From NCBI GenBank assembly GCA_035574315.1, contig DATLYW010000025.1, positions 1-64,000 of the forward strand: 64,000 nt of DNA, given 5' to 3'. The notes below the pieces were generated by a model. The model made no database searches. It saw only the letters and a list, made by a program, of their open reading frames with translations, and was not told the origin of the DNA. This DNA comes from Candidatus Zixiibacteriota bacterium. GTDB lineage: Bacteria; Desulfobacterota; Binatia; UBA9968. Below are positions 1 to 64,000 of this stretch, one piece after another. Made by a program: the position numbers and the translations under genes. The stretch's first letter is position 1; each line of letters begins with the position of its first letter.

Positions 1-158
1 AGCTGGTGGGCATGGATCAGGTGGCCTCGGCCATGGAAAGCATCCGCCAGGCCAGCGCCCAAAACGTCGCCGGCACCAAACAGGCCGAGTCCGCCGCCCA
101 AAACCTCCACGAACTGGGACAAAAACTGAAACAGCTCGTCGAGCGCTACCGGGTTTAG
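1..158 (+). CDS. Methyl-accepting chemotaxis protein, C-terminal end (partial)
   Basis: Only the last 51 or so codons are present; the gene begins before the window. Reading from base 3 gives a helical, Ala/Gln-rich tail (LVGMDQVASAMESIRQASAQ and onward, ending VERYRV) typical of the end of the chemoreceptor cytoplasmic coiled coil. It stops 12 bp before the hybrid CheA gene, so receptor and kinase are probably co-transcribed and the receptor likely feeds that kinase. The sensory domain and signalling tip are not visible, so the ligand cannot be guessed. Confidence 0.7.
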   Translation, partial: LVGMDQVASAMESIRQASAQNVAGTKQAESAAQNLHELGQKLKQLVERYRV

Positions 159-170
159 GAAAGCCGTTTC

Positions 171-2384
171 ATGGCAACCGGAGAAGAAGAGTTCCGCAGG
201 AAGCTGCTCGGCACGTTCGCGGCCGAGGCCGAAGAGCGCCTCGAAGCGATCACCTCCGGGATTCTGGAGCTGGAAAAAGCAGCCGACGCGGCGAGGCGAG
301 CCGCTGTCGTCGAATCCGTCTTTCGCGAAGCCCATAGCCTCAAGGGCGCCGCCCGCGCCGTGGGCAGCGCCGACGTCGAAGCGGTCTGCCAGTCCCTCGA
401 GGGGATCTTCGCGGCGCTCAAACGCGAGGGAATCGCCGCTCCGGCCGGATCTTACGATCTGCTCCACTCGGCCGTTGACGCGCTGCGGCGCCGGCTCTCC
501 CCGGCCGCAGAGACGACGGCCGGCCCGGAAGGGACCGATCTCGGCACTCTTCTCCAGCGTCTCGAAAGCCTCTCCGCAGCGCTTTATTCCCGAGCGCCGG
601 AGGAGTCGCCCTTGTATCCCGCCGGGGAGCAGGCGGCCCCCTTTCCGTCTCCGGCGCCAGACACCGTCCGGCTCCCCGCAGCCCGACTGGAATCCCTGCT
701 GCTCAAGGCTGAAGAGCTGCTCGGCTCGAAGCTCGCCGCGGCACAGCGGGCGGCCGATCTCGCCGAGATCCGGGCGGCGCTTGCGGGGTGGAAAAAGGAG
801 TGGACGGGATTGAAGGCGCGGCTACCGGCCTCGGACGGCGCCGCGGCCGAATCGGTGGAACGGGCCGACCGGGCCTGCGCCGCGCTCGACGCCGCCATGG
901 CGAGCATCGCCCGGGCCGCGGACCAGGATCACCGGCAACTCGGCCGCCAGGTCGACGCTCTCCTGGCCGAGATGAAATGGCTGTTGATGCTCCCCTTCTC
1001 CTCGGTGCTGAGGGTTTTTCCGCGCCTGGTGCGCGATCTCTCGCGCGAGCGCGGAAAGGAAGCCGAGCTGGCGATCGAAGGGGGCGAGATCGAGATCGAC
1101 CGCCGCATCCTGCAGGAGATCAAGGATCCCCTGATCCATCTGGTCAGGAACTCCATCGACCACGGCATCGAAAAACCCCAGGAGCGCCGGCGCAAGAAGA
1201 AGCCCCCTGCCGGGATGATCCGCATCGCGATCGCTCAGAAAAACGGCGACAAGGCGGAGATCGTCGTCGCCGACGACGGCGCCGGGATCGACCTCGGCAA
1301 GGTCAAAGCTGCGGCGCTGCGGCTGGGCGCGGTTTCCGCCGAGGAAGCCGACAGGCTGAGCGACCGCGAGATCCTGCCTTTGATCTTCCACTCGGGCCTG
1401 TCCACCAGTCCCGTGATCACCGATCTCTCGGGCCGGGGAATCGGTCTGGCGATCGTCCGCGAGAAAGTCGAGAAGGTCGGCGGGGCGGTTTTCGTGGAAA
1501 CGACGCCCGGAGGCGGAACGACCTTCCGGCTCGTCCTGCCGCTCGCGCTGGCGACTTTTCACGGCGTCCTGGTGCGGACCGGGGATCATCTCTTCATCGT
1601 TCCGCTGAGCGCCGTCGAGCGCACGGTGAGGATCGCACCGCAGAGCATCCGGACCGCCGAGAACCGGGAGACGATCCGGCTGAACGGATCGGTGCTGCCG
1701 CTGGTCCGCCTGCGCGACGTGCTCCTGCTTCCGCGCGGTCGCGCCGCGGCCGACTCCGGTGCGCCCGTGCCGGCGCTGGTGCTCGGCGCCGCCGAGCGGC
1801 GGATCGCCTTCGCCGTCGACGAGGTCGTGAGCGAGCAGGAGGTGCTGGTGAAGAGCCTCGGCCGGCAGCTCGCGCGCGTGCGCAACGTCGCTGGCGCGGC
1901 CGTGCTGGGAAGCGGGCGCGTCGTGCCCGTGATCAACGTGGCCGACCTGATGCAATCCGCGGCGCGCACGAGCGCCGCCGCTCCGCCGGCGCCCCCGCCC
2001 GTCGGGCGTGGCGACGTCGAGGCCAAAAGCGTCCTCGTGGTCGAGGACTCGATCACGGCGCGCGTCCTCATCAAGAACATTCTCGAGTCCGCCGGCTACC
2101 GCGTCGCCACCGCGGTCGACGGGATCGACGCCTACACGCAGCTCCGCGCCGGCCGCTTCGACGTCGTCGTCTCGGACGTCGACATGCCGCGCATGAACGG
2201 ATTCGACCTGACGGCGAAGATCCGCGCCGACCGGAGCCTGTCGGAGCTTCCCGTCGTGCTGGTGACCGCGCTGGAGTCGCGTGAAGACCGCGAGCGCGGC
2301 ATCGAGGTCGGCGCCAGCGCCTACCTCGTGAAGAGCAGTTTCGATCACAGCAACCTGCTGGAAACGATCGCGAGGCTCGTGTGA
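171..2384 (+). CDS. cheA: Hybrid chemotaxis kinase CheA with C-terminal receiver
   Basis: A 737-residue cytoplasmic CheA-class histidine kinase that takes signal from chemoreceptors and phosphorylates CheB and receiver partners. An Hpt domain is at the N-terminus with the phospho-histidine in FREAHSLKGAARAVG (His55). A HATPase domain follows (LVRNSIDHGIEKP, ADDGAGIDL), then a CheW-like coupling domain (about 460-600) and a C-terminal REC domain (about 620-737) with phospho-acceptor Asp669 in VVSDVDMP. A clear CheY/CheB-binding P2 domain is not evident. Fused-receiver CheA proteins are typical of Frz-like or alternative-cellular-function systems rather than flagellar Che systems. The gene sits between a receptor gene and cheB; no cheW or cheR is in the window. 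Confidence 0.93.
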   Translation: MATGEEEFRRKLLGTFAAEAEERLEAITSGILELEKAADAARRAAVVESVFREAHSLKGAARAVGSADVEAVCQSLEGIFAALKREGIAAPAGSYDLLHSAVDALRRRLSPAAETTAGPEGTDLGTLLQRLESLSAALYSRAPEESPLYPAGEQAAPFPSPAPDTVRLPAARLESLLLKAEELLGSKLAAAQRAADLAEIRAALAGWKKEWTGLKARLPASDGAAAESVERADRACAALDAAMASIARAADQDHRQLGRQVDALLAEMKWLLMLPFSSVLRVFPRLVRDLSRERGKEAELAIEGGEIEIDRRILQEIKDPLIHLVRNSIDHGIEKPQERRRKKKPPAGMIRIAIAQKNGDKAEIVVADDGAGIDLGKVKAAALRLGAVSAEEADRLSDREILPLIFHSGLSTSPVITDLSGRGIGLAIVREKVEKVGGAVFVETTPGGGTTFRLVLPLALATFHGVLVRTGDHLFIVPLSAVERTVRIAPQSIRTAENRETIRLNGSVLPLVRLRDVLLLPRGRAAADSGAPVPALVLGAAERRIAFAVDEVVSEQEVLVKSLGRQLARVRNVAGAAVLGSGRVVPVINVADLMQSAARTSAAAPPAPPPVGRGDVEAKSVLVVEDSITARVLIKNILESAGYRVATAVDGIDAYTQLRAGRFDVVVSDVDMPRMNGFDLTAKIRADRSLSELPVVLVTALESREDRERGIEVGASAYLVKSSFDHSNLLETIARLV

Positions 2385-2462
2385 CGGCTTCGCCGGTCTC
2401 GAGAATCCCCGGAAAGGAGAAGGGTCGTCTCGATCTTCGGTAACGACGACTGCACCGCCGCC

Positions 2463-3524
2463 ATGATCAAAGTTCTGATCGTCGAGGACTCTCCGGTCGT
2501 CCGGGAGTTTCTGACACACATCCTGGGCTCCGATTCCGACATCGACGTGGTGGGAACGGCGTGCGACGGCGAGGAAGCCGTGGAGGCGGTGGAGCGGACC
2601 CGGCCCGACGTGGTCACGATGGACATCCACATGCCCAGATTGAACGGCTTCGACGCGACGCGGAGGATCATGGAGCTCAGCCCGAGGCCGATCGTGATCG
2701 TGAGCGGCAGCTCGGCCCACGACGAGATCGCGATGACGTTCAAGGCCCTGGAGTCCGGCGCGCTCGCGATCGTGCCCCGTCCCAGGGGGCTCGGCGACGA
2801 GGAAAGCTCTCGGGAGCTGGTCCGCACCGTCAAGCTCATGTCCGAGGTCAGAGTGGTCAGGCGCTGGCCGCGCTCGCGAACCGCGCCGGCGCCCGCTCCG
2901 GCCCCGCGGCCCGCCGTCTCCGCCGAGGAACGAGGCGGCGACGTCCGCGTCGTCGCGATGGGCGCCTCCACCGGCGGCCCGATCGTCCTGCAAACGATTC
3001 TCTCCGGGCTCGGCGAGAGCTTCCCGGTTCCCGTGCTCATCGTGCAGCACATGACTCCCGGATTCGCCGGCGGTTTCGCCGAGTGGCTCGCGCGGTCCAC
3101 GGGCTTTCCCGTCGGCATCGCCCGCGACGGCGAGACGACCCTTCCCGGCCGGGCCTACGTCGCTCCGGACGGTTTCCACATGGGCGTGCGCGCCGGCGGC
3201 CGGATCGCGCTGGAAAACGCCCCTCCCGAGAACGGGCTCCGGCCCTCGATCTCGTATCTTTTTCGTTCGGTCGTGTCCGCCTATGGCTCGCAGGCGGTGG
3301 GAGTGCTGCTCACGGGGATGGGCAGGGACGGCGCCGAGGAGCTGAAGCTGCTGCGGGACAAGGGCTGCGCCACCATCGCTCAGGACCGCGAGAGCTGCGT
3401 GGTGTACGGAATGCCCGGGGAGGCGGTGCGGATCGGCGCCGCCGCGCGAATCCTTTCTCCCGACAAGATCGCCGCCGCGCTGCGGGAGATCGTGCAAAAA
3501 CCGCCCGCGGGATTCAGAGGTTGA
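2463..3524 (+). CDS. cheB: Chemotaxis response regulator protein-glutamate methylesterase CheB
   Basis: 353 residues, the usual CheB length. The N-terminal receiver (1-120) has the DS acidic pair (VEDSP) and phospho-acceptor Asp54 (VVTMDIHMP). The C-terminal methylesterase domain carries the catalytic triad regions: Ser in GASTGGP, His in VQHMTPGFAGGF and Asp in LTGMGRDGAEE. The enzyme removes methyl groups from, or deamidates, chemoreceptor glutamyl sites when phosphorylated by CheA. It lies 78 bp after the hybrid cheA and 4 bp before the next kinase gene, so the three are probably one operon. The partner methyltransferase CheR is not in the window. Confidence 0.95.
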   Translation: MIKVLIVEDSPVVREFLTHILGSDSDIDVVGTACDGEEAVEAVERTRPDVVTMDIHMPRLNGFDATRRIMELSPRPIVIVSGSSAHDEIAMTFKALESGALAIVPRPRGLGDEESSRELVRTVKLMSEVRVVRRWPRSRTAPAPAPAPRPAVSAEERGGDVRVVAMGASTGGPIVLQTILSGLGESFPVPVLIVQHMTPGFAGGFAEWLARSTGFPVGIARDGETTLPGRAYVAPDGFHMGVRAGGRIALENAPPENGLRPSISYLFRSVVSAYGSQAVGVLLTGMGRDGAEELKLLRDKGCATIAQDRESCVVYGMPGEAVRIGAAARILSPDKIAAALREIVQKPPAGFRG

Positions 3525-3528
3525 CGCC

Positions 3529-6171
3529 ATGGAATCGCAAACCGGCAAGCGCGAACCGCGCATCCTGATCGTCGAGGACAGCCCGACGCAGGCGCAACAG
3601 CTGAGCTTTCTGCTCGAGGAAAACGGCTACGACACCGAGATCGCCTCCAACGGCCGCGAGGCGCTCGCGGCCGCGGCCCGGCGCCGGCCGACGCTGGTCG
3701 TCAGCGACGTCGTGATGCCCGAGATGGACGGCTTTGCGCTCTGCCGCGAGATCAAGTCGCGCGACGAGCTCAGGGACGTTCCCGTGATCCTGCTGACCTC
3801 GCTCTCGAGCCCCGTCGACATCGTCAAGGGCCTGGAGTGCGGGGCCGACAACTTCATCACGAAGCCTTACGAGAAAGAATACCTCCTCTCCCACATCCAC
3901 CACATCCTGCTGAACCGCGAGCTGCGCAAGACTCGCAAGAGCGAGATCGGCCTGGAGGTGGTTTACGGCAACAAGAGATATTTCATCACCTCCGAGCGTC
4001 AGCAGATTCTCGATCTCCTCCTCTCGACCTACGAGGCGGCGGTTCAAAAGAACCTCCTGCTCGCCCGGTCGCAGGACGAGCTGCGCCAGCTGAACGAGCA
4101 GCTCGATCAAAAAATCAAGGAGCGAACCGAGCGGCTGAGGGAAGAGATCGTCGAGCGCCGCCGCGTCGAGGAGGAAATCCGCCGCCTGAACGCCGAGCTG
4201 GAGAGGCGTGTCGCCGAGCGCACGGCCGAGCTGGAGGCGACCACGCTCTTCCTCGACAACGTCCTGCAAAGCTCGACCGAGTACGCCATCGTCGCCGGCG
4301 ATCTGCGCGGCAACATCCTCAACTGGAACGAGGGGGCGCGGCGCAACTACGGCTACACGGCCGCCGAGGCGATCGGCAAGATGAGCCTCAGGGCGCTCTA
4401 CGCGCCCGAGGAGATCGCGTCCGGAAGGCTCGACGACCTGGTCCGGACGGCCAGGACGCTGGGGACGGCCGAAGGGGTCTTCGAGAACGCGCGCAAGAAC
4501 GGCGAGCGCTTCGTCGCCTCGACGGCGGTGACGCTCAGGCGCGACGCCGCCGGGACTCCCGTGGGTTACCTGCTCATCTCCAAGGACATCACGCAGCAAA
4601 AGATGCTCGAGGACGAGCTGCGGCGAAAGAACGAGGAGCTGGAGGAGCAGAACCGCCGCGTCCAGGAGGCCAACCGGCTGAAGAGCGAGTTCCTGGCGAA
4701 CATGTCGCACGAGCTGCGCACGCCGCTGAACGCGATCATCGGCTTCGCGCAGCTCATGCACGACGGCAAGGTAGGTCCGGTTTCTCCGCAGCACAGGGAA
4801 TACCTCGGCGACATCCTCGCCAGCGGGCGGCACCTGCTCCAGCTCATCAACGACGTGCTCGACCTCGCGAAGGTCGAGGCGGGCAAGATGGAGTTCCGGC
4901 CGGAGCCGATCCGCCTCCTCCAGACCTTCGCGGAAGTGCGCGACATCCTGCGCCCGCTCGCCGACCAGAAAAAAATCTCGGTGCAGGTGGAGATCGATCC
5001 CGCCCTCGATTCGGTCTTCGCCGACGCCCGCAGCCTCAAACAGATCCTCTACAACTATCTCTCCAACGCCATCAAGTTCACGCCCGACGGCGGGCGCGTC
5101 GAGGTCCGGGCCAGGCCCGAGGGCGAGGGCTGTTTCCGCGTCGAGGTCGAGGACAACGGCATCGGCATCAAGTCGAACGATCTCGACCGCCTTTTCGCCG
5201 AGTTCCAGCAGCTGGACTCCGGCACCGCCAAGAAGCACGCGGGCACCGGCCTCGGCCTGGCGCTGACGAGGAAGATCGTCGAGGCCCAGGGAGGAAGCGT
5301 GGGCGCCCGCAGCGTCTTCGGCCGCGGGAGCCTTTTCTACGCGATCTTGCCGCGCACTACGCCGCCCGGGAGCACCCAGCGGGAGCCCGAGAAGCGCGGA
5401 CGCACGTTCGGACAGAACGCGCCGACGGTTCTGGTGATCGAGGACGATGACCGGGATCTCGAATGGATCACCGGCACGCTCGCGGAGGCCGGCTACGCCG
5501 TGGAGACGGCCGGGAGCGGCGCCGAAGGCCTCGCCAGGTCCCGCGCGAAGCGCTATGACGCGATTTTGCTGGATCTGCTGCTTCCCGACATCATCGGATG
5601 GGAAGTGCTGCACGCCATCCGCGCGGAGGAGCGCAACCGGGACGTGCCGGTGATCGCGGTCACGGTGGTCGCGGAAAAAGAGCTGGTCAGGGGCTTTCCG
5701 CTGCAGGATTACCTGACCAAGCCCGTGACGCCGGAGCAGCTCCTGAACGCGCTGCGGCGGTCGGGAGTGGCCGCCGGGGGCGCCCGGAAGAAGATCCTGG
5801 TGGTGGACGACGATCCAAGCGCCCTCAAGATCGCCGCCCTGGCGCTGGAGGCGAGCGGCTATGAGGTGATCTGCCGCGGCAACGGCGCCGGCGGGCTGGA
5901 AATCGCCGCCGGCGGGGATATCGACGCCGTGATCCTGGACCTCCTGATGCCGGAGATGGACGGCTTCGAGTTTCTCGATCGTTTCCGCCGGTTCCCCGGC
6001 TGCCGGGACATCCCCGTCATCGTGTGGACCAACAAGGAGACCACGCGAGAGGACCGGCAGCGCCTACGGCGCTCCGCGCAGTCGCTGGCGGCCAAGAGCC
6101 GGGGCGGGATCGACTCCGTCGTCCGGGAGCTCAGGCGCCGCGTCCCGCCGGGTGGGGCGCCGCCGGACTGA
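3529..6171 (+). CDS. Hybrid histidine kinase REC-PAS-HisKA-HATPase-REC-REC
   Basis: 880 residues, apparently cytoplasmic. The N-terminal receiver (about 10-130) has Asp60 in VVSDVVMPEMDGF. A coiled-coil linker (about 190-240) leads to a PAS domain (about 240-360). HisKA has its phospho-histidine near residue 394 in ANMSHELRTPLN, followed by a HATPase (DNGIGI, GTGLGLALT). Two more receivers follow: one with LLDLLLPDIIGWE, and a last one with VILDLLMPEMDGFEF that lacks the usual conserved lysine end. Its start is 4 bp after cheB, suggesting co-transcription. The three receivers imply a branching phosphorelay. The HisKA segment is nearly identical to those of three other kinases in this block. 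The signal is unknown. Confidence 0.92.
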   Translation: MESQTGKREPRILIVEDSPTQAQQLSFLLEENGYDTEIASNGREALAAAARRRPTLVVSDVVMPEMDGFALCREIKSRDELRDVPVILLTSLSSPVDIVKGLECGADNFITKPYEKEYLLSHIHHILLNRELRKTRKSEIGLEVVYGNKRYFITSERQQILDLLLSTYEAAVQKNLLLARSQDELRQLNEQLDQKIKERTERLREEIVERRRVEEEIRRLNAELERRVAERTAELEATTLFLDNVLQSSTEYAIVAGDLRGNILNWNEGARRNYGYTAAEAIGKMSLRALYAPEEIASGRLDDLVRTARTLGTAEGVFENARKNGERFVASTAVTLRRDAAGTPVGYLLISKDITQQKMLEDELRRKNEELEEQNRRVQEANRLKSEFLANMSHELRTPLNAIIGFAQLMHDGKVGPVSPQHREYLGDILASGRHLLQLINDVLDLAKVEAGKMEFRPEPIRLLQTFAEVRDILRPLADQKKISVQVEIDPALDSVFADARSLKQILYNYLSNAIKFTPDGGRVEVRARPEGEGCFRVEVEDNGIGIKSNDLDRLFAEFQQLDSGTAKKHAGTGLGLALTRKIVEAQGGSVGARSVFGRGSLFYAILPRTTPPGSTQREPEKRGRTFGQNAPTVLVIEDDDRDLEWITGTLAEAGYAVETAGSGAEGLARSRAKRYDAILLDLLLPDIIGWEVLHAIRAEERNRDVPVIAVTVVAEKELVRGFPLQDYLTKPVTPEQLLNALRRSGVAAGGARKKILVVDDDPSALKIAALALEASGYEVICRGNGAGGLEIAAGGDIDAVILDLLMPEMDGFEFLDRFRRFPGCRDIPVIVWTNKETTREDRQRLRRSAQSLAAKSRGGIDSVVRELRRRVPPGGAPPD

Positions 6172-6281
6172 AGCCGGATACGTGACCGGAGCGAAACGGG
6201 ATGGAGGTCTCCGGAGGGCAAAAATAAGGACTTGGCAAAAAGCCTGAGACGGAGGACAATAGCTTGTTGGGGAACTGAGAA

Positions 6282-6671
6282 ATGGCGGGAGAACGGATTC
6301 TCATCGTCGACGACAACCCGCTCAACATGAAGCTGGTGCGCGTCTTGCTGGAGGGGGAAGGCTACGAAGTGCGCACCGCTTCTGATGCCGAAGAGGCCCT
6401 CAGGGTGCTCCAGGAATTCCATCCGCGCATGATCCTGATGGACATACAGCTGCCGGGAATCGACGGGCTGGAGCTGACGCGCCGCCTCAAGAACGATCCC
6501 GCGACGCGCGACATCAAGATTCTCGGCCTGACCGCCTACGCGATGAAAGGCGATGAGGAGAGAATCCTGTCCGCGGGTTGCGACGGCTACATACCGAAGC
6601 CGGTCGACACGAGAAGCCTCCCCGTGATCATCCGGGCGCACCTTGCCGCCGGCGGAAAAAAGTCGAGCTGA
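6282..6671 (+). CDS. Single-domain response regulator (DivK/CheY-like)
   Basis: 129 residues comprising one receiver domain: acidic pair in IVDDN, phospho-acceptor Asp54 in ILMDIQLPGIDG, Thr in GLTAYAM and Lys in YIPKPVD. There is no output domain, so it probably shuttles phosphate or controls a partner by protein contact, as DivK and CheY do. The LMDIQLPGIDGLELTRRLK stretch is DivK-like. It lies between two multi-receiver signalling proteins and 21 bp upstream of the GGDEF-EAL protein, consistent with a shared transcript. Confidence 0.92.
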   Translation: MAGERILIVDDNPLNMKLVRVLLEGEGYEVRTASDAEEALRVLQEFHPRMILMDIQLPGIDGLELTRRLKNDPATRDIKILGLTAYAMKGDEERILSAGCDGYIPKPVDTRSLPVIIRAHLAAGGKKSS

Positions 6672-6692
6672 AAGGCGAAGAGGTCACCGGCC

Positions 6693-9383
6693 ATGGAACC
6701 TTCCGGCTGCCCGACTCCGAAAATACTCGTCGTCGAGGACAACCCCATCTCGCGCAAGATGGAGCGCCTGGCGCTCGAAGCCGAGGGCTACGCGGTCCTG
6801 GAGGCGGCGACAGGAGCGACCGCCCTGGGGCTCGCGGCGAGCGAGAAGCCCGATCTCGTCCTCCAGGACCTGCTGCTTCCGGACATCGACGGTATCGAGC
6901 TGGTGTCGCGCCTGCGCGCCCTGCCGGGTGGCAAGCAGATGCCGATTCTGGCGCTCACGGGCCTGACCACGAAAGCCGAGGCGATGCGCTTCTCCGAGTC
7001 GCCCTTCAACGATTTTCTCTTCAAGCCGGTAGAGCCTTCGATGCTGATCCGCACGGTGCGCACGCATTTGCACTCGCGCCGCGTGGCGGAGAAGCCGGGC
7101 AAGGGGCGCCGCGTGCTGGTGCTCGACGACGAGCCCGCCCAGCTCAAGCTCCTCTCCACCTACCTCGCGCAGATGGGATTCGAAGTCGCCACGGCCGGCG
7201 ACGGGACCGACGGCTTCGCCAAGGCGCTGGCGCTCAGGCCGGACGCCATCGTCTCCGACGTCCTGATGCCGGGCATGGACGGCTTTCAGCTTTGCCTGAA
7301 GGTCCGCGAGAGCCCGGAGCTGGCGCGCACGCCGGTGGTGCTGATCAGCAACAACTACGCGCAGGAGGCCGACAAGCGCCTGGCCGAGCAGGTGGGAGCG
7401 TACACCCTGGTGACGAGCACGCCCGATTTTCGCGAAGCGATCGAGGCGTTGCTCGAAAGCCTCGAGAGCGGCCCGTCTCCCCTGCTCGCGGACGCGCAGG
7501 CGCTTCGCAGCCAGCACCTCGACCGGGTCGCCCGACAACTCGAGCGCCACGTGAAGCTCAACCGCGAGCTGGCCAGGCGCTCCGCGGCCCAGAGCGCCCA
7601 GCTCTCGGTTCTGGCGAGCATGGGGGAGAGCTTTCTTCGCGGCCGGCTGGAGATCGACGCCCTGCTCAGTGACATTCTGGGGCAGTACCTGAACGCCATC
7701 GGCTTCTCCTGCGGGGCCGTTTACCTGACGCAGGAGAATCGGCTCGTCCTCTCCGCGCAGATCGGGATCCCCGAGACGGCCCGCCAGCCGCTTCAGAACT
7801 TCTACGGCTACGAAGGGGTACTTCACGACGCGATGCTCAGAGGCGAGACGCTCTCGATCTCCCTCTCGCCGGGACGCGACGCTCCGTTCGCCCACGTACT
7901 CTCGCACCTCGGAGCGCAGACGCTGCTCGTGAGCCCGCTGCGCTTCCGGGACGAGCCGCTCGGGGTGATCGTCCTGATGTCGGCGGGCTCCGGTCTCGAC
8001 GAGGACTGGCTGGTCTTCTCCAAGGCGATCACGAACCAGATCGGGCAGGTCATTGCGCTGAGCCGCGCGGTCTCCCGCCTGCAGTCGATGGCGTCGACCG
8101 ATTCGCTCACCGGGCTGGCCAACCGGGCGCGGCTGCGGGAGTGGCTGCAGCAGGCCGTGGACGACGGCGAGCGCACCGCCGTGTGCCTTCTCAACCTCGA
8201 CCGCTTCCAGGAGATCAACAACACCCTCGGCTATCGCAACGGCAACTCGCTGCTGCGCCAGGTGGCGCAGCGGCTCACGGACGCATTCGCCGGCCGGGCG
8301 TTTGTCGCCCGGCTCGGCGCCGACGAGTTCGCGGTTTGCTTCACCGGTCCGCGGACGCACGATCAGGTGCACGGCGCCGCGCGGCAGATCCTCGGCATCC
8401 TTGCCCCGACTTTCCGGATCGACAATTTGAGCATCGCCGTACGCGGCAGCCTGGGTCTCGCCCTCGCTCCCGAGCACGGAAGCAACGCCGACACGCTTCT
8501 GAGCTGCGCCGATATGGCGCTTCGGGCCGCGCGGCGCACCGGCAACAATTATCTGGTCTATCCGGAGCACGTCGAGCCGTACAACGCCGACAACCTCACC
8601 CTGCTGGGCGAGCTGCGGGAGGCGATCGACGGCGATCGCCTGACTCTCCACTACCAGCCGAAGGTGAGTTACCGGACCGGCCGCGTGGCGGCGGTCGAGG
8701 CGCTGCTGCGCTGGCACCATCCCCGCCGCGGGTGGATCCGGCCGGACCACTTCATCTCGCTGGCCGAGCGCGCCGGCCTGATCCATCCCCTCACGCTCTG
8801 GGTGGTGACCGCAGCGCTCAGGCAGATCCGCCGCTGGCGCGACCTCGGCCTCGAGCTGCCGATCGCCGTCAACGTCTCGGCGTGGGATCTCCAGGACGAC
8901 TCGTTTCCCGACTTCGTCGCCGAGGCCGGCCGCACGACCGGAGCGCCGCTTCAGATGCTCGCCTTCGAGCTGACGGAACGATCCCTGATGGCCGACCCGG
9001 CGAAGACCAATGTCGCCTTCCAGAAGCTCAGCGCGATGGGCGTCAAGTTCTCCATCGACGACTTCGGAACCGGCTACTCGGCCCTGTCCTATCTGCAAAA
9101 GCTGTCGGTCAACGAGATCAAGATCGACCGATCTTTCGTCGCCAGCATGCTCGCGGATCCCCGCAGCGAGGCGATCGTCCGCTCGATCATCGATCTCGGC
9201 CGCGATCTCGCGCTGGACGTGGTCGCCGAAGGCGTGGAAGATCAAAAGACCTGGAACCGCCTCGCCGAGCTGGGCTGCGACCTCGCCCAGGGCTACCACA
9301 TCTGCCGCCCGGTTCCTTCCGAGGATCTGCTCGCCTGGCTGGACCCCGCGAAATCCCCTTCCCGCATGGCGAACGATGGCTGA
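6693..9383 (+). CDS. REC-REC-GAF-GGDEF-EAL cyclic-di-GMP signalling protein
   Basis: 896 residues. Two tandem receivers (about 9-125 and 133-250; acceptors in LVLQDLLLPDIDG and AIVSDVLMPGMDG), a GAF-type sensor (about 310-460), a GGDEF domain (about 465-625) and an EAL domain (about 635-890). The cyclase signature is degenerate (ARLGADEF instead of GG[D/E]EF), so synthesis is doubtful. The EAL side looks catalytic: EALLRW, FELTERS, DDFGTGYS, IKIDRSF and AEGVED are all present. It is most likely a phosphorylation-controlled c-di-GMP phosphodiesterase in which the GGDEF may act as a GTP sensor. It follows the single receiver closely and may take phosphate from the neighbouring kinases. Confidence 0.92.
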   Translation: MEPSGCPTPKILVVEDNPISRKMERLALEAEGYAVLEAATGATALGLAASEKPDLVLQDLLLPDIDGIELVSRLRALPGGKQMPILALTGLTTKAEAMRFSESPFNDFLFKPVEPSMLIRTVRTHLHSRRVAEKPGKGRRVLVLDDEPAQLKLLSTYLAQMGFEVATAGDGTDGFAKALALRPDAIVSDVLMPGMDGFQLCLKVRESPELARTPVVLISNNYAQEADKRLAEQVGAYTLVTSTPDFREAIEALLESLESGPSPLLADAQALRSQHLDRVARQLERHVKLNRELARRSAAQSAQLSVLASMGESFLRGRLEIDALLSDILGQYLNAIGFSCGAVYLTQENRLVLSAQIGIPETARQPLQNFYGYEGVLHDAMLRGETLSISLSPGRDAPFAHVLSHLGAQTLLVSPLRFRDEPLGVIVLMSAGSGLDEDWLVFSKAITNQIGQVIALSRAVSRLQSMASTDSLTGLANRARLREWLQQAVDDGERTAVCLLNLDRFQEINNTLGYRNGNSLLRQVAQRLTDAFAGRAFVARLGADEFAVCFTGPRTHDQVHGAARQILGILAPTFRIDNLSIAVRGSLGLALAPEHGSNADTLLSCADMALRAARRTGNNYLVYPEHVEPYNADNLTLLGELREAIDGDRLTLHYQPKVSYRTGRVAAVEALLRWHHPRRGWIRPDHFISLAERAGLIHPLTLWVVTAALRQIRRWRDLGLELPIAVNVSAWDLQDDSFPDFVAEAGRTTGAPLQMLAFELTERSLMADPAKTNVAFQKLSAMGVKFSIDDFGTGYSALSYLQKLSVNEIKIDRSFVASMLADPRSEAIVRSIIDLGRDLALDVVAEGVEDQKTWNRLAELGCDLAQGYHICRPVPSEDLLAWLDPAKSPSRMANDG

Positions 9384-9548
9384 TTGACCGCCGGGCCGTC
9401 GCCTGCAAAAAGCCGGGGAGCCTGCGACGCAGCGACCGCCCCCCGCCGGGGCCGCTAACCTGAAGGCACGTCCTTCGGTGGAAGTCGGCGGGTTTGCAGG
9501 CTATTATAAATTCGAACGAACATCTTCAGTGCCGATCAGAGCTCTGCA

Positions 9549-11414
<1,866 letters not shown>

Positions 11415-11632
11415 GGACCCGGCGCCATCGCTGCCGCTCGTTGTCCGGCGGGTAAAAATCTGTACGCCGAACGAGGCCGATACCCCGTAAAATCAAAGAC
11501 TTGCGCGTCGCGCCAGCGGCACCGCAATTGCGATGAAGTCTTTAGCCGCCCGCGACCTCGAGCCGAGAGCCGTGGCACCGGCTGGGAGCACGCTCGGCGC
11601 AAAACAACCTCGACCGCAAGGGCTAACGGCCG

Positions 11633-12926
<1,294 letters not shown>

Positions 12927-12952
<26 letters not shown>

Positions 12953-15041
12953 ATCGTCGCCCGCGTCCACCGCACCCCAAATCCGCCACGGCGAGACCGC
13001 AGGGGTGACGGGTTGCGTGCGGAAAATCGCCGATCTCGAGCGCGCCGGGGAGGCCGCGCAACGCTGCCCCGACCGCATCGGCGCGCTCCATGAAATCAAT
13101 CTCGCCCTCTCTTCCACTCTCGAGCTGCGCCAGGTCCTGAACCTGCTCCTGGAAAAGCTGGATCTCGTTCTGCCTTTTCCCGTGGCGACCACGGTGCGCC
13201 TGTGGAATCCCGAGACACAACGCCTGGAGTCGCTCGCCTGCCGCAACCTCGACGAGCAGGAGTGGCGAAAGCGTCAGGTAACGAGCCAGGGAGGGCGGGC
13301 TTACCGGGTCATGCAATCCGGCGCGCCGGTCGTCGTTCCCGATGTCCGTCTCGATCCTGACACTCACGACTCGAGTTTTTTCGCGAAGCACGGCCTGGTC
13401 TCTTATCTGGGTCTGCCCCTCACCGTCCGCGGCCGGACGATCGGCGTTTTGGGAGTTTATACCAGAGAGAAGCATTCCTTCACGGCGGACGAGCTGGAGT
13501 TCCTGACGACGCTCGCGGCGCAGGCTGCCGTCGCCATCCACAACGCGCGGCTCTACGAGGAGGCCGAGGCGGCGAAGAAGAAAGCCGAGAGCGCCAATCG
13601 CTATCTGGATACGGCGCTGAGCCGGTTAGCCCGCCTTTACGCCGCCATGACCCCGCTCAGCGCGGGCGAATCGACGAAGGAGCTGGCCGGAGCGATCATC
13701 GACCGGCTGATCGAGGCGACCGGCGCCGATGCCGCCGCCATCCGGCTCTGGGACCCCGACAGCGGGATCTTCCGCATCCTCGAGCAGCGCGGATTTTCCC
13801 CCGATTTTCTCAGGCTCGTCGGCGACGCGCCCGCCGGGGGCTCCATCGACTGGGTGATCACGCACGGCGAGCCGATCATCGCCCCGGATATCGCCTCCGA
13901 TCCGCGGTTCAAGAGCGGTGCGCAGCTCAAGCTCGGGCTCCGGTCCTGCGCCATTCTCCCGTTCGCCGTTCGCGGCCGGGTGCGCGGCGTAATCCACGTT
14001 TCCAGCCGGAAACCGAATTACTTCGACGCGGATCAGAGGGAGCACCTGCTCGCCATCGCACGCCAGATGGCGATCGTGGTCGAAAACCTCGATCTGCTCC
14101 ACGATCTGAGGCGCTCGCGCGACGAGCTGGAAAAAGCCGACAGGATCAAGGACGAGTTCTTGAGCGTGATCTCCCACGAGCTGAGAACGCCTCTGAACGT
14201 CATCCTGGGTTATCTGCAGCTTCTTGAAGGGAGAGCCCTCGGGCCGCTGACGCCGGAACAATGCGAGGCGTTGAGGAAGATCGACCGCCAGTCCAGGGAT
14301 CTGCTCCGGATGATCGAGACGATCCTGGACGCCACCGCCGCCGATGTGCGGCGCCCGTCCGCGGGCGGCCAGGCGATCGAACCCTCCGACCTTCTGGCGA
14401 CGCTCCGGGCGGACTGCGAGGCGTTGCTCGACAACGACCGCGTAGCTCTGGAATGGGACTGCGACGTCGCGCTGCCGGTACTGAGAAGCGACCCGCGAAA
14501 GATCAGACAGATCCTGCTCAACCTCGTCGACAACGCCCTGAAGTTCACGCCCCAGGGCAAAGTCCGCATCTCGATCAGAGCGCGCGAGGAGCTTCCGGCA
14601 AATAGCCCCGAGTCCTCCGCGCCCGACCGTGCGGGGCGATGGCTGGAACTGGAGGTGGCGGATACGGGAATCGGCATACAGCCCGACGCCCTGCCGCGCA
14701 TCTTCGATCGTTTCTACCAGGCCGACACCTCGATCACCCGAGAGCATCGCGGCATGGGGCTTGGCCTCTACGTCGTCAAACAGTTAACGGAACTGCTTCA
14801 CGGCACCATCACGGTGCAGAGCCAGCCTGGAAAAGGGTCGACGTTCACCGTTCGAATACCGCTGAGCCCCGTGGAATCGAGACAAAACCTGTCACAACGG
14901 GATACATCCGCGGCGGCCGACAACGACACCGCGGCCGGGCACCCCGCGGACGCCCGGAAGCGCGATGCGGGTGCTGCAGAGAGCGGACTGACCTCGAGTG
15001 GCCGCAGGCCCGCGAGCGCTCTCCGGGACACCGTAAAATGA
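12927..15041 (+). CDS. GAF-GAF-HisKA-HATPase sensor histidine kinase
   Basis: 704 residues in the longest reading. Two GAF domains (about 50-215 and 235-385), HisKA (VISHELRTPLNVILGYLQLL, about 405-470) and HATPase (NLVDNALKF, DTGIGI, GMGLGLYVVK). The C-terminal 60 residues are low-complexity. The start is uncertain: the first ATG overlaps the preceding gene and lacks a ribosome site. GTG codons at 13005 and 13017 come after an AGGGG run and sit just before recognisable domain sequence, so they are good alternatives. Its HisKA is more divergent than the near-identical set in this block and closer to that of the 1031-residue kinase downstream. Confidence 0.88.
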
Positions 15042-15388
15042 CCGCCCGCCCGCGTTTTGCCCCGCGAATTCCAAAGGGGCCTCGAGGAGGCAAACCGGGC
15101 GTGCGCGCACGTTTTGGCGCGGCCGGCGCAGCGTCGCCGACAGTGTATCCTTATATATGCGAGGTACTGTGGCACCCGGGTTGCATTGCGCGATCGAAAA
15201 CTCGCGCGGCTTCTCTCCGAGGAACACTCCGCCCGGCGGCGGAAGCGTTGTCCCGGGTTTCCGGCGCCGCCCGGAACACAGCCGCAGCAGCGGCGATTGT
15301 CTTGAAGACGGCGCAAAGACCGCGGGCGACAAGAACAGTCGAGGTCGCGCGCCTGCACTCGGAATTCCATCGACCTTCTGGAGGAAAC
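15042..15388. other. Intergenic region before the binding-protein gene
   Basis: About 350 bp with no convincing gene. It contains a sigma-54-type -24/-12 element at 15170-15185, leaving a leader of about 190 nt before the binding-protein start. A short AT-rich patch (ttatatatgc) lies just upstream of the element. No terminator-like hairpin was recognised. One reading frame of the downstream gene stays open through this region back to 14639, but it has no family similarity there and the coding start is clearly at 15389. Confidence 0.5.
15170..15185 (+). promoter_or_regulatory. Candidate sigma-54 (RpoN) promoter
   Basis: TGGCAC then CCGGG then TTGCA matches the -24/-12 consensus TGGYRYRN4TTGCW at all but one position, with the invariant GG and GC at the right spacing. 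It points toward the periplasmic binding-protein gene. Transcription would begin about 12 bp downstream of the GC element. Confidence 0.6.
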
Positions 15389-16432
15389 ATGGCTGTAACC
15401 CGACTGAAAATCACCGGCATGGCTGCGATGCTCTGCGCACTGGCCGCTTTCGTCACGGTGCCGGTCCGCGCGGCCGAGCGGCCGCGCGACCGCTTGCGCA
15501 TCGTTTACGCCGGCCTGTCCGGCAACCAGGCGCCGGCCTGGGCGGCGCTCGAAGGCGGCTTCTTCGGCAAGCACGGCGTCGATGCGGAGCTGGTTCACGT
15601 CGTGGGCGGCACATCGGCCGTCCGCACTCTGCTTTCCGGCGATGCCGCGTTCGCTCAGGTCTCCGGTCTTCCGGTGATCGAAAGCGCCCTGAGCGGCTCT
15701 GAAGTCGTGATCCTCGCCGGCCTTCTCAACACCATGAGCTACCAGTTCATCGTCGCCAGGGAGATCGCGCGGCCGGCCCATCTGAAGGGAAAGACAGTGG
15801 CGGTCAGCCGTCTCGGATCCTCCTCCGATTTCGCCACCCGCTACGCTCTCGACCGCTACGGGCTGGTTCCGGGCAAGGACGTGAGGATCGTCGAAATCGG
15901 CGCCCAGCCGGAGCGGTTCGCAGCCCTCGTCAACGGAAAAATTCAGGGCGTGATGCTGGAGGTCCCGCTGACGCTCAAGGCGAGGCAGATGGGCTTTCCC
16001 GTCCTGGCCGATCTCCAGAAGCTCGGGCTCGAATATCAGGCGACGGTGCTCGCCGCGACCCGGACGACCGTCAAGACGCGGCCCGATCTGGTGCGCAGGG
16101 TCTTGACGGGGATCGTGGAAGGGATTCATTACTACAAGACCCGTCCTCCGCAGGCTATGGCGATTCTGAAGAAATACCTGAAGACCAGCGACGCCGGCGC
16201 GCTCCAGGAGACCTATGAAAGCATCGGCCTCGCGCTCATTCCAGAGAAGCCGTATCCGACGTTGCGCGGGATTCAGGTCATCCTGCGCGAGCTGTCGGAC
16301 ACGATCCCGCAGGCCCAAAGCGCGCGGCCGGAGCAGTTCGTCAATTCGATTTTTATGAGAGATCTGGACGGCTCGGGATTCATCGACCGGCTGTACAACG
16401 CAGAGCCGCGCCCTGCCTCCCCGCGCAAATGA
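15389..16432 (+). CDS. Periplasmic ABC-type substrate-binding protein, NMT1/SsuA family
   Basis: 347 residues from the ATG at 15389, chosen because GGAGG lies 6 bp upstream and a typical Sec signal peptide follows (hydrophobic MAAMLCALAAFVTVPVRA, cleavage before AERP). The mature protein has the THI5/NMT1-like fold features: IVYAGLSGNQAPAWAALEGGFF near the start, GLLNTMSYQFIVAR and LKGKTVAVSRLGSSSDF. Relatives bind taurine, sulfonates, thiamine precursors or aromatic acids; the ligand here cannot be told. No permease or ATPase gene is adjacent. The next gene, 85 bp on, is a transmembrane histidine kinase with a periplasmic domain, so this protein may deliver a ligand signal to that kinase. 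Confidence 0.88.
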   Translation: MAVTRLKITGMAAMLCALAAFVTVPVRAAERPRDRLRIVYAGLSGNQAPAWAALEGGFFGKHGVDAELVHVVGGTSAVRTLLSGDAAFAQVSGLPVIESALSGSEVVILAGLLNTMSYQFIVAREIARPAHLKGKTVAVSRLGSSSDFATRYALDRYGLVPGKDVRIVEIGAQPERFAALVNGKIQGVMLEVPLTLKARQMGFPVLADLQKLGLEYQATVLAATRTTVKTRPDLVRRVLTGIVEGIHYYKTRPPQAMAILKKYLKTSDAGALQETYESIGLALIPEKPYPTLRGIQVILRELSDTIPQAQSARPEQFVNSIFMRDLDGSGFIDRLYNAEPRPASPRK

Positions 16433-16517
16433 CGGGACCGGGCCCGGCGCTGAAGCACAGCCGGCGTAGCCCGGGAAGACCCGGGAAGCTCCGCGCGCCC
16501 GAGGCCCGACTGGAAGA

Positions 16518-18215
16518 ATGAGAATCTCGTCACTGAAGAGTTTTTTCTCCGCGCGGCCTGGCTCGCGCCCGGCCGCCGTCCGGCACTGGTTTCCCACCGC
16601 CTTGATCCTGTTCGGGATCGGCGCGACCCTGACGCTTTCCAGAGCCGTCGGCGACGCGAACCGAGAAAGCATTCTCCGGATCGTCGAGGGAGAGGTCCAG
16701 GCTCTTTCGCGTTCGATCGAAGGCGCCGTAACCGCCCACATCGAATCGCTCGTGCGGATGAGCCATCGGTGGGGCACGGGGAAGCTGTCGCGCATCGAGC
16801 TGGAAACGGACGCCCGAACCGAGTTCGCCTACTCGTACGGTCTGGAGGCGATCGAAGGGTTCGATTCGAGGCTGCAGCGGCAGTGGGGCGTATCGACCGG
16901 AGGAAGAAAAATCGGCGACGTGGAGGCGGCCCTGGGCCCGTCGCGGGATCAGCTCCTCCGAAACGCCCTGAGCCGGCAGGCGGTCACCATGACGCGAGCG
17001 TTGGATCAGCCCCCGGGAGGGACCGCGATCCTGATTTACGTGCCCGTGTTCAGCCCCGGAGGCGATCGGCCCCAGGGCTTCATTGCCGCGGTTCTGAACC
17101 CTTACTCCACCATGACGGGGCTCCTGAACGCCATACTCGTGCGCCGTTACGACGTGGAGATCCTGGAGGGGCAAAAGCGCATTTACATCAAGCCGGGCGC
17201 TCAGGCGACCACGAAGGAATGGGCGCGCGAGGCCGATCTCAAACTGCACGGCGTGGCTTGGGGCGCTCCGGCCTGGACCATACGCGTCTGGCCCACGCCC
17301 GAGTGGCTCGCCGAGATCCGCTCGGGCCTCGATCGGCTGGTGCTGGTCACCGGCTTCGTCGTGACGGCGCTCCTCGCCCTGCTCGCTCACGTTTTCCAGA
17401 TCGCTCGCGAGCGCGCGCGCCAGCTCGAAGCGGCCAACGAGATGCTCAGGAACGAGATCGCCGCCCGCGAGCGCGCGCAGAGCGCTCTGGCCGATTTCAC
17501 CGCGATGATCGCCCACGACCTGCGCTCGCCCCTCAATCAGGTCATGGGCGTGAGCGAATTGATGGCCGACGGGGTCTTCGGCCCGGTCACCGACGAGCAG
17601 AAGCGCTGGCTCACGAAATCGACGGAGACGGCGCGGCAGCTGGTGAGCCTGGTGAACGACTTTCTCGACCTCTCGAAGCTCGAATCGGGCCGCATGGAGC
17701 TTGCCCTGGAGGAGACGGAACCCGAAAGCATGATCGACCGGGCCCTGGATACCTGCCGCCTGCGCGCTCGGGAGAAGGCCATCGAACTTCGCAAGGCCGT
17801 CGACGCTCAGCTCCCGAGGCTGCGGGTCGACGCCCGCCGCCTCGAGCAGGTATTGATGAACCTTCTCGACAACGCCGTGAAGTTCACCCCCGCTGGAGGG
17901 AGGATCGAGATCGGTGCCGCGAGCAGGCCGGCCGAAGTCGAATTCTGGGTTCGGGACAACGGCGTCGGGATCCCTGCCGAGGAAATGAGCGCGCTGTTCG
18001 AGAAGTACAGACAAACCGCGAGCGGAAAGGCCTCGAAGCACAAGGGGACGGGCCTGGGACTGGTCATCTGCAAAATGATCGTCGAGGCCCACGGCGGCCG
18101 CATCCGTGCCGAAAGCCGACCCGGCGAAGGCGCCACGTTTTCGTTCACGGTGCCCCTCGGAAGCGCAGCCGCCGCGAGCGAAGGCCCGCCCGCGCCGGCA
18201 CGCCGGGTGTCGTGA
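16518..18215 (+). CDS. Transmembrane sensor histidine kinase with periplasmic domain
   Basis: 565 residues. TM1 (about 25-45, WFPTALILFGIGATLTLS) and TM2 (about 273-295, LVLVTGFVVTALLALLAHVF) enclose a 225-residue periplasmic sensor region of CHASE/Cache-like size. A coiled coil, HisKA (MIAHDLRSPLNQVMG) and HATPase (NLLDNAVKF, DNGVGI, GTGLGLVICK) follow. The AHDLRSPL H-box differs from the SHELRTPL type of its neighbours, so this kinase belongs to another subfamily. It follows the periplasmic binding-protein gene, and a functional pairing is plausible. No cognate regulator lies beside it. Confidence 0.9.
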   Translation: MRISSLKSFFSARPGSRPAAVRHWFPTALILFGIGATLTLSRAVGDANRESILRIVEGEVQALSRSIEGAVTAHIESLVRMSHRWGTGKLSRIELETDARTEFAYSYGLEAIEGFDSRLQRQWGVSTGGRKIGDVEAALGPSRDQLLRNALSRQAVTMTRALDQPPGGTAILIYVPVFSPGGDRPQGFIAAVLNPYSTMTGLLNAILVRRYDVEILEGQKRIYIKPGAQATTKEWAREADLKLHGVAWGAPAWTIRVWPTPEWLAEIRSGLDRLVLVTGFVVTALLALLAHVFQIARERARQLEAANEMLRNEIAARERAQSALADFTAMIAHDLRSPLNQVMGVSELMADGVFGPVTDEQKRWLTKSTETARQLVSLVNDFLDLSKLESGRMELALEETEPESMIDRALDTCRLRAREKAIELRKAVDAQLPRLRVDARRLEQVLMNLLDNAVKFTPAGGRIEIGAASRPAEVEFWVRDNGVGIPAEEMSALFEKYRQTASGKASKHKGTGLGLVICKMIVEAHGGRIRAESRPGEGATFSFTVPLGSAAAASEGPPAPARRVS

Positions 18216-18320
18216 GAGCGCTCGAGCCTTCATGCGAACCTTTCCGACACGCTCTCCCTCTTCAAGGCACAGGGCCGGGCGCCCGGGACGGCGGACAGGG
18301 CCCGCCCGGAGGTCGTTCTC

Positions 18321-21300
18321 ATGAGCCGCGTCGGCCACAAGACAGGCTCGCCGGCAGGCCCTCGGCGCGGCCTGCAAGCGCGCCGGCGACGGGCCGCGAT
18401 CGCGAGGCTCGGGCAGATCGCCCTGAGATCGGACTCTCTCGAGACGTTGCTCCGGGAAACCGCCGGTTACGTCGCGGAGGGGCTGGGTCTAAAGCGCGCT
18501 GCCATCTTCGAGATTCTCTCCGGGTCCCGCCTGGCGCTCCGAGCCGGCGCGGGCTGGCCGGAAAATTCCGGCGCATCCGCCGCCGACAGTCACGTCGTGT
18601 ACACGCTCGCCGCCAGGAGGCCGGTGATCGTTCGCGATTTCCGCTCCGAGAGCCGCTTCGAGGGCGGCGCCCTTTTCCGAGATCAGGGCGTGGTCAGCGG
18701 GCTCGCCGTGCCCGTTCCCGGCGAACGGGGACCGTGCGGCGCGATCGCCGCTTACGCTTCGAGGCCCCGGGCCTTTACGGAGGACGACGTCCATTTCGTC
18801 GAAGCGGCGGCCAATATCCTCGCCGGCTGGATGGAACGGCACCGGACGGGCGAAGCCCTGCGCCGCTCCAACCGCATGCTCTACATGCTCAGCCGCTGCA
18901 ACGAAGCGCTCCCGCGCGCCGCCGGAGAAAACGACTTTTTGCACGAGGTCTGCCGCCTGGTCGTGGAAGCCGGGTACCAGCTCGCCTGGATCGGCTTCGC
19001 GGAAGAGGACGGCGAGAAAACCGTGCGGCCCGTGGCGCGCGCGGGTCGAGGAGAGGACTACATAGGAGCCATTTCCGTTCACTGGGGAGAAGACGCCGCG
19101 TCCCTGGGTCCGACCGGGACGGCGATCCGCACCGGCAAGCCCGCGATCGCCCGTCATATCGCCGAAGATCCCAGCTTCGCTCCTTGGCGCGAGCAGGCGC
19201 TGGCCCGGGGCTTCGCCTCTTCCATAGCCCTGCCCTTGACCGCCGGAGAAAGGGTCTTCGGGGCCCTGAACATCTACGCCGGAGAGCCGGACGCTTTCGA
19301 CGCCGAAGAGATCCAGCTGCTGGCCAATCTGGCATCCGACGTCTCCTCTGGAATTCTGGCGCTGCGCGACCGCGCCGAGCGGGCGCGGGCCGAGGCGATG
19401 CTGGCGGAGCGCGAACGGTATTTCCGGGCGCTGATCGAAAACGCGATGGACCTGATCACGGTGCTCGACCGGGACAGAACCATACGCTATCAGAGCCCCT
19501 CGGCGCAGCGGGTGCTCGGCTACCTGCCGCAGGAGCTCTGCGGCAGAAGCGTCTTCGATTTCGTTCACCCCGAGGACGCCGAGCGCGCTCGGCAGGCTTT
19601 CGCCGTCGCCTCCGCCGACGATAACGGCTTGCGGTCCGGTTTCCGCGTCTTGCACAAAGACGGCTCGTGGCGCTACCTCGAAACAATCGGCAAGAGACTG
19701 GCCGGCCCGGGAGCGTTCCGGGGTGTCATCATCAACTCGCGCGACGTGACCGATCGAAAAAATACCGAACGGCTGTTGCAGGAGAGCGAGGAGAACCTGC
19801 GCCAGCTCACCGACAACATCCGGGAGGTCTTCTGGCTCACCAATCGCGACCGAAGCGACATGATCTACGTCAGTCCCGCGTACGAGTCGATCTGGGGGCG
19901 GACCCGGGAAGCGCTTTACGACGCCCCGGCCTCCTGGATGGACGCGATCCATCCGGAAGACCGCCCCCGGGTCGAGGCGGCCACCCTCGGCGCCGGGCGC
20001 GGCGAGGCATACGACGAGGAGTACCGCGTCGTGCGCCCCGACGGCTCCGTTCGCTGGGTGCGCGACCGGGCGTTTCCGATCCATGACGGGTCGGGAGCGG
20101 TCTACCGGGTTGCCGGCGTCGCGGAAGACGTTACCGAGCAGCGCCGCGCCGACGAGGCCGTCCGGTCTTCGTACCGGGAGCTTCAGACCCTCCATGAAAT
20201 CAACCGCGGTATCCTGAACACGCTCGAGCTGAAGCCTATCCTGAACCTGATCCTGCAGAAGACGCTTTCGGCGGGCGCGTTCGACCTGGGATTGATCCGG
20301 TTGCTGGACCCCGCGGGCAAACGGATGGAAGTTGCCGCGCACCATGGCTATCGGAATTCCGGCAATATCCATGACCGGCTGTTGGAGCCGGCTGGCGCTG
20401 GCCGGAAGCCCACGCTCTACCGCGTGCTGCAAACCAAGAAAACGCTCGTCGTGGAAGACCTCACCGCGCATGACGGCCTGAGCTCGCTGAAGCTGGAAGA
20501 GGCCCGCTCGGCGGTCCTCGTCCCGATCTCGGCCGAAGACGAGGTCCTCGGGATCATGCTCCTCGGCTCGCGGTCGCCGCGGGCCATGCAGGAAAAGGAG
20601 ATCCGCCTGCTCGAGGCGATCGGCAGCCAGACCGGCCTGGCGATCCAGAAAGCCCGGCTCTACGACCAGGTGAAGGAGCAGGTGAAGGAGCTGGAACGGT
20701 CCAACCGCGTCAAGAGCGAGTTTCTCGGCGTGATGTCGCACGAGCTGAAGACGCCGCTGAACATCATCCTGGGATATGCCTCCGTCGTCCGGGACGATCT
20801 CATGCGATCGGGCGACGAGGCCCACGGCGCCGCGCTGAAGAAGATCGAGTTTCAGGCGAACGAGCTGCTTCGCATGATCAACAGCATCATGGAGGCCGTC
20901 CGCCTCGAGTCCGGCGACATCGTCCTCGATCTCGGGCCCGTCGACGTCGAGCGACTCATGGAAGAGCTGAAGCTCGCCGTCGATGTCCCGCAGCAAAAGC
21001 CGGTGCGGTTGATCTGGCGGATTTCGCCCGGGCTTCCGCCCCTGCGGACCGACCGGTTGCGGCTGGCTCAGATCCTTCGCAACCTCATCGCCAACGCCCT
21101 GAAGTTCACCGACAGCGGCAGCGTGACGGTCTCGGCGGCGCCCGGGGGCGGGGCGGGAACCGCGCCGTACGTGGAATTCTCGGTGAAAGACACCGGCATC
21201 GGCGTTCCCGAGGAAAGCCTTTCGGAGATCTTCGACATGTTTCACCAGCTCGACAGCTCGACCACGCGCAGCTACGAAGGGGCGGGGCTGGGCCTCCACA

Positions 21301-21416
21301 TCGTCAAGAAGTTCACCGCTCTCCTCGGCGGAACGGTCGCGGTAGAGAGCGCGCCGGGCAAAGGCTCGACGTTCACGGTGCGGATCCCGTCGGGCGGACC
21401 GACGGGTGCTGCGTGA
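18321..21416 (+). CDS. Multi-sensor kinase GAF-GAF-PAS-PAS-GAF-HisKA-HATPase
   Basis: 1031 residues. Sensor modules in order: GAF (about 35-170), GAF (about 185-350), PAS (about 360-480), PAS with PAC (about 490-610; FWLTNRDRSDMIYVSPAYESIWG), and GAF (about 625-785). HisKA (GVMSHELKTPLNIILG) and HATPase (NLIANALKF, DTGIGV, GAGLGLHIVKK) follow. GGAGG lies 7 bp before the ATG. Cytoplasmic. The third GAF plus kinase core resembles the kinase starting at 12927 (both contain LHEIN..L.TLEL or STLEL), suggesting they share an ancestor. Ligands are unknown. Confidence 0.9.
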   Translation: MSRVGHKTGSPAGPRRGLQARRRRAAIARLGQIALRSDSLETLLRETAGYVAEGLGLKRAAIFEILSGSRLALRAGAGWPENSGASAADSHVVYTLAARRPVIVRDFRSESRFEGGALFRDQGVVSGLAVPVPGERGPCGAIAAYASRPRAFTEDDVHFVEAAANILAGWMERHRTGEALRRSNRMLYMLSRCNEALPRAAGENDFLHEVCRLVVEAGYQLAWIGFAEEDGEKTVRPVARAGRGEDYIGAISVHWGEDAASLGPTGTAIRTGKPAIARHIAEDPSFAPWREQALARGFASSIALPLTAGERVFGALNIYAGEPDAFDAEEIQLLANLASDVSSGILALRDRAERARAEAMLAERERYFRALIENAMDLITVLDRDRTIRYQSPSAQRVLGYLPQELCGRSVFDFVHPEDAERARQAFAVASADDNGLRSGFRVLHKDGSWRYLETIGKRLAGPGAFRGVIINSRDVTDRKNTERLLQESEENLRQLTDNIREVFWLTNRDRSDMIYVSPAYESIWGRTREALYDAPASWMDAIHPEDRPRVEAATLGAGRGEAYDEEYRVVRPDGSVRWVRDRAFPIHDGSGAVYRVAGVAEDVTEQRRADEAVRSSYRELQTLHEINRGILNTLELKPILNLILQKTLSAGAFDLGLIRLLDPAGKRMEVAAHHGYRNSGNIHDRLLEPAGAGRKPTLYRVLQTKKTLVVEDLTAHDGLSSLKLEEARSAVLVPISAEDEVLGIMLLGSRSPRAMQEKEIRLLEAIGSQTGLAIQKARLYDQVKEQVKELERSNRVKSEFLGVMSHELKTPLNIILGYASVVRDDLMRSGDEAHGAALKKIEFQANELLRMINSIMEAVRLESGDIVLDLGPVDVERLMEELKLAVDVPQQKPVRLIWRISPGLPPLRTDRLRLAQILRNLIANALKFTDSGSVTVSAAPGGGAGTAPYVEFSVKDTGIGVPEESLSEIFDMFHQLDSSTTRSYEGAGLGLHIVKKFTALLGGTVAVESAPGKGSTFTVRIPSGGPTGAA

Positions 21417-21486
21417 AAGCCGGTCCGCCGTCGGATCTTCTCTTTCAGCCGTGCGCTCGGGACCGTCCTCTTAGATTCGTCGAGCC

Positions 21487-21514
21487 TTGACACTTCAGGC
21501 ATATATGATAATCA
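21487..21514 (+). promoter_or_regulatory. Weak sigma-70-like promoter candidate
   Basis: TTGACA at 21487-21492 is followed after 16 bp by TAATCA in a locally AT-rich stretch (atatatgataatcaaatg) within an otherwise GC-rich gap. It points to the kinase starting at 21711 and would leave a leader near 190 nt. The -10 match is poor. Confidence 0.3.
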
Positions 21515-21710
21515 AATGTAATTTTCAAGCTGAACCACAAAGGAAGCTCGGTTCGAGGCGTGCCATCGGGCCGGGCTTTTGTTTTCAGCCGGCACGCACC
21601 GTCGATAGCGACCAACCACCATCTGCCCGCGCGACTTTTGCGCTTCGCAGCGATCGTCCGACGTCAACTGACACTCGCCGAACTCGCCAGGGTCCGGAGG
21701 CTGCACGGAT

Positions 21711-23294
<1,584 letters not shown>

Positions 23295-23514
23295 GCCGGT
23301 CGAAGATCATTCCCGCCCGCAAGCGGCGCATTATTGTCCAAATCCGCCCAAACGTGCCGCGACGGGATTCTTCGCGATTTTTCCGGCCACCTCTTTTCGC
23401 CGTGAGATCGAGGACTTGGGCCGCTATTCGGCCTGGCATGCCGAGTGCTTTTCCTGCGAGAGCCGAGGCGGCGGCCCGCCGAGCCGGGCGACGCGCCGCC
23501 GGTTTTCCGGGAAA

Positions 23515-24579
23515 ATGAAGGGACTTGCCGGCCTTCACTGCCTGACCGAGGTTTCCGACAACCTCTTTACGGTTTCCAGGAACCGCAGCATCGTCTTGCT
23601 GCGGTGGGTGGTGATCTTCGCCTCTTCTTCGCTGCTGCTCTCGGCGAGCAATCCGATTCCCGGGCGGGAGCTGATCCGGGCCTGGGTTCTCCTGCACGTC
23701 GCGAGCAACGCCCTCCTCTACGTCGCCCGCGACGGCCTGCTGTCGGCCCAGTGGTTCACCGGAACCTTGATCGTGTTCGACACGCTGGCGCTGAGCTTTT
23801 CCCTGATCGTGACGGGAAACCTGGGAACCGACCTCTATCTCCTCTATTTTCTGGTCATCATCATCGCTGCGTTCTGGCAGGACATCCGCTACTCGCTCGC
23901 TTTTGCCGCGCTGATTTCCGCCGTCTACGGCTCGCTCCTTTTCCTCGCGGAGCGCCGGGATGCCGAGCTGCTGCTACGGGTGCCGTTCCTCTTTTGCGCG
24001 TCGGTCTTCTACGGCTATTTCACTCAGCTCATTCATACCGAACGGGCGGCGCGCCAGCAGGCCGAGCTCGAGGCGCGCCGGGATTTCCTGACCGGTTTGC
24101 CCAACCGGAAGGCTTTCGACGAGAGGATCAAGGAGGAGCAGGCGCGGGCGGCGCGCTACGGCCGCTCGCTTTCCCTGCTGATGCTCGACATCGACAACTT
24201 CAAGGCCGTGAACGACGCCTTCGGGCACGACTGGGGCGACCGCGTGCTGCGTCTGGTCGCCGGGACGTTGCGGGACGCCGTCCGGCAGGGGGACTTCGCC
24301 GCCCGCTACGGCGGCGAAGAGTTCGCCGTGATTCTCCCCGAGACCCGTCTTGCCGACGCGGTTGCGCTCGCGGACCGGATCCGCCTGGCGATCAAGCAAA
24401 CGCCTCTCCAGACTCCGCAGGGGTTGTTGCTCGTGACCGTGAGCATCGGGGCGAGCTGCCGTTCCCTGGCCGCCGGGGATCCGCCGGTGCTCGACCACGA
24501 CGCCGACCGGGCGCTCTACATCGCAAAGCGCAAAGGGAAGGACCGCGTCGAGTCCCTGCACGGTCCGGTCCTGCATTGA
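23515..24579 (+). CDS. Membrane diguanylate cyclase (6 TM + GGDEF)
   Basis: About 354 residues from the ATG at 23515; an upstream in-frame ATG at 23416 would add 33 non-hydrophobic residues and is less likely. Six predicted membrane helices (for example LLRWVVIFASSSLLL and VPFLFCASVFYGYF) precede a GGDEF domain that starts at RRDFLTGLPNRKAF. The catalytic signature RYGGEEF is intact. An RQGD motif sits exactly five residues before it, matching the RxxD inhibitory I-site, so it should make c-di-GMP under product inhibition. The six-helix module resembles that of the histidine kinase encoded on the opposite strand at 26660-28039. It sits between the kinase block and fumC. Confidence 0.9.
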   Translation: MKGLAGLHCLTEVSDNLFTVSRNRSIVLLRWVVIFASSSLLLSASNPIPGRELIRAWVLLHVASNALLYVARDGLLSAQWFTGTLIVFDTLALSFSLIVTGNLGTDLYLLYFLVIIIAAFWQDIRYSLAFAALISAVYGSLLFLAERRDAELLLRVPFLFCASVFYGYFTQLIHTERAARQQAELEARRDFLTGLPNRKAFDERIKEEQARAARYGRSLSLLMLDIDNFKAVNDAFGHDWGDRVLRLVAGTLRDAVRQGDFAARYGGEEFAVILPETRLADAVALADRIRLAIKQTPLQTPQGLLLVTVSIGASCRSLAAGDPPVLDHDADRALYIAKRKGKDRVESLHGPVLH

Positions 24580-24740
24580 CGCGCGGCGCGATCACACCGT
24601 TCGTCTTTCGCCCGCCTCCGCCCTTGCACATCCTGCGCTGAAAATAGTCTACTGGAACCGGTGCCCCGTTCGATCGGCGCGCAACGCGGCGGCGCGAGCC
24701 CGGGTTCCGGAAACCTGCGTTTGAGCCGCGCTCTGCTCGG

Positions 24741-24783
24741 CGACGGCTTGAACGGCCCGAACCGCTTGAACAAACCCGTGAAT
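24741..24783. repeat. Dispersed GAACGG-type repeat (short copy)
   Basis: The gap before fumC holds a short version (ggcttgaacggcccgaac, then cgcttgaac) of the repeat seen at 38130, 40061 and 51808. It lies just upstream of the fumC ribosome site. No coding capacity. Confidence 0.4.
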
Positions 24784-24797
24784 CGAAGGAGGCTGCG

Positions 24798-26201
<1,404 letters not shown>

Positions 26202-26273
26202 TCTGCCGCGGACTCGCCTTACTGCGGTGGGATTCGCCGCCTGCCGGCCTGACCGCAACCGCAGAGTCCGCGT

Positions 26274-26663
26274 TCAGGACAATGCCGCGGTGTACGACCC
26301 GTTGAGGACGCTTTGAATCGCGCGGATCAGCTCCGCGTTATCGAACGGCTTCTCGAAGTACTCCACGGCGCCCGCGAGCAGCGACGGCTCCTCGTAAAGC
26401 TCGCGCGGCCGCGCGCTGACCACGATGATCGGGATGTTTCCCGAATTCAGGCGCTTCAGCGCCTCGATGACGGCAAAGCCGTTTTGATCCGGAAGTCCGA
26501 GATCCAGAAGGATGAGGTCGGGTTTTTCCTGGACGGCCATCTGGATCGCCCAGTTCGCGTCCGGCGCGCAAAAGGTCATGTAGCCGCGCGCCGTCAGCCG
26601 GATGTGCAGCGCCAGCAGCAGGTCCTTGTCGTCGTCGACCACCAGGATTTTTTTCCTCTTCAT
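26274..26663 (-). CDS. Single-domain response regulator
   Basis: 129 residues, one receiver domain: VVDDDKD, phospho-acceptor in LILLDLGLPDQNGF, Ser in VVSARP and Lys in YFEKPFD. No output domain. Its start overlaps the end of the upstream kinase gene by 4 bp (ATGA), the usual arrangement for translational coupling, so the two are very likely a cognate pair. The output route is unknown. It converges with fumC. Confidence 0.92.
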   Translation of the reverse strand: MKRKKILVVDDDKDLLLALHIRLTARGYMTFCAPDANWAIQMAVQEKPDLILLDLGLPDQNGFAVIEALKRLNSGNIPIIVVSARPRELYEEPSLLAGAVEYFEKPFDNAELIRAIQSVLNGSYTAALS

Positions 26664-28039
26664 GTTTTCTCCGTTTCGCGATCGGCCGGGGCCGGATGGA
26701 CGCCCGGACCGGCCGGCTTCTGCGCCGGCACTACCGGCAAGGTGAAATGGAATGCGCTTCCTTTTCCGATCTCGCTCTCAACCCAGATGCGCCCGCCGTG
26801 GCGCGCCACCAGTTCCCTGCAGATGTACAGGCCGAGGCCGAGGCCGCGCCGGTTGGCCTGCGCCGTCCGCTCCTCCTGATAGAGCCGATCGAAAATCCTG
26901 TTCAGGGCTTCCGGGGCGATGCCGCACCCCGTGTCGGATACCGAAACCTGAACGAAATCCGCGGCCGCGTGCGGTCGCCGCGCGCGGATCGCTACCCGCC
27001 CTCCGGGGGGAGTGAACTTCACCCCGTTGTCGACGAGATTGGAAAGGATCTGCCTGACGCGCCGCGGGTCGGCGAGCACGGGCGGCAGGCCGTCCGCGAC
27101 CTCCGCCGACAGGGCGACGGACTTTTCCGCCGCCGCCGGCTGGAGCTCCGCCCGCAGGTCGCCGATGACGGAGCGGAGATCGACCGGCCGGGGCTCCACG
27201 ACGATCTTGCCGTCTTCGGCGCGCGCCGCTTCGAGCAGGTCCCCGACCATTCCCTGGAGCTGCCTGACGTTTTTCAGCGCGATCTCGAGATATTCGCGCT
27301 GCTCGCGCTTGAGCTCTCCCGGAATTCCGTCCATGAGGATCGTGATGAACTGATGAACGGCGGCCAGCGGCGTCCGCAGCTCGTGCGAGATGTGCGAAAA
27401 GAAGCGGTTCTTGATCTCGATCTGCTGCCGGCGCGACTCCTCGGCCCGGGCGGCTCTCTGGCTCTCGGCCTTCGCCTGCTCGGCCAGGTAGCCGTAGAGC
27501 ACCGAGGCGCCGAAGAGGAGCGGCAACCGCAGCAGATTTTCCGCGTCGAACGCGAGCTCTCCCCTGCCGGAGAGCGGAACGAGAAGAACGGAAGCGACTC
27601 CCAGCGCCAGCGATCCGAGAACGGTCTGGATCAGGCTCTCGCCGATCGCCGCTATCAGAACCCCGACGAAAAACACCAGGCAGAGGTCCCAGGGGCTCTG
27701 CTGGTTGATGACGATCGCTGCAAAAAAGAGCAGCGTATCGACGAGGACCATGGCGTTGAGGAAATACGGATGACGAAAGACCGCGTCCGGCAGGCGGGTG
27801 AAAACGAGTGCCGTGCCGAGAGCAGTCAGCACGAGGGCCAGATCGCCGGGATGGTGCAGTCGGCCTTCCCGGGCCAGGAAAAGATAAGAGCTGGCGATCG
27901 CCACGAACCATTGAATCGAGGTCAGGTCGCGCCTGCGGTCTTCGCCCGCAGGGCGCATCTTCCCGAAGAGAAGCTGGCGAAGCCCCAGGCTCGAGGCGGT
28001 GCCTTCGCGGAAAACTGCGGCGACAACGGGCAGGCTCAT
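26660..28039 (-). CDS. Membrane sensor histidine kinase (6 TM)
   Basis: 459 residues. The N-terminal half has about six hydrophobic helices with very short loops (VAIASSYLFLA, VLTALGTALVF, MVLVDTLLFFAAIVI, LCLVFFVGVLIAAIG, LALGVASVLLV, LPLLFGASVLYGYLA). A coiled coil leads to HisKA (ISHELRTPLAAVHQF) and HATPase (NLVDNGVKF, DTGCGI, GLGLGLYICRE). The short loops suggest it senses something within or at the membrane. The helical module resembles that of the diguanylate cyclase at 23515. It is translationally coupled to the downstream single-domain receiver and divergent from the succinate dehydrogenase operon. Confidence 0.9.
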   Translation of the reverse strand: MSLPVVAAVFREGTASSLGLRQLLFGKMRPAGEDRRRDLTSIQWFVAIASSYLFLAREGRLHHPGDLALVLTALGTALVFTRLPDAVFRHPYFLNAMVLVDTLLFFAAIVINQQSPWDLCLVFFVGVLIAAIGESLIQTVLGSLALGVASVLLVPLSGRGELAFDAENLLRLPLLFGASVLYGYLAEQAKAESQRAARAEESRRQQIEIKNRFFSHISHELRTPLAAVHQFITILMDGIPGELKREQREYLEIALKNVRQLQGMVGDLLEAARAEDGKIVVEPRPVDLRSVIGDLRAELQPAAAEKSVALSAEVADGLPPVLADPRRVRQILSNLVDNGVKFTPPGGRVAIRARRPHAAADFVQVSVSDTGCGIAPEALNRIFDRLYQEERTAQANRRGLGLGLYICRELVARHGGRIWVESEIGKGSAFHFTLPVVPAQKPAGPGVHPAPADRETEKT

Positions 28040-28208
28040 CGAGCCTTGCTGCTACAAAAACCGGACCACGGCGGGCCTGGAGGAGGGATTCGGGAAAGTG
28101 GCGCTATTTCAGCCAGTTGGAGTTTGCTTCGGAGTCCGGACGGTCGCTCGGGAGCCGGGCCGGAGCGCAGCTCCTCGACTCACTGTGCGGCCGGACGAAT
28201 TTTGTTAA

Positions 28209-28250
28209 GCCCAGCTCCCGGGGCCCCGAGTCCGAAGTCCGGGGCTGGGC
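28209..28250. repeat. Inverted repeat (12-bp stem with one bulge)
   Basis: GCCCAGC, a bulged T, then CCCGG on the left pairs with CCGGG plus GCTGGGC on the right across a loop of about 17 nt. An AT-rich stretch (aattttgtta) lies on its left side. No gene ends here on either strand, so a terminator role is not obvious; it may shape a leader RNA or be a repeat remnant. Confidence 0.4.
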
Positions 28251-28390
28251 GAACGGAAACGGTTACCCGTTCGGAAGCTGAGGATTCAGTCAGGTTCAAT
28301 AAAAACCAGAAACTGTTACTGTCGGTCGATTTCCAGCCCGAACGAGATTCTCGTCCGGGTGCGTCCCTGCGACTGTGGAGGCTGCAAAGG

Positions 28391-28417
28391 TTGACAGCGA
28401 AGCCGCCGCCGTATAGG
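28391..28417 (+). promoter_or_regulatory. Candidate sigma-70 promoter of the sdh operon
   Basis: A perfect TTGACA is followed by TATAGG after 15 bp, about 45 bp before the anchor-subunit start at 28462. The -35 is good; the spacer is shorter than the optimal 17. Confidence 0.4.
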
Positions 28418-28461
28418 AACAAAACGCAAAGCAACTGATTCTGCCGCGGAGAGGTATCGTC

Positions 28462-29226
28462 GTGAACGGAAAGAGTGTGGGACTGGAACAGTACCGAACG
28501 CTGCGCACGGACGCCTGGTGGGTGGAGCCGCTCGCGGTCGTTATCGGCCTGGGCGGGTTCGTGGTTTACGCCACCTGGGCCGCCCTGCAGAACGCGCACT
28601 ACTACGCCGAGCCTTATCTCTCGCCCTTCTATTCGCCCTGCCTCGCCGCGAACTGCACGCATGTGACGCTGCCGCTGTTCGGCTCGTGGTGGAATCTATC
28701 GCCAGCTTTCCTGATCCTGTGGATCCCGGGCGGCTTTCGCGCCACCTGCTATTACTACCGCAAGGCCTACTACCGGTCTTTCTTTCAACTCCCTCCCGCG
28801 TGCGCGGTGCGCGACGCCGCCAGGAGCTACACCGGCGAAACCCGTTTCCCGCTGACCCTGCAGAACTCGCACCGCTTCTTTTTTTATCTCTCGCTGGTGA
28901 TCCTCGCCTTTCTCTGGTGGGACGTGATCCTGGCGTTCCGCTTTCCGGACGGCTTCGGCGCCGGCGTCGGCACGCTCGTGCTGCTGATCAACGCCGCCTT
29001 GCTGTCGCTGTTCAGTTTTTCCTGCAACTCCTGCCGGCACGTCTGCGGCGGTTACCTGAACTCGTTCCACTCCTCTCCCGGCCGCTATCGGATATGGACG
29101 GCGGTCAGTCGATTGAACGAGCGCCACATGGAGTACGCGTGGGTCAGCCTGATCTGGGTCGCCCTGGCGGATCTCTACGTGCGGCTGGTGTCGATGGGCG
29201 TGATCCAGGATGTGAGGTTTTTCTGA
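28462..29226 (+). CDS. Succinate dehydrogenase membrane anchor, mycobacterial Sdh1-like five-helix type
   Basis: 254 residues from a GTG start preceded by GGAGAGG. About five membrane helices are visible (roughly 21-42, 75-95, 138-160, 168-187, 225-246). It passes electrons from the iron-sulfur subunit to quinone. It is unlike the classic SdhC/SdhD pair: a single larger subunit with YYAEPYLSPFYSPC near the start. It has a cysteine/histidine group, Cys60, Cys65, His67 and Cys188-x2-Cys191-x-His193-x-Cys195. In actinobacterial Sdh1, relatives of this anchor are reported to hold a membrane-embedded Rieske-type cluster; whether this protein does is inference. The stop overlaps the flavoprotein start (TGATG), so the two are translationally coupled. 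Gene order anchor-A-B matches mycobacterial Sdh1. Confidence 0.75.
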   Translation: MNGKSVGLEQYRTLRTDAWWVEPLAVVIGLGGFVVYATWAALQNAHYYAEPYLSPFYSPCLAANCTHVTLPLFGSWWNLSPAFLILWIPGGFRATCYYYRKAYYRSFFQLPPACAVRDAARSYTGETRFPLTLQNSHRFFFYLSLVILAFLWWDVILAFRFPDGFGAGVGTLVLLINAALLSLFSFSCNSCRHVCGGYLNSFHSSPGRYRIWTAVSRLNERHMEYAWVSLIWVALADLYVRLVSMGVIQDVRFF

Positions 29227-31025
29227 TGGCTGCCGAGGACAAGTACGAAACCCACGAATACGACGTCATCGTGATCGGCGCCGGCGGGGCCGGGCTGCGG
29301 GCGGCTATCGAGGCCTCCGCGCAGGGGGCCAGGACCGCGCTGATCTGCAAGTCGCTGCTCGGCAAGGCTCACACGGTCATGGCCGAAGGCGGGATCGCCG
29401 CCGCGATGGGCAACGTCTATCCCGAGGACAACTGGAAAGTCCATTTCCGCGACACGATGCGCGGCGGCAAGCTGCTGAACAACTGGCGGATGGCGCAGAT
29501 CCACGCTCAGGAGGCTCCGGACCGGGTGCTGGAGCTGGAGGAGTGGGGTGCGTTGTTCGACCGCACCAGGGACGGCCTGATCCTGCAACGCGACTTCGGC
29601 GGCCATCGCTACGCCCGGCTCGCCCACGTCGGCGACCGCACCGGGCTGGAGATGATCCGAACGCTGCAGCACCACGCGGTTCACAAGGGAATCGACGTCT
29701 ACATGGAGTGCAACGTCCAGCGGCTGCTCAAGAGCGGCGGGCGGGTGGCGGGCGCTTTCGGCTACTGGCGCGAGAGCGGCAAGTTCGTCGTCTTCAAGTC
29801 GAAAGCCGTCGTGCTGGCCACCGGCGGCGGCGGCAAGGCGTGGAAGATCACCTCGAACTCCTGGGAATACACCGGCGACGGCGTCGCCATGGCGCTCGAC
29901 GCCGGGGCGGACCTCATGGACATGGAGTTCATTCAGTTCCATCCGACCGGGATGGTATGGCCGCCGAGCGTCCGGGGCATCCTGGTCACCGAGGGCGTGC
30001 GCGGCGACGGGGGAACCCTCAAGAACATCAAAGGCGAGCGCTTCATGTTCCGCTACATCCCGGAATTCTTCAAGGCCGAGACCGCCGAGACCGAGGAGGA
30101 AGCCGACGCCTGGTACGAGGACAAGCGCAACAACCGGCGCACCCCCGATCTCCTCCCGCGCGACGAGGTGGCCCGGGCCATCAACGCCGAGGTGAAGGCC
30201 GGGCGCGGCACGCCGCACGGCGGCGTCTATCTCGACATCGCGTCGCGCCGGCCGGCCGAATACATCAAGCGCCGGCTGCCTTCCATGTACCACCAGTTCA
30301 GGGAGCTGGCCGACGTCGACATCACCAAGGAGCCGATGGAAGTCGGGCCGACCTGCCACTACGCGATGGGCGGGGTCCGCGTCGACGCCGACTCGACCGC
30401 GACCACGGTTCCCGGGCTGTTCGCCGCCGGAGAGGTCGCCGCCGGCCTGCACGGCGCGAACCGGCTCGGGGGCAACTCGCTTTCCGACCTCCTGGTTTTC
30501 GGACGGCGCGCGGGGCTCTATGCCGCCGAGTACGCCAAGTCGTTCCACGGCGATCTCTCGGTCGACGGCGATCAGATCGAAGCCTACGCCCGGGAGCTGC
30601 TCGCTCCGTTCGACGGCCGGGGCGGCGAGAACCCCTACACGCTGCACGCCGAGCTGCAGGACTGCATGCAGAACCTCGTCGGCATCATCCGCGTCGAGTC
30701 CGAGCTGAAGCAGGCGCTGGAGAAAATCGCGGAGCTGAAGCAACGGCTCAAGCGGGTGAGCGTCGAGGGGCACCGGCAGTACAATCCCGGGTGGCATCTC
30801 GCCCTGGACCTCCACTCCATGCTCTCCTTCGCCGAGGCCGCCACCGTGGCGGCCCTGGAAAGGAAGGAAAGCCGGGGCGGCCACACGCGCGACGACTATC
30901 CGACCACCGATCCCGAATACGGCAAGGTCAACATCGTGATCCGCAAGGGACGCGACGGCCTTTCAGTCTCGAAGGAGCCGCGACCGGAAATGCCGGAAGA
31001 ACTCAAAAAACTGCTCGAGGAGTAA
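29226..31025 (+). CDS. sdhA: Succinate dehydrogenase / fumarate reductase flavoprotein subunit
   Basis: 599 residues from the ATG overlapping the upstream stop. The N-terminal FAD-binding Rossmann motif is VIGAGGAGLRAAIEA. His49 in KAHTVMAEGGIAAAMGN is at the position that carries covalent FAD in this family. Substrate and FAD-binding segments include EFIQFHPTG, CHYAMGGVRVD and ANRLGGNSLSDLLVFGRRAG. It oxidises succinate to fumarate, or the reverse, on the cytoplasmic face and passes electrons to SdhB. The gene is coupled to the anchor upstream and is followed 5 bp later by sdhB. Direction of catalysis cannot be read from the sequence. Confidence 0.95.
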   Translation: MAAEDKYETHEYDVIVIGAGGAGLRAAIEASAQGARTALICKSLLGKAHTVMAEGGIAAAMGNVYPEDNWKVHFRDTMRGGKLLNNWRMAQIHAQEAPDRVLELEEWGALFDRTRDGLILQRDFGGHRYARLAHVGDRTGLEMIRTLQHHAVHKGIDVYMECNVQRLLKSGGRVAGAFGYWRESGKFVVFKSKAVVLATGGGGKAWKITSNSWEYTGDGVAMALDAGADLMDMEFIQFHPTGMVWPPSVRGILVTEGVRGDGGTLKNIKGERFMFRYIPEFFKAETAETEEEADAWYEDKRNNRRTPDLLPRDEVARAINAEVKAGRGTPHGGVYLDIASRRPAEYIKRRLPSMYHQFRELADVDITKEPMEVGPTCHYAMGGVRVDADSTATTVPGLFAAGEVAAGLHGANRLGGNSLSDLLVFGRRAGLYAAEYAKSFHGDLSVDGDQIEAYARELLAPFDGRGGENPYTLHAELQDCMQNLVGIIRVESELKQALEKIAELKQRLKRVSVEGHRQYNPGWHLALDLHSMLSFAEAATVAALERKESRGGHTRDDYPTTDPEYGKVNIVIRKGRDGLSVSKEPRPEMPEELKKLLEE

Positions 31026-31030
31026 GCTCG

Positions 31031-31789
31031 ATGGCTGCCCAAGAAGTCCATATGCGGGTCTGGCGCGGCGACGCCCGAGGCGGCGAGTTCAGGGACTACC
31101 GGGTCCCCGCCGCCGAAGGCATGGTGGTTCTGGACGTGATCCACGCGATCCAGGCGACCCAGGCCAACGATCTCGCGGTGCGCTGGAACTGCAAAGCGGG
31201 AAAATGCGGCTCGTGCAGCGCCGAGGTGAACGGCAAGCCGCGGCTGATGTGCATGACCCGGATGAACATCTTTCAGCCCGGCGAGACGATCACCGTCGCC
31301 CCGATCCGGACCTTCCCGATCATCCGCGATCTCGTCACCGACGTCTCGTTCAACTACGAGAAGGCCAGGGGGATTCCGCCGTTCCGGCCCCGGGCCAAGG
31401 AGCCGGACGGAACCCGGCGGATGTTCCAGGAGGACATCGACCGGGTTCAGGAGTTCCACAAGTGCATCGAGTGCTTCCTCTGCCAGAACGTCTGCCACGT
31501 GATCCGCGACCACGAAGAGAACAAGCCGGCTTTCGCCGGCCCCAGGATGTTCGTGCGCCTGGCCGCGCTGGAGATGCATCCGCTCGACAGCCACGACCGG
31601 ATGGAGCTGATCAAGGAAAAGGCGGGATTGGGTTATTGCAACATCACCAAATGCTGCACGGAGGTGTGCCCCGAGCACATCCACATCACGGACAACGCCA
31701 TCATTCCCCTCAAGGAACGCGTGGTCGACCGCTACTACGACCCGATCGCGCGGCTGCTGGGGCTTTTTTCGGCGGGCAACAACAAGTAA
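31031..31789 (+). CDS. sdhB: Succinate dehydrogenase / fumarate reductase iron-sulfur subunit
   Basis: 252 residues. The N-terminal [2Fe-2S] domain has CKAGKCGSCSAEVNGKPRLMC. The C-terminal domain has CIECFLCQNVC and CNITKCCTEVCPEH for the [4Fe-4S] and [3Fe-4S] or related clusters. The C-terminal motif CNITKCCTEVCPE is the SdhB/FrdB type. It links the flavin in SdhA to the membrane anchor. It is the last gene of the anchor-A-B operon, 50 bp from a convergent gene of unknown function. Confidence 0.95.
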   Translation: MAAQEVHMRVWRGDARGGEFRDYRVPAAEGMVVLDVIHAIQATQANDLAVRWNCKAGKCGSCSAEVNGKPRLMCMTRMNIFQPGETITVAPIRTFPIIRDLVTDVSFNYEKARGIPPFRPRAKEPDGTRRMFQEDIDRVQEFHKCIECFLCQNVCHVIRDHEENKPAFAGPRMFVRLAALEMHPLDSHDRMELIKEKAGLGYCNITKCCTEVCPEHIHITDNAIIPLKERVVDRYYDPIARLLGLFSAGNNK

Positions 31790-31839
31790 GGAGTTTGCGG
31801 TTCGACGTTCGAAGCCAGGGCGAGAGGTCGGGTTCCTGA

Positions 31840-32394
31840 CTAGCGGTTCCTGGCCGTCGCGCGGCCGCTGCGCTTCAGGTACATGCGGACCCAGTAGTCG
31901 TACAGGGTCGATACCGTAAACTCCTGCGTCGTCATTCGATTCAGCGCGGACTCGTACTCGATCGAGATCGCCTGGTCCTGTTTCTGGATCGCGACCAGCC
32001 TCCCCTTCTTCTCGTCCACGAACGCTCCCACCGCCCGCAGGATCTGCGAGAGCGAATGCGCCTCGGGCGTGAGCTCCGGGTTGCGCCGCCTGGACTGCCC
32101 CTCGACGTCGAGGAACGCGATGTCCTCCGGAGTGTAGGTCACCTCGAAGGCGCCCGCCGACGGGCCGGCCGGAGGTTGATTCCCCTTGGGCTTCCCGCCG
32201 CGCAGCAGCTCCCAGACCACGCGCAGCGACTTGGGCCTGGACGATTCGGCGGCGGGGGCGGGCTTCGGTGCGGTCTTTCCGCGGATCACGAAGTCGTCGC
32301 GATCCACCTGGAGCCGGAACGATTCGGCGCCGAGCGCTTCCAGCGCCTGGCCGATGGGTCGGAGGAGCTGGGCGTACGTGAGCGACTGGGGCAT
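31840..32394 (-). CDS. Protein of unknown function, paralogue 1
   Basis: 184 residues, not recognised. No signal peptide or membrane helix. It opens MPQSLTYAQLLRPIGQALEAL, has a charged low-complexity middle and ends in SLSQILRAVGAFVDEKKGRLVAIQKQ and LYDYWVRMYLKRSG. The same blocks in the same order occur in the adjacent gene (GYAQSLRVIGQALEML, SLSQLLRTIGAYLEQKRCRMVKI, LYDFWVRMYMRRAN), so the two arose by tandem duplication. They lie downstream of three pilus-retraction ATPases on the same strand, with a promoter-like sequence between. A role linked to pili or surface behaviour is only a guess from position. Confidence 0.75.
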   Translation of the reverse strand: MPQSLTYAQLLRPIGQALEALGAESFRLQVDRDDFVIRGKTAPKPAPAAESSRPKSLRVVWELLRGGKPKGNQPPAGPSAGAFEVTYTPEDIAFLDVEGQSRRRNPELTPEAHSLSQILRAVGAFVDEKKGRLVAIQKQDQAISIEYESALNRMTTQEFTVSTLYDYWVRMYLKRSGRATARNR

Positions 32395-32443
32395 GCGACC
32401 GGCGAAATGACGACCGAGGAAAAAGGACGATCGGGCTCGCGGG

Positions 32444-32986
32444 TCAAGCGGTGACCCGATTCGCCCTTCTCATGTACATCCGGACCCAGAAATCGTATAG
32501 CCCGGCGACCGACAGCGTCTCTTCCGTGAGCTGCCCCGCGGGCGTCTGATACTGCACGATGAACTGCTCGCGGTCGCGGGAGATCTTCACCATGCGGCAG
32601 CGCTTCTGTTCCAGGTAGGCGCCGATGGTTCGGAGCAGCTGCGACAGGCTCGCGGCGTCGGCCATCGCCTCGCCGGTGCTTCTGCGCGCCTGTCCCTCTC
32701 CTTCGAGCCGGTCGAGATCTTTGGGCGTGTAGCGCAGATCGAGGTGGGTGAACGAGACCGGCGCCTGCTCCGCAGCCTTTTGCTCCTCGCGCCCCGGCAG
32801 GAGGCCCCAGACGAACTTGAGCGCGCCGGCCGGCGCCGCCTGCCCCGCAGGCTCCGGTTCCCCGGCGCTGCCGCGGATGAGGAAATCCTCCCCGTCGTTC
32901 TCCATCTCGAAGGCCCGCACGTGAAGCATTTCCAAGGCCTGGCCTATGACGCGCAAGGACTGGGCGTACCCCTGTACTTGTACCAT
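32444..32986 (-). CDS. Protein of unknown function, paralogue 2
   Basis: 180 residues from the ATG at 32986, chosen because GGGGAG lies 5 bp upstream; a further ATG 36 bp upstream is possible. Not recognised. It shares N-terminal, central and C-terminal blocks with its neighbour, 49 bp downstream on the same strand (for example YWVRMY against FWVRMY, and DLRYTPKDL against EVTYTPEDI), so it is a diverged tandem duplicate. The central TPxDxxxLxxEGQxRR block is shared and may be functional. Soluble; likely cytoplasmic. Confidence 0.75.
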   Translation of the reverse strand: MVQVQGYAQSLRVIGQALEMLHVRAFEMENDGEDFLIRGSAGEPEPAGQAAPAGALKFVWGLLPGREEQKAAEQAPVSFTHLDLRYTPKDLDRLEGEGQARRSTGEAMADAASLSQLLRTIGAYLEQKRCRMVKISRDREQFIVQYQTPAGQLTEETLSVAGLYDFWVRMYMRRANRVTA

Positions 32987-33068
32987 GCGATCTCCCCGAA
33001 TGTTTAGATCGGGCCCTTCCACAGCCGCAAGGCCTTACAAATCTGGAGTAAAAATGTGTTTTGCTTGA

Positions 33069-33097
33069 TATCTACGCCTAAGCGGCGAATATGTCAA
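33069..33097 (-). promoter_or_regulatory. Sigma-70-like promoter for the paralogue pair
   Basis: On the minus strand, TTGACA (33097-33092) is followed by a 17-bp spacer and TAGATA (33074-33069) in an AT-rich island. It would start transcription about 75 bp before the gene at 32986, separating the pair from the pilT/pilU genes. Confidence 0.5.
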
Positions 33098-33188
33098 TAG
33101 AAATATTTTGGCCCGCCGTTGGCGCCGGTCGGGCGCTGCGAGCGTGCCCGGTAAGCTCTCGCGAACCGCCGGCCGACCCTGTCCGGGA

Positions 33189-34361
33189 TCAAAGCCGCTT
33201 GAAGGTGCTGCCTTCGGAAGACGCCCGCTGGATCTGCAGCCGCTCCTTGCCGGATTCGCGGCTGTCGAGCAGCGTGTCGAGCGCGTCGTCCCCCTTCAAC
33301 CCTTCCAGCTTGATCTTCAGTCGCAGATTGTTGGCGCTGTCCGCGTTCATCAGCGCCTGTTGCAGCGTGATCTTTCCCTCCTTGTAGAGCGTAAAAAGCG
33401 CCTGGTCGAACGTCTGGCATCCCTCCTGTGTGCCCTGCTCCATCGCCTCCTTGATCGTTTCGAACTCGCCGCGCTTGATCAGATCCTTGATGCGCGGCGT
33501 GTCCACCAGGACTTCGATGGCGGCCACCCGCTTGCCCTCGGGCGTCGGTATCAGCCGCTGCGAGACGATGGCCCGCAGGTTGAGCGACAGGTGCATGAGG
33601 ATCTGGGCGTGGCGGTCGGCGGGAAAGAAGTTGAGGATGCGCTCGAACGACTGGTTGGCGTTGGTCGAGTGAAGCGTGCCGAGGCAGAGGTGGCCCGTGT
33701 CCGCGAAAGTGAGCGCCGCTTCCATCGATTCCCGGTCGCGGATCTCCCCGATCAGGATCACGTCCGGCGCCTGGCGCACCGCGTGCTTCAACGCCTCGGC
33801 GAACGAGTGGGTGTCGAAGCCCAGCTCGCGCTGGGTCACGATGCACTTCTTGTGGCGGTGCACGAACTCGATCGGGTCCTCCACGGTCACGATGTGGCCC
33901 GGCCCCGACTGGTTTCGGTGATCGATCATGGCCGCAAGCGTGGTCGATTTGCCCGAACCCGTGCCGCCGACCACGAGAATCAGCCCGTTTTTCTTGAGCG
34001 CGAGATCCTTGAGCACAGGGGGAAGCCCGAGCTCGTCGATGGTCCGGATGTCGAACTTGATCCGGCGGATCACCATCGCCACCGAGCCCCGCTGGCGCAG
34101 CACGTTGACGCGGAAGCGGCTGAGGTCCGGGATCGAAAGCACCAGCACCAGGTCCATCTCGTGCTTGGTGTCGAACTCCCGCCACTGGTTCTCGCTCATG
34201 ACGCTTTTCGCCAGCGCCTCGAGGTCGGCCGGCTTGAACTTCGTCTCCCCGATCGGCTGCGCGACTCCCTCGATCCGGTACACCGGCGGGCTCGCGACGG
34301 TCAGGTAAACGTCCGAGGCGTCTTTTTCGACCATCACCTGCAGGAAATCCTTGATCTCCAT
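33189..34361 (-). CDS. PilU-like type IV pilus retraction ATPase
   Basis: 390 residues. Secretion-superfamily hexameric ATPase: Walker A GGTGSGKSTTLA, Asp box VEDPIEFVH, Walker B VILIGEIRD, His box TGHLCLGTLHS. The C-terminal portion (DLIKRGEFETIKEAMEQG, GCQTFDQALF) is PilU-like rather than PilT-like. PilU works with PilT to power retraction of type IV pili. It is the third gene of a minus-strand array, 45 bp after a close paralogue, with which it shares most motifs including the KIKLEGLKGDDA-type tail. No pilin or pilus assembly genes are in the window. Confidence 0.9.
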   Translation of the reverse strand: MEIKDFLQVMVEKDASDVYLTVASPPVYRIEGVAQPIGETKFKPADLEALAKSVMSENQWREFDTKHEMDLVLVLSIPDLSRFRVNVLRQRGSVAMVIRRIKFDIRTIDELGLPPVLKDLALKKNGLILVVGGTGSGKSTTLAAMIDHRNQSGPGHIVTVEDPIEFVHRHKKCIVTQRELGFDTHSFAEALKHAVRQAPDVILIGEIRDRESMEAALTFADTGHLCLGTLHSTNANQSFERILNFFPADRHAQILMHLSLNLRAIVSQRLIPTPEGKRVAAIEVLVDTPRIKDLIKRGEFETIKEAMEQGTQEGCQTFDQALFTLYKEGKITLQQALMNADSANNLRLKIKLEGLKGDDALDTLLDSRESGKERLQIQRASSEGSTFKRL

Positions 34362-34406
34362 CGTTTCAACCGCTTTCCCGGTTCACCTGAGGCGGCGCCG
34401 CCTGCC

Positions 34407-35561
34407 TCAGGTGCGCAGGCGAAAGACCGGCGCGTTCCTGGCCGGCTCCGGCCGCGCCGATTCCTGGCGCGCGGCCGGCTGCTCGGCGTCCTCGCCGCCC
34501 TTCAGCCCCGCCAGCTTGATCTTCAGCCTGAGATTGTTGGCGCTGTCGGCGTTGATCAGCGCCTGATCGAGGTCGATCTTGCCCTCCTTGTAGAGCATGA
34601 ACAGCGCCTGATCGAACGTCTGGCACCCCTCCTGGATTCCCTGCTCCATCCCTTCCTTCAGCTGCTCCACCTCTCCGCGCCGGATCAGATCCCGGACCCG
34701 CGGCGTGTCGATCAGGATCTCCATGGCGGCGACCCGTTTGCCGTCGACGGACGGCACGAGGCGCTGGGAAACGATCGCCCGCAGATTCAAGGACAGCTGC
34801 AGGTAGATCTGGGCGTGCCGCTCGGAGGGGAAGAAGTTCAGGATCCGCTCGATCGCCTGGTTGGCGTTGTTCGAGTGCAGCGTGGCCAGGCAGAGATGGC
34901 CGGTTTCCGCGAAGGTGATCGCCGCCTCCATGGTCTCGGTGTCGCGGATCTCGCCGATCAGGATCACGTCGGGCGCCTGGCGCAGCGTGTTGCGCAGCGC
35001 GGCGTGGAAGCTGTGGGTGTCCATCCCCACCTCGCGCTGGGTCACGATCGACTGTTTGTGCCGGTGGACGAACTCGATCGGGTCCTCGATCGTGATGATG
35101 TGGTCGTTCTCGGTCGAGTTGCGATGGTCGATCATCGCGGCGAGCGTGGTCGATTTGCCCGAGCCGGTGGCTCCCACGACCAGCACCAGGCCGCGCTTGG
35201 ACATGACGATGTCGCCCAGGACCGGCGGCAGCCCCAGGTCCGCGAGCGACGCGACCTCGGTCTTGACGCGGCGGATCACCATGCCCGAAGAGCTGCGCTG
35301 GCGGAAAGCGTTCACGCGGAACCGGCTCACCCCCGGGAGCGAGATCGCCAGGTTCATCTCCATCGTCTCGTTGAACTCCTTCAGCTGCCGCTCGTTCATG
35401 ACGCACTTGATGAGAACCTCGATGTCCTGAGGAGTGAAGGGTTTGTCGCCGATCGGACGGATTTTTCCGTCGATGCGGTACATGGGGGGCTTGGCTACCG
35501 TGAGGTAGAGGTCCGACGCGTCGTGATCCACCATGGTTTTGAGCAGATCCTCGATCAACAT
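34407..35561 (-). CDS. PilU-like type IV pilus retraction ATPase (second copy)
   Basis: 384 residues. Walker A GATGSGKSTTLA, IEDPIEFVH, Walker B VILIGEIRD, TGHLCLATLHS. The C-terminus is PilU-like (DLIRRGEVEQLKEGMEQG, GCQTFDQALF) and ends in a proline/alanine-rich tail. It is very similar to the gene just downstream (shared LINADSANNLRLKIKL against LMNADSANNLRLKIKL), showing a tandem duplication. It starts 19 bp after the end of pilT, so the three are likely one transcript. Two PilU copies could form mixed hexamer stacks with PilT; this is inference. Confidence 0.9.
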   Translation of the reverse strand: MLIEDLLKTMVDHDASDLYLTVAKPPMYRIDGKIRPIGDKPFTPQDIEVLIKCVMNERQLKEFNETMEMNLAISLPGVSRFRVNAFRQRSSSGMVIRRVKTEVASLADLGLPPVLGDIVMSKRGLVLVVGATGSGKSTTLAAMIDHRNSTENDHIITIEDPIEFVHRHKQSIVTQREVGMDTHSFHAALRNTLRQAPDVILIGEIRDTETMEAAITFAETGHLCLATLHSNNANQAIERILNFFPSERHAQIYLQLSLNLRAIVSQRLVPSVDGKRVAAMEILIDTPRVRDLIRRGEVEQLKEGMEQGIQEGCQTFDQALFMLYKEGKIDLDQALINADSANNLRLKIKLAGLKGGEDAEQPAARQESARPEPARNAPVFRLRT

Positions 35562-35580
35562 GGCAGCCTCCGCGAAGAGG

Positions 35581-36651
35581 CTAGAGCCGGCCCCCCACCA
35601 CGCCCCCCGCGGCGGACGCGAACAGGTTGGGGTTGGAGCTCCGGGATTGCGCCTCTTCCTTGGTCACCACGCCTTTGGCAACCAGCGCCTGCAGCGCCAT
35701 GTCCATCGTCTGCATGCCGTCCTTCTGGCTGACCTGCATGGTTCCGGGAATCTGATGGATCTTCCCCTCGCGGATCAGGTTGCGGATAGCGGTGGTCCCG
35801 GTCATGATCTCGAGCGCCGCCACCCGACCGCCGGACTTTTTCTTGAGCAGCGTCTGGGTGATCACCGCCTCGATCGACTCGGCGAACTGCGCCCGGATCT
35901 GGGCCTGCTGCGCCGGCGGAAAGACGTCGATGACGCGGTCGACCGTCTTGGGAGCGCTCGAGGTGTGCAGAGTGCCGAAGACGATGTGGCCGGTCTCCGC
36001 CGCGGTGAGCGCGAGCTGGATGGTCTCGAGGTCGCGCATCTCGCCCACCAGGATCACGTCGGGGTCCTCGCGCAGGGCCGCGCGCAGCGCGTTGGCGAAC
36101 GAATGCGTGTGCGGCCCCAGCTCGCGCTGGTTGACTAGGCACTTCTTCGACTGGTGCACGAACTCGATCGGGTCCTCGATGGTGAGGATGTGGCCTTCGA
36201 AGGTGTTGTTGAGATAGTCGATCATCGCCGCCAGCGTCGTCGATTTGCCGGATCCCGTCGGCCCGGTCACCAGGATCAGCCCCTTTTCCTTGTCGCAGAG
36301 CTGCTTCAGCACGGGCGGCATGCCCAGCTCCTCGAGCGTGAGGATCTTGGTCGGAATCGTCCGGAAGACGGCGGCCTCGCCCTTGCGCTGCATGAACACG
36401 TTGACGCGGAAGCGCGCGACCGACCCCAGCTCGAAGGAGAAGTCGCACTCATGCGTCTCCTCGAACGTCTTGCGCTGGGCGTCGTTCATGATGTCGTAGA
36501 TGAGGTCGTGGACCTGCTCCTTGGTAAGCGGCGGATGGTCGAGCTTCTTCAAGTCGCCGCGTACGCGGAGAAGCGGCGGCTCTCCCGAGCTGATATGGCA
36601 ATCGGAAGCGTCCTGCTCGACGCCGAACGCCAGAAGTTGCATGATGTCCAT
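35581..36651 (-). CDS. pilT: Twitching motility ATPase PilT
   Basis: 356 residues, close to the usual PilT length. Walker A GPTGSGKSTTLA, IEDPIEFVH, Walker B VILVGEMRD, His box TGHIVFGTLHT. The retraction-specific AIRNLIREGK motif is present, followed by QKDGMQTMDMAL, which marks it as PilT proper, in contrast to the two PilU-like genes downstream. It powers pilus depolymerisation, twitching and surface sensing. First gene of the minus-strand array, with a promoter-like sequence 27 bp upstream. Confidence 0.94.
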   Translation of the reverse strand: MDIMQLLAFGVEQDASDCHISSGEPPLLRVRGDLKKLDHPPLTKEQVHDLIYDIMNDAQRKTFEETHECDFSFELGSVARFRVNVFMQRKGEAAVFRTIPTKILTLEELGMPPVLKQLCDKEKGLILVTGPTGSGKSTTLAAMIDYLNNTFEGHILTIEDPIEFVHQSKKCLVNQRELGPHTHSFANALRAALREDPDVILVGEMRDLETIQLALTAAETGHIVFGTLHTSSAPKTVDRVIDVFPPAQQAQIRAQFAESIEAVITQTLLKKKSGGRVAALEIMTGTTAIRNLIREGKIHQIPGTMQVSQKDGMQTMDMALQALVAKGVVTKEEAQSRSSNPNLFASAAGGVVGGRL

Positions 36652-36677
36652 GAAGACGCTCCTAGTCGGTTTCGGTC

Positions 36678-36707
36678 ATTTTATTACGCCCGCGAGAACC
36701 CAGTAAA
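36678..36707 (-). promoter_or_regulatory. Sigma-70-like promoter of the pilT array
   Basis: On the minus strand TTTACT (36707-36702), an 18-bp spacer and TAAAAT (36683-36678) lie just before pilT. The -10 matches the consensus at five of six positions. Confidence 0.45.
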
Positions 36708-37094
36708 GCCGGTTTAACGGCCCCTGTAACGTTGCGGGGGCTTCATTTTTGCGCAGACACCACCCGGCATGGGCCGAGACCGGCGAGCGCGGGCACGGGA
36801 ACGTGAAGCTTCGGCTCTGCCCCGGGCGCCGGATAGCCCGCTCGCGGGGAGGATGGGCCGGCGGCCTGCGAGGCAACGGCCCATTGGCCGCGCTCGGCAG
36901 GAGCCGGCCCGGGCAACGATGGCCTGTCTGCGCACCACCGAATTCACCAAAGCCTCCGCGAGCAAGAAGGATACCAGCCTCGTGACCGCCGCTGCTTCGC
37001 TTCTCGCGCCGCCCGGCCAATGTCCCAGGCTCTCGTTGCTTTTTCACAAAAAACCCGCTACTTATACGGCTCTTTCAGCGGCTTCGAGGGCCTC
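36708..37094. other. Intergenic region between pilT and the SDR gene
   Basis: About 390 bp with no supported gene. The overlapping frames here are arginine/proline-rich and unlike any protein. A weak promoter-like pair (TTGCTT at 37036, 17-bp spacer, TACTTA) faces the SDR gene. No repeat or hairpin stands out. Confidence 0.4.
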
Positions 37095-37868
37095 ATGGTA
37101 CGCGGCAAGGTAGCTCTGGTGACGGGCGGCGGGAGCGGGATCGGGAAGGCGATCGGGATCAATTTGGCCAAAAACGGAGCGTTTGTGGCCATCGCTGGAC
37201 GAAACTTGAACCGTCTGGAGTCGGCGGTCGCCGAGGTCTCCGGGAGTGGCGGCCGGGCGATGGCCGTCCCGATGGATATCCGGCAAAGGAGCGAGGTCGA
37301 GCGCGGCGTTGCCGCCGTGGCCGAGCGCTGGGGCGCCGTTCACATTCTCGTCAACAACGCGGGGGTCTCCGGGATGACGCTCATGAGCGATCCGGACGAG
37401 ACCCGCTGGGCCGACATCGTCGACACCAACCTCACCGGGACCTACCGGGTCACCAAGGCGGTCTTGAGGCACATGCCGGACCACGCCGGAGGACGGATCA
37501 TCAACATCTCCTCGGTCCTGGGAAAATTCGGCGTTGCGGGCTATGCGGCCTACTGCGCGACCAAGCACGGCCTGATCGGCTTCACGCGCGCGCTCGCCCT
37601 GGAGCTGGTCGGCCGCGGCATCACGGTCAACGCCATCTGTCCCGGCTGGGTCGAAACCGAAATGGCCGCCCGGGGGATCGCGGACACCGCCGCGTATCTC
37701 GGCACCACCCCGGAGGAGTTCAAGAAACAGGCGATCGCGGCCGTGCCCATCAGGCGCTTCCTCGATGCCGGCGAGGTCGCGGAGATCGTTGTCTACGTTG
37801 CTTCCGACCTCGCTCGCGGCATCACCGGGCAGGCAATCAACGTCTGCGGCGGCCAGACCATGATCTGA
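37095..37868 (+). CDS. Short-chain dehydrogenase/reductase (3-oxoacyl-ACP reductase-like)
   Basis: 257 residues from the ATG at 37095. Classical SDR: dinucleotide-binding TGGGSGIG at residues 11-18, NNAG in ILVNNAGVSG, catalytic Ser in NISSVLG, the YxxxK pair in YCATKHG and the PG motif in NAICPGWVETEM. No acidic residue marking strict NAD preference was confirmed. It reduces or oxidises a carbonyl or hydroxyl, probably on an acyl-CoA, acyl-ACP or alicyclic substrate. A position 400 bp upstream of a UbiD-family decarboxylase fits aromatic or acyl-CoA metabolism, but the substrate cannot be assigned. Confidence 0.88.
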   Translation: MVRGKVALVTGGGSGIGKAIGINLAKNGAFVAIAGRNLNRLESAVAEVSGSGGRAMAVPMDIRQRSEVERGVAAVAERWGAVHILVNNAGVSGMTLMSDPDETRWADIVDTNLTGTYRVTKAVLRHMPDHAGGRIINISSVLGKFGVAGYAAYCATKHGLIGFTRALALELVGRGITVNAICPGWVETEMAARGIADTAAYLGTTPEEFKKQAIAAVPIRRFLDAGEVAEIVVYVASDLARGITGQAINVCGGQTMI

Positions 37869-38263
37869 CCGCCGCGCCGGCCGCGTCTCGAGTGGTCTCC
37901 GGTTCCACCGAGCCCCTTGCACTCGCCCGGCTCTTCATCTAGTTACTAGGGAGTTCATCGGCGGGCAGAGCCCAGGGAGGGCCGGAAGTAACGGTTGCCG
38001 GCCTTCAGGTTTCCGGTCAGTCAGCAGCGAGCCGTGAGCAGCTTTCAAGTTGATTGCGGATTGCGAATGGCGAGATCTCGCGCATCTCGCCGCCCGGCAT
38101 CCCGAGTCCGGAGCCCGGAAGCTTGCGTCTGCGCGGCGCTCCGTACGACGGCGGCCTGAACGGAGCGAAGCGGTTGAACGGCTCGAACCGCCTGAACGGC
38201 AGCGAAGCGACTATAACCTGAACTTTTCACTCGCCGCGAAGCGGCACGCTCGAGAGGAGACTT
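37869..38263. other. Intergenic region before ubiD
   Basis: About 395 bp without a supported gene. The right half holds a dispersed repeat copy (38130-38225), followed by the UbiD ribosome site. A small palindrome (ctagttactag) lies near 37939. The frame that stays open through this part translates the repeat into Arg/Glu-rich filler and is not a gene. Confidence 0.45.
38130..38225. repeat. Dispersed GAACGGAGCGAAGCGG repeat, copy A
   Basis: A stretch with GGCGCTCCGTACGACGGC, then CTGAACGGAGCGAAGCGG and several GAACGG/GAACCG phrases. It aligns with the copy at 40061-40126 over about 65 bp and with the copy at 51808-51867. A related CCCGAGTCC phrase precedes this copy and the 40061 copy. Non-coding, located between genes. 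Confidence 0.6.
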
Positions 38264-39640
38264 ATGCCAAAAGACCTTCACACTTTCATCGCGCAGGAAG
38301 AAAGGAACCGCCCCGGCTCGGTGATCCGGGAAAAGAACCGTATCGACTGCAACCAGTACGAGACCATCGCCTACCTCAAGCACCTCGACCTGCGCAACGA
38401 GGCCAAGATGGTGCTGTTCGAGAACGTCCCGGCGCTCAACGGCGAGCCTTCCCGGTTTCCCCTGTTCTACAACCCCTGGGTGACGCGCCAGTTCGTCGCC
38501 GATTCGCTCGACATGGGAGACCTCAAATCGCCGATGGACCTCAGCCTGGAGGTCGCCCGGCGCGAGCTCAAGCGGGGCAGCGTCGAGGTCATCGCTCCGG
38601 AAAAAGCGCCGGTGAAAGAGACCGTGCTGCGGGGGGACAAAGCCGATCTGCGGGTGCTGCCGATTCCGATGCACCAGAAGGATGACGTCGGCCCCTATCT
38701 CACCATGGCCTGCGCGATGAAGGGCTTCAACGCGGATTTCTACGACATCACTTTCACCAAGAACCGCTACTACGAGCCGCGGCGCATGAGCTTTTCGGCC
38801 CACAAGCACCACCACCTCGAGGCCATCGCCACGGAATACGAGGAGCACAACGAGCGGGCGCCGGTGATCGTGATTCTGGGCCACCATCCGGCCTTCTTTC
38901 TCTCGACCTGCTGCATGACGCCTTACGGCAACGACGATTACCTCACCGCGTCGGCCTTTCTCGGCGAACCGCTGCGCCTTACGCCCTCGACGACATGGGG
39001 CGAGAAGTTTCTCGTCCCCGCCGACGCCGAGGTGATCATCGAGGGCGAGATCCCGCCGGGGGTTCGCGACAGCCAGAATCCCTTCGGCGAGATCCTCGGG
39101 TACTATCAGGTCGAGATGAAGGTCCCGGTCATCGAGGTGACGGCGATCACGGCCCGCAAGGACGCCATCGTCGAGGATTTCTGGCCGGGCCACATGGACC
39201 ACTGGAACCTCGGCAGCATCCCCAAGGAAGGCAGCGTCTATAACGTGATCAGGAAGAACATTCCGGGCGTCCGGGCGGTCCATCTGCCGCCGTCCGGAGC
39301 GGGCCGTTGCATCTGCTACATCTCGATCAAGAAGGAGTTCGAGAACGAGCCCAACAAGGCGGGCATGCAGGCGTTCGTGGAGATGCCCAACCTCAAGCTG
39401 GCGGTGATCGTCGACGACGACGTCGACGTCTTCAACGAGCGTGAGGTGATGTGGGCGGTGGCGACCCGGGTCCACTGGGACAAGGACATCGAGATCATCC
39501 GCGAGGTGCAGAGCTTCCGCGGATGGCTCGGCGACGCGGTGGCCATCATCGACGCCACGGTGCCGCTCTCGGGAGGGTATCCCAAGCGCAACGAGGTGCA
39601 TCCCGAGGCCTTCGCCCGCGTGGCGAAATTCTTCAAGTGA
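38264..39640 (+). CDS. UbiD-family (prenylated-FMN dependent) decarboxylase
   Basis: 458 residues, the normal UbiD-family size. The signature EGEIPPGVRDSQNPFGEILGY region and a distal DDDVD block, which carry the acidic and arginine residues around the prenyl-FMN, are present. FLSTCCMTPYGNDDY is also family-like. Members reversibly decarboxylate or carboxylate aromatic and alpha,beta-unsaturated acids. The substrate is unknown; nearby BcrC/HgdB-like and SDR genes fit anaerobic aromatic metabolism rather than only ubiquinone synthesis. No ubiX gene for cofactor supply is in the window. A GAGGAG ribosome site precedes the ATG. The probable selenoprotein gene starts 17 bp after its stop, suggesting co-transcription. 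Confidence 0.9.
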   Translation: MPKDLHTFIAQEERNRPGSVIREKNRIDCNQYETIAYLKHLDLRNEAKMVLFENVPALNGEPSRFPLFYNPWVTRQFVADSLDMGDLKSPMDLSLEVARRELKRGSVEVIAPEKAPVKETVLRGDKADLRVLPIPMHQKDDVGPYLTMACAMKGFNADFYDITFTKNRYYEPRRMSFSAHKHHHLEAIATEYEEHNERAPVIVILGHHPAFFLSTCCMTPYGNDDYLTASAFLGEPLRLTPSTTWGEKFLVPADAEVIIEGEIPPGVRDSQNPFGEILGYYQVEMKVPVIEVTAITARKDAIVEDFWPGHMDHWNLGSIPKEGSVYNVIRKNIPGVRAVHLPPSGAGRCICYISIKKEFENEPNKAGMQAFVEMPNLKLAVIVDDDVDVFNEREVMWAVATRVHWDKDIEIIREVQSFRGWLGDAVAIIDATVPLSGGYPKRNEVHPEAFARVAKFFK

Positions 39641-39657
39641 GGAGGCGAGGAGCAGGT

Positions 39658-40005
39658 ATGGCCGGCAAGCTCAGGTTCATCTACAAGGCGACGTGAACGA
39701 CGTGCCGCAAAGCAAGAAGTTTCTTGCAAGCCAGAAAGGTCGATTTCGAGGAGAGGGAATACGGCAGGAACCCGCTGACCGAGCGGGAGCTGCGCGAGAT
39801 CATCGGCGACGGGCCCATCGAGGAGTTCTTGAACCCGCGGACGCCGCTCTACCGCGAAAAGAACATGAAGCAGAAGCCGCCTTCCAGGGAGGAAGCGATC
39901 CGGCTGATGCTCAAGGACCAGAACCTGCTCAAGCGGCCCGTGATCATCAAAGGCAAGACCCGGCTGACGGGATTCAACGAGGCGGCGCTGAAAGAGATCC
40001 TCTAG
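39658..40005 (+). CDS. Probable selenoprotein of the ArsC/Spx thioredoxin-fold family (in-frame TGA = Sec13)
   Basis: Reading from the ATG at 39658, with AGGAG 6 bp upstream, gives MAGKLRFIYKAT, then TGA at 39694-39696, then in the same frame TTCRKARSFLQARKVDFEER and onward to the stop at 40003. The total is 115 residues if TGA is selenocysteine, the usual ArsC/Spx length. The TGA falls exactly where the redox-active Cys of the CxxC motif sits, giving U-T-T-C-R-K-A. The C-terminus has the typical LLKRPVIIKGKTRLTGF block with the cis-proline region. A hairpin with GU in the loop follows at bacterial SECIS distance. Expected role: a thiol/selenol redox protein, possibly an arsenate-reductase-like or Grx-like enzyme. 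A pseudogene or a non-Sec truncated start downstream is the alternative. No sel genes are in the window. Confidence 0.8.
39712..39727 (+). promoter_or_regulatory. Candidate bacterial SECIS hairpin
   Basis: GCAAGA pairs perfectly with TCTTGC around the loop AGTT. The loop G is 23 nt after the last base of the TGA, within the 16-37 nt window known for bacterial SECIS elements, and the loop carries the expected GU. An A-rich internal loop and a weak two-pair lower stem (GC with GC) follow. This is the element that would recruit SelB to decode the TGA. Confidence 0.65.
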
Positions 40006-40060
40006 GGCGGGCTTCCGTTCGTCGCGGTCCCCCAGGTCCCGAGTCACGGGTCCGGTTGCG

Positions 40061-40126
40061 TCTTCTGCGGCGCTCCGCACGGCAGCGGCTCGAACGGAGC
40101 GAAGCGATCCAACGGCCTGAACCCAC
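40061..40126. repeat. Dispersed GAACGGAGCGAAGCG repeat, copy B
   Basis: Contains CTGCGGCGCTCCGCACGGCA and CTCGAACGGAGCGAAGCG, aligning with the copy at 38130-38225 over about 65 bp. It runs directly into the TTGAACNN tandem array. Confidence 0.6.
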
Positions 40127-40190
40127 TTGAACCCTTGAACCCCTGAACTTTTGAACTCTTGAACCCTTGAACTTTTGAACCCTTGAACTC
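40127..40190. repeat. Eight-unit tandem repeat of TTGAACNN
   Basis: Exactly eight 8-bp units: TTGAAC (one unit starts CTGAAC) followed by CC, TT or TC. It seems to have grown from the GAAC phrases at the end of the dispersed repeat. An 8-bp period does not fit a reading frame, and no gene covers it. Confidence 0.85.
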
Positions 40191-40241
40191 GACACGAGCC
40201 ATGACGCGATGTCTACGCAGTTACGAGCTCCCGGATAGAAT

Positions 40242-41114
40242 ATGGAAAAAGACACTCTGCCGGGCCTGACCCTGTTCGGCCGGGGCAAGGTCAGGGACAT
40301 CTACGACTTCGGCGACCGCTTGCTCCTGGTCGCCACGGACCGGATTTCGGCCTTCGACGTCGTTCTGCCGACGGAGATCCCCGACAAGGGCCGGGTGCTC
40401 ACCGCCCTCTCGGCCTACTGGTTCGGCGTGATGCAGGACATCGTTCCGCACCACATGATCAGCATCCGTCCCGACGACTTCCCTCCGGCCTGCCGCCCGC
40501 ACCGGGAGTGGCTGGACGGGCGCGCGATGCTGGTGCGGAAGGCGAAGCCGGTGCCCGTCGAATGCATCATCCGCGGCTATCTGGCCGGCTCCGGCTGGAA
40601 AGAATACCGCGAGACCGGGAGAGTCTGCGGCGTCGAGCTTCCGCCGGGGCTGCCGGAGGCCGCTCGCCTGGAAGAGCCGATCTTCACGCCTTCGACCAAA
40701 GCTCCGGTCGGGGAGCACGACGTCAACATCACCTTCGACCAGATGGCCGAGCGGATCGGAGTCGAGCTCGCGCGAGCGATTCGCGATACGAGCATCGCGA
40801 TCTACCGCCGGGCAAGAGAGATGGCCGAGGCCAGGGGCATCCTCATCGCGGACACCAAGCTCGAGTTCGGCCTCGACGGCGACCGCCTGATCCTGATCGA
40901 CGAGCTGCTGACGCCGGACTCCTCGCGCTTCTGGCCGGCCGAAGGCTACCGGCCCGGGAAAACCCCGGACAGCTTCGACAAGCAGTACGTACGCGACTAT
41001 TTGCTGAGCCTGGGCTGGGACATGAAGCCGCCGGCGCCGGAGCTCCCCCCCGAGGTCGTGAGTAAAACCCGCGAAAAGTACAACGAGGCGCTGCGCCGGC
41101 TGACGGGGGCTTGA
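40242..41114 (+). CDS. purC: Phosphoribosylaminoimidazole-succinocarboxamide synthase
   Basis: 290 residues. PurC joins CAIR and aspartate with ATP in purine synthesis. Signatures: GKVRDIYDFGDRLLLVATDRISAFDV at the start, ECIIRGYLAGSGWKEY, RDTSIAIYRRAREMAEARGILIADTKLEFG, and DELLTPDSSRFWP near the C-terminus. Stand-alone here, with no other pur genes; apt lies 3 kb away on the other strand. It converges with thiC, whose terminator lies between them. Confidence 0.95.
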   Translation: MEKDTLPGLTLFGRGKVRDIYDFGDRLLLVATDRISAFDVVLPTEIPDKGRVLTALSAYWFGVMQDIVPHHMISIRPDDFPPACRPHREWLDGRAMLVRKAKPVPVECIIRGYLAGSGWKEYRETGRVCGVELPPGLPEAARLEEPIFTPSTKAPVGEHDVNITFDQMAERIGVELARAIRDTSIAIYRRAREMAEARGILIADTKLEFGLDGDRLILIDELLTPDSSRFWPAEGYRPGKTPDSFDKQYVRDYLLSLGWDMKPPAPELPPEVVSKTREKYNEALRRLTGA

Positions 41115-41143
41115 GCCGCGGCGCCGCCGGGCGGCCCGACGGC

Positions 41144-41171
41144 AAAAAAAAGGGCGGGCCCGAGCCCGCCC
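41144..41171 (-). terminator. Rho-independent terminator of thiC
   Basis: An 8-bp perfect stem (GGGCGGGC / GCCCGCCC) with a 4-nt loop at 41152-41171 is followed, on the minus strand, by eight T residues (41151-41144). It lies 25 bp after the thiC stop. Confidence 0.85.
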
Positions 41172-41195
41172 CCACGGCCGCGCGACCGGCCGGCC

Positions 41196-43743
<2,548 letters not shown>

Positions 43744-43894
43744 TCACGCTTTTCCAGAGTGAAAATGGAGACCTCGTCATGCGAGGCGCGGCGGAGCCTG
43801 AGCGCTTTTCCGGGCATTCGCCGGGAACTCATCCAACTTACAGGCCCTCTCCGGGGGATGTCAAGAAACGGCCGCGCCGCGGCGGCAGCCGGCT

Positions 43895-44431
43895 CTACTC
43901 GGAGTCGTAGCTGACGATCGAGTAGACGCTGTGAGGCTTGAGCTTCTCCCTTCCCTTCAAGAACGACAGCTCGATGACGAAGGCGCACTCCACCACCGTC
44001 CCGCCGAGCCTGGAAACCAGCTCGGCGGTCGCCGCAGCCGTGCCCCCGGTCGCGATGAGATCGTCCGCGATCACCACGCGGGAGCGCGGGTGAATCGCGT
44101 CCACGTGGATCTCCAACGTGTCCTTGCCGTACTCCAGGTCGTAGCTGGCGCTGTGGGTCTCGTACGGCAGTTTTCCCGGCTTGCGCACGATGCAAAAGCC
44201 CGCCCCCAGCTTGTAGGCCAGAGCCGCCCCGATGATGAACCCCCGTGACTCGATGCCCAGGACCGTATCCACGCCCTGGAACCGGTAGCGTTCGGCTAGG
44301 ATGTCGATGGTCCTGGCGAACAGGGCCCCGTCGCCCAGCAGCGGGGTGATATCCCTGAAGACGATCCCCGGTTTCGGGAAGTCCGGTATGTCTCGAATCG
44401 CCTGCCGGATGCTCTCGGTATCGTGCGCCAT
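43895..44431 (-). CDS. apt: Adenine phosphoribosyltransferase
   Basis: 178 residues from the ATG at 44431. Apt salvages adenine to AMP with PRPP. Hallmarks: [18 protein letters not shown] near the start, [14 protein letters not shown], the KPGKLPYET flexible loop, and the PRPP-binding motif [16 protein letters not shown]. Normal length. Divergent from the ABC ATPase gene (73 bp apart). Stand-alone. Confidence 0.95.
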
Positions 44432-44504
44432 GCCGTTCAGGTAGCACAAAAGCTTGCTGCGGACAACATTGCGATGCCCCGCTGCGAGGGTGTAAGACGC
44501 ATCC

Positions 44505-45620
44505 GTGGCGGGCGTACTCCTGAAAGAGGTTTCGAAAAGGTACGGCGGGACCGGCGCGATCGACCGCGTCACGCTGGAAATTCCCGACCGGCAGCTCACG
44601 GTGCTGGTGGGCCCGTCGGGCTGCGGCAAGACAACGGTTCTGCGCCTGATCGCCGGGCTCGAGGAGGCGACCTCGGGACAGATCTACATCGGCGACCGCC
44701 TGGTGAACGGGGTGGCGCCGAGGGACCGGAACATCGCCATGGTGTTCCAGAGCTATGCTCTCTATCCGCACATGACGGTTTACGAGAACCTGGCGTTCGG
44801 CCTGAAACTGCGCGCCCTCGATCGCCGGGAGATCGACCGGCGCGTACGGGAAACGGCGGAGCTGCTCGGGCTCGCCGCCCTGCTCGATCGAAAGCCGGCC
44901 GCTCTCTCGGGCGGCGAGAGACAGAGGGTGGCGATGGGACGGGCGATGGTCCGCAAGCCCGATCTCTTTCTGTTCGACGAGCCGCTCAGCAATCTCGACG
45001 CCCAGCTCAGGCTCAGAATGCGCTCCGAGATCAAGCAGATTCACGCCCGCCTGTCGACCACCATGATCTACGTGACGCACGACCAGACGGAAGCGATGAC
45101 GCTGGGCGACCGGATCGTTGTGATGAACCGCGGAGCCGTCGTGCAGGAGGGCCGGCCGATGGAGCTTTACCGCTCCCCGCGGAGCCTCTTCGTCGCCGGA
45201 TTCATCGGCTCGCCGGCGATGAACTTCCTCGAGGTGCGCGTCATCGAGGCAGCCGGAGAGTATCGCCTCGAGGCGAAAGGGCTCGACCTGCGTTTGCCGC
45301 GCGCGAAGTTTTCGTTCCTCTCCGCCTGGCAAGGCCGAATGCTCAAGCTCGGCGTCAGGCCCGAGCACCTCAGGCCGGTGCCCGAAGGGAATCGCGCTCC
45401 CATCACGGGAGAGGTCCGCCTGCTCGAGCCGCTCGGCGCCGAAACGCTGGTTCATGCCGATGTCGGCGGGCAGTGGATCACGGCCGCGTGCGCGCCTCGT
45501 TCCGCCCCGCCTTCCGGCGGGTGCGCTGGCTTTGCCGTCGATCCGGACGAGCTGCACCTGTTCGACCCGGAGAGCGAAACCGCGGTCCGGGGCTCTGCCC
45601 GCCTTTCTCCTGAAGAGTGA
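44505..45620 (+). CDS. ABC transporter ATP-binding protein, MalK/UgpC type
   Basis: 371 residues from a GTG start. N-terminal nucleotide-binding domain: Walker [11 protein letters not shown]-loop [12 protein letters not shown], signature [14 protein letters not shown], Walker [13 protein letters not shown], switch His in [11 protein letters not shown]. The C-terminal part (about 240-371) has the regulatory TOBE-type fold seen in MalK/UgpC, with [10 protein letters not shown]-like [10 protein letters not shown]. Such ATPases energise sugar or glycerol-phosphate importers. No permease or binding protein lies beside it, so it probably serves transporters encoded elsewhere. It is followed by a repeat-rich non-coding stretch. 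Confidence 0.9.
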
Positions 45621-45686
45621 TCTCTCCAGGTACGCATCCGCCCCGCCGGGATCGACCTCACCGACGCATCAACGTGCGCCAACGCA

Positions 45687-45852
45687 CGGGGCAACCCCGA
45701 AGCAGCAAAGACGCAGAAACGTGAAACCTCAAGGCCCTGGTGCCGCAAGGCTCCTACCGTCGCTGCCGGGCACCGGCTCTCATCGAGGCAGCCCGGCCGA
45801 TGATCGCTCCGAGCCACCAACCCATCGGCTTTGCTGCAAAGGGGTTGCCCCG
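45687..45852. repeat. 166-bp element with terminal inverted repeats, copy 1
   Basis: The ends are 24-bp inverted repeats that match at 22 of 24 positions (left begins CGGGGCAACCCCG; right ends GGGGTTGCCCCG). Each end also folds into its own small hairpin (CGGGG-CAA-CCCCG). The interior has no reading frame of note. The same length and ends recur at 45881 and 49032. A non-autonomous, MITE-like element or a structured repeat is likely. Confidence 0.75.
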
Positions 45853-45880
45853 CGCCTCAACGATCGATGTGCCGACGAAA

Positions 45881-46046
45881 CGGGGCAGCCCCGGAGCAGC
45901 AAAGACGCAGAAACGTGAAACCTCAAGGCCCTGCAGCCTCGAGGCTCAGACCGTCCCCGTCGGGCACCGGCTCTCATCGAGGCAGCCCGGCCGATGATCG
46001 CCCCGAGGCACCAACCCATCGGCTTTGCTGCAAAGGGGTTGCCCCG
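45881..46046. repeat. 166-bp element with terminal inverted repeats, copy 2
   Basis: Same length and ends as copy 1, 28 bp further on and in the same orientation. It differs mainly in a short central block (cagcctcgaggctcag). The flanks to the right (cgcctcaacga) match copy 1, suggesting the copy arose by tandem duplication that included some flank. Confidence 0.75.
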
Positions 46047-46130
46047 CGCCTCAACGAAATACCGAACTCCGCTGATTCGTAGACAGAGACCGGCGGTTCA
46101 TGCTTTCCGGTCGGCTCTTCAATCCGGAAA

Positions 46131-47279
46131 CTATTTCCAGACTTGCCGTGCCGTCTCGACCACCAGCTCCAGCTTGCGCTTCTGGTCGTCCTCGCTGAGC
46201 AGGTTGCCGACGACGTCGGAGGAAAAACCGCACTGCGGGCTGACGGCGAGCTGCTCGAGCGGAACGTACCTTGCGGCTTCGTCGATGCGCCGCCTGAGCT
46301 CGTCCACGGTCTCCAGGCGGGGCACCTTGGTGCTCACCAGGCCGAGCACGACCACTTTTCCCTTGGGCAGAAAGCGCAGCGGCTCGAAGCCGCCGGCGCG
46401 CGGCGTATCGTACTCGAGCAGGAAACGATCGTGCGCGAGCTCGTTCAGCAGCCGCTCGGCGATGGCGTCGTAACTCCCTTCGCGGTGCCACATGCTGCGC
46501 TGGTTGCCGCGGCATAGATGAATGCCGAACGTCACCCCCGGGAACCCCTCCACCACCCGATTGTCGGCCCTCAGGGAGCGGCTGAAGTTGATCTCGGGAT
46601 CCTCGCCGCGCTCCCGCATCGCCTCGAGCGACGGCGGGTCGACGTACGCGGTATAGCTCGGTGCGTCAATCTGAATGTAACGGCAACCGGCCTCCACCAG
46701 GCCGCGAATCATCTCGCGCTCGATCGCCACCACGTCGGCTACGAAATCGTCCACGGTGGGATAGACCGCCCGCGAGCTCTGCCAGTCGAAACGCTGTGTG
46801 ATCCGGTCGGGGCCGATCAGCGTCACCTTCGCGGGTCTGGACGCCACTGCGCTGACGAATCGGTACTCTTCGAGCGGCCGGTTCCTCGCCAGGCGCAACC
46901 GCTCCACCACGGGCCGCCGCTGCGACACGGCGGCTCCCTTTTCTTCGCCGCGATCCGGAATCTCCCACCGTTGCAGCGGCCGGCTTCCCTCGACGCGTCT
47001 CTCGTAGAACCTGAGCGTGGCCCTGCCGGCGTCGTATCCCGTAACGGACTCGCCGAAACTGTCCTGAAAGTTCAATCGGCGGTACTCGCCGTCGGTGACC
47101 ACGTCCAGCCCGGCCGCCTCCTGCAGGCGGACCGCCTGTCGGATCGCCTCGTCCTCGCACGCCCGCAGCTCCTCGGCGCTTATCTTCCCCTCGTCGTAGG
47201 CGGCGCGCGCCTGTTTCAAAGAGGCAGGCCGCAGCAGGCTTCCAATCACGTCGGTACGCAAGGCCGACAGCTCGTTCAT
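46131..47279 (-). CDS. MetE-core (cobalamin-independent methionine synthase C-terminal domain) family protein
   Basis: 382 residues from the ATG at 47279, preceded by GGAGGGG. It corresponds to the catalytic C-terminal barrel of MetE. Zinc/thiol-binding residues fit the family: GIHLCRGN (His, Cys) and a distal Cys in VSPQCGFSSD. DGEYRRLNF and QIDAPSYTAYVDP are family-like. The N-terminal MetE half is absent, as in archaeal core MetE and in methyltransferase relatives of unknown substrate. It may methylate homocysteine or another thiol. It lies between the repeat block and an NlpD-like gene; no methionine genes are nearby. Confidence 0.85.
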   Translation of the reverse strand: MNELSALRTDVIGSLLRPASLKQARAAYDEGKISAEELRACEDEAIRQAVRLQEAAGLDVVTDGEYRRLNFQDSFGESVTGYDAGRATLRFYERRVEGSRPLQRWEIPDRGEEKGAAVSQRRPVVERLRLARNRPLEEYRFVSAVASRPAKVTLIGPDRITQRFDWQSSRAVYPTVDDFVADVVAIEREMIRGLVEAGCRYIQIDAPSYTAYVDPPSLEAMRERGEDPEINFSRSLRADNRVVEGFPGVTFGIHLCRGNQRSMWHREGSYDAIAERLLNELAHDRFLLEYDTPRAGGFEPLRFLPKGKVVVLGLVSTKVPRLETVDELRRRIDEAARYVPLEQLAVSPQCGFSSDVVGNLLSEDDQKRKLELVVETARQVWK

Positions 47280-47420
47280 GACGTCGTTCCCCTCCGTTCC
47301 CCTCCGCTTTTCGCTATCCAATTGGTTATAGATGCGCGCCGCACGGACTGCAAACGGCGGGAGCAGCCGGCCCGCGTTTCGCTCCGCAGCTCGATAGATC
47401 TTCGTGCCCGAGCAAGCGGC

Positions 47421-48200
47421 CTAGCTTTCCGGGGACGATCCGTCGGTCGCGGCGGCGCAGCACGGCTGAGGCAGATAGACGAGCGGATCCTGAGCGAAGT
47501 TGTTCCTGCGGATTTCGAAATGGAGGTGCGGCCCGGAAACCCGTCCCGTGCTCCCCACGCGGGCGATGACCTCTCCCCGGGAAACCCGCTGACCTTCGCG
47601 CGCCAGGTTGACTTGATTGTGGGCGTAAACCGACACCACTTCCCGCTCATGGCGCACGATCACGATGTTGCCGTAGCCGCGAAGCTGGTCGCTGTAGATC
47701 ACCACGCCGTCGGCGATGACCCGGATGGGGGTGCCTTCGGGAGCGGCGATATCGATGCCGTCGTGAAAGCTGGCGCCGCGCGGGCCGTAATGGGAATGAA
47801 TCGTGCCGTTCACGGGCCAGAGAAAGCGATCGCGCGCGGAAAGGGGTTCCGCGTCCACGGGCGGCGCGCTCGCGGGCTCTGCCGGCGTGATGACCTCCAC
47901 CGGGAGCTGCCGAGCGGCGCCCGGAATGAAGAGCCGCTGCCCGACGCGGATGTGCCCGGGATCGCGGATCCGATTGATGCGCGCCAGCTCCTCGAAGGGA
48001 ACGTCGTAGACCTTGCCGATGCGGTAGAGAGTCTCGCCGGGTCGAACGACGTGGAAGATCCCTCCGCGCGCCGGCGAAGGCGCGCGCGGGAGCTGGGGAG
48101 CGCACCCTGCAAACGCCACGAGCGCCGCGACCAGGGTACAGCCGACGGGCCGCCTCAGCCGCGCCACCCGAATTTTCCCTGCAGCGTGACGAACCGGCAT
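47421..48200 (-). CDS. LysM-M23 peptidase lipoprotein (NlpD/murein hydrolase activator type)
   Basis: 259 residues from the ATG at 48200; a GTG at 48167 gives a more typical 22-residue signal and is a real alternative. The lipoprotein signal ends LVAALVAFAGC (lipobox). A LysM domain (about residues 48-92, FHVVRPGETLYRIGKVYDV) binds peptidoglycan. The C-terminal M23 domain has HYGPRGASFHDGIDIA and GPHLHFEIRR. The first H-x(n)-D pair and the HLH are present, so it may be catalytic rather than only an amidase activator. It overlaps the end of pcm by 46 bp. NlpD next to pcm is a common order in proteobacteria, supporting the call. Confidence 0.9.
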   Translation of the reverse strand: MPVRHAAGKIRVARLRRPVGCTLVAALVAFAGCAPQLPRAPSPARGGIFHVVRPGETLYRIGKVYDVPFEELARINRIRDPGHIRVGQRLFIPGAARQLPVEVITPAEPASAPPVDAEPLSARDRFLWPVNGTIHSHYGPRGASFHDGIDIAAPEGTPIRVIADGVVIYSDQLRGYGNIVIVRHEREVVSVYAHNQVNLAREGQRVSRGEVIARVGSTGRVSGPHLHFEIRRNNFAQDPLVYLPQPCCAAATDGSSPES

Positions 48201-48820
48201 TCCCCCAGGCTTTCCTGTCTGAAGCCGAGTCTCGTCCGGACGATCAGCTTCAGCTCCTGGGAGTCGCGATCGCCCAGCGGAATCACCATCCGGCCTCCGA
48301 CGGCGAGCTGCTCGAGCAACGGTCGGGGCGGCGCCGGACCGGCCGCGGTCACGACGATCGCGTCGTAGGGCGCGTGCTCGGGCCACCCCAGAGTTCCGTC
48401 GCCCACGCGGATCGCCGCGTTGAAATAGCCCAGGCGGTCGAGAAGCCGACGCGCCCGCGCCGCCAGGAACGGGATGCTCTCGACCGAGAAGACGTTGACG
48501 AGCATCTCCGCAAGCAGCGCGGTCTGATAGCCGGACCCCGTGCCGACCTCGAGCACCTTCTGCTCGGGAGCCAAACGAAGCGCCGCTGTCATGAAGGCGG
48601 CCATGAACGGCTGAGAAATCGTCTGCTCTCTGCCGATGGGCAGAGAGCGGTCGTCATAGGCGCGGTCCGCAAGCGCGGCGTCGACGAACAGGTGGCGGGG
48701 GATCTTGCGCATGGCCGCCACGACGCGCGCGTCCTCGATGCCCCGGCCAATGACATGCTCGCGGACCATCCGCTCTCTGGCCCAGCTGTAGTCGGGAAAC
48801 GATTGGGACGGAAGCCTCAT
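48155..48820 (-). CDS. pcm: Protein-L-isoaspartate O-methyltransferase
   Basis: 221 residues from the ATG at 48820 (a longer reading starts at 48856). Pcm methylates isoaspartyl residues in aged proteins using SAM. Motifs: RHLFVDAALADRAYDDRSLPIG, ISQPFMAAFMT, the SAM-binding VLEVGTGSGYQTALLAE and the C-terminal VGGRMVIPLG. It is immediately upstream of, and overlaps, the LysM-M23 gene on the same strand, as in many proteobacterial pcm-nlpD pairs (rpoS is not present next to them here). Confidence 0.95.
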   Translation of the reverse strand: MRLPSQSFPDYSWARERMVREHVIGRGIEDARVVAAMRKIPRHLFVDAALADRAYDDRSLPIGREQTISQPFMAAFMTAALRLAPEQKVLEVGTGSGYQTALLAEMLVNVFSVESIPFLAARARRLLDRLGYFNAAIRVGDGTLGWPEHAPYDAIVVTAAGPAPPRPLLEQLAVGGRMVIPLGDRDSQELKLIVRTRLGFRQESLGECRFVTLQGKFGWRG

Positions 48821-49234
48821 CCGTGTCGGTCTTGTCGGACCGACCGAATATAGCACAGACCGCCTTCTGCTTCACCTGAGGGCGCGCGTCAGGCGCGGAG
48901 CGAAGGGGAACCGGTACGGGGGAAAACGCTCGACCGCCGCCGGCGCGATGATCCCACCGGCAACCGGGCGGGAGCAGCGAGCAGCGGATTGCACTCGTTA
49001 ACGCGGATTCCGCAGATGAGCCGCCAACGCACGGGGCGACCCCGGAGCAGCAAAGACGCGGAAACGTGAAACCTCAAGGCCCTGGTGCCGCAAGACTCCA
49101 GCCGTCGCTGCCGGGCACCGGCTCTCATCGAGGCAGCCCGGCCGATGATCGCCCCGAGGCACCAACCCATCGGCTTTGCTGCAAAGGGGCTGCCCCGCGC
49201 TCCCCGCGCTATCACAACCGCGGAATCCAGGGGG
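48821..49234. other. Non-coding region with a third 166-bp element
   Basis: About 410 bp between pcm and the hemerythrin gene. It holds copy 3 of the 166-bp element (49032-49197) and otherwise nothing recognised. Confidence 0.6.
49032..49197. repeat. 166-bp element with terminal inverted repeats, copy 3
   Basis: Exactly 166 bp, with the same inverted ends and the same orientation as the copies at 45687 and 45881. Its centre is closest to copy 1. The left flank (gccaacgca) is shared with copy 1, so the mobile unit may extend slightly to the left or have a target preference. Confidence 0.75.
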
Positions 49235-50068
49235 TCAAGCGCAAGCGCGTTCCAGCTCTTGAACCAGGGTGAGGTACTTTTCGTGCACTCCCGCGCCGAC
49301 TTCCTTTTCCTCGTGCTCCTCGAACTCCCTCACGAGCTGTTTCTGCTCTTCCGCCGTCAAGCTCCCGTCGGCCATGTTGAAGAGGATCTCGTCCTCCTTG
49401 AGAATGTGATCCCGGAGCAGCCGGAGGTAGGCGCGGGCGTTCTGAACCAGCGCTCCTTTCGCACCCTCCGGATCGGTCTCCGCGAGCGCCAGGGCTTCGG
49501 CCATCGCCCGAACGTATCGGCGGCCTTCCTCGTGCTCGATGAGCATCATGCCGATCGGCCCGCCTTCCCGAGGGATGCCGTGCTTTTCCAGGAGGGGGAA
49601 GAGCAGCTGCTCCTCCTTCAGATGGTGACAACGGTCGGCGAAGCCGCGGATGAACTCCACCGCGTTTTGCCACGGGCCGGCGGCGAACGGGCGCGAAGTG
49701 TCCGCGAGCTTTTGCACGACCGCAAGCACCCGCTCGATCACCCGGTGCTCGTGCTTCAAGACCTCGGTCGCCTTTTCGAAATGATGGTGCTCGACATGGC
49801 CGTGCCCGAGGGCCTCCGCTCCCCGGCGCGAGTCCCCTTTCTTTTGGATTTCCACTTTCCAGGTCTCCGGCCCCTGCTCGACGTAGCTCCAGTCGAACTC
49901 GCCCGCGCGTTCGGCGGCGAACTGATAATAGAGCGGCCTGGGATCGTGGTCGTTGATCAGCAAAAGCGTTTCCCCCGGCCCGAGGGCGTCGAACGTGCGG
50001 AAGATGGTCGGATGCTTTTCCCGGACCGGAACCGGCCGGATGTCGAGCGTCACCGTTTGATTGCTCAT
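49235..50068 (-). CDS. DUF2249-hemerythrin (HHE) fusion protein
   Basis: 277 residues from the ATG at 50068 with AGGAGG 6 bp upstream. The N-terminal 80 residues are a DUF2249 domain (LDIRPVPVREKHPTIFRTFDAL, LLINDHDPRPLYYQF). The C-terminal half is a hemerythrin-like four-helix bundle with iron-ligand histidines and acids in HHFEKATEVLKHEHRVIERV, CHHLKEEQLLFPLLEKHGI and HILKEEDEILF. Such fusions are common beside nitric oxide and nitrite metabolism genes and may bind O2 or NO or store iron. It follows the MIP18-like gene by 48 bp and likely shares its sigma-54-type promoter. Confidence 0.88.
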   Translation of the reverse strand: MSNQTVTLDIRPVPVREKHPTIFRTFDALGPGETLLLINDHDPRPLYYQFAAERAGEFDWSYVEQGPETWKVEIQKKGDSRRGAEALGHGHVEHHHFEKATEVLKHEHRVIERVLAVVQKLADTSRPFAAGPWQNAVEFIRGFADRCHHLKEEQLLFPLLEKHGIPREGGPIGMMLIEHEEGRRYVRAMAEALALAETDPEGAKGALVQNARAYLRLLRDHILKEDEILFNMADGSLTAEEQKQLVREFEEHEEKEVGAGVHEKYLTLVQELERACA

Positions 50069-50116
50069 CACTTTCCTCCTGAAAGAAGTCTCGGGCGCCT
50101 CTGGAGGATGCGGATG

Positions 50117-50446
50117 CTAGGCCCAGCCCAGCATTCGCCTTCCTTCCTCGCTCACCCTGCTCATGTCCCACGGCGGATCGTATACCGTCTCGACCACGAT
50201 CTCCGGGATCGGCGCCCCCGTGCGGGAAAGCTCGGCCTCGGCCAATCTGCGGATTACATTCTTGATTTGGGCTGCGATCCAGTTCGCCACCGGACAGCCG
50301 GGGGCGGTCGTCGTTATCTTGACGTACACCTGCCCGGCTTCCGCCCGGACCTCGTAAATCAAGCCCAGGTTCACGACGTCGACCGGGATTTCGGGATCGT
50401 AAACGCTTTTCAGCGCCTCGAGGATCGTTTCTCTGTCGAGCGGCAT
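50117..50446 (-). CDS. MIP18-family (DUF59) metal-sulfur cluster assembly protein
   Basis: 109 residues. Signature: VYDPEIPVDVVNLGLIYEV and TTTAPGCPVANWI, with the conserved Cys of this family, plus a C-terminal YDPPWDMSRVSEEGRRMLG block. Family members (SufT, PaaD) help load or repair iron-sulfur clusters. GGAGG lies before the ATG. It is first in a two-gene unit with the DUF2249-hemerythrin gene and has a near-perfect sigma-54 promoter about 30 bp upstream. In this context it may repair clusters damaged by NO. Confidence 0.9.
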   Translation of the reverse strand: MPLDRETILEALKSVYDPEIPVDVVNLGLIYEVRAEAGQVYVKITTTAPGCPVANWIAAQIKNVIRRLAEAELSRTGAPIPEIVVETVYDPPWDMSRVSEEGRRMLGWA

Positions 50447-50472
50447 CGATCACCTCCGTCGTGCTCGGATCG

Positions 50473-50488
50473 CGCAAATGCCGTGCCA
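50473..50488 (-). promoter_or_regulatory. Sigma-54 (RpoN) promoter for the MIP18-hemerythrin unit
   Basis: On the minus strand TGGCACG-GCAT-TTGC runs from 50488 to 50474, a match to TGGYRYRN4TTGCW except for the last, weakly conserved base. Predicted transcription would start near 50462, about 16 nt before the gene at 50446. Confidence 0.7.
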
Positions 50489-50566
50489 GCGACCGATTGC
50501 CTCGATCTCGCGGAAAAAAAACAAAAAGCCATTCTTAAAACTGGGAGAGACCGGGAAAATTCCGGT

Positions 50567-51655
50567 TCAGATCTGGGAATCAGCGGTGGAGCTCAGCGAT
50601 CTTCCCCTGCTTACGGCGCGCGCGTTGTTCGCGAGGAAGAGCAGGATCGCGGCGGCATTGAGCAACCCGCCCCAGCGCTGGAGCGCCGCAAGCTCCAGCA
50701 GATCGCCTGCGAGCCGCAGCAGCAGAGAGAGATGGAGCAACGCCAGGTGGCCGTAGAACAACTGCTGGAACGGCATCTGAAGCCCTGTAACCGAAGGGAA
50801 AATGATCGGCGCGTGGGCGAAGATCATCGAAAAGACGAAGCCGACAAAGACCGCATGGAGCATGGCGTCGTAGCGCGGGCCGGCCACGAAAGAATCATGG
50901 AGGCCGATCCACAAAAGGCCGGCGGCGGCGAGCCAGACGTACCCCGAGAGCAGCGAGATGCCCATGAAGCGGCCCAGCCCGTGCAGGCGCGCGGTTCGCC
51001 ACGCGAGATCGTAGCGCAGCAGCCACAACGCGAGGCCGAAAAGACCGACGCCGGCCACCCGCGCGCCGAGCAAGGGATCCCTCAGGGAAACGAACGGACC
51101 GAAAATGAGCACGCCGGACGCGAGCAGCAACTTCATTCGGTCCCAGGTCGACAGCCGGAGAAGCCGGGAAAGCTCCAGGCGTTCCCCCGCGATCGTCACC
51201 GCCAGAAAGCCGGCCCACCAGGGAACGACGTGGTTCAGGGGATACTGAAAGTACCAGGCTAAGTTTCCTCCCAGCCAGAGAGAGGCGCCGGCGCCCATCA
51301 GCGCGATGTGCGGAGCCGGCTGGCGGCGGTAGAGAAAGACAAAGACCGCGACGAGAAAGAGGCTCCCGAGAGTGGCGGCGGCTGCGGCCGCTTGCGCGGG
51401 AAGGCCGAGCAGCGCGCCTGCCGCGGCCAGAGCGGAAAGGATCGGAGCGCCGTAGGGCCACTGCCGTTTGAGCGCCACGGCCCGCTCGAGGCAGATCAGC
51501 GTTCCGAGAAAGCCGACGATCATGAGCGGTCCATGATTGTCGGAAAAATCCGCAAAGGGCCTGGGAAGCTCCCATCCCAGCCGCACGAGCCCGGCCCAGA
51601 CGCCGACGAGAAGGAGCAGTCCGGAAAGAGCCATCAAGGGGAATCGAATCGCCAT
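50567..51655 (-). CDS. Polytopic membrane protein, NnrS-like
   Basis: 362 residues from the ATG at 51655 (18 more residues possible upstream). About ten to twelve hydrophobic helices. Histidines lie in or near helices: NHGPLMIVGFLGT, DAMLHAVFVGFVFSMIFAHAPIIFPSV, and FYGHLALLHLSLLLRLAG. The pattern of buried histidines and the DNHGPLM...GFL start resemble NnrS, a heme/copper-binding membrane protein of nitric oxide metabolism. The call rests on pattern, not on a diagnostic motif. It lies between a radical SAM protein and the MIP18-hemerythrin pair, which fits a nitrogen-oxide role. Confidence 0.6.
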   Translation of the reverse strand: MAIRFPLMALSGLLLLVGVWAGLVRLGWELPRPFADFSDNHGPLMIVGFLGTLICLERAVALKRQWPYGAPILSALAAAGALLGLPAQAAAAAATLGSLFLVAVFVFLYRRQPAPHIALMGAGASLWLGGNLAWYFQYPLNHVVPWWAGFLAVTIAGERLELSRLLRLSTWDRMKLLLASGVLIFGPFVSLRDPLLGARVAGVGLFGLALWLLRYDLAWRTARLHGLGRFMGISLLSGYVWLAAAGLLWIGLHDSFVAGPRYDAMLHAVFVGFVFSMIFAHAPIIFPSVTGLQMPFQQLFYGHLALLHLSLLLRLAGDLLELAALQRWGGLLNAAAILLFLANNARAVSRGRSLSSTADSQI

Positions 51656-51807
51656 GGTTGCGCCCGCGCCCTCACCGATCTGTATCGGACGTTTCCACCG
51701 AGAACGCAATCGTTTCCCGGAATCGAGCCTGGAGCAAGCCGGTTTCCCGTTTCCGGCGGGTTCCCGGTTCCCGGTCTTTTACGTTGGACTCGCATCCTGG
51801 TTTGGAC

Positions 51808-51867
51808 CGCGGCGAAGCGGACGGCTCGAACGAAGCGAAGCGACTGAACGGCTTGAACTCACTTGAA
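51808..51867. repeat. Dispersed GAACGAAGCGAAGCG repeat, copy C
   Basis: GGCGAAGCGGACGGCTCG, then AACGAAGCGAAGCGACTG and GAACGGCTTGAACTCACTTG. It matches the core and tail of the copies at 38130 and 40061, including the ACTTGAAC end that starts the tandem array at 40127. Lies between the NnrS-like and radical SAM genes. Confidence 0.6.
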
Positions 51868-51907
51868 CATTGGGCCGGGCTCGAGCCCCGAGCCGCGGCC
51901 CGCGCGG

Positions 51908-53131
51908 TCAGCGAGAGGCCGCGACCGGCCCGCGCGGCACGCGGGATTTCCACTGCGGCGGCTGATAGACGCAGTAAGGATCGCTCTCCATCTCGTCGCC
52001 GGTCAGGGCGTACGCCCGGGAACGGCTGCCGCCGCAAATCGTCTTGAACTCGCAAGCGCCGCATTTTCCCTTGAGCCGGGAAAAGTCCCGCACCCGGACG
52101 AAGAGCGGCGAGCTGCGATAGATTTCCGCCAGGGAACGCTCGCGGACGTTGCCGCCGACCAGAGGCAGGAAGCCGCTCGGCTGCACGTCGCCCCTGTACG
52201 AGACGAAGACCACTCCCCGCCCGTCGTTGACGCCTAGGGGAGCGCGCACGATCTTCGGGGCGCTCACGGGAGGCGCGAGATCCGACGGCCTCAAGGAGCG
52301 CTGCGCGGCCTCCTGGACGAGGTGCTGAGCGGGGACGCCCAGCTCCGCCGCTCTTCTCTGCAGCAGGACGCGCCTGAAATGGTAGCCCTCGCGCGGCGTG
52401 ATGTCGTAAGGGGCGGTTTTCAGCAAATCGTAAAGGCGGTGAAACAGCGCTTCGAAATCGCGCGCGCTGATGTTCAACCTGCGGATCTCGGGACGGGCGG
52501 CGCGCCCGACGGCGATCAAGCAAAACAGCGCCCACAGCTTGATCCCCCACGGAGCAATCAGCTCGGCGATCGCGGGCAGGTCCTCGAAGTTGTGCCGGGT
52601 GACGGTGGTGTGGATCTGGGTCTCGAGCCCGAGCTCCCGGCACCAGTCGATGATCGTCCGCGTGAGGCGGAATGAGCCTTCAACGCCGCGAAAACCGTCG
52701 TGAGCGGCCGCATCCTTGCCATCCAGGCTCACGGCCAGGCGAACCAGCCCCGCACCGGCCAGGTCCTTTATCTTCTGGCGTGTCACCAGCGGCGTGGCCG
52801 AAGGCGTCATCGCGACCCGCACGCCTTTTTCCGAAGCGTACGCGACGATCTCGCAGAGATCGGGCCGCTTCAGCGGATCTCCTCCCGTCAAAACGAAGAT
52901 GGGATACGGCCGGCCGAATTCCCTGATGCCGTCCACCAGCCGCCGTGCTTCGTCGGCGGTCAGCTCCCCGGGATTGCGGGCCGGAATGGCTTCCGCGCGG
53001 CAGTGAAGACACCGCAGGTCACAGGCCTGGGTCGTCTCCCACACCACCGTGAACGGGCGGTGATCGAAATCCACGCCGTAACGACAGCCGCACGAAACGT
53101 GCCAGCTCAAAACCCGTGCGCGCCTGCGCAA
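51908..53131 (-). CDS. Radical SAM/SPASM protein, TIGR04053-like (heme-modification type)
   Basis: 407 residues. The SAM-binding [4Fe-4S] motif is CDLRCLHC (in WETTQACDLRCLHCRAEAIP). LTGGDPLKRPDL is the GGE-type motif and SLDG follows. The C-terminal SPASM-like region has CGACEFKTICGGSRSRAY and a final Cys for auxiliary clusters. The overall pattern is that of the TIGR04053 group related to NirJ and AhbC/AhbD, enzymes that modify heme precursors. A role in heme d1 or related heme synthesis fits the nitrogen-oxide setting but is not proven. The true start may be a little downstream of 53131. It diverges from the NXR operon. Confidence 0.82.
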   Translation of the reverse strand: MRRRARVLSWHVSCGCRYGVDFDHRPFTVVWETTQACDLRCLHCRAEAIPARNPGELTADEARRLVDGIREFGRPYPIFVLTGGDPLKRPDLCEIVAYASEKGVRVAMTPSATPLVTRQKIKDLAGAGLVRLAVSLDGKDAAAHDGFRGVEGSFRLTRTIIDWCRELGLETQIHTTVTRHNFEDLPAIAELIAPWGIKLWALFCLIAVGRAARPEIRRLNISARDFEALFHRLYDLLKTAPYDITPREGYHFRRVLLQRRAAELGVPAQHLVQEAAQRSLRPSDLAPPVSAPKIVRAPLGVNDGRGVVFVSYRGDVQPSGFLPLVGGNVRERSLAEIYRSSPLFVRVRDFSRLKGKCGACEFKTICGGSRSRAYALTGDEMESDPYCVYQPPQWKSRVPRGPVAASR

Positions 53132-53253
53132 TCCGGATTCCCCGGCGAGCGGATTTTCAATTTCTTGGAAAACGCGCAGGCCCTTTTCCCAGTTTCAGGA
53201 AGCGCTGCGGCCCTCGCGCCCGACCGGCGCCGTGACGACGCGGGAGTAGCCGC

Positions 53254-53269
53254 TGGTATGTCTCTTGCT
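53254..53269 (+). promoter_or_regulatory. Sigma-54 (RpoN) promoter of the NXR-type operon
   Basis: TGGTATG-TCTC-TTGCT fits the degenerate consensus TGGYRYRN4TTGCW at every position and is preceded by the preferred pyrimidine. It would give a start near 53281 and a leader of about 110 nt before the gene at 53391. Confidence 0.7.
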
Positions 53270-53390
53270 GAGGCACGGGGCGGCGCGGTCGGTTGAACCG
53301 CTCTTCGTGTCGCGGAGTCAACGGACCGGCGCCCGAACAAACTCTCGTGGTCGTTCCAGCTCGACCACGCCGGGGATTTTGGAGACGGGC

Positions 53391-54971
53391 ATGAAACGAA
53401 TCCTCTGCGCTTCGGCCGCAACTCTCGTGGGGCTCTTGTTGGCCGCCGCCTCGCGGACGGCGGAGCTCAAGCCGCCGGCGCCGACGCCGAAGCTGCTCGC
53501 GCTCGGAAAACAGATCTACGCCAGGCAGTGCGCAGCGTGCCACGGCGCTCGAGGCATGGGCGACGGCGAGGCCGCTTATCTTCTCTATCCCAAACCGAGA
53601 AATTTCGTCGCCGCCAACTATCGCCTGGTATCGACGTGGGACCGCGTGCCGACCGATCAGGATCTCTTCAATACGATCACGCGCGGCATGCCGGGTTCGG
53701 CCATGCCTTCCTGGAGCCATCTACCCGCCGAGCAGCGCTGGGCGCTGGTTTACTACATCAAGTCCCTCGCCGAGAAGCCGCTCGTCGTCAAGCCGGCCAG
53801 GAACCCCGGCGCGGACGGCACGGGTGGGGAGGGAGTCATCGCGGTGCCCCCGGAGCCGCCGTACAACGCGAGCGCGAGAGCCAGGGCTCTGGAGCTCTTC
53901 AAGGACGCCTGCGCCGCCTGCCACGGGGCGACCGCCAAGGGCGACGGCGTGCAGGAGCAAATCGACGACGAGGGCTACCCGACCCGTCCGCGCGATCTTA
54001 CGGCCGGCATCTTCAAGGGAAGCCCCGACCCCGTCGCGCTGTACCGCCGTATCATCGCCGGCATTCCCGGCAGCCCGATGCCGTCGAGCGACTGGGCGTA
54101 CGGCGAGGACGCCTGGCACCTCGTCCATTACGTGCTGTCGCTTTCGAGCGAGCGCCAGCGCCAGCGCGTGGAGATGAAGAAGTTCACGATCGTGGCTCCG
54201 CGCGTCAAAGAGCTGCCGCTGCACCCGGATTCGGGCGTCTGGCGATCGGCGCCTCCCGTGAACCTCCATCTGATGCCGCTGTGGTGGCGGAGCGACCGGC
54301 CCGAAGAGGTCACCGTCCGGGCGCTGCACGACGGCAAGGACATCGCGCTGCTCATGGTCTGGGCCGACGCCACGCACGACCACACCGCCATGCGCCCCCA
54401 GGACTTCCGGGACGCGGCGGCCGTCCAGTTCTCTCTGAAGAGCGACCCGCCCTTCTTCGCGATGGGCGAGGCGGGCAGCTTCGTCAACATCTGGATGTGG
54501 AAATCGGAGCGGCAGGCGGACCTGGAGCCCGCGTTCCAGGATCTCGAAAAGGTCTATCCCAATCTGGGAATCGACTCGTACCCCAATCTCACGCGCTCGC
54601 CGCTGGAGCAGCCCTATCGCAACGCCCTGACGCTCCAGTCCGACAGGACCTTCGTCACCGGATGGGGCGCCGGCAACATCGTTTCCGACCCGCAGCGCAA
54701 GAGCCCGGCCGAGGATCTGAACGCCCAGGGATTCGGGACCCTGCGGGCGCGGCCGCCCGCGGACCAGCAGGTCGAGGCCAAGGGCATCTACTCGGCGGGC
54801 TCCTACCGCGTGATGTTCAAGCGCAGCTTGAAGCCTTCCGGAAAAAACGCCGTGGCTTTCAAACCCGGGAGCACGATACCGGTGGCCTTTGCCGTCTGGA
54901 ACGGCAGCGCCGGCGATCGCGACGGCAAGAAATCGGTCACGATCTGGCAGGATCTGAAAATCGCGAAATAG
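53391..54971 (+). CDS. Diheme cytochrome c fused to heme-b gamma (ethylbenzene-dehydrogenase-gamma-like) subunit
   Basis: 526 residues from the ATG at 53391 (GGAG upstream). A Sec signal (KRILCASAATLVGLLLAAASRTA) is followed by two c-type heme domains with CAACH at residues 47-51 and 174-178, each with a downstream Met-containing loop (GMPGSAMPS, GIPGSPMPS). From about residue 255 it has the gamma-subunit fold of ethylbenzene dehydrogenase and NXR-type enzymes, which binds heme b (PLWWRSDRPEEVTVRALHDGKDIALLMVWAD). It should carry electrons between the periplasmic molybdoenzyme and other carriers. First gene of the operon, 54 bp before the alpha gene. Separate cytochrome and gamma subunits are more usual; the fusion is notable. 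Confidence 0.85.
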   Translation: MKRILCASAATLVGLLLAAASRTAELKPPAPTPKLLALGKQIYARQCAACHGARGMGDGEAAYLLYPKPRNFVAANYRLVSTWDRVPTDQDLFNTITRGMPGSAMPSWSHLPAEQRWALVYYIKSLAEKPLVVKPARNPGADGTGGEGVIAVPPEPPYNASARARALELFKDACAACHGATAKGDGVQEQIDDEGYPTRPRDLTAGIFKGSPDPVALYRRIIAGIPGSPMPSSDWAYGEDAWHLVHYVLSLSSERQRQRVEMKKFTIVAPRVKELPLHPDSGVWRSAPPVNLHLMPLWWRSDRPEEVTVRALHDGKDIALLMVWADATHDHTAMRPQDFRDAAAVQFSLKSDPPFFAMGEAGSFVNIWMWKSERQADLEPAFQDLEKVYPNLGIDSYPNLTRSPLEQPYRNALTLQSDRTFVTGWGAGNIVSDPQRKSPAEDLNAQGFGTLRARPPADQQVEAKGIYSAGSYRVMFKRSLKPSGKNAVAFKPGSTIPVAFAVWNGSAGDRDGKKSVTIWQDLKIAK

Positions 54972-55025
54972 TTTCTGGTTTCCGGTTCGACCGAAAGGCG
55001 AAAAACCGAAACTCGGGAGAAGAGG

Positions 55026-58000
55026 ATGGCCGACGAGACTGCAGAACGACAGATGCTTAGATTGAGCCGCCGGGACTTTCTCAAATGGATGGGGATCGGA
55101 GCCGGCGCCGCGGGAATCACGGCGGGTTTCTCTTTCAAGCTTCTCAGGCCCGCCCAGGCGGCCGAAAATCCCCTGGCCGGGGCGATCGACCGCAACTGGG
55201 AAAAGATCTACCGCGACCAGTACCGTTACGACCGCGTCTTCGACTGGGTCTGCTCGCCCAACGACACCCACGCCTGCCGCGTGAGGGCCTTCGTGCGCAA
55301 CGGCATCGTCACCCGCCTCGGCAACACCTACGACTACCAGACCTACGCCGACCTTTACGGCAACAAGGCGACGGCCAACTGGAACCCCAGGCAGTGCGCC
55401 AAAGGCTACACGTTTCACCGGGTCATCTACGGTCCTTACCGCCTCAAGCATCCGATCGTCCGTAAAGGGTGGAAGGCGTGGGCCGACGCCGGTTTTCCGG
55501 AGCTGACGCCGGAGAACCGGGCGAAATACATGTTCGACGCCCGCGGCCAGGACGAGTTCATCCAGATCTCGTGGGACGACGCCTTCCACGACATCGCCAG
55601 GGCCCTGGTCGCCATCGCGACGCGCTACAGCGGCGAGGCCGGGAAAAAGCGCCTGCTCGCCCAGGGCTACCAGCCGGAGATGGTCGAGGAGACCCGGGGC
55701 GCGGGGACGCGCACGATCAAGATGCGCGGCGGCATGGGGCTGCTCGGCGTGATCGGCAAGTACGGGATGTACCGCCTCAACAACTCGCTCGCGCTGCTCG
55801 ACGCGAAGATCCGCGGCGTCGGCGAGAAGGACGCTCTCGCGGGACGCAATTTTTCCAACTACACCTGGCACGGCGATCAGGCCCCGGGTCATCCGTGGGT
55901 GCACGGGCTCCAGGCCTCCGACTGCGACTTCAACGACCTGCGCTTCTCCAAGCTCATCATCATGGACGGGAAGAACCTGGTCGAGAACAAGTTGACCGAT
56001 TCCCACTGGTTCATCGAGTGCATGGAGCGCGGCGCCAAGATCGTCGTGATCGCGCCGGAGTACGGCCCGCCTTCGACCAAGGCCGACTACTGGATCCCGA
56101 TCCGGCCCGAGACCGACGCGGCGCTCTGGCTCGGCGTCACCCGGCTGATGATCGAGAAGAAGTGGTACGACGAGGCCTTCGTCAAGCGTTTCACCGATTT
56201 CCCGTTGCTCGTGCGCAAGGACAACCTGAGGCGCCTCCGCGCGCACGAGATCTTCCCCGACTACCGCAGCTCCCTTTCTCCGGACGGTCCCTCGATGAAG
56301 ATCCAGGGCCTTACCCCCGAGCAGCACGCAAAGCTCGGCGACTTCGTGGTCTGGGACGAGGCGAAGAACGCTCCGGCTGCGGTGACCCGCGACGACGTCG
56401 GCGAGCGGATGGAGCGGAAGGGGCTCAAGCCCGCGCTCGAGGGCGAGTTCAAGGTCAAGCTGGTCGACGGCAGGGAGGTCGAGGTCGCCACTCTGTGGAC
56501 GCTCTACCGGACTCACCTGCGCGATTACGACCTGGACAGCGTCGCCGAGATCACGCAGGCGCCCCGGGCGATGATCGAGCGGCTCGCCGAGGACATCGCG
56601 ACGCTGAAGCCGGTGGCGATCCATCAGGGCGAGGGGATCAATCACTGGTTTCACGCCACGGAGATGAATCGCGCCGCGTACCTGCCCCTCATGCTGACCG
56701 GCAACATCGGCAAGCCCGGCTCCGGCTGCCATACCTGGGCCGGAAACTACAAGGCCGCCCTCTTTCAGGGCTCCCCGTGGACCGGGCCGGGCTTCAAGGG
56801 CTGGGTGGCGGAGGACCCCTTCCACATCAACCTCGACCCGAACGCGCACGGCAAGGAGATCCGCACGCACGCGTACACCAAGGACGAGGAGCCCGCCTAC
56901 TGGAACCACGGCGACCTGGCCCTGATCGTCGACACGCCGAAATTCGGGCGGAAGAACTTCACCGGCAAGACGCACATGCCCACCCCGACCAAGGCGATCA
57001 TCTTTTCCAACGTCAACCTGATCAACAACGCCAAGTGGGCCTATGGCGTGATCAAGAACGTCAACCCCAACGTGGAGATGATCGTCTCGATCGACATCCA
57101 GATGACGGCGTCGATCGAGTACTCCGACATCGCGCTGCCGGCCAACTCGTGGCTCGAATTCGAAGGGCTGGAGATCACCGCGAGCTGCTCGAATCCCTTC
57201 CTGCAGATCTGGAAAGGCGGCATCCCGCCGGTCTTCGACAGCAAGGACGACGTCGTGATTCTCGCGGGCATCGCCAACGCCCTGGCGGATGTCACCGGAG
57301 ACAAGCGCTTCCGCGACTACTTCGCCTTCGCCGCTCCCGACAAGCGCCACGTCTACATCCAGCGCCTGCTCGACACCTGCACGACGACGGCGGGCTACAA
57401 GCTCAAGGACATCATGGCCGGCAAGTATGGCCCGCCGGGCGGATGCCTGATGAATTTCCGCACCTATCCGCGGATTCCGTTCTACGAGCAGGTCCACGAC
57501 AGCGAGCCGTTCCACACCGACACCGGTCGGCTCCATGCCTACGCCGACGTCCCCGAGGCGATCGAGTACGGGGAGAACTTCATCGTCCATCGCGAGGGGC
57601 CGGAGGCGACCCCTTATCTCCCCAACGTGATCGTCAGCTCCAACCCCTACGTCCGGCCGGAAGACTACGGCATCCCGCTCGAGGCCGAGCACTGGGATGC
57701 GCGAACCGTGCGCAACGTCAAGCTGCCCTGGAGCAAGGTGAAGCAGACCCGGAACTTTCTGTGGGAAAAAGGCTTCCGCTTCTACTGCCTCACCCCCAAG
57801 ACGCGCCACCGCGTCCACTCGAGCTGGTCCAACGTCGACTGGCACATGCTCTACGATTCCAACTTCGGCGATCCGTACCGGCTGGACAAGCGGGCCCCGT
57901 CGGTGGGCGAGCACCAGCTCCACATGAACCCGCAGGCGGCGCGCGACCTGGGGATCAACGACGGCGACTACGTCTACGTCGATGCCAACCCGGCCGACCG

Positions 58001-58499
58001 CCCGTACCTCGGCGCCAGGCCCGACGATCCGTTCTACCGCGTCTCGCGCTGCATGTTGCGGGTCAAATACAACCACGCCTATCCGTACAACATCGTGATG
58101 ATGAAGCACGCGCCCTTCATCGCCACCGAGAAGAGCGTCAAGGCGCACGAGACCCGGCCCGACGGCCGGGCGCTCTCGGACAACACCGGCTACCAGGCGA
58201 ACCTGCGTTACGGCTCGCAGCAGTCGGTCACGCGCAACTGGCACATGCCGATGCACCAGACCGACAGCCTCTTCCACAAATCCAAGGTCTTCATGGGATT
58301 CATCTTCGGCGGCGAAGCCGACAACCACGCGGTCAACACGGTGCCGAAGGAAACCCTGGTCCGGATCACCAAGGCGGAGGACGGCGGTCTCGGCGGCAAG
58401 GGAATCTGGAAGCCGGCCACGACCGGCTACACGCCGGACAACGAGAACGAGGTGATGAAGCGTTATCTGGCGGGAGATTTGACGAAGGTGGAGGGATGA
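55026..58499 (+). CDS. nxrA: Molybdopterin catalytic alpha subunit, NxrA / periplasmic NarG clade
   Basis: 1157 residues, close to Nitrospira-type NxrA. The twin-arginine signal ([13 protein letters not shown]) indicates a folded, periplasmic enzyme. FS0 ligands fit Cys76-x3-Asp80-x3-Cys84 and Cys124, where Asp replaces a Cys of cytoplasmic NarG; the segment [17 protein letters not shown] is characteristic of the NXR clade. Asp284 in [13 protein letters not shown] aligns with the Mo-ligating Asp of NarG. It would oxidise nitrite to nitrate or work in reverse; relatives use chlorate, selenate or hydrocarbons, so substrate is inferred from sequence pattern. Its partner beta gene and chaperone follow. 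The symbol is by clade, not proven activity. Confidence 0.8.
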
Positions 58500-58542
58500 G
58501 CCCGCTCGCCCCTTCGCCTCTCCGATCGCAAACGAGGTAACC

Positions 58543-58881
58543 ATGCCCTACAAGGATGTCGAAGCCGATGATCCGATGGAGCTCGTCGGCGTCGTCCTGC
58601 CCGCCGCGGCGGAGACGATGGAAGAGATGGCCTACGCTTTCGCCGAAGAGTTCGCCCTGATGGGGTACGACGCCGACCGCCTGCTGCGGCTTTTCCAGAA
58701 CCCCTTCTACGCCGGCGCCCATCAGGCCTACCGCGCGCTCGGCGACGCCGCGATCCGCGGCATCGTCCGCGAGTGCACAAGCGCGTGGGCGAGAGCCGCG
58801 GTGAAGGTGCAGGAGGTTCGAGACGACGGCAACGGCTCGAACGGAGTGAACGTCGCGCAACAGGAGAAAGGCCATGGCTAA
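58543..58881 (+). CDS. Small protein of unknown function between alpha and beta genes
   Basis: 112 residues, not recognised. Mostly helical and acidic: PMELVGVVLPAAAETMEEMAYAFAEEFALMGYDADRLLRLFQNPF, then an AHQAYRALGDAAIRGIVREC region. No signal peptide or cofactor motif is obvious. The last 25 residues (from about VRDDGNGSN) are encoded by sequence resembling the dispersed GAACGG repeat, so the tail may be a recent addition. It overlaps the beta gene start by 8 bp, implying translational coupling, and could be an assembly or accessory factor of the alpha-beta complex. Confidence 0.7.
   Translation: MPYKDVEADDPMELVGVVLPAAAETMEEMAYAFAEEFALMGYDADRLLRLFQNPFYAGAHQAYRALGDAAIRGIVRECTSAWARAAVKVQEVRDDGNGSNGVNVAQQEKGHG
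58824..58854. repeat. Dispersed-repeat-like sequence inside a gene
   Basis: CGACGGCAACGGCTCGAACGG followed by AGTGAACG resembles the core of the dispersed repeats at 38130, 40061 and 51808. Here it is translated as part of the tail of the small unknown protein, just before the beta-subunit start. Confidence 0.4.
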
Positions 58882-60139
58882 AGTCCACAACTGGCAGCTC
58901 GGGCGCGAGATGGCCTATCCCTACGAGGCGGCCTATCCGCGCCGGCAGTTCGCCTTCGTCTTCAACATCAACCGCTGCATCGCCTGCCAGAGCTGCACGA
59001 TGGCCTGCAAGTCCACCTGGACCTTCAGCAAGGGCCAGGAGCACATGTGGTGGGCCAACGTGGAGACCAAACCCTACGGCGGCTATCCGCAGTTCTGGGA
59101 CGTGAAAATTCTCGATCTGCTGGAGAAGGCCAACCCCGGAAAGCAGGTCTGGTCCGGGAAGCCCTCGAAAGATCCGAAGCAGCCGTACGGCAAGTTCGAC
59201 GGGCTCACGATCTTCGAAGCGACCAGGATGCTCACCCCGGACAGCGCCCGGGTGCTGGGCTACCTGCCGACCGACGAGGAGTGGAACTCGCCCAACATCT
59301 ACGAGGACAACCCGCTGGGGAAAAAGGGGGTGCCCAACGAGCTCGACCGCGAAGGCGTCGAGCTGCCGGAGCACAAGACCTGGTTTTTCTATCTGGCGCG
59401 CATCTGCAACCACTGCAGCTATCCCGCCTGTCTCGCCGCCTGCCCGCGCAAGGCGATCTACAAGCGGCCCGAGGACGGCATCGTTCTCATCGATCAAAGC
59501 CAGTGCCGGGGTTACCGCAAGTGCGTCGAGGCCTGCCCGTACAAGAAGGCGATGTACCGCGGCAACACCCGGGTCTCGGAAAAGTGCATCGCCTGCTATC
59601 CGCGGATCGAGGGCAAGGATCCCGAGGGACGCGGCCAGCCGCTCGAGACCCGCTGCATGGCCGCCTGCATCGGCCAGATCCGGATGCAGGGGCTGGTGAA
59701 GATCAATCGCGACGGGACCTGGACCGAGGACCGTTACAACCCGATCTACTATCTCGTCCACGTGGCGAAAGTCGCCCTGCCGCTCTATCCCCAGTTCGGG
59801 ACCGAGCCCAACGGCTTTTACATCCCGCCGCGCTGGGTGCCGCGGGCCTACCTCAAACAGATGTTCGGCCCGGGCGTCGACCAGGCGATCGAGCGCTACA
59901 GCTATCCCGATCGCGAGCTGCTCGCGGTGCTGCAGCTCTTTCGCCGCTCGAACCGGATCATCTTCCGCTACGAGATCAAGGAAGGGCCGAAGATCTACGA
60001 AGCGGAGCTGCGCGGCAGGAAAATCACGGTCTACAACGATACGGTCATCGCCTACGGCCAGGACGGAAAGGAGATCTTCCGGACCACGGTGGAGGAGCCG
60101 GTCCACGTCCGGCCGAGCACGCACGCCAACTCGATCTGA
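58874..60139 (+). CDS. nxrB: Iron-sulfur beta subunit, NxrB / NarH clade
   Basis: 421 residues. Four cluster motifs: C35-x2-C38-x2-C41-x3-C45, CNHCSYPACLAACP (from about 178), CRGYRKCVEACPYKKAMYRG (from 211) and CIACYPRIEGKDP with CMAACIGQIRMQ. The stretch FNINRCIACQSCTMACKSTW, SKGQEHMWWANVETKPYGGYPQFWDVKI and QMFGPGVDQAIERY closely resembles Nitrospira-type NxrB. Nitrospira NxrB, as recalled, has Asp where this protein has Cys45, so cluster ligation may differ. It passes electrons from alpha to the gamma heme protein. No signal peptide; it probably exports with alpha by the Tat route. The symbol is by clade. Confidence 0.85.
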   Translation: MAKVHNWQLGREMAYPYEAAYPRRQFAFVFNINRCIACQSCTMACKSTWTFSKGQEHMWWANVETKPYGGYPQFWDVKILDLLEKANPGKQVWSGKPSKDPKQPYGKFDGLTIFEATRMLTPDSARVLGYLPTDEEWNSPNIYEDNPLGKKGVPNELDREGVELPEHKTWFFYLARICNHCSYPACLAACPRKAIYKRPEDGIVLIDQSQCRGYRKCVEACPYKKAMYRGNTRVSEKCIACYPRIEGKDPEGRGQPLETRCMAACIGQIRMQGLVKINRDGTWTEDRYNPIYYLVHVAKVALPLYPQFGTEPNGFYIPPRWVPRAYLKQMFGPGVDQAIERYSYPDRELLAVLQLFRRSNRIIFRYEIKEGPKIYEAELRGRKITVYNDTVIAYGQDGKEIFRTTVEEPVHVRPSTHANSI

Positions 60140-60153
60140 CGGAGGGCACGGAC

Positions 60154-60663
60154 ATGGCGACGCTGGCGGATCGGTTCACGCAGATCTTCAGGGAAGAGCA
60201 CCGCGTGGTGCGCGATGCTCTCCTGGACCTCATCCGCGCCTTTCAGAACCGCGATCGGGGCTCCATCCGGGCCCTGCTGGAGCAGATCGCGAAATGCACC
60301 GGGCCGCACTTCCGCTACGAGGAAGAGTCGCTCTACCCTTCCCTGCGCGAGATCTTCGGCGACGACTACGTCGAGAAGCTGCTGGGCGACCACGACGCGG
60401 CGATCGGAGCCGCCCGCAAGCTCGTCGAGCTGGCCGGTAGGCCCTCGCTCGAAGACGAGGACGTGAGCCTCGCCGTCAGGCTCGCGCGCGGGATCCTGCC
60501 GCACGTCAGCGATTGCGACGGGCTTTCCATCATGGTGGAGCGGCTGTCCGGGCAAAAGGTGCAGGCGATCCTCGACACCCGTGACCGCTCGCTGCAGCAG
60601 GGGCTCGATCTGCTGAAGTGGGCGGCGGAGGTGCGGACGCGGCCGGCCGTCGCGCCGGTCTAG
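60154..60663 (+). CDS. Hemerythrin-domain protein in the NXR operon
   Basis: 169 residues from the ATG at 60154 with GGAGGG upstream. A hemerythrin-like helical bundle with ligand candidates in FREEHRVVRDALLDLI, GPHFRYEEESLYPSLRE, LGDHDAAIGAARKLVEL and LPHVSDCDG. Soluble, no signal. Only 14 bp after the beta gene and 40 bp before the chaperone gene. It may sense or scavenge O2 or NO around enzyme maturation; this is inferred from fold and position. It is distinct from the DUF2249-fused hemerythrin at 49235. Confidence 0.85.
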   Translation: MATLADRFTQIFREEHRVVRDALLDLIRAFQNRDRGSIRALLEQIAKCTGPHFRYEEESLYPSLREIFGDDYVEKLLGDHDAAIGAARKLVELAGRPSLEDEDVSLAVRLARGILPHVSDCDGLSIMVERLSGQKVQAILDTRDRSLQQGLDLLKWAAEVRTRPAVAPV

Positions 60664-60703
60664 CGCGTTTCGGCCGGACGTTCCGGCGCAATGGGAGAAA
60701 ACG

Positions 60704-61462
60704 ATGGAAACGACGTTCGGAGAAATCGATCTCGCCCTCGGCCGCGCCGTCCTTTACAGCGCCCTGGCGCTGGGGTTCCGCCCGCCGGACGACGAGATGC
60801 GCGCGCGCCTTTGCTCGGCCGAAGGATCGGCCGTCCTGGCGGGCGCAGCGGAGCGGCTGGACCAGAGCGGGAATCTGGCCGCGGCCGCCCGTGCGCTGGC
60901 AGCCGTGGATTCCGGCCGGGATCGGCTGGTCGAGTCGTACCATCGCCTCTTCGGCCACACTGCGCGCGGCGCCGTTTCACCGTACGAGACCGAATACGGT
61001 AGCGAAGCGCTCTTCCAGCAGCCGCAAGAGATGGGGGACCTGATGGGGTTCTACCGGGCGTTCGGCCTGGCGCTGAACGCCGCCGAGCACGAGCGGCCGG
61101 ACCACATCAGCTGCGAGTGCGAATTCGCAAGCTTTCTCGCGCTCAAGGAAGCCCATGCGCTGGAGAGCGGCGACGCCCCGATGCTGGAGGAGACCCGCAA
61201 GGCCGCCCGCCTCTTTCTGCGCGACCACCTGGGGCGTTTTGCTCCCGCCTTTGCGGCAAAGCTCAGGCAACAGGACGCCGCATTCTACGGCGCTCTCGCC
61301 GATCTCTGCGAGCGGCTGGTGACGGCGGACTGCAGCCGCGCGGGCGTGCCGCATGGCCCGCGCAGCCTGAGCCTACGTCCCGTCGGGGACGACGGGATTC
61401 CGATGGCCTGCGGCGCGACGGAATGCCCGGCGATGCCGGCGGCCGGCCCGCCCGAGGGGTAA
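60704..61462 (+). CDS. TorD/NarJ-type molybdoenzyme maturation chaperone
   Basis: 252 residues. All-helical TorD-family protein with the typical start LGRAVLYSALALGFRPP, the middle RLFGHTARGAVSPYETEYG and the conserved RPDHISCECEFASFLALKEA, followed by FLRDHLGRFAPAFAAKL. Such chaperones hold the alpha subunit while the molybdenum cofactor is inserted and block early Tat export. It lies in the operon after the beta and hemerythrin genes. It has an extra Cys-containing tail (MACGATECPAMPAAGPP) that most relatives lack. Confidence 0.88.
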   Translation: METTFGEIDLALGRAVLYSALALGFRPPDDEMRARLCSAEGSAVLAGAAERLDQSGNLAAAARALAAVDSGRDRLVESYHRLFGHTARGAVSPYETEYGSEALFQQPQEMGDLMGFYRAFGLALNAAEHERPDHISCECEFASFLALKEAHALESGDAPMLEETRKAARLFLRDHLGRFAPAFAAKLRQQDAAFYGALADLCERLVTADCSRAGVPHGPRSLSLRPVGDDGIPMACGATECPAMPAAGPPEG

Positions 61463-61465
61463 CGA

Positions 61466-62446
61466 ATGGCGGTTCACGACCTGCTTCGGTACGACCCCGA
61501 GTTCCTCGAAGAAGCGGTGTTTCATTGCCTGCGCGGAACTGCCGAGGGCCGCCTTTTCCGGACAGAGCGCGACCGGCTGTACGAGATCGCCGACGCCGAG
61601 ACCCGGGAGCTCGCGTTTCGCGACCAAAGCGCACGATGGTTCGAGCGGCGCCGGCTCGGGGCGCCGCTCGAGCAGGCGGTCGCCGAGCAGCCTCTCCTTG
61701 CGTCGGGCGTCGCCCGCTGCGTCGTGGCGCTCGCCCGGAGCGCGAAGGACGAAGGCGCCGAGCTGTTCGTCGTCGCCGGGCGGGGCGAGAGCGACCGGGA
61801 AAAGCGCAGCGTGGCGATCCTGCTCCGGCCGCAGTCGCTTCTGGAGCCCGAGCGGGTGCTCGCGTTTTTGCGCCACGAGCTTTTCCACATCGTGGACATG
61901 CTCGACCCGAGCTTCGGCTACGAGCCGGCGCTGCCGCCGGCCGAAGGAGGTCCGGCGCACGACTCGCTGCTCAAGGCTCGCTACCGGGCCCTGTGGGACG
62001 CCACGATCAACGGCCGCATGGTGCGTCGCGGCTGGCTGCCCCCGGCCGTCCGTGCGGAAGAGCTCGAGAGCTTCAGACGAGCCTTTCCTTTTTTGGGGAA
62101 CGAAACCGAGAAGCTCTTCGCGCGCTTCTTCGATCGCGAGCCGCACACGCACGGCGAGCTCGCGGCGTTCGCCCGCGCGCCGGGGCGGCCCCACGCCGGC
62201 CGGTGCCCGCTTTGCCGCTTTCCCGCGGTCTCCTTCGAACCGGCCCCGGACCGCCTGCCCGCCGCGGTCGCCGCGGCGATTCGCGGAGACTTCCCGTCCT
62301 GGGAGCCCGCTCAGGGGCTTTGCGTCCAGTGCGCCGATCTGTACCGGGCGCGGGAGATTTCCCTGTTCGGCGCCCGCCGGCTGCCCGCGGCGGCGCCTGC
62401 CGGCGAAGAGAGAACCGCGGAGGATTGCCGGGCCGGAGGGAGCTGA
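61466..62446 (+). CDS. Unknown protein with HExxH motif and C-terminal zinc ribbon
   Basis: 326 residues, family not recognised. HELFHIVDMLDP at residues 137-148 contains HExxH (His137, Glu138, His141), as in zinc metallopeptidases. A later C247-x2-C250 ... C286-x2-C289 pattern (CPLCRFP, CVQCADLY) forms a likely zinc ribbon. No signal peptide or membrane helix, so cytoplasmic. It starts 3 bp after the chaperone and ends 4 bp before the FmdE-MobB gene, so tight co-transcription is expected. Position suggests a maturation factor for the molybdoenzyme, either a protease or a metal-binding scaffold. The zinc ribbon is loosely FdhE-like, but the rest is not recognisably FdhE. Confidence 0.75.
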   Translation: MAVHDLLRYDPEFLEEAVFHCLRGTAEGRLFRTERDRLYEIADAETRELAFRDQSARWFERRRLGAPLEQAVAEQPLLASGVARCVVALARSAKDEGAELFVVAGRGESDREKRSVAILLRPQSLLEPERVLAFLRHELFHIVDMLDPSFGYEPALPPAEGGPAHDSLLKARYRALWDATINGRMVRRGWLPPAVRAEELESFRRAFPFLGNETEKLFARFFDREPHTHGELAAFARAPGRPHAGRCPLCRFPAVSFEPAPDRLPAAVAAAIRGDFPSWEPAQGLCVQCADLYRAREISLFGARRLPAAAPAGEERTAEDCRAGGS

Positions 62447-62450
62447 AACG

Positions 62451-63560
62451 ATGCGCCCGTTCGAAGAGCTGCTGAACGAATCGTCCGCGATCCACGGCCA
62501 CCTCTGCGCGGGGCAGGTGCTCGGGGTGCGGATGGCGATGGTCGGGTGCCGCGAAGTCGGGATCGACGAGCCGCGCGGCTGCAAGAAGCTCATCGTCTGC
62601 GTCGAGATGGATCGCTGCGCAACCGACGCCATACAGGCCGTCACGGGCTGCTCTCTCGGGAAAAGAACCTTGAAATTCTTCGATTACGGCAAGATGGCGG
62701 CCACCTTCGTCAACCAGGCGACCGGGGAAGCCGTTCGCGTGCTGGCCAGGGACGACGCGCGCCGCCTGGCCGGAGCCTACGCGCAAGGAATCGAATCGCC
62801 CCACCACGCGCAAAGGGAAGCCTATCGGATCATGCCCGAAACCTTGCTTTTTTCCCTGCAGCGCGTCGGCATCCGGTTTCCGGAGGAAGAGCTGCCGGGC
62901 GTTCGGGGCAAGCGGGTGCTCTGCCAGAGCTGCGGCGAAGGAATCAACTTCCGGCGGGAGCGCGTCGTCGGGGGAAAGACGCTTTGCATCCCGTGCGCTC
63001 GCGGCGCCTACCTGCCGTTCGGCGGCGAGCCCGCCCCTCCCCTTCTCCCGAAGGTCGTGCTCGTGGTCGGCTTCAAGAAATCCGGCAAGACGTCGCTCGT
63101 CGAGAAGCTCGTGCCCGAGCTGACCGCGCGCGGTTACCGGGTCGCCACGATCAAGCACCATCACTCCGCAGTGCCGGTCGAGACCGACCGTCCCGGCACG
63201 GACACGTGGCGGCACCGCCAGGCGGGAGCCACAGCCGTGGCCCTGGTTTGTCCGACCGAGGTCTCGCTGTTCCAGGCGACGGAAAACCCGGCGGGATTGG
63301 ACCGGATCCTGCCGTACTTCGCCGGCAACGACCTCGTTCTCGTGGAGGGGTTTCACGACCAGGCGGCGCCCAAGATCGAAGTTCTCTCCCCCACCGAGCC
63401 GGCGGCGCGGCTCTGCAACGGCGGCGACGACGTGCTTGCGATCGTGGGCGGCAGCGGCGTCGGTGCCCGCGCTCCTCACTTCGCGTCCGACGAGATCGAA
63501 AAGCTCGCCGACCTCGTCGAGCGCGAGGTCCTCGGCAAGGCTGACAGGCAAAGATCGTAG
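62451..63560 (+). CDS. FmdE domain-MobB fusion, molybdenum cofactor maturation
   Basis: 369 residues from the ATG at 62451. The N-terminal part (1-150) is FmdE-like: HGHLCAGQVLGVRMA, Cys-rich VEMDRCATDAIQAVTGCSLGKRTL. A zinc knuckle (CQSCGEG ... CIPCARG) follows at about 160-190. From residue 200 it is MobB: P-loop GFKKSGKT (207-214), TIKHHHS, DTWRHRQAGA and LVEGFHD. MobB binds GTP and aids attachment of guanine dinucleotide to molybdopterin; FmdE domains occur with molybdenum or tungsten enzymes. The fusion and its place at the end of the operon support a role in making bis-MGD for the alpha subunit. Confidence 0.85.
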   Translation: MRPFEELLNESSAIHGHLCAGQVLGVRMAMVGCREVGIDEPRGCKKLIVCVEMDRCATDAIQAVTGCSLGKRTLKFFDYGKMAATFVNQATGEAVRVLARDDARRLAGAYAQGIESPHHAQREAYRIMPETLLFSLQRVGIRFPEEELPGVRGKRVLCQSCGEGINFRRERVVGGKTLCIPCARGAYLPFGGEPAPPLLPKVVLVVGFKKSGKTSLVEKLVPELTARGYRVATIKHHHSAVPVETDRPGTDTWRHRQAGATAVALVCPTEVSLFQATENPAGLDRILPYFAGNDLVLVEGFHDQAAPKIEVLSPTEPAARLCNGGDDVLAIVGGSGVGARAPHFASDEIEKLADLVEREVLGKADRQRS

Positions 63561-63759
63561 CCCCGCAGCTCGCTGCTCGCTGCTTGCCGCTCACCGCCGA
63601 GTCGTCTGATATTTGGGAATTTCCCTCGCCGCTCTTTCCTACCGTTGCGAATATCGCCCGTCCCATCTACCTTTTCCCGATGAAAAACGATAAGGATTCC
63701 GCGGCACACAACTTGCTCCACCGGGGAGCAGCGACGAGCGACCAGGAAAGGAAGGCGCG
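63561..63759. other. Intergenic region before the BcrC/HgdB-like gene
   Basis: 200 bp without a supported gene, though an overlapping frame encodes a short peptide. A sigma-54-type element lies at 63702-63717. No terminator hairpin for the NXR operon was recognised, so read-through is possible. Confidence 0.45.
63702..63717 (+). promoter_or_regulatory. Candidate sigma-54 promoter before the BcrC/HgdB-like gene
   Basis: CGGCACA-CAAC-TTGCT matches TGGYRYRN4TTGCW at all but the first position, keeping GG at -24 and GC at -12. The predicted start is about 30 nt before the ATG at 63760, and a GGAAAGGAAGG ribosome site lies between. Confidence 0.55.
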
Positions 63760-64000
63760 ATGGCGATAGCGGAGTTGATGGCACGATACCGCGAGCAGCT
63801 GGAGAGCGACGCGTTGGGAATCGTTTCGAGCTGGAAGGAGCGGCTCGGCAAGAAGCTGGTCGGGTGTTACCCCGTCTACAGCCCGGTGGAGCTCATCGAT
63901 GCCGCGGGATGTGCGGCGGTCGGGGTGATGGGGGCGGGAAACCGCCTGGAGATCGCGCACGCGGACTCGCGTTTCCAGTCTTTCATCTGTTCGATCGTGA
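63760..64000 (+). CDS. 2-hydroxyacyl-CoA dehydratase / benzoyl-CoA reductase subunit, BcrC/HgdB-like (partial)
   Basis: The first 80 residues are present; the gene runs off the window. ERLGKKLVGCYPVYSPVELIDAAGCAAVGVMG is the characteristic N-terminal block of the HgdB/BcrC/BadD family, whose members hold a [4Fe-4S] cluster and reduce or dehydrate CoA thioesters with electrons from an ATP-driven activator. HADSRFQSFICSIV carries the next conserved Cys region. It could be part of a benzoyl-CoA reductase, a 2-hydroxyacyl-CoA dehydratase or one of the many uncharacterised relatives; partner and activator genes would lie beyond the window. Confidence 0.8.
   Translation, partial: MAIAELMARYREQLESDALGIVSSWKERLGKKLVGCYPVYSPVELIDAAGCAAVGVMGAGNRLEIAHADSRFQSFICSIV

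Follow-up and report, generated by a model that had tools for sequence, protein, structure and literature searches.

The gene spxU (a name used here) encodes a small ArsC/Spx-fold protein that is very probably a real selenoprotein, with selenocysteine (Sec, U) at residue 13 encoded by an in-frame TGA. It lies in the window, the whole stretch of 64,000 nucleotides analysed from a Candidatus Zixiibacteriota contig. The best explanation of the data, with a probability of roughly 0.7, is that the UGA is decoded as Sec and that the product, SpxU, acts as a selenol/thiol oxidoreductase resembling YffB or the glutaredoxins in its way of working. At the level of sequence, the Sec site, the SECIS hairpin, the decoding machinery, the fold family and the conserved UxxC motif are shown. 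The features discussed are the following, all on the forward (+) strand of the window.

38264..39640, + strand, ubiD-family decarboxylase gene, 458 aa (Pfam UbiD 149.8 bits, UbiD_C 91.4 bits)
39640..39657, + strand, gap between ubiD and spxU with an AGGAGG/GAGGAG ribosome-binding stretch, predicted from sequence
39658..40005, + strand, spxU, ArsC/Spx-fold selenoprotein gene, 115 residues, TGA read as Sec
39694..39696, + strand, TGA for Sec13, replacing the attacking Cys of UxxC; kept in homologues of the order, TGA or Cys in family f7
39703..39705, + strand, Cys16, the second residue of UxxC, invariant in the 43-sequence alignment
39712..39727, + strand, SECIS hairpin GCAAGA-AGTT-TCTTGC, 6-bp stem and AGUU loop, DNA identical in 18 of 18 genes of the order

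Gene and protein features

The spxU frame consists of 116 codons from ATG 39658 to TAG 40003-40005, and the TGA is its sole interruption. Translation with TGA read as U gives MAGKLRFIYKATUTTCRKARSFLQ...LLKRPVIIKGKTRLTGFNEAALKEIL, a protein of 115 residues with the motif U13-T-T-C16-R17. With standard decoding, the sole listed open reading frame is one of 93 aa from TTG 39724. The part upstream of the TGA had been proposed to have its own ribosome site, and the AGGAGG/GAGGAG stretch is indeed found right behind the ubiD stop (39638-39640) and before ATG 39658.

The product scores 60.4 bits against Pfam ArsC (PF03960; gathering cut-off 24), and a weak match to Pfam Glutaredoxin was recorded (27.0 bits, cut-off 22.9). 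The model of the Spx/MgsR-related subfamily, TIGR01617, is reached with 81.8 bits (cut-off 75.05); several f7 relatives score under this cut-off. Invariant residues in the alignment are F7, U/C13, C16, R17, R33, R93 and P94. An AlphaFold2 model, predicted from the window protein aligned with related loci, has a pLDDT of 86.7, and its Foldseek neighbours include Spx (1z3e, TM 0.83), YffB (1rw1, TM 0.79) and ArsC (TM 0.70).

The internal TGA as a selenocysteine codon

Homologues were compared in the window genome's order (35 genomes) and in f7, a sister family in the class (41 genomes). Each of the 18 homologues of the order that are full-length or nearly so contains exactly one TGA, at the identical position; apart from the window protein itself they are 62-82% identical to the spxU product. 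The codons upstream of the TGA are conserved in frame among the homologues. A close match (E ~1e-39 or better) is present in 40 of the 41 f7 genomes, and codon 13 is TGA in 28 and Cys (TGC or TGT) in 11 of the 39 copies located and read, a count that omits the copy in L154/G461, missed by the motif search. Residue 13 is also U in a more distant clade of the phylum (L042-L047, L049). In a tree built with residue 13 masked, in which few columns are available and many forks are open, the Sec/Cys state requires at least four changes across the order and f7.

These observations uphold the original prediction of an in-frame TGA at the redox-active Cys of an ArsC/Spx-family gene: the TGA falls on the attacking residue of UxxC, and homologues carry C or U there, as was to be checked in them. 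Since the TGA recurs across tens of genomes, it is not a sequencing error.

SECIS hairpin

The TGA and the start of the hairpin loop are 21 nt apart, and the second and third loop positions are G and U. Bacterial SECIS elements have been described by a loop of 3-9 nt, a stem of 4-16 bp, a G in the first two loop positions, a spacing of 16-37 nt and an MFE of -7.5 or lower (PMC13188914). With its AGUU loop, 6-bp stem and 21 nt spacing the spxU hairpin agrees with this description, and the MFE is -7.7 when 30 nt are folded and -9.7 for 48 nt; the earlier claim of a hairpin with GU in its loop at bacterial SECIS distance is thus borne out. Rfam gave no match over the window at the gathering threshold, nor over 39640-39800 at E values up to 10. 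Compared with synonymous-codon samples the folding energy is unremarkable (z -0.5 to -1.6); it was dropped as support for the SECIS and codon freezing was used instead. The case for a selenoprotein is built on the conservation of the TGA and of codons, not on folding energy.

Among the 18 genes of the order, 34 invariant residues are degenerate. Just five of these are encoded by a single codon in every genome: the A-R-S-F-L stretch of the hairpin, codons +6 to +10 (GCA AGA AGT TTC TTG). The remaining 29 use 2 to 6 codons. Under random placement the chance of exactly these five single-codon columns among 34 is 3.6e-6, a figure that ignores kinship, which is common to all columns. Of the 28 Sec forms in f7, 21 have the exact motif, with either A or G as the first loop base; none of the 11 Cys forms has it (p = 2e-5). 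In four Sec forms of f7 (L133, L140, L150, L156) the stem differs, being displaced by one base and having 7-8 pairs, and the AGUU loop is retained; apart from such divergent stems the stem is nearly invariant. The remnant AAGTTTC is retained in some Cys forms (L117, L124, L126), as expected after loss of Sec, and we infer from the sequences that the direction of change was from Sec to Cys.

Were the TGA an error of sequencing or the stop of a pseudogene, the product would have at most 93 residues, from TTG 39724. This would fit the standard-code frame, the only one listed, and decayed spxU remnants do occur in relatives (see below). Against this, the TGA is shared by 18 genomes of the order and by 28 of the f7 copies located, which come from many genera, the codons before it are conserved in frame, and codon choice is frozen across the hairpin alone. 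For practical purposes these comparisons exclude both an error and a pseudogene, and the probability of either is negligible.

Selenocysteine machinery

The window genome carries selA (596 bits), selB (400 bits) and selD in one minus-strand cluster on contig C33, where selD has its own in-frame TGA; tRNA-Sec is located at C33:54730-54820 with 77 bits (gathering score 47). The prediction that selA, selB, selC and selD should accompany the gene thus agrees with the genome, where selA, selB, a Sec-containing selD and tRNA-Sec are all present. Among 49 genomes checked, selB was detected in 40. It is absent from two genomes with the Cys form (G297, G254), and other Cys-form genomes retain it. The selB search gave no match in the TGA-form MAGs G009 and G022, which may reflect MAG incompleteness.

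Proposed function

SpxU is probably an oxidoreductase rather than a regulator; its redox role, reductant and substrate are inferred. UGA codon 13 would be translated as Sec by the SelA, SelB, SelD and tRNA-Sec of the genome, and the hairpin that follows after 21 nt would direct this. The Sec13 selenol, placed just before helix 1 of the thioredoxin-like ArsC/Spx fold, would attack an oxidised substrate, Cys16 would resolve the intermediate as a selenenyl-sulfide, and the latter would then be reduced by glutathione/glutaredoxin or by thioredoxin. Thiol-oxidoreductase selenoproteins usually have Sec where a CxxC motif has its attacking Cys, together with a conserved second Cys. In genome G017, spxU adjoins bolA and a glutaredoxin-family gene, which favours this role. 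The assignment draws on fold and motif, and among solved structures it is Spx regulators that come closest, which speaks against it.

SpxU could instead be a regulator of the Spx kind, binding to RNA polymerase, with UxxC serving as its redox switch. Among solved structures, Spx gives the best relatives and the best fold matches, and TIGR01617, which the product reaches, names the Spx/MgsR regulators. The scores against the Spx-specific models NF002459 (60.1, cut-off 123), NF009210 (42.9, cut-off 159) and NF009885 (40.7, cut-off 152) nevertheless stay well below their thresholds. As an indirect indication, the column of Spx Gly52, which we take to be the alpha-CTD contact of RNA polymerase, varies between G, D, E, S and V in the order, and SpxU has 115 residues against 132 in Bacillus subtilis Spx. 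A regulatory function is unlikely on these grounds.

Membership of the Pfam ArsC family, the CX3R loop (U13-x3-R17) and the alignment of Arg61 and Arg93 with two of the ArsC arginines would also suit a selenocysteine arsenate reductase. The HX3CX3R motif and the arginine triad of ArsC have been described (PMC3169414). Arsenate reduction is disfavoured because the triad is incomplete in SpxU, its third arginine being missing (Phe106 region), because Tyr9 occupies the His position of HX3CX3R, and because the TIGR00014 score is low (37.9 bits, cut-off 106.05). Moreover, Arg61 is replaced by Lys in many f7 members, and no ars gene is found among the identified neighbours. The chance that SpxU reduces arsenate appears slight.

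Comparison with known systems

A 2006 listing includes 'ArsC-like' selenoproteins of deltaproteobacteria (PMC1794560), 'Arsenate reductase 2' (cd03032, UxxC) is found in the 2008 GOS listing (PMC2398784), and a UxxC 'Arsenate reductase-like protein' appears in later reviews (PMC9312934, PMC13188914). NCBIfam holds a model for UxxC ArsC-like selenoproteins, NF041106 (ArsC_rel_Se_1), with a curated cut-off of 85 bits. SpxU shares with GOS 'Arsenate reductase 2' and NF041106 the small ArsC/Spx-type protein, Sec as the first residue of UxxC and a bacterial SECIS; the GOS protein and the window clade were compared at the level of the published listing. Membership of NF041106 was rejected, the window protein scoring 34.5 and two relatives of the order 42.6 and 38.6 against 85. 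Because of this low score, and because the spxU sequences of the order form one branch of the tree, the sequence data give good support to the view that spxU represents a new clade of an already catalogued selenoprotein kind (UxxC ArsC/Spx). The novelty originally seen in a Sec-containing ArsC-like protein therefore holds for the clade and not for the kind, which is catalogued in PMC2398784, PMC9312934, PMC13188914 and NF041106. Among records with a name, the closest are MAGs labelled Deltaproteobacteria bacterium and Syntrophobacter sp. SbD2. Searches of plasmid records gave no DNA match, and searches of the literature on selenoproteins together with Spx or with Binatota returned nothing relevant.

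In common with Spx/MgsR (B. subtilis Spx, 1z3e), SpxU has the fold (TM 0.83), the position of the CxxC and the LL[RK]RP segment. It differs in having Sec for Cys10, in falling below the Spx-specific models and in its shorter C-terminus. With YffB (Pseudomonas aeruginosa 1rw1; Brucella melitensis 2kok) it shares the fold (TM 0.79), a length of ~115 residues and an incomplete ArsC Arg triad; Bm-YffB, however, has one Cys only, in contrast to UxxC in SpxU. From its structure and from binding evidence, YffB was proposed to reduce thiols in a glutathione-dependent manner, as a thiol reductase (PMC3169414). A Sec form of glutaredoxin-type ArsC, UxxS, is described from marine bacteria (PMC1088965). 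Glutaredoxin-type ArsC (E. coli) and this UxxS form belong to the same superfamily as SpxU and share the CX3R loop; SpxU differs from them by UxxC, by the incomplete Arg triad and by a TIGR00014 score under the cut-off.

Other Sec candidates were observed in the genomes. Three ArsC-type frames, L055 (G356:C8), L059 (G276:C14) and L062 (G155:C22), have TGA for the HNPxC cysteine (YHNPSUGKSRG, YHNPGUGQSRG) and are probable Sec arsenate reductases of the UxxS type described from marine data. L060 (G069:C281) is a glutaredoxin-like frame with an active-site TGA (FYHRPGUATC), probably a selenoprotein of the Uxx-star type.

Gene neighbourhood and ubiD

The ubiD gene ends 17 nt upstream of spxU and, because of this short gap, co-transcription of the two is likely. 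The window UbiD scores 215.9 against TIGR00148, under the cut-off of 244.85. In 14 of the 18 genes of the order, ubiD lies directly upstream of spxU on the same strand. Among the other four, ubiD is ~2.2 kb off in G033, the contig ends in G015, and no ubiD is found there in G017 and G019. The pair is common to families f1 and f3 despite a differing wider context, which contains SDR, ALDH and PilT-like genes in f1 and CutA, HisG-like and tRNA-binding genes in f3. A second context occurs in G017 (L087 7476-8662), with the gene order bolA, glutaredoxin family, spxU and DUF6800.

An obligate ubiD-spxU pair was ruled out, as 13 genomes of the order keep a ubiD orthologue without an intact spxU; where this was read, purC, mpsC or other genes come next. 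In the seven f7 genomes with a homologue that were searched, no ubiD relative was found at E 1e-60, and the context in f7 differs. The retention of ubiD without spxU and the lack of a ubiD relative in f7 therefore point to a neighbourhood and not to an obligate pair. The link to a UbiD-family decarboxylase that had been put forward is accordingly real but loose: adjacency recurs within one order, co-occurrence breaks down in the 13 genomes, and a functional tie is putative.

If SpxU were a selenol reductase serving specifically the neighbouring UbiD, for example by protecting UbiD or its pathway from oxidation, this would account for ubiD being immediately upstream in most cases and in two families of otherwise different context. 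Such a role is hard to reconcile with the 13 genomes that have ubiD and lack an intact spxU, with the location of spxU elsewhere in G017 and G019, and with the seven f7 genomes that have a homologue and no ubiD relative, and it is judged improbable. If true, SpxU as a dedicated UbiD partner would wire a selenoprotein into UbiD-type decarboxylation.

Decayed copies were also found. Only the last spxU codons are left behind ubiD in G013 (L105 1270-1500) and G014:C502 (L094 420-700), and only the C-terminal half is left in G004 (L088 3500-3720), behind a glutaredoxin-family gene. The remnants keep the 3' end only, and the TGA and SECIS are gone; G014 has an intact spxU on another contig. Just behind spxU in the window, at 40118-40190, lies an array of the 8-bp unit CTTGAACC. 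Similar TTGAAC repeats replace the lost 5' part of spxU in G013 (L105) and G014:C502 (L094), which suggests that they mark deletion or insertion sites.

Significance

Standard annotation would end spxU at the TGA or start it from the downstream TTG, and TIGR01617 would label SpxU as an RNA-polymerase-binding regulator; both could mislead. Family f7 constitutes a natural experiment, in which closely related Sec and Cys forms exist and the Cys forms are without an intact SECIS motif. A single genus contributes both Sec forms (L134, L149) and Cys forms (L124, L126). Paired enzymes from this family could test the contribution of Sec to the fold and the erosion of the SECIS after the exchange of Sec for Cys.
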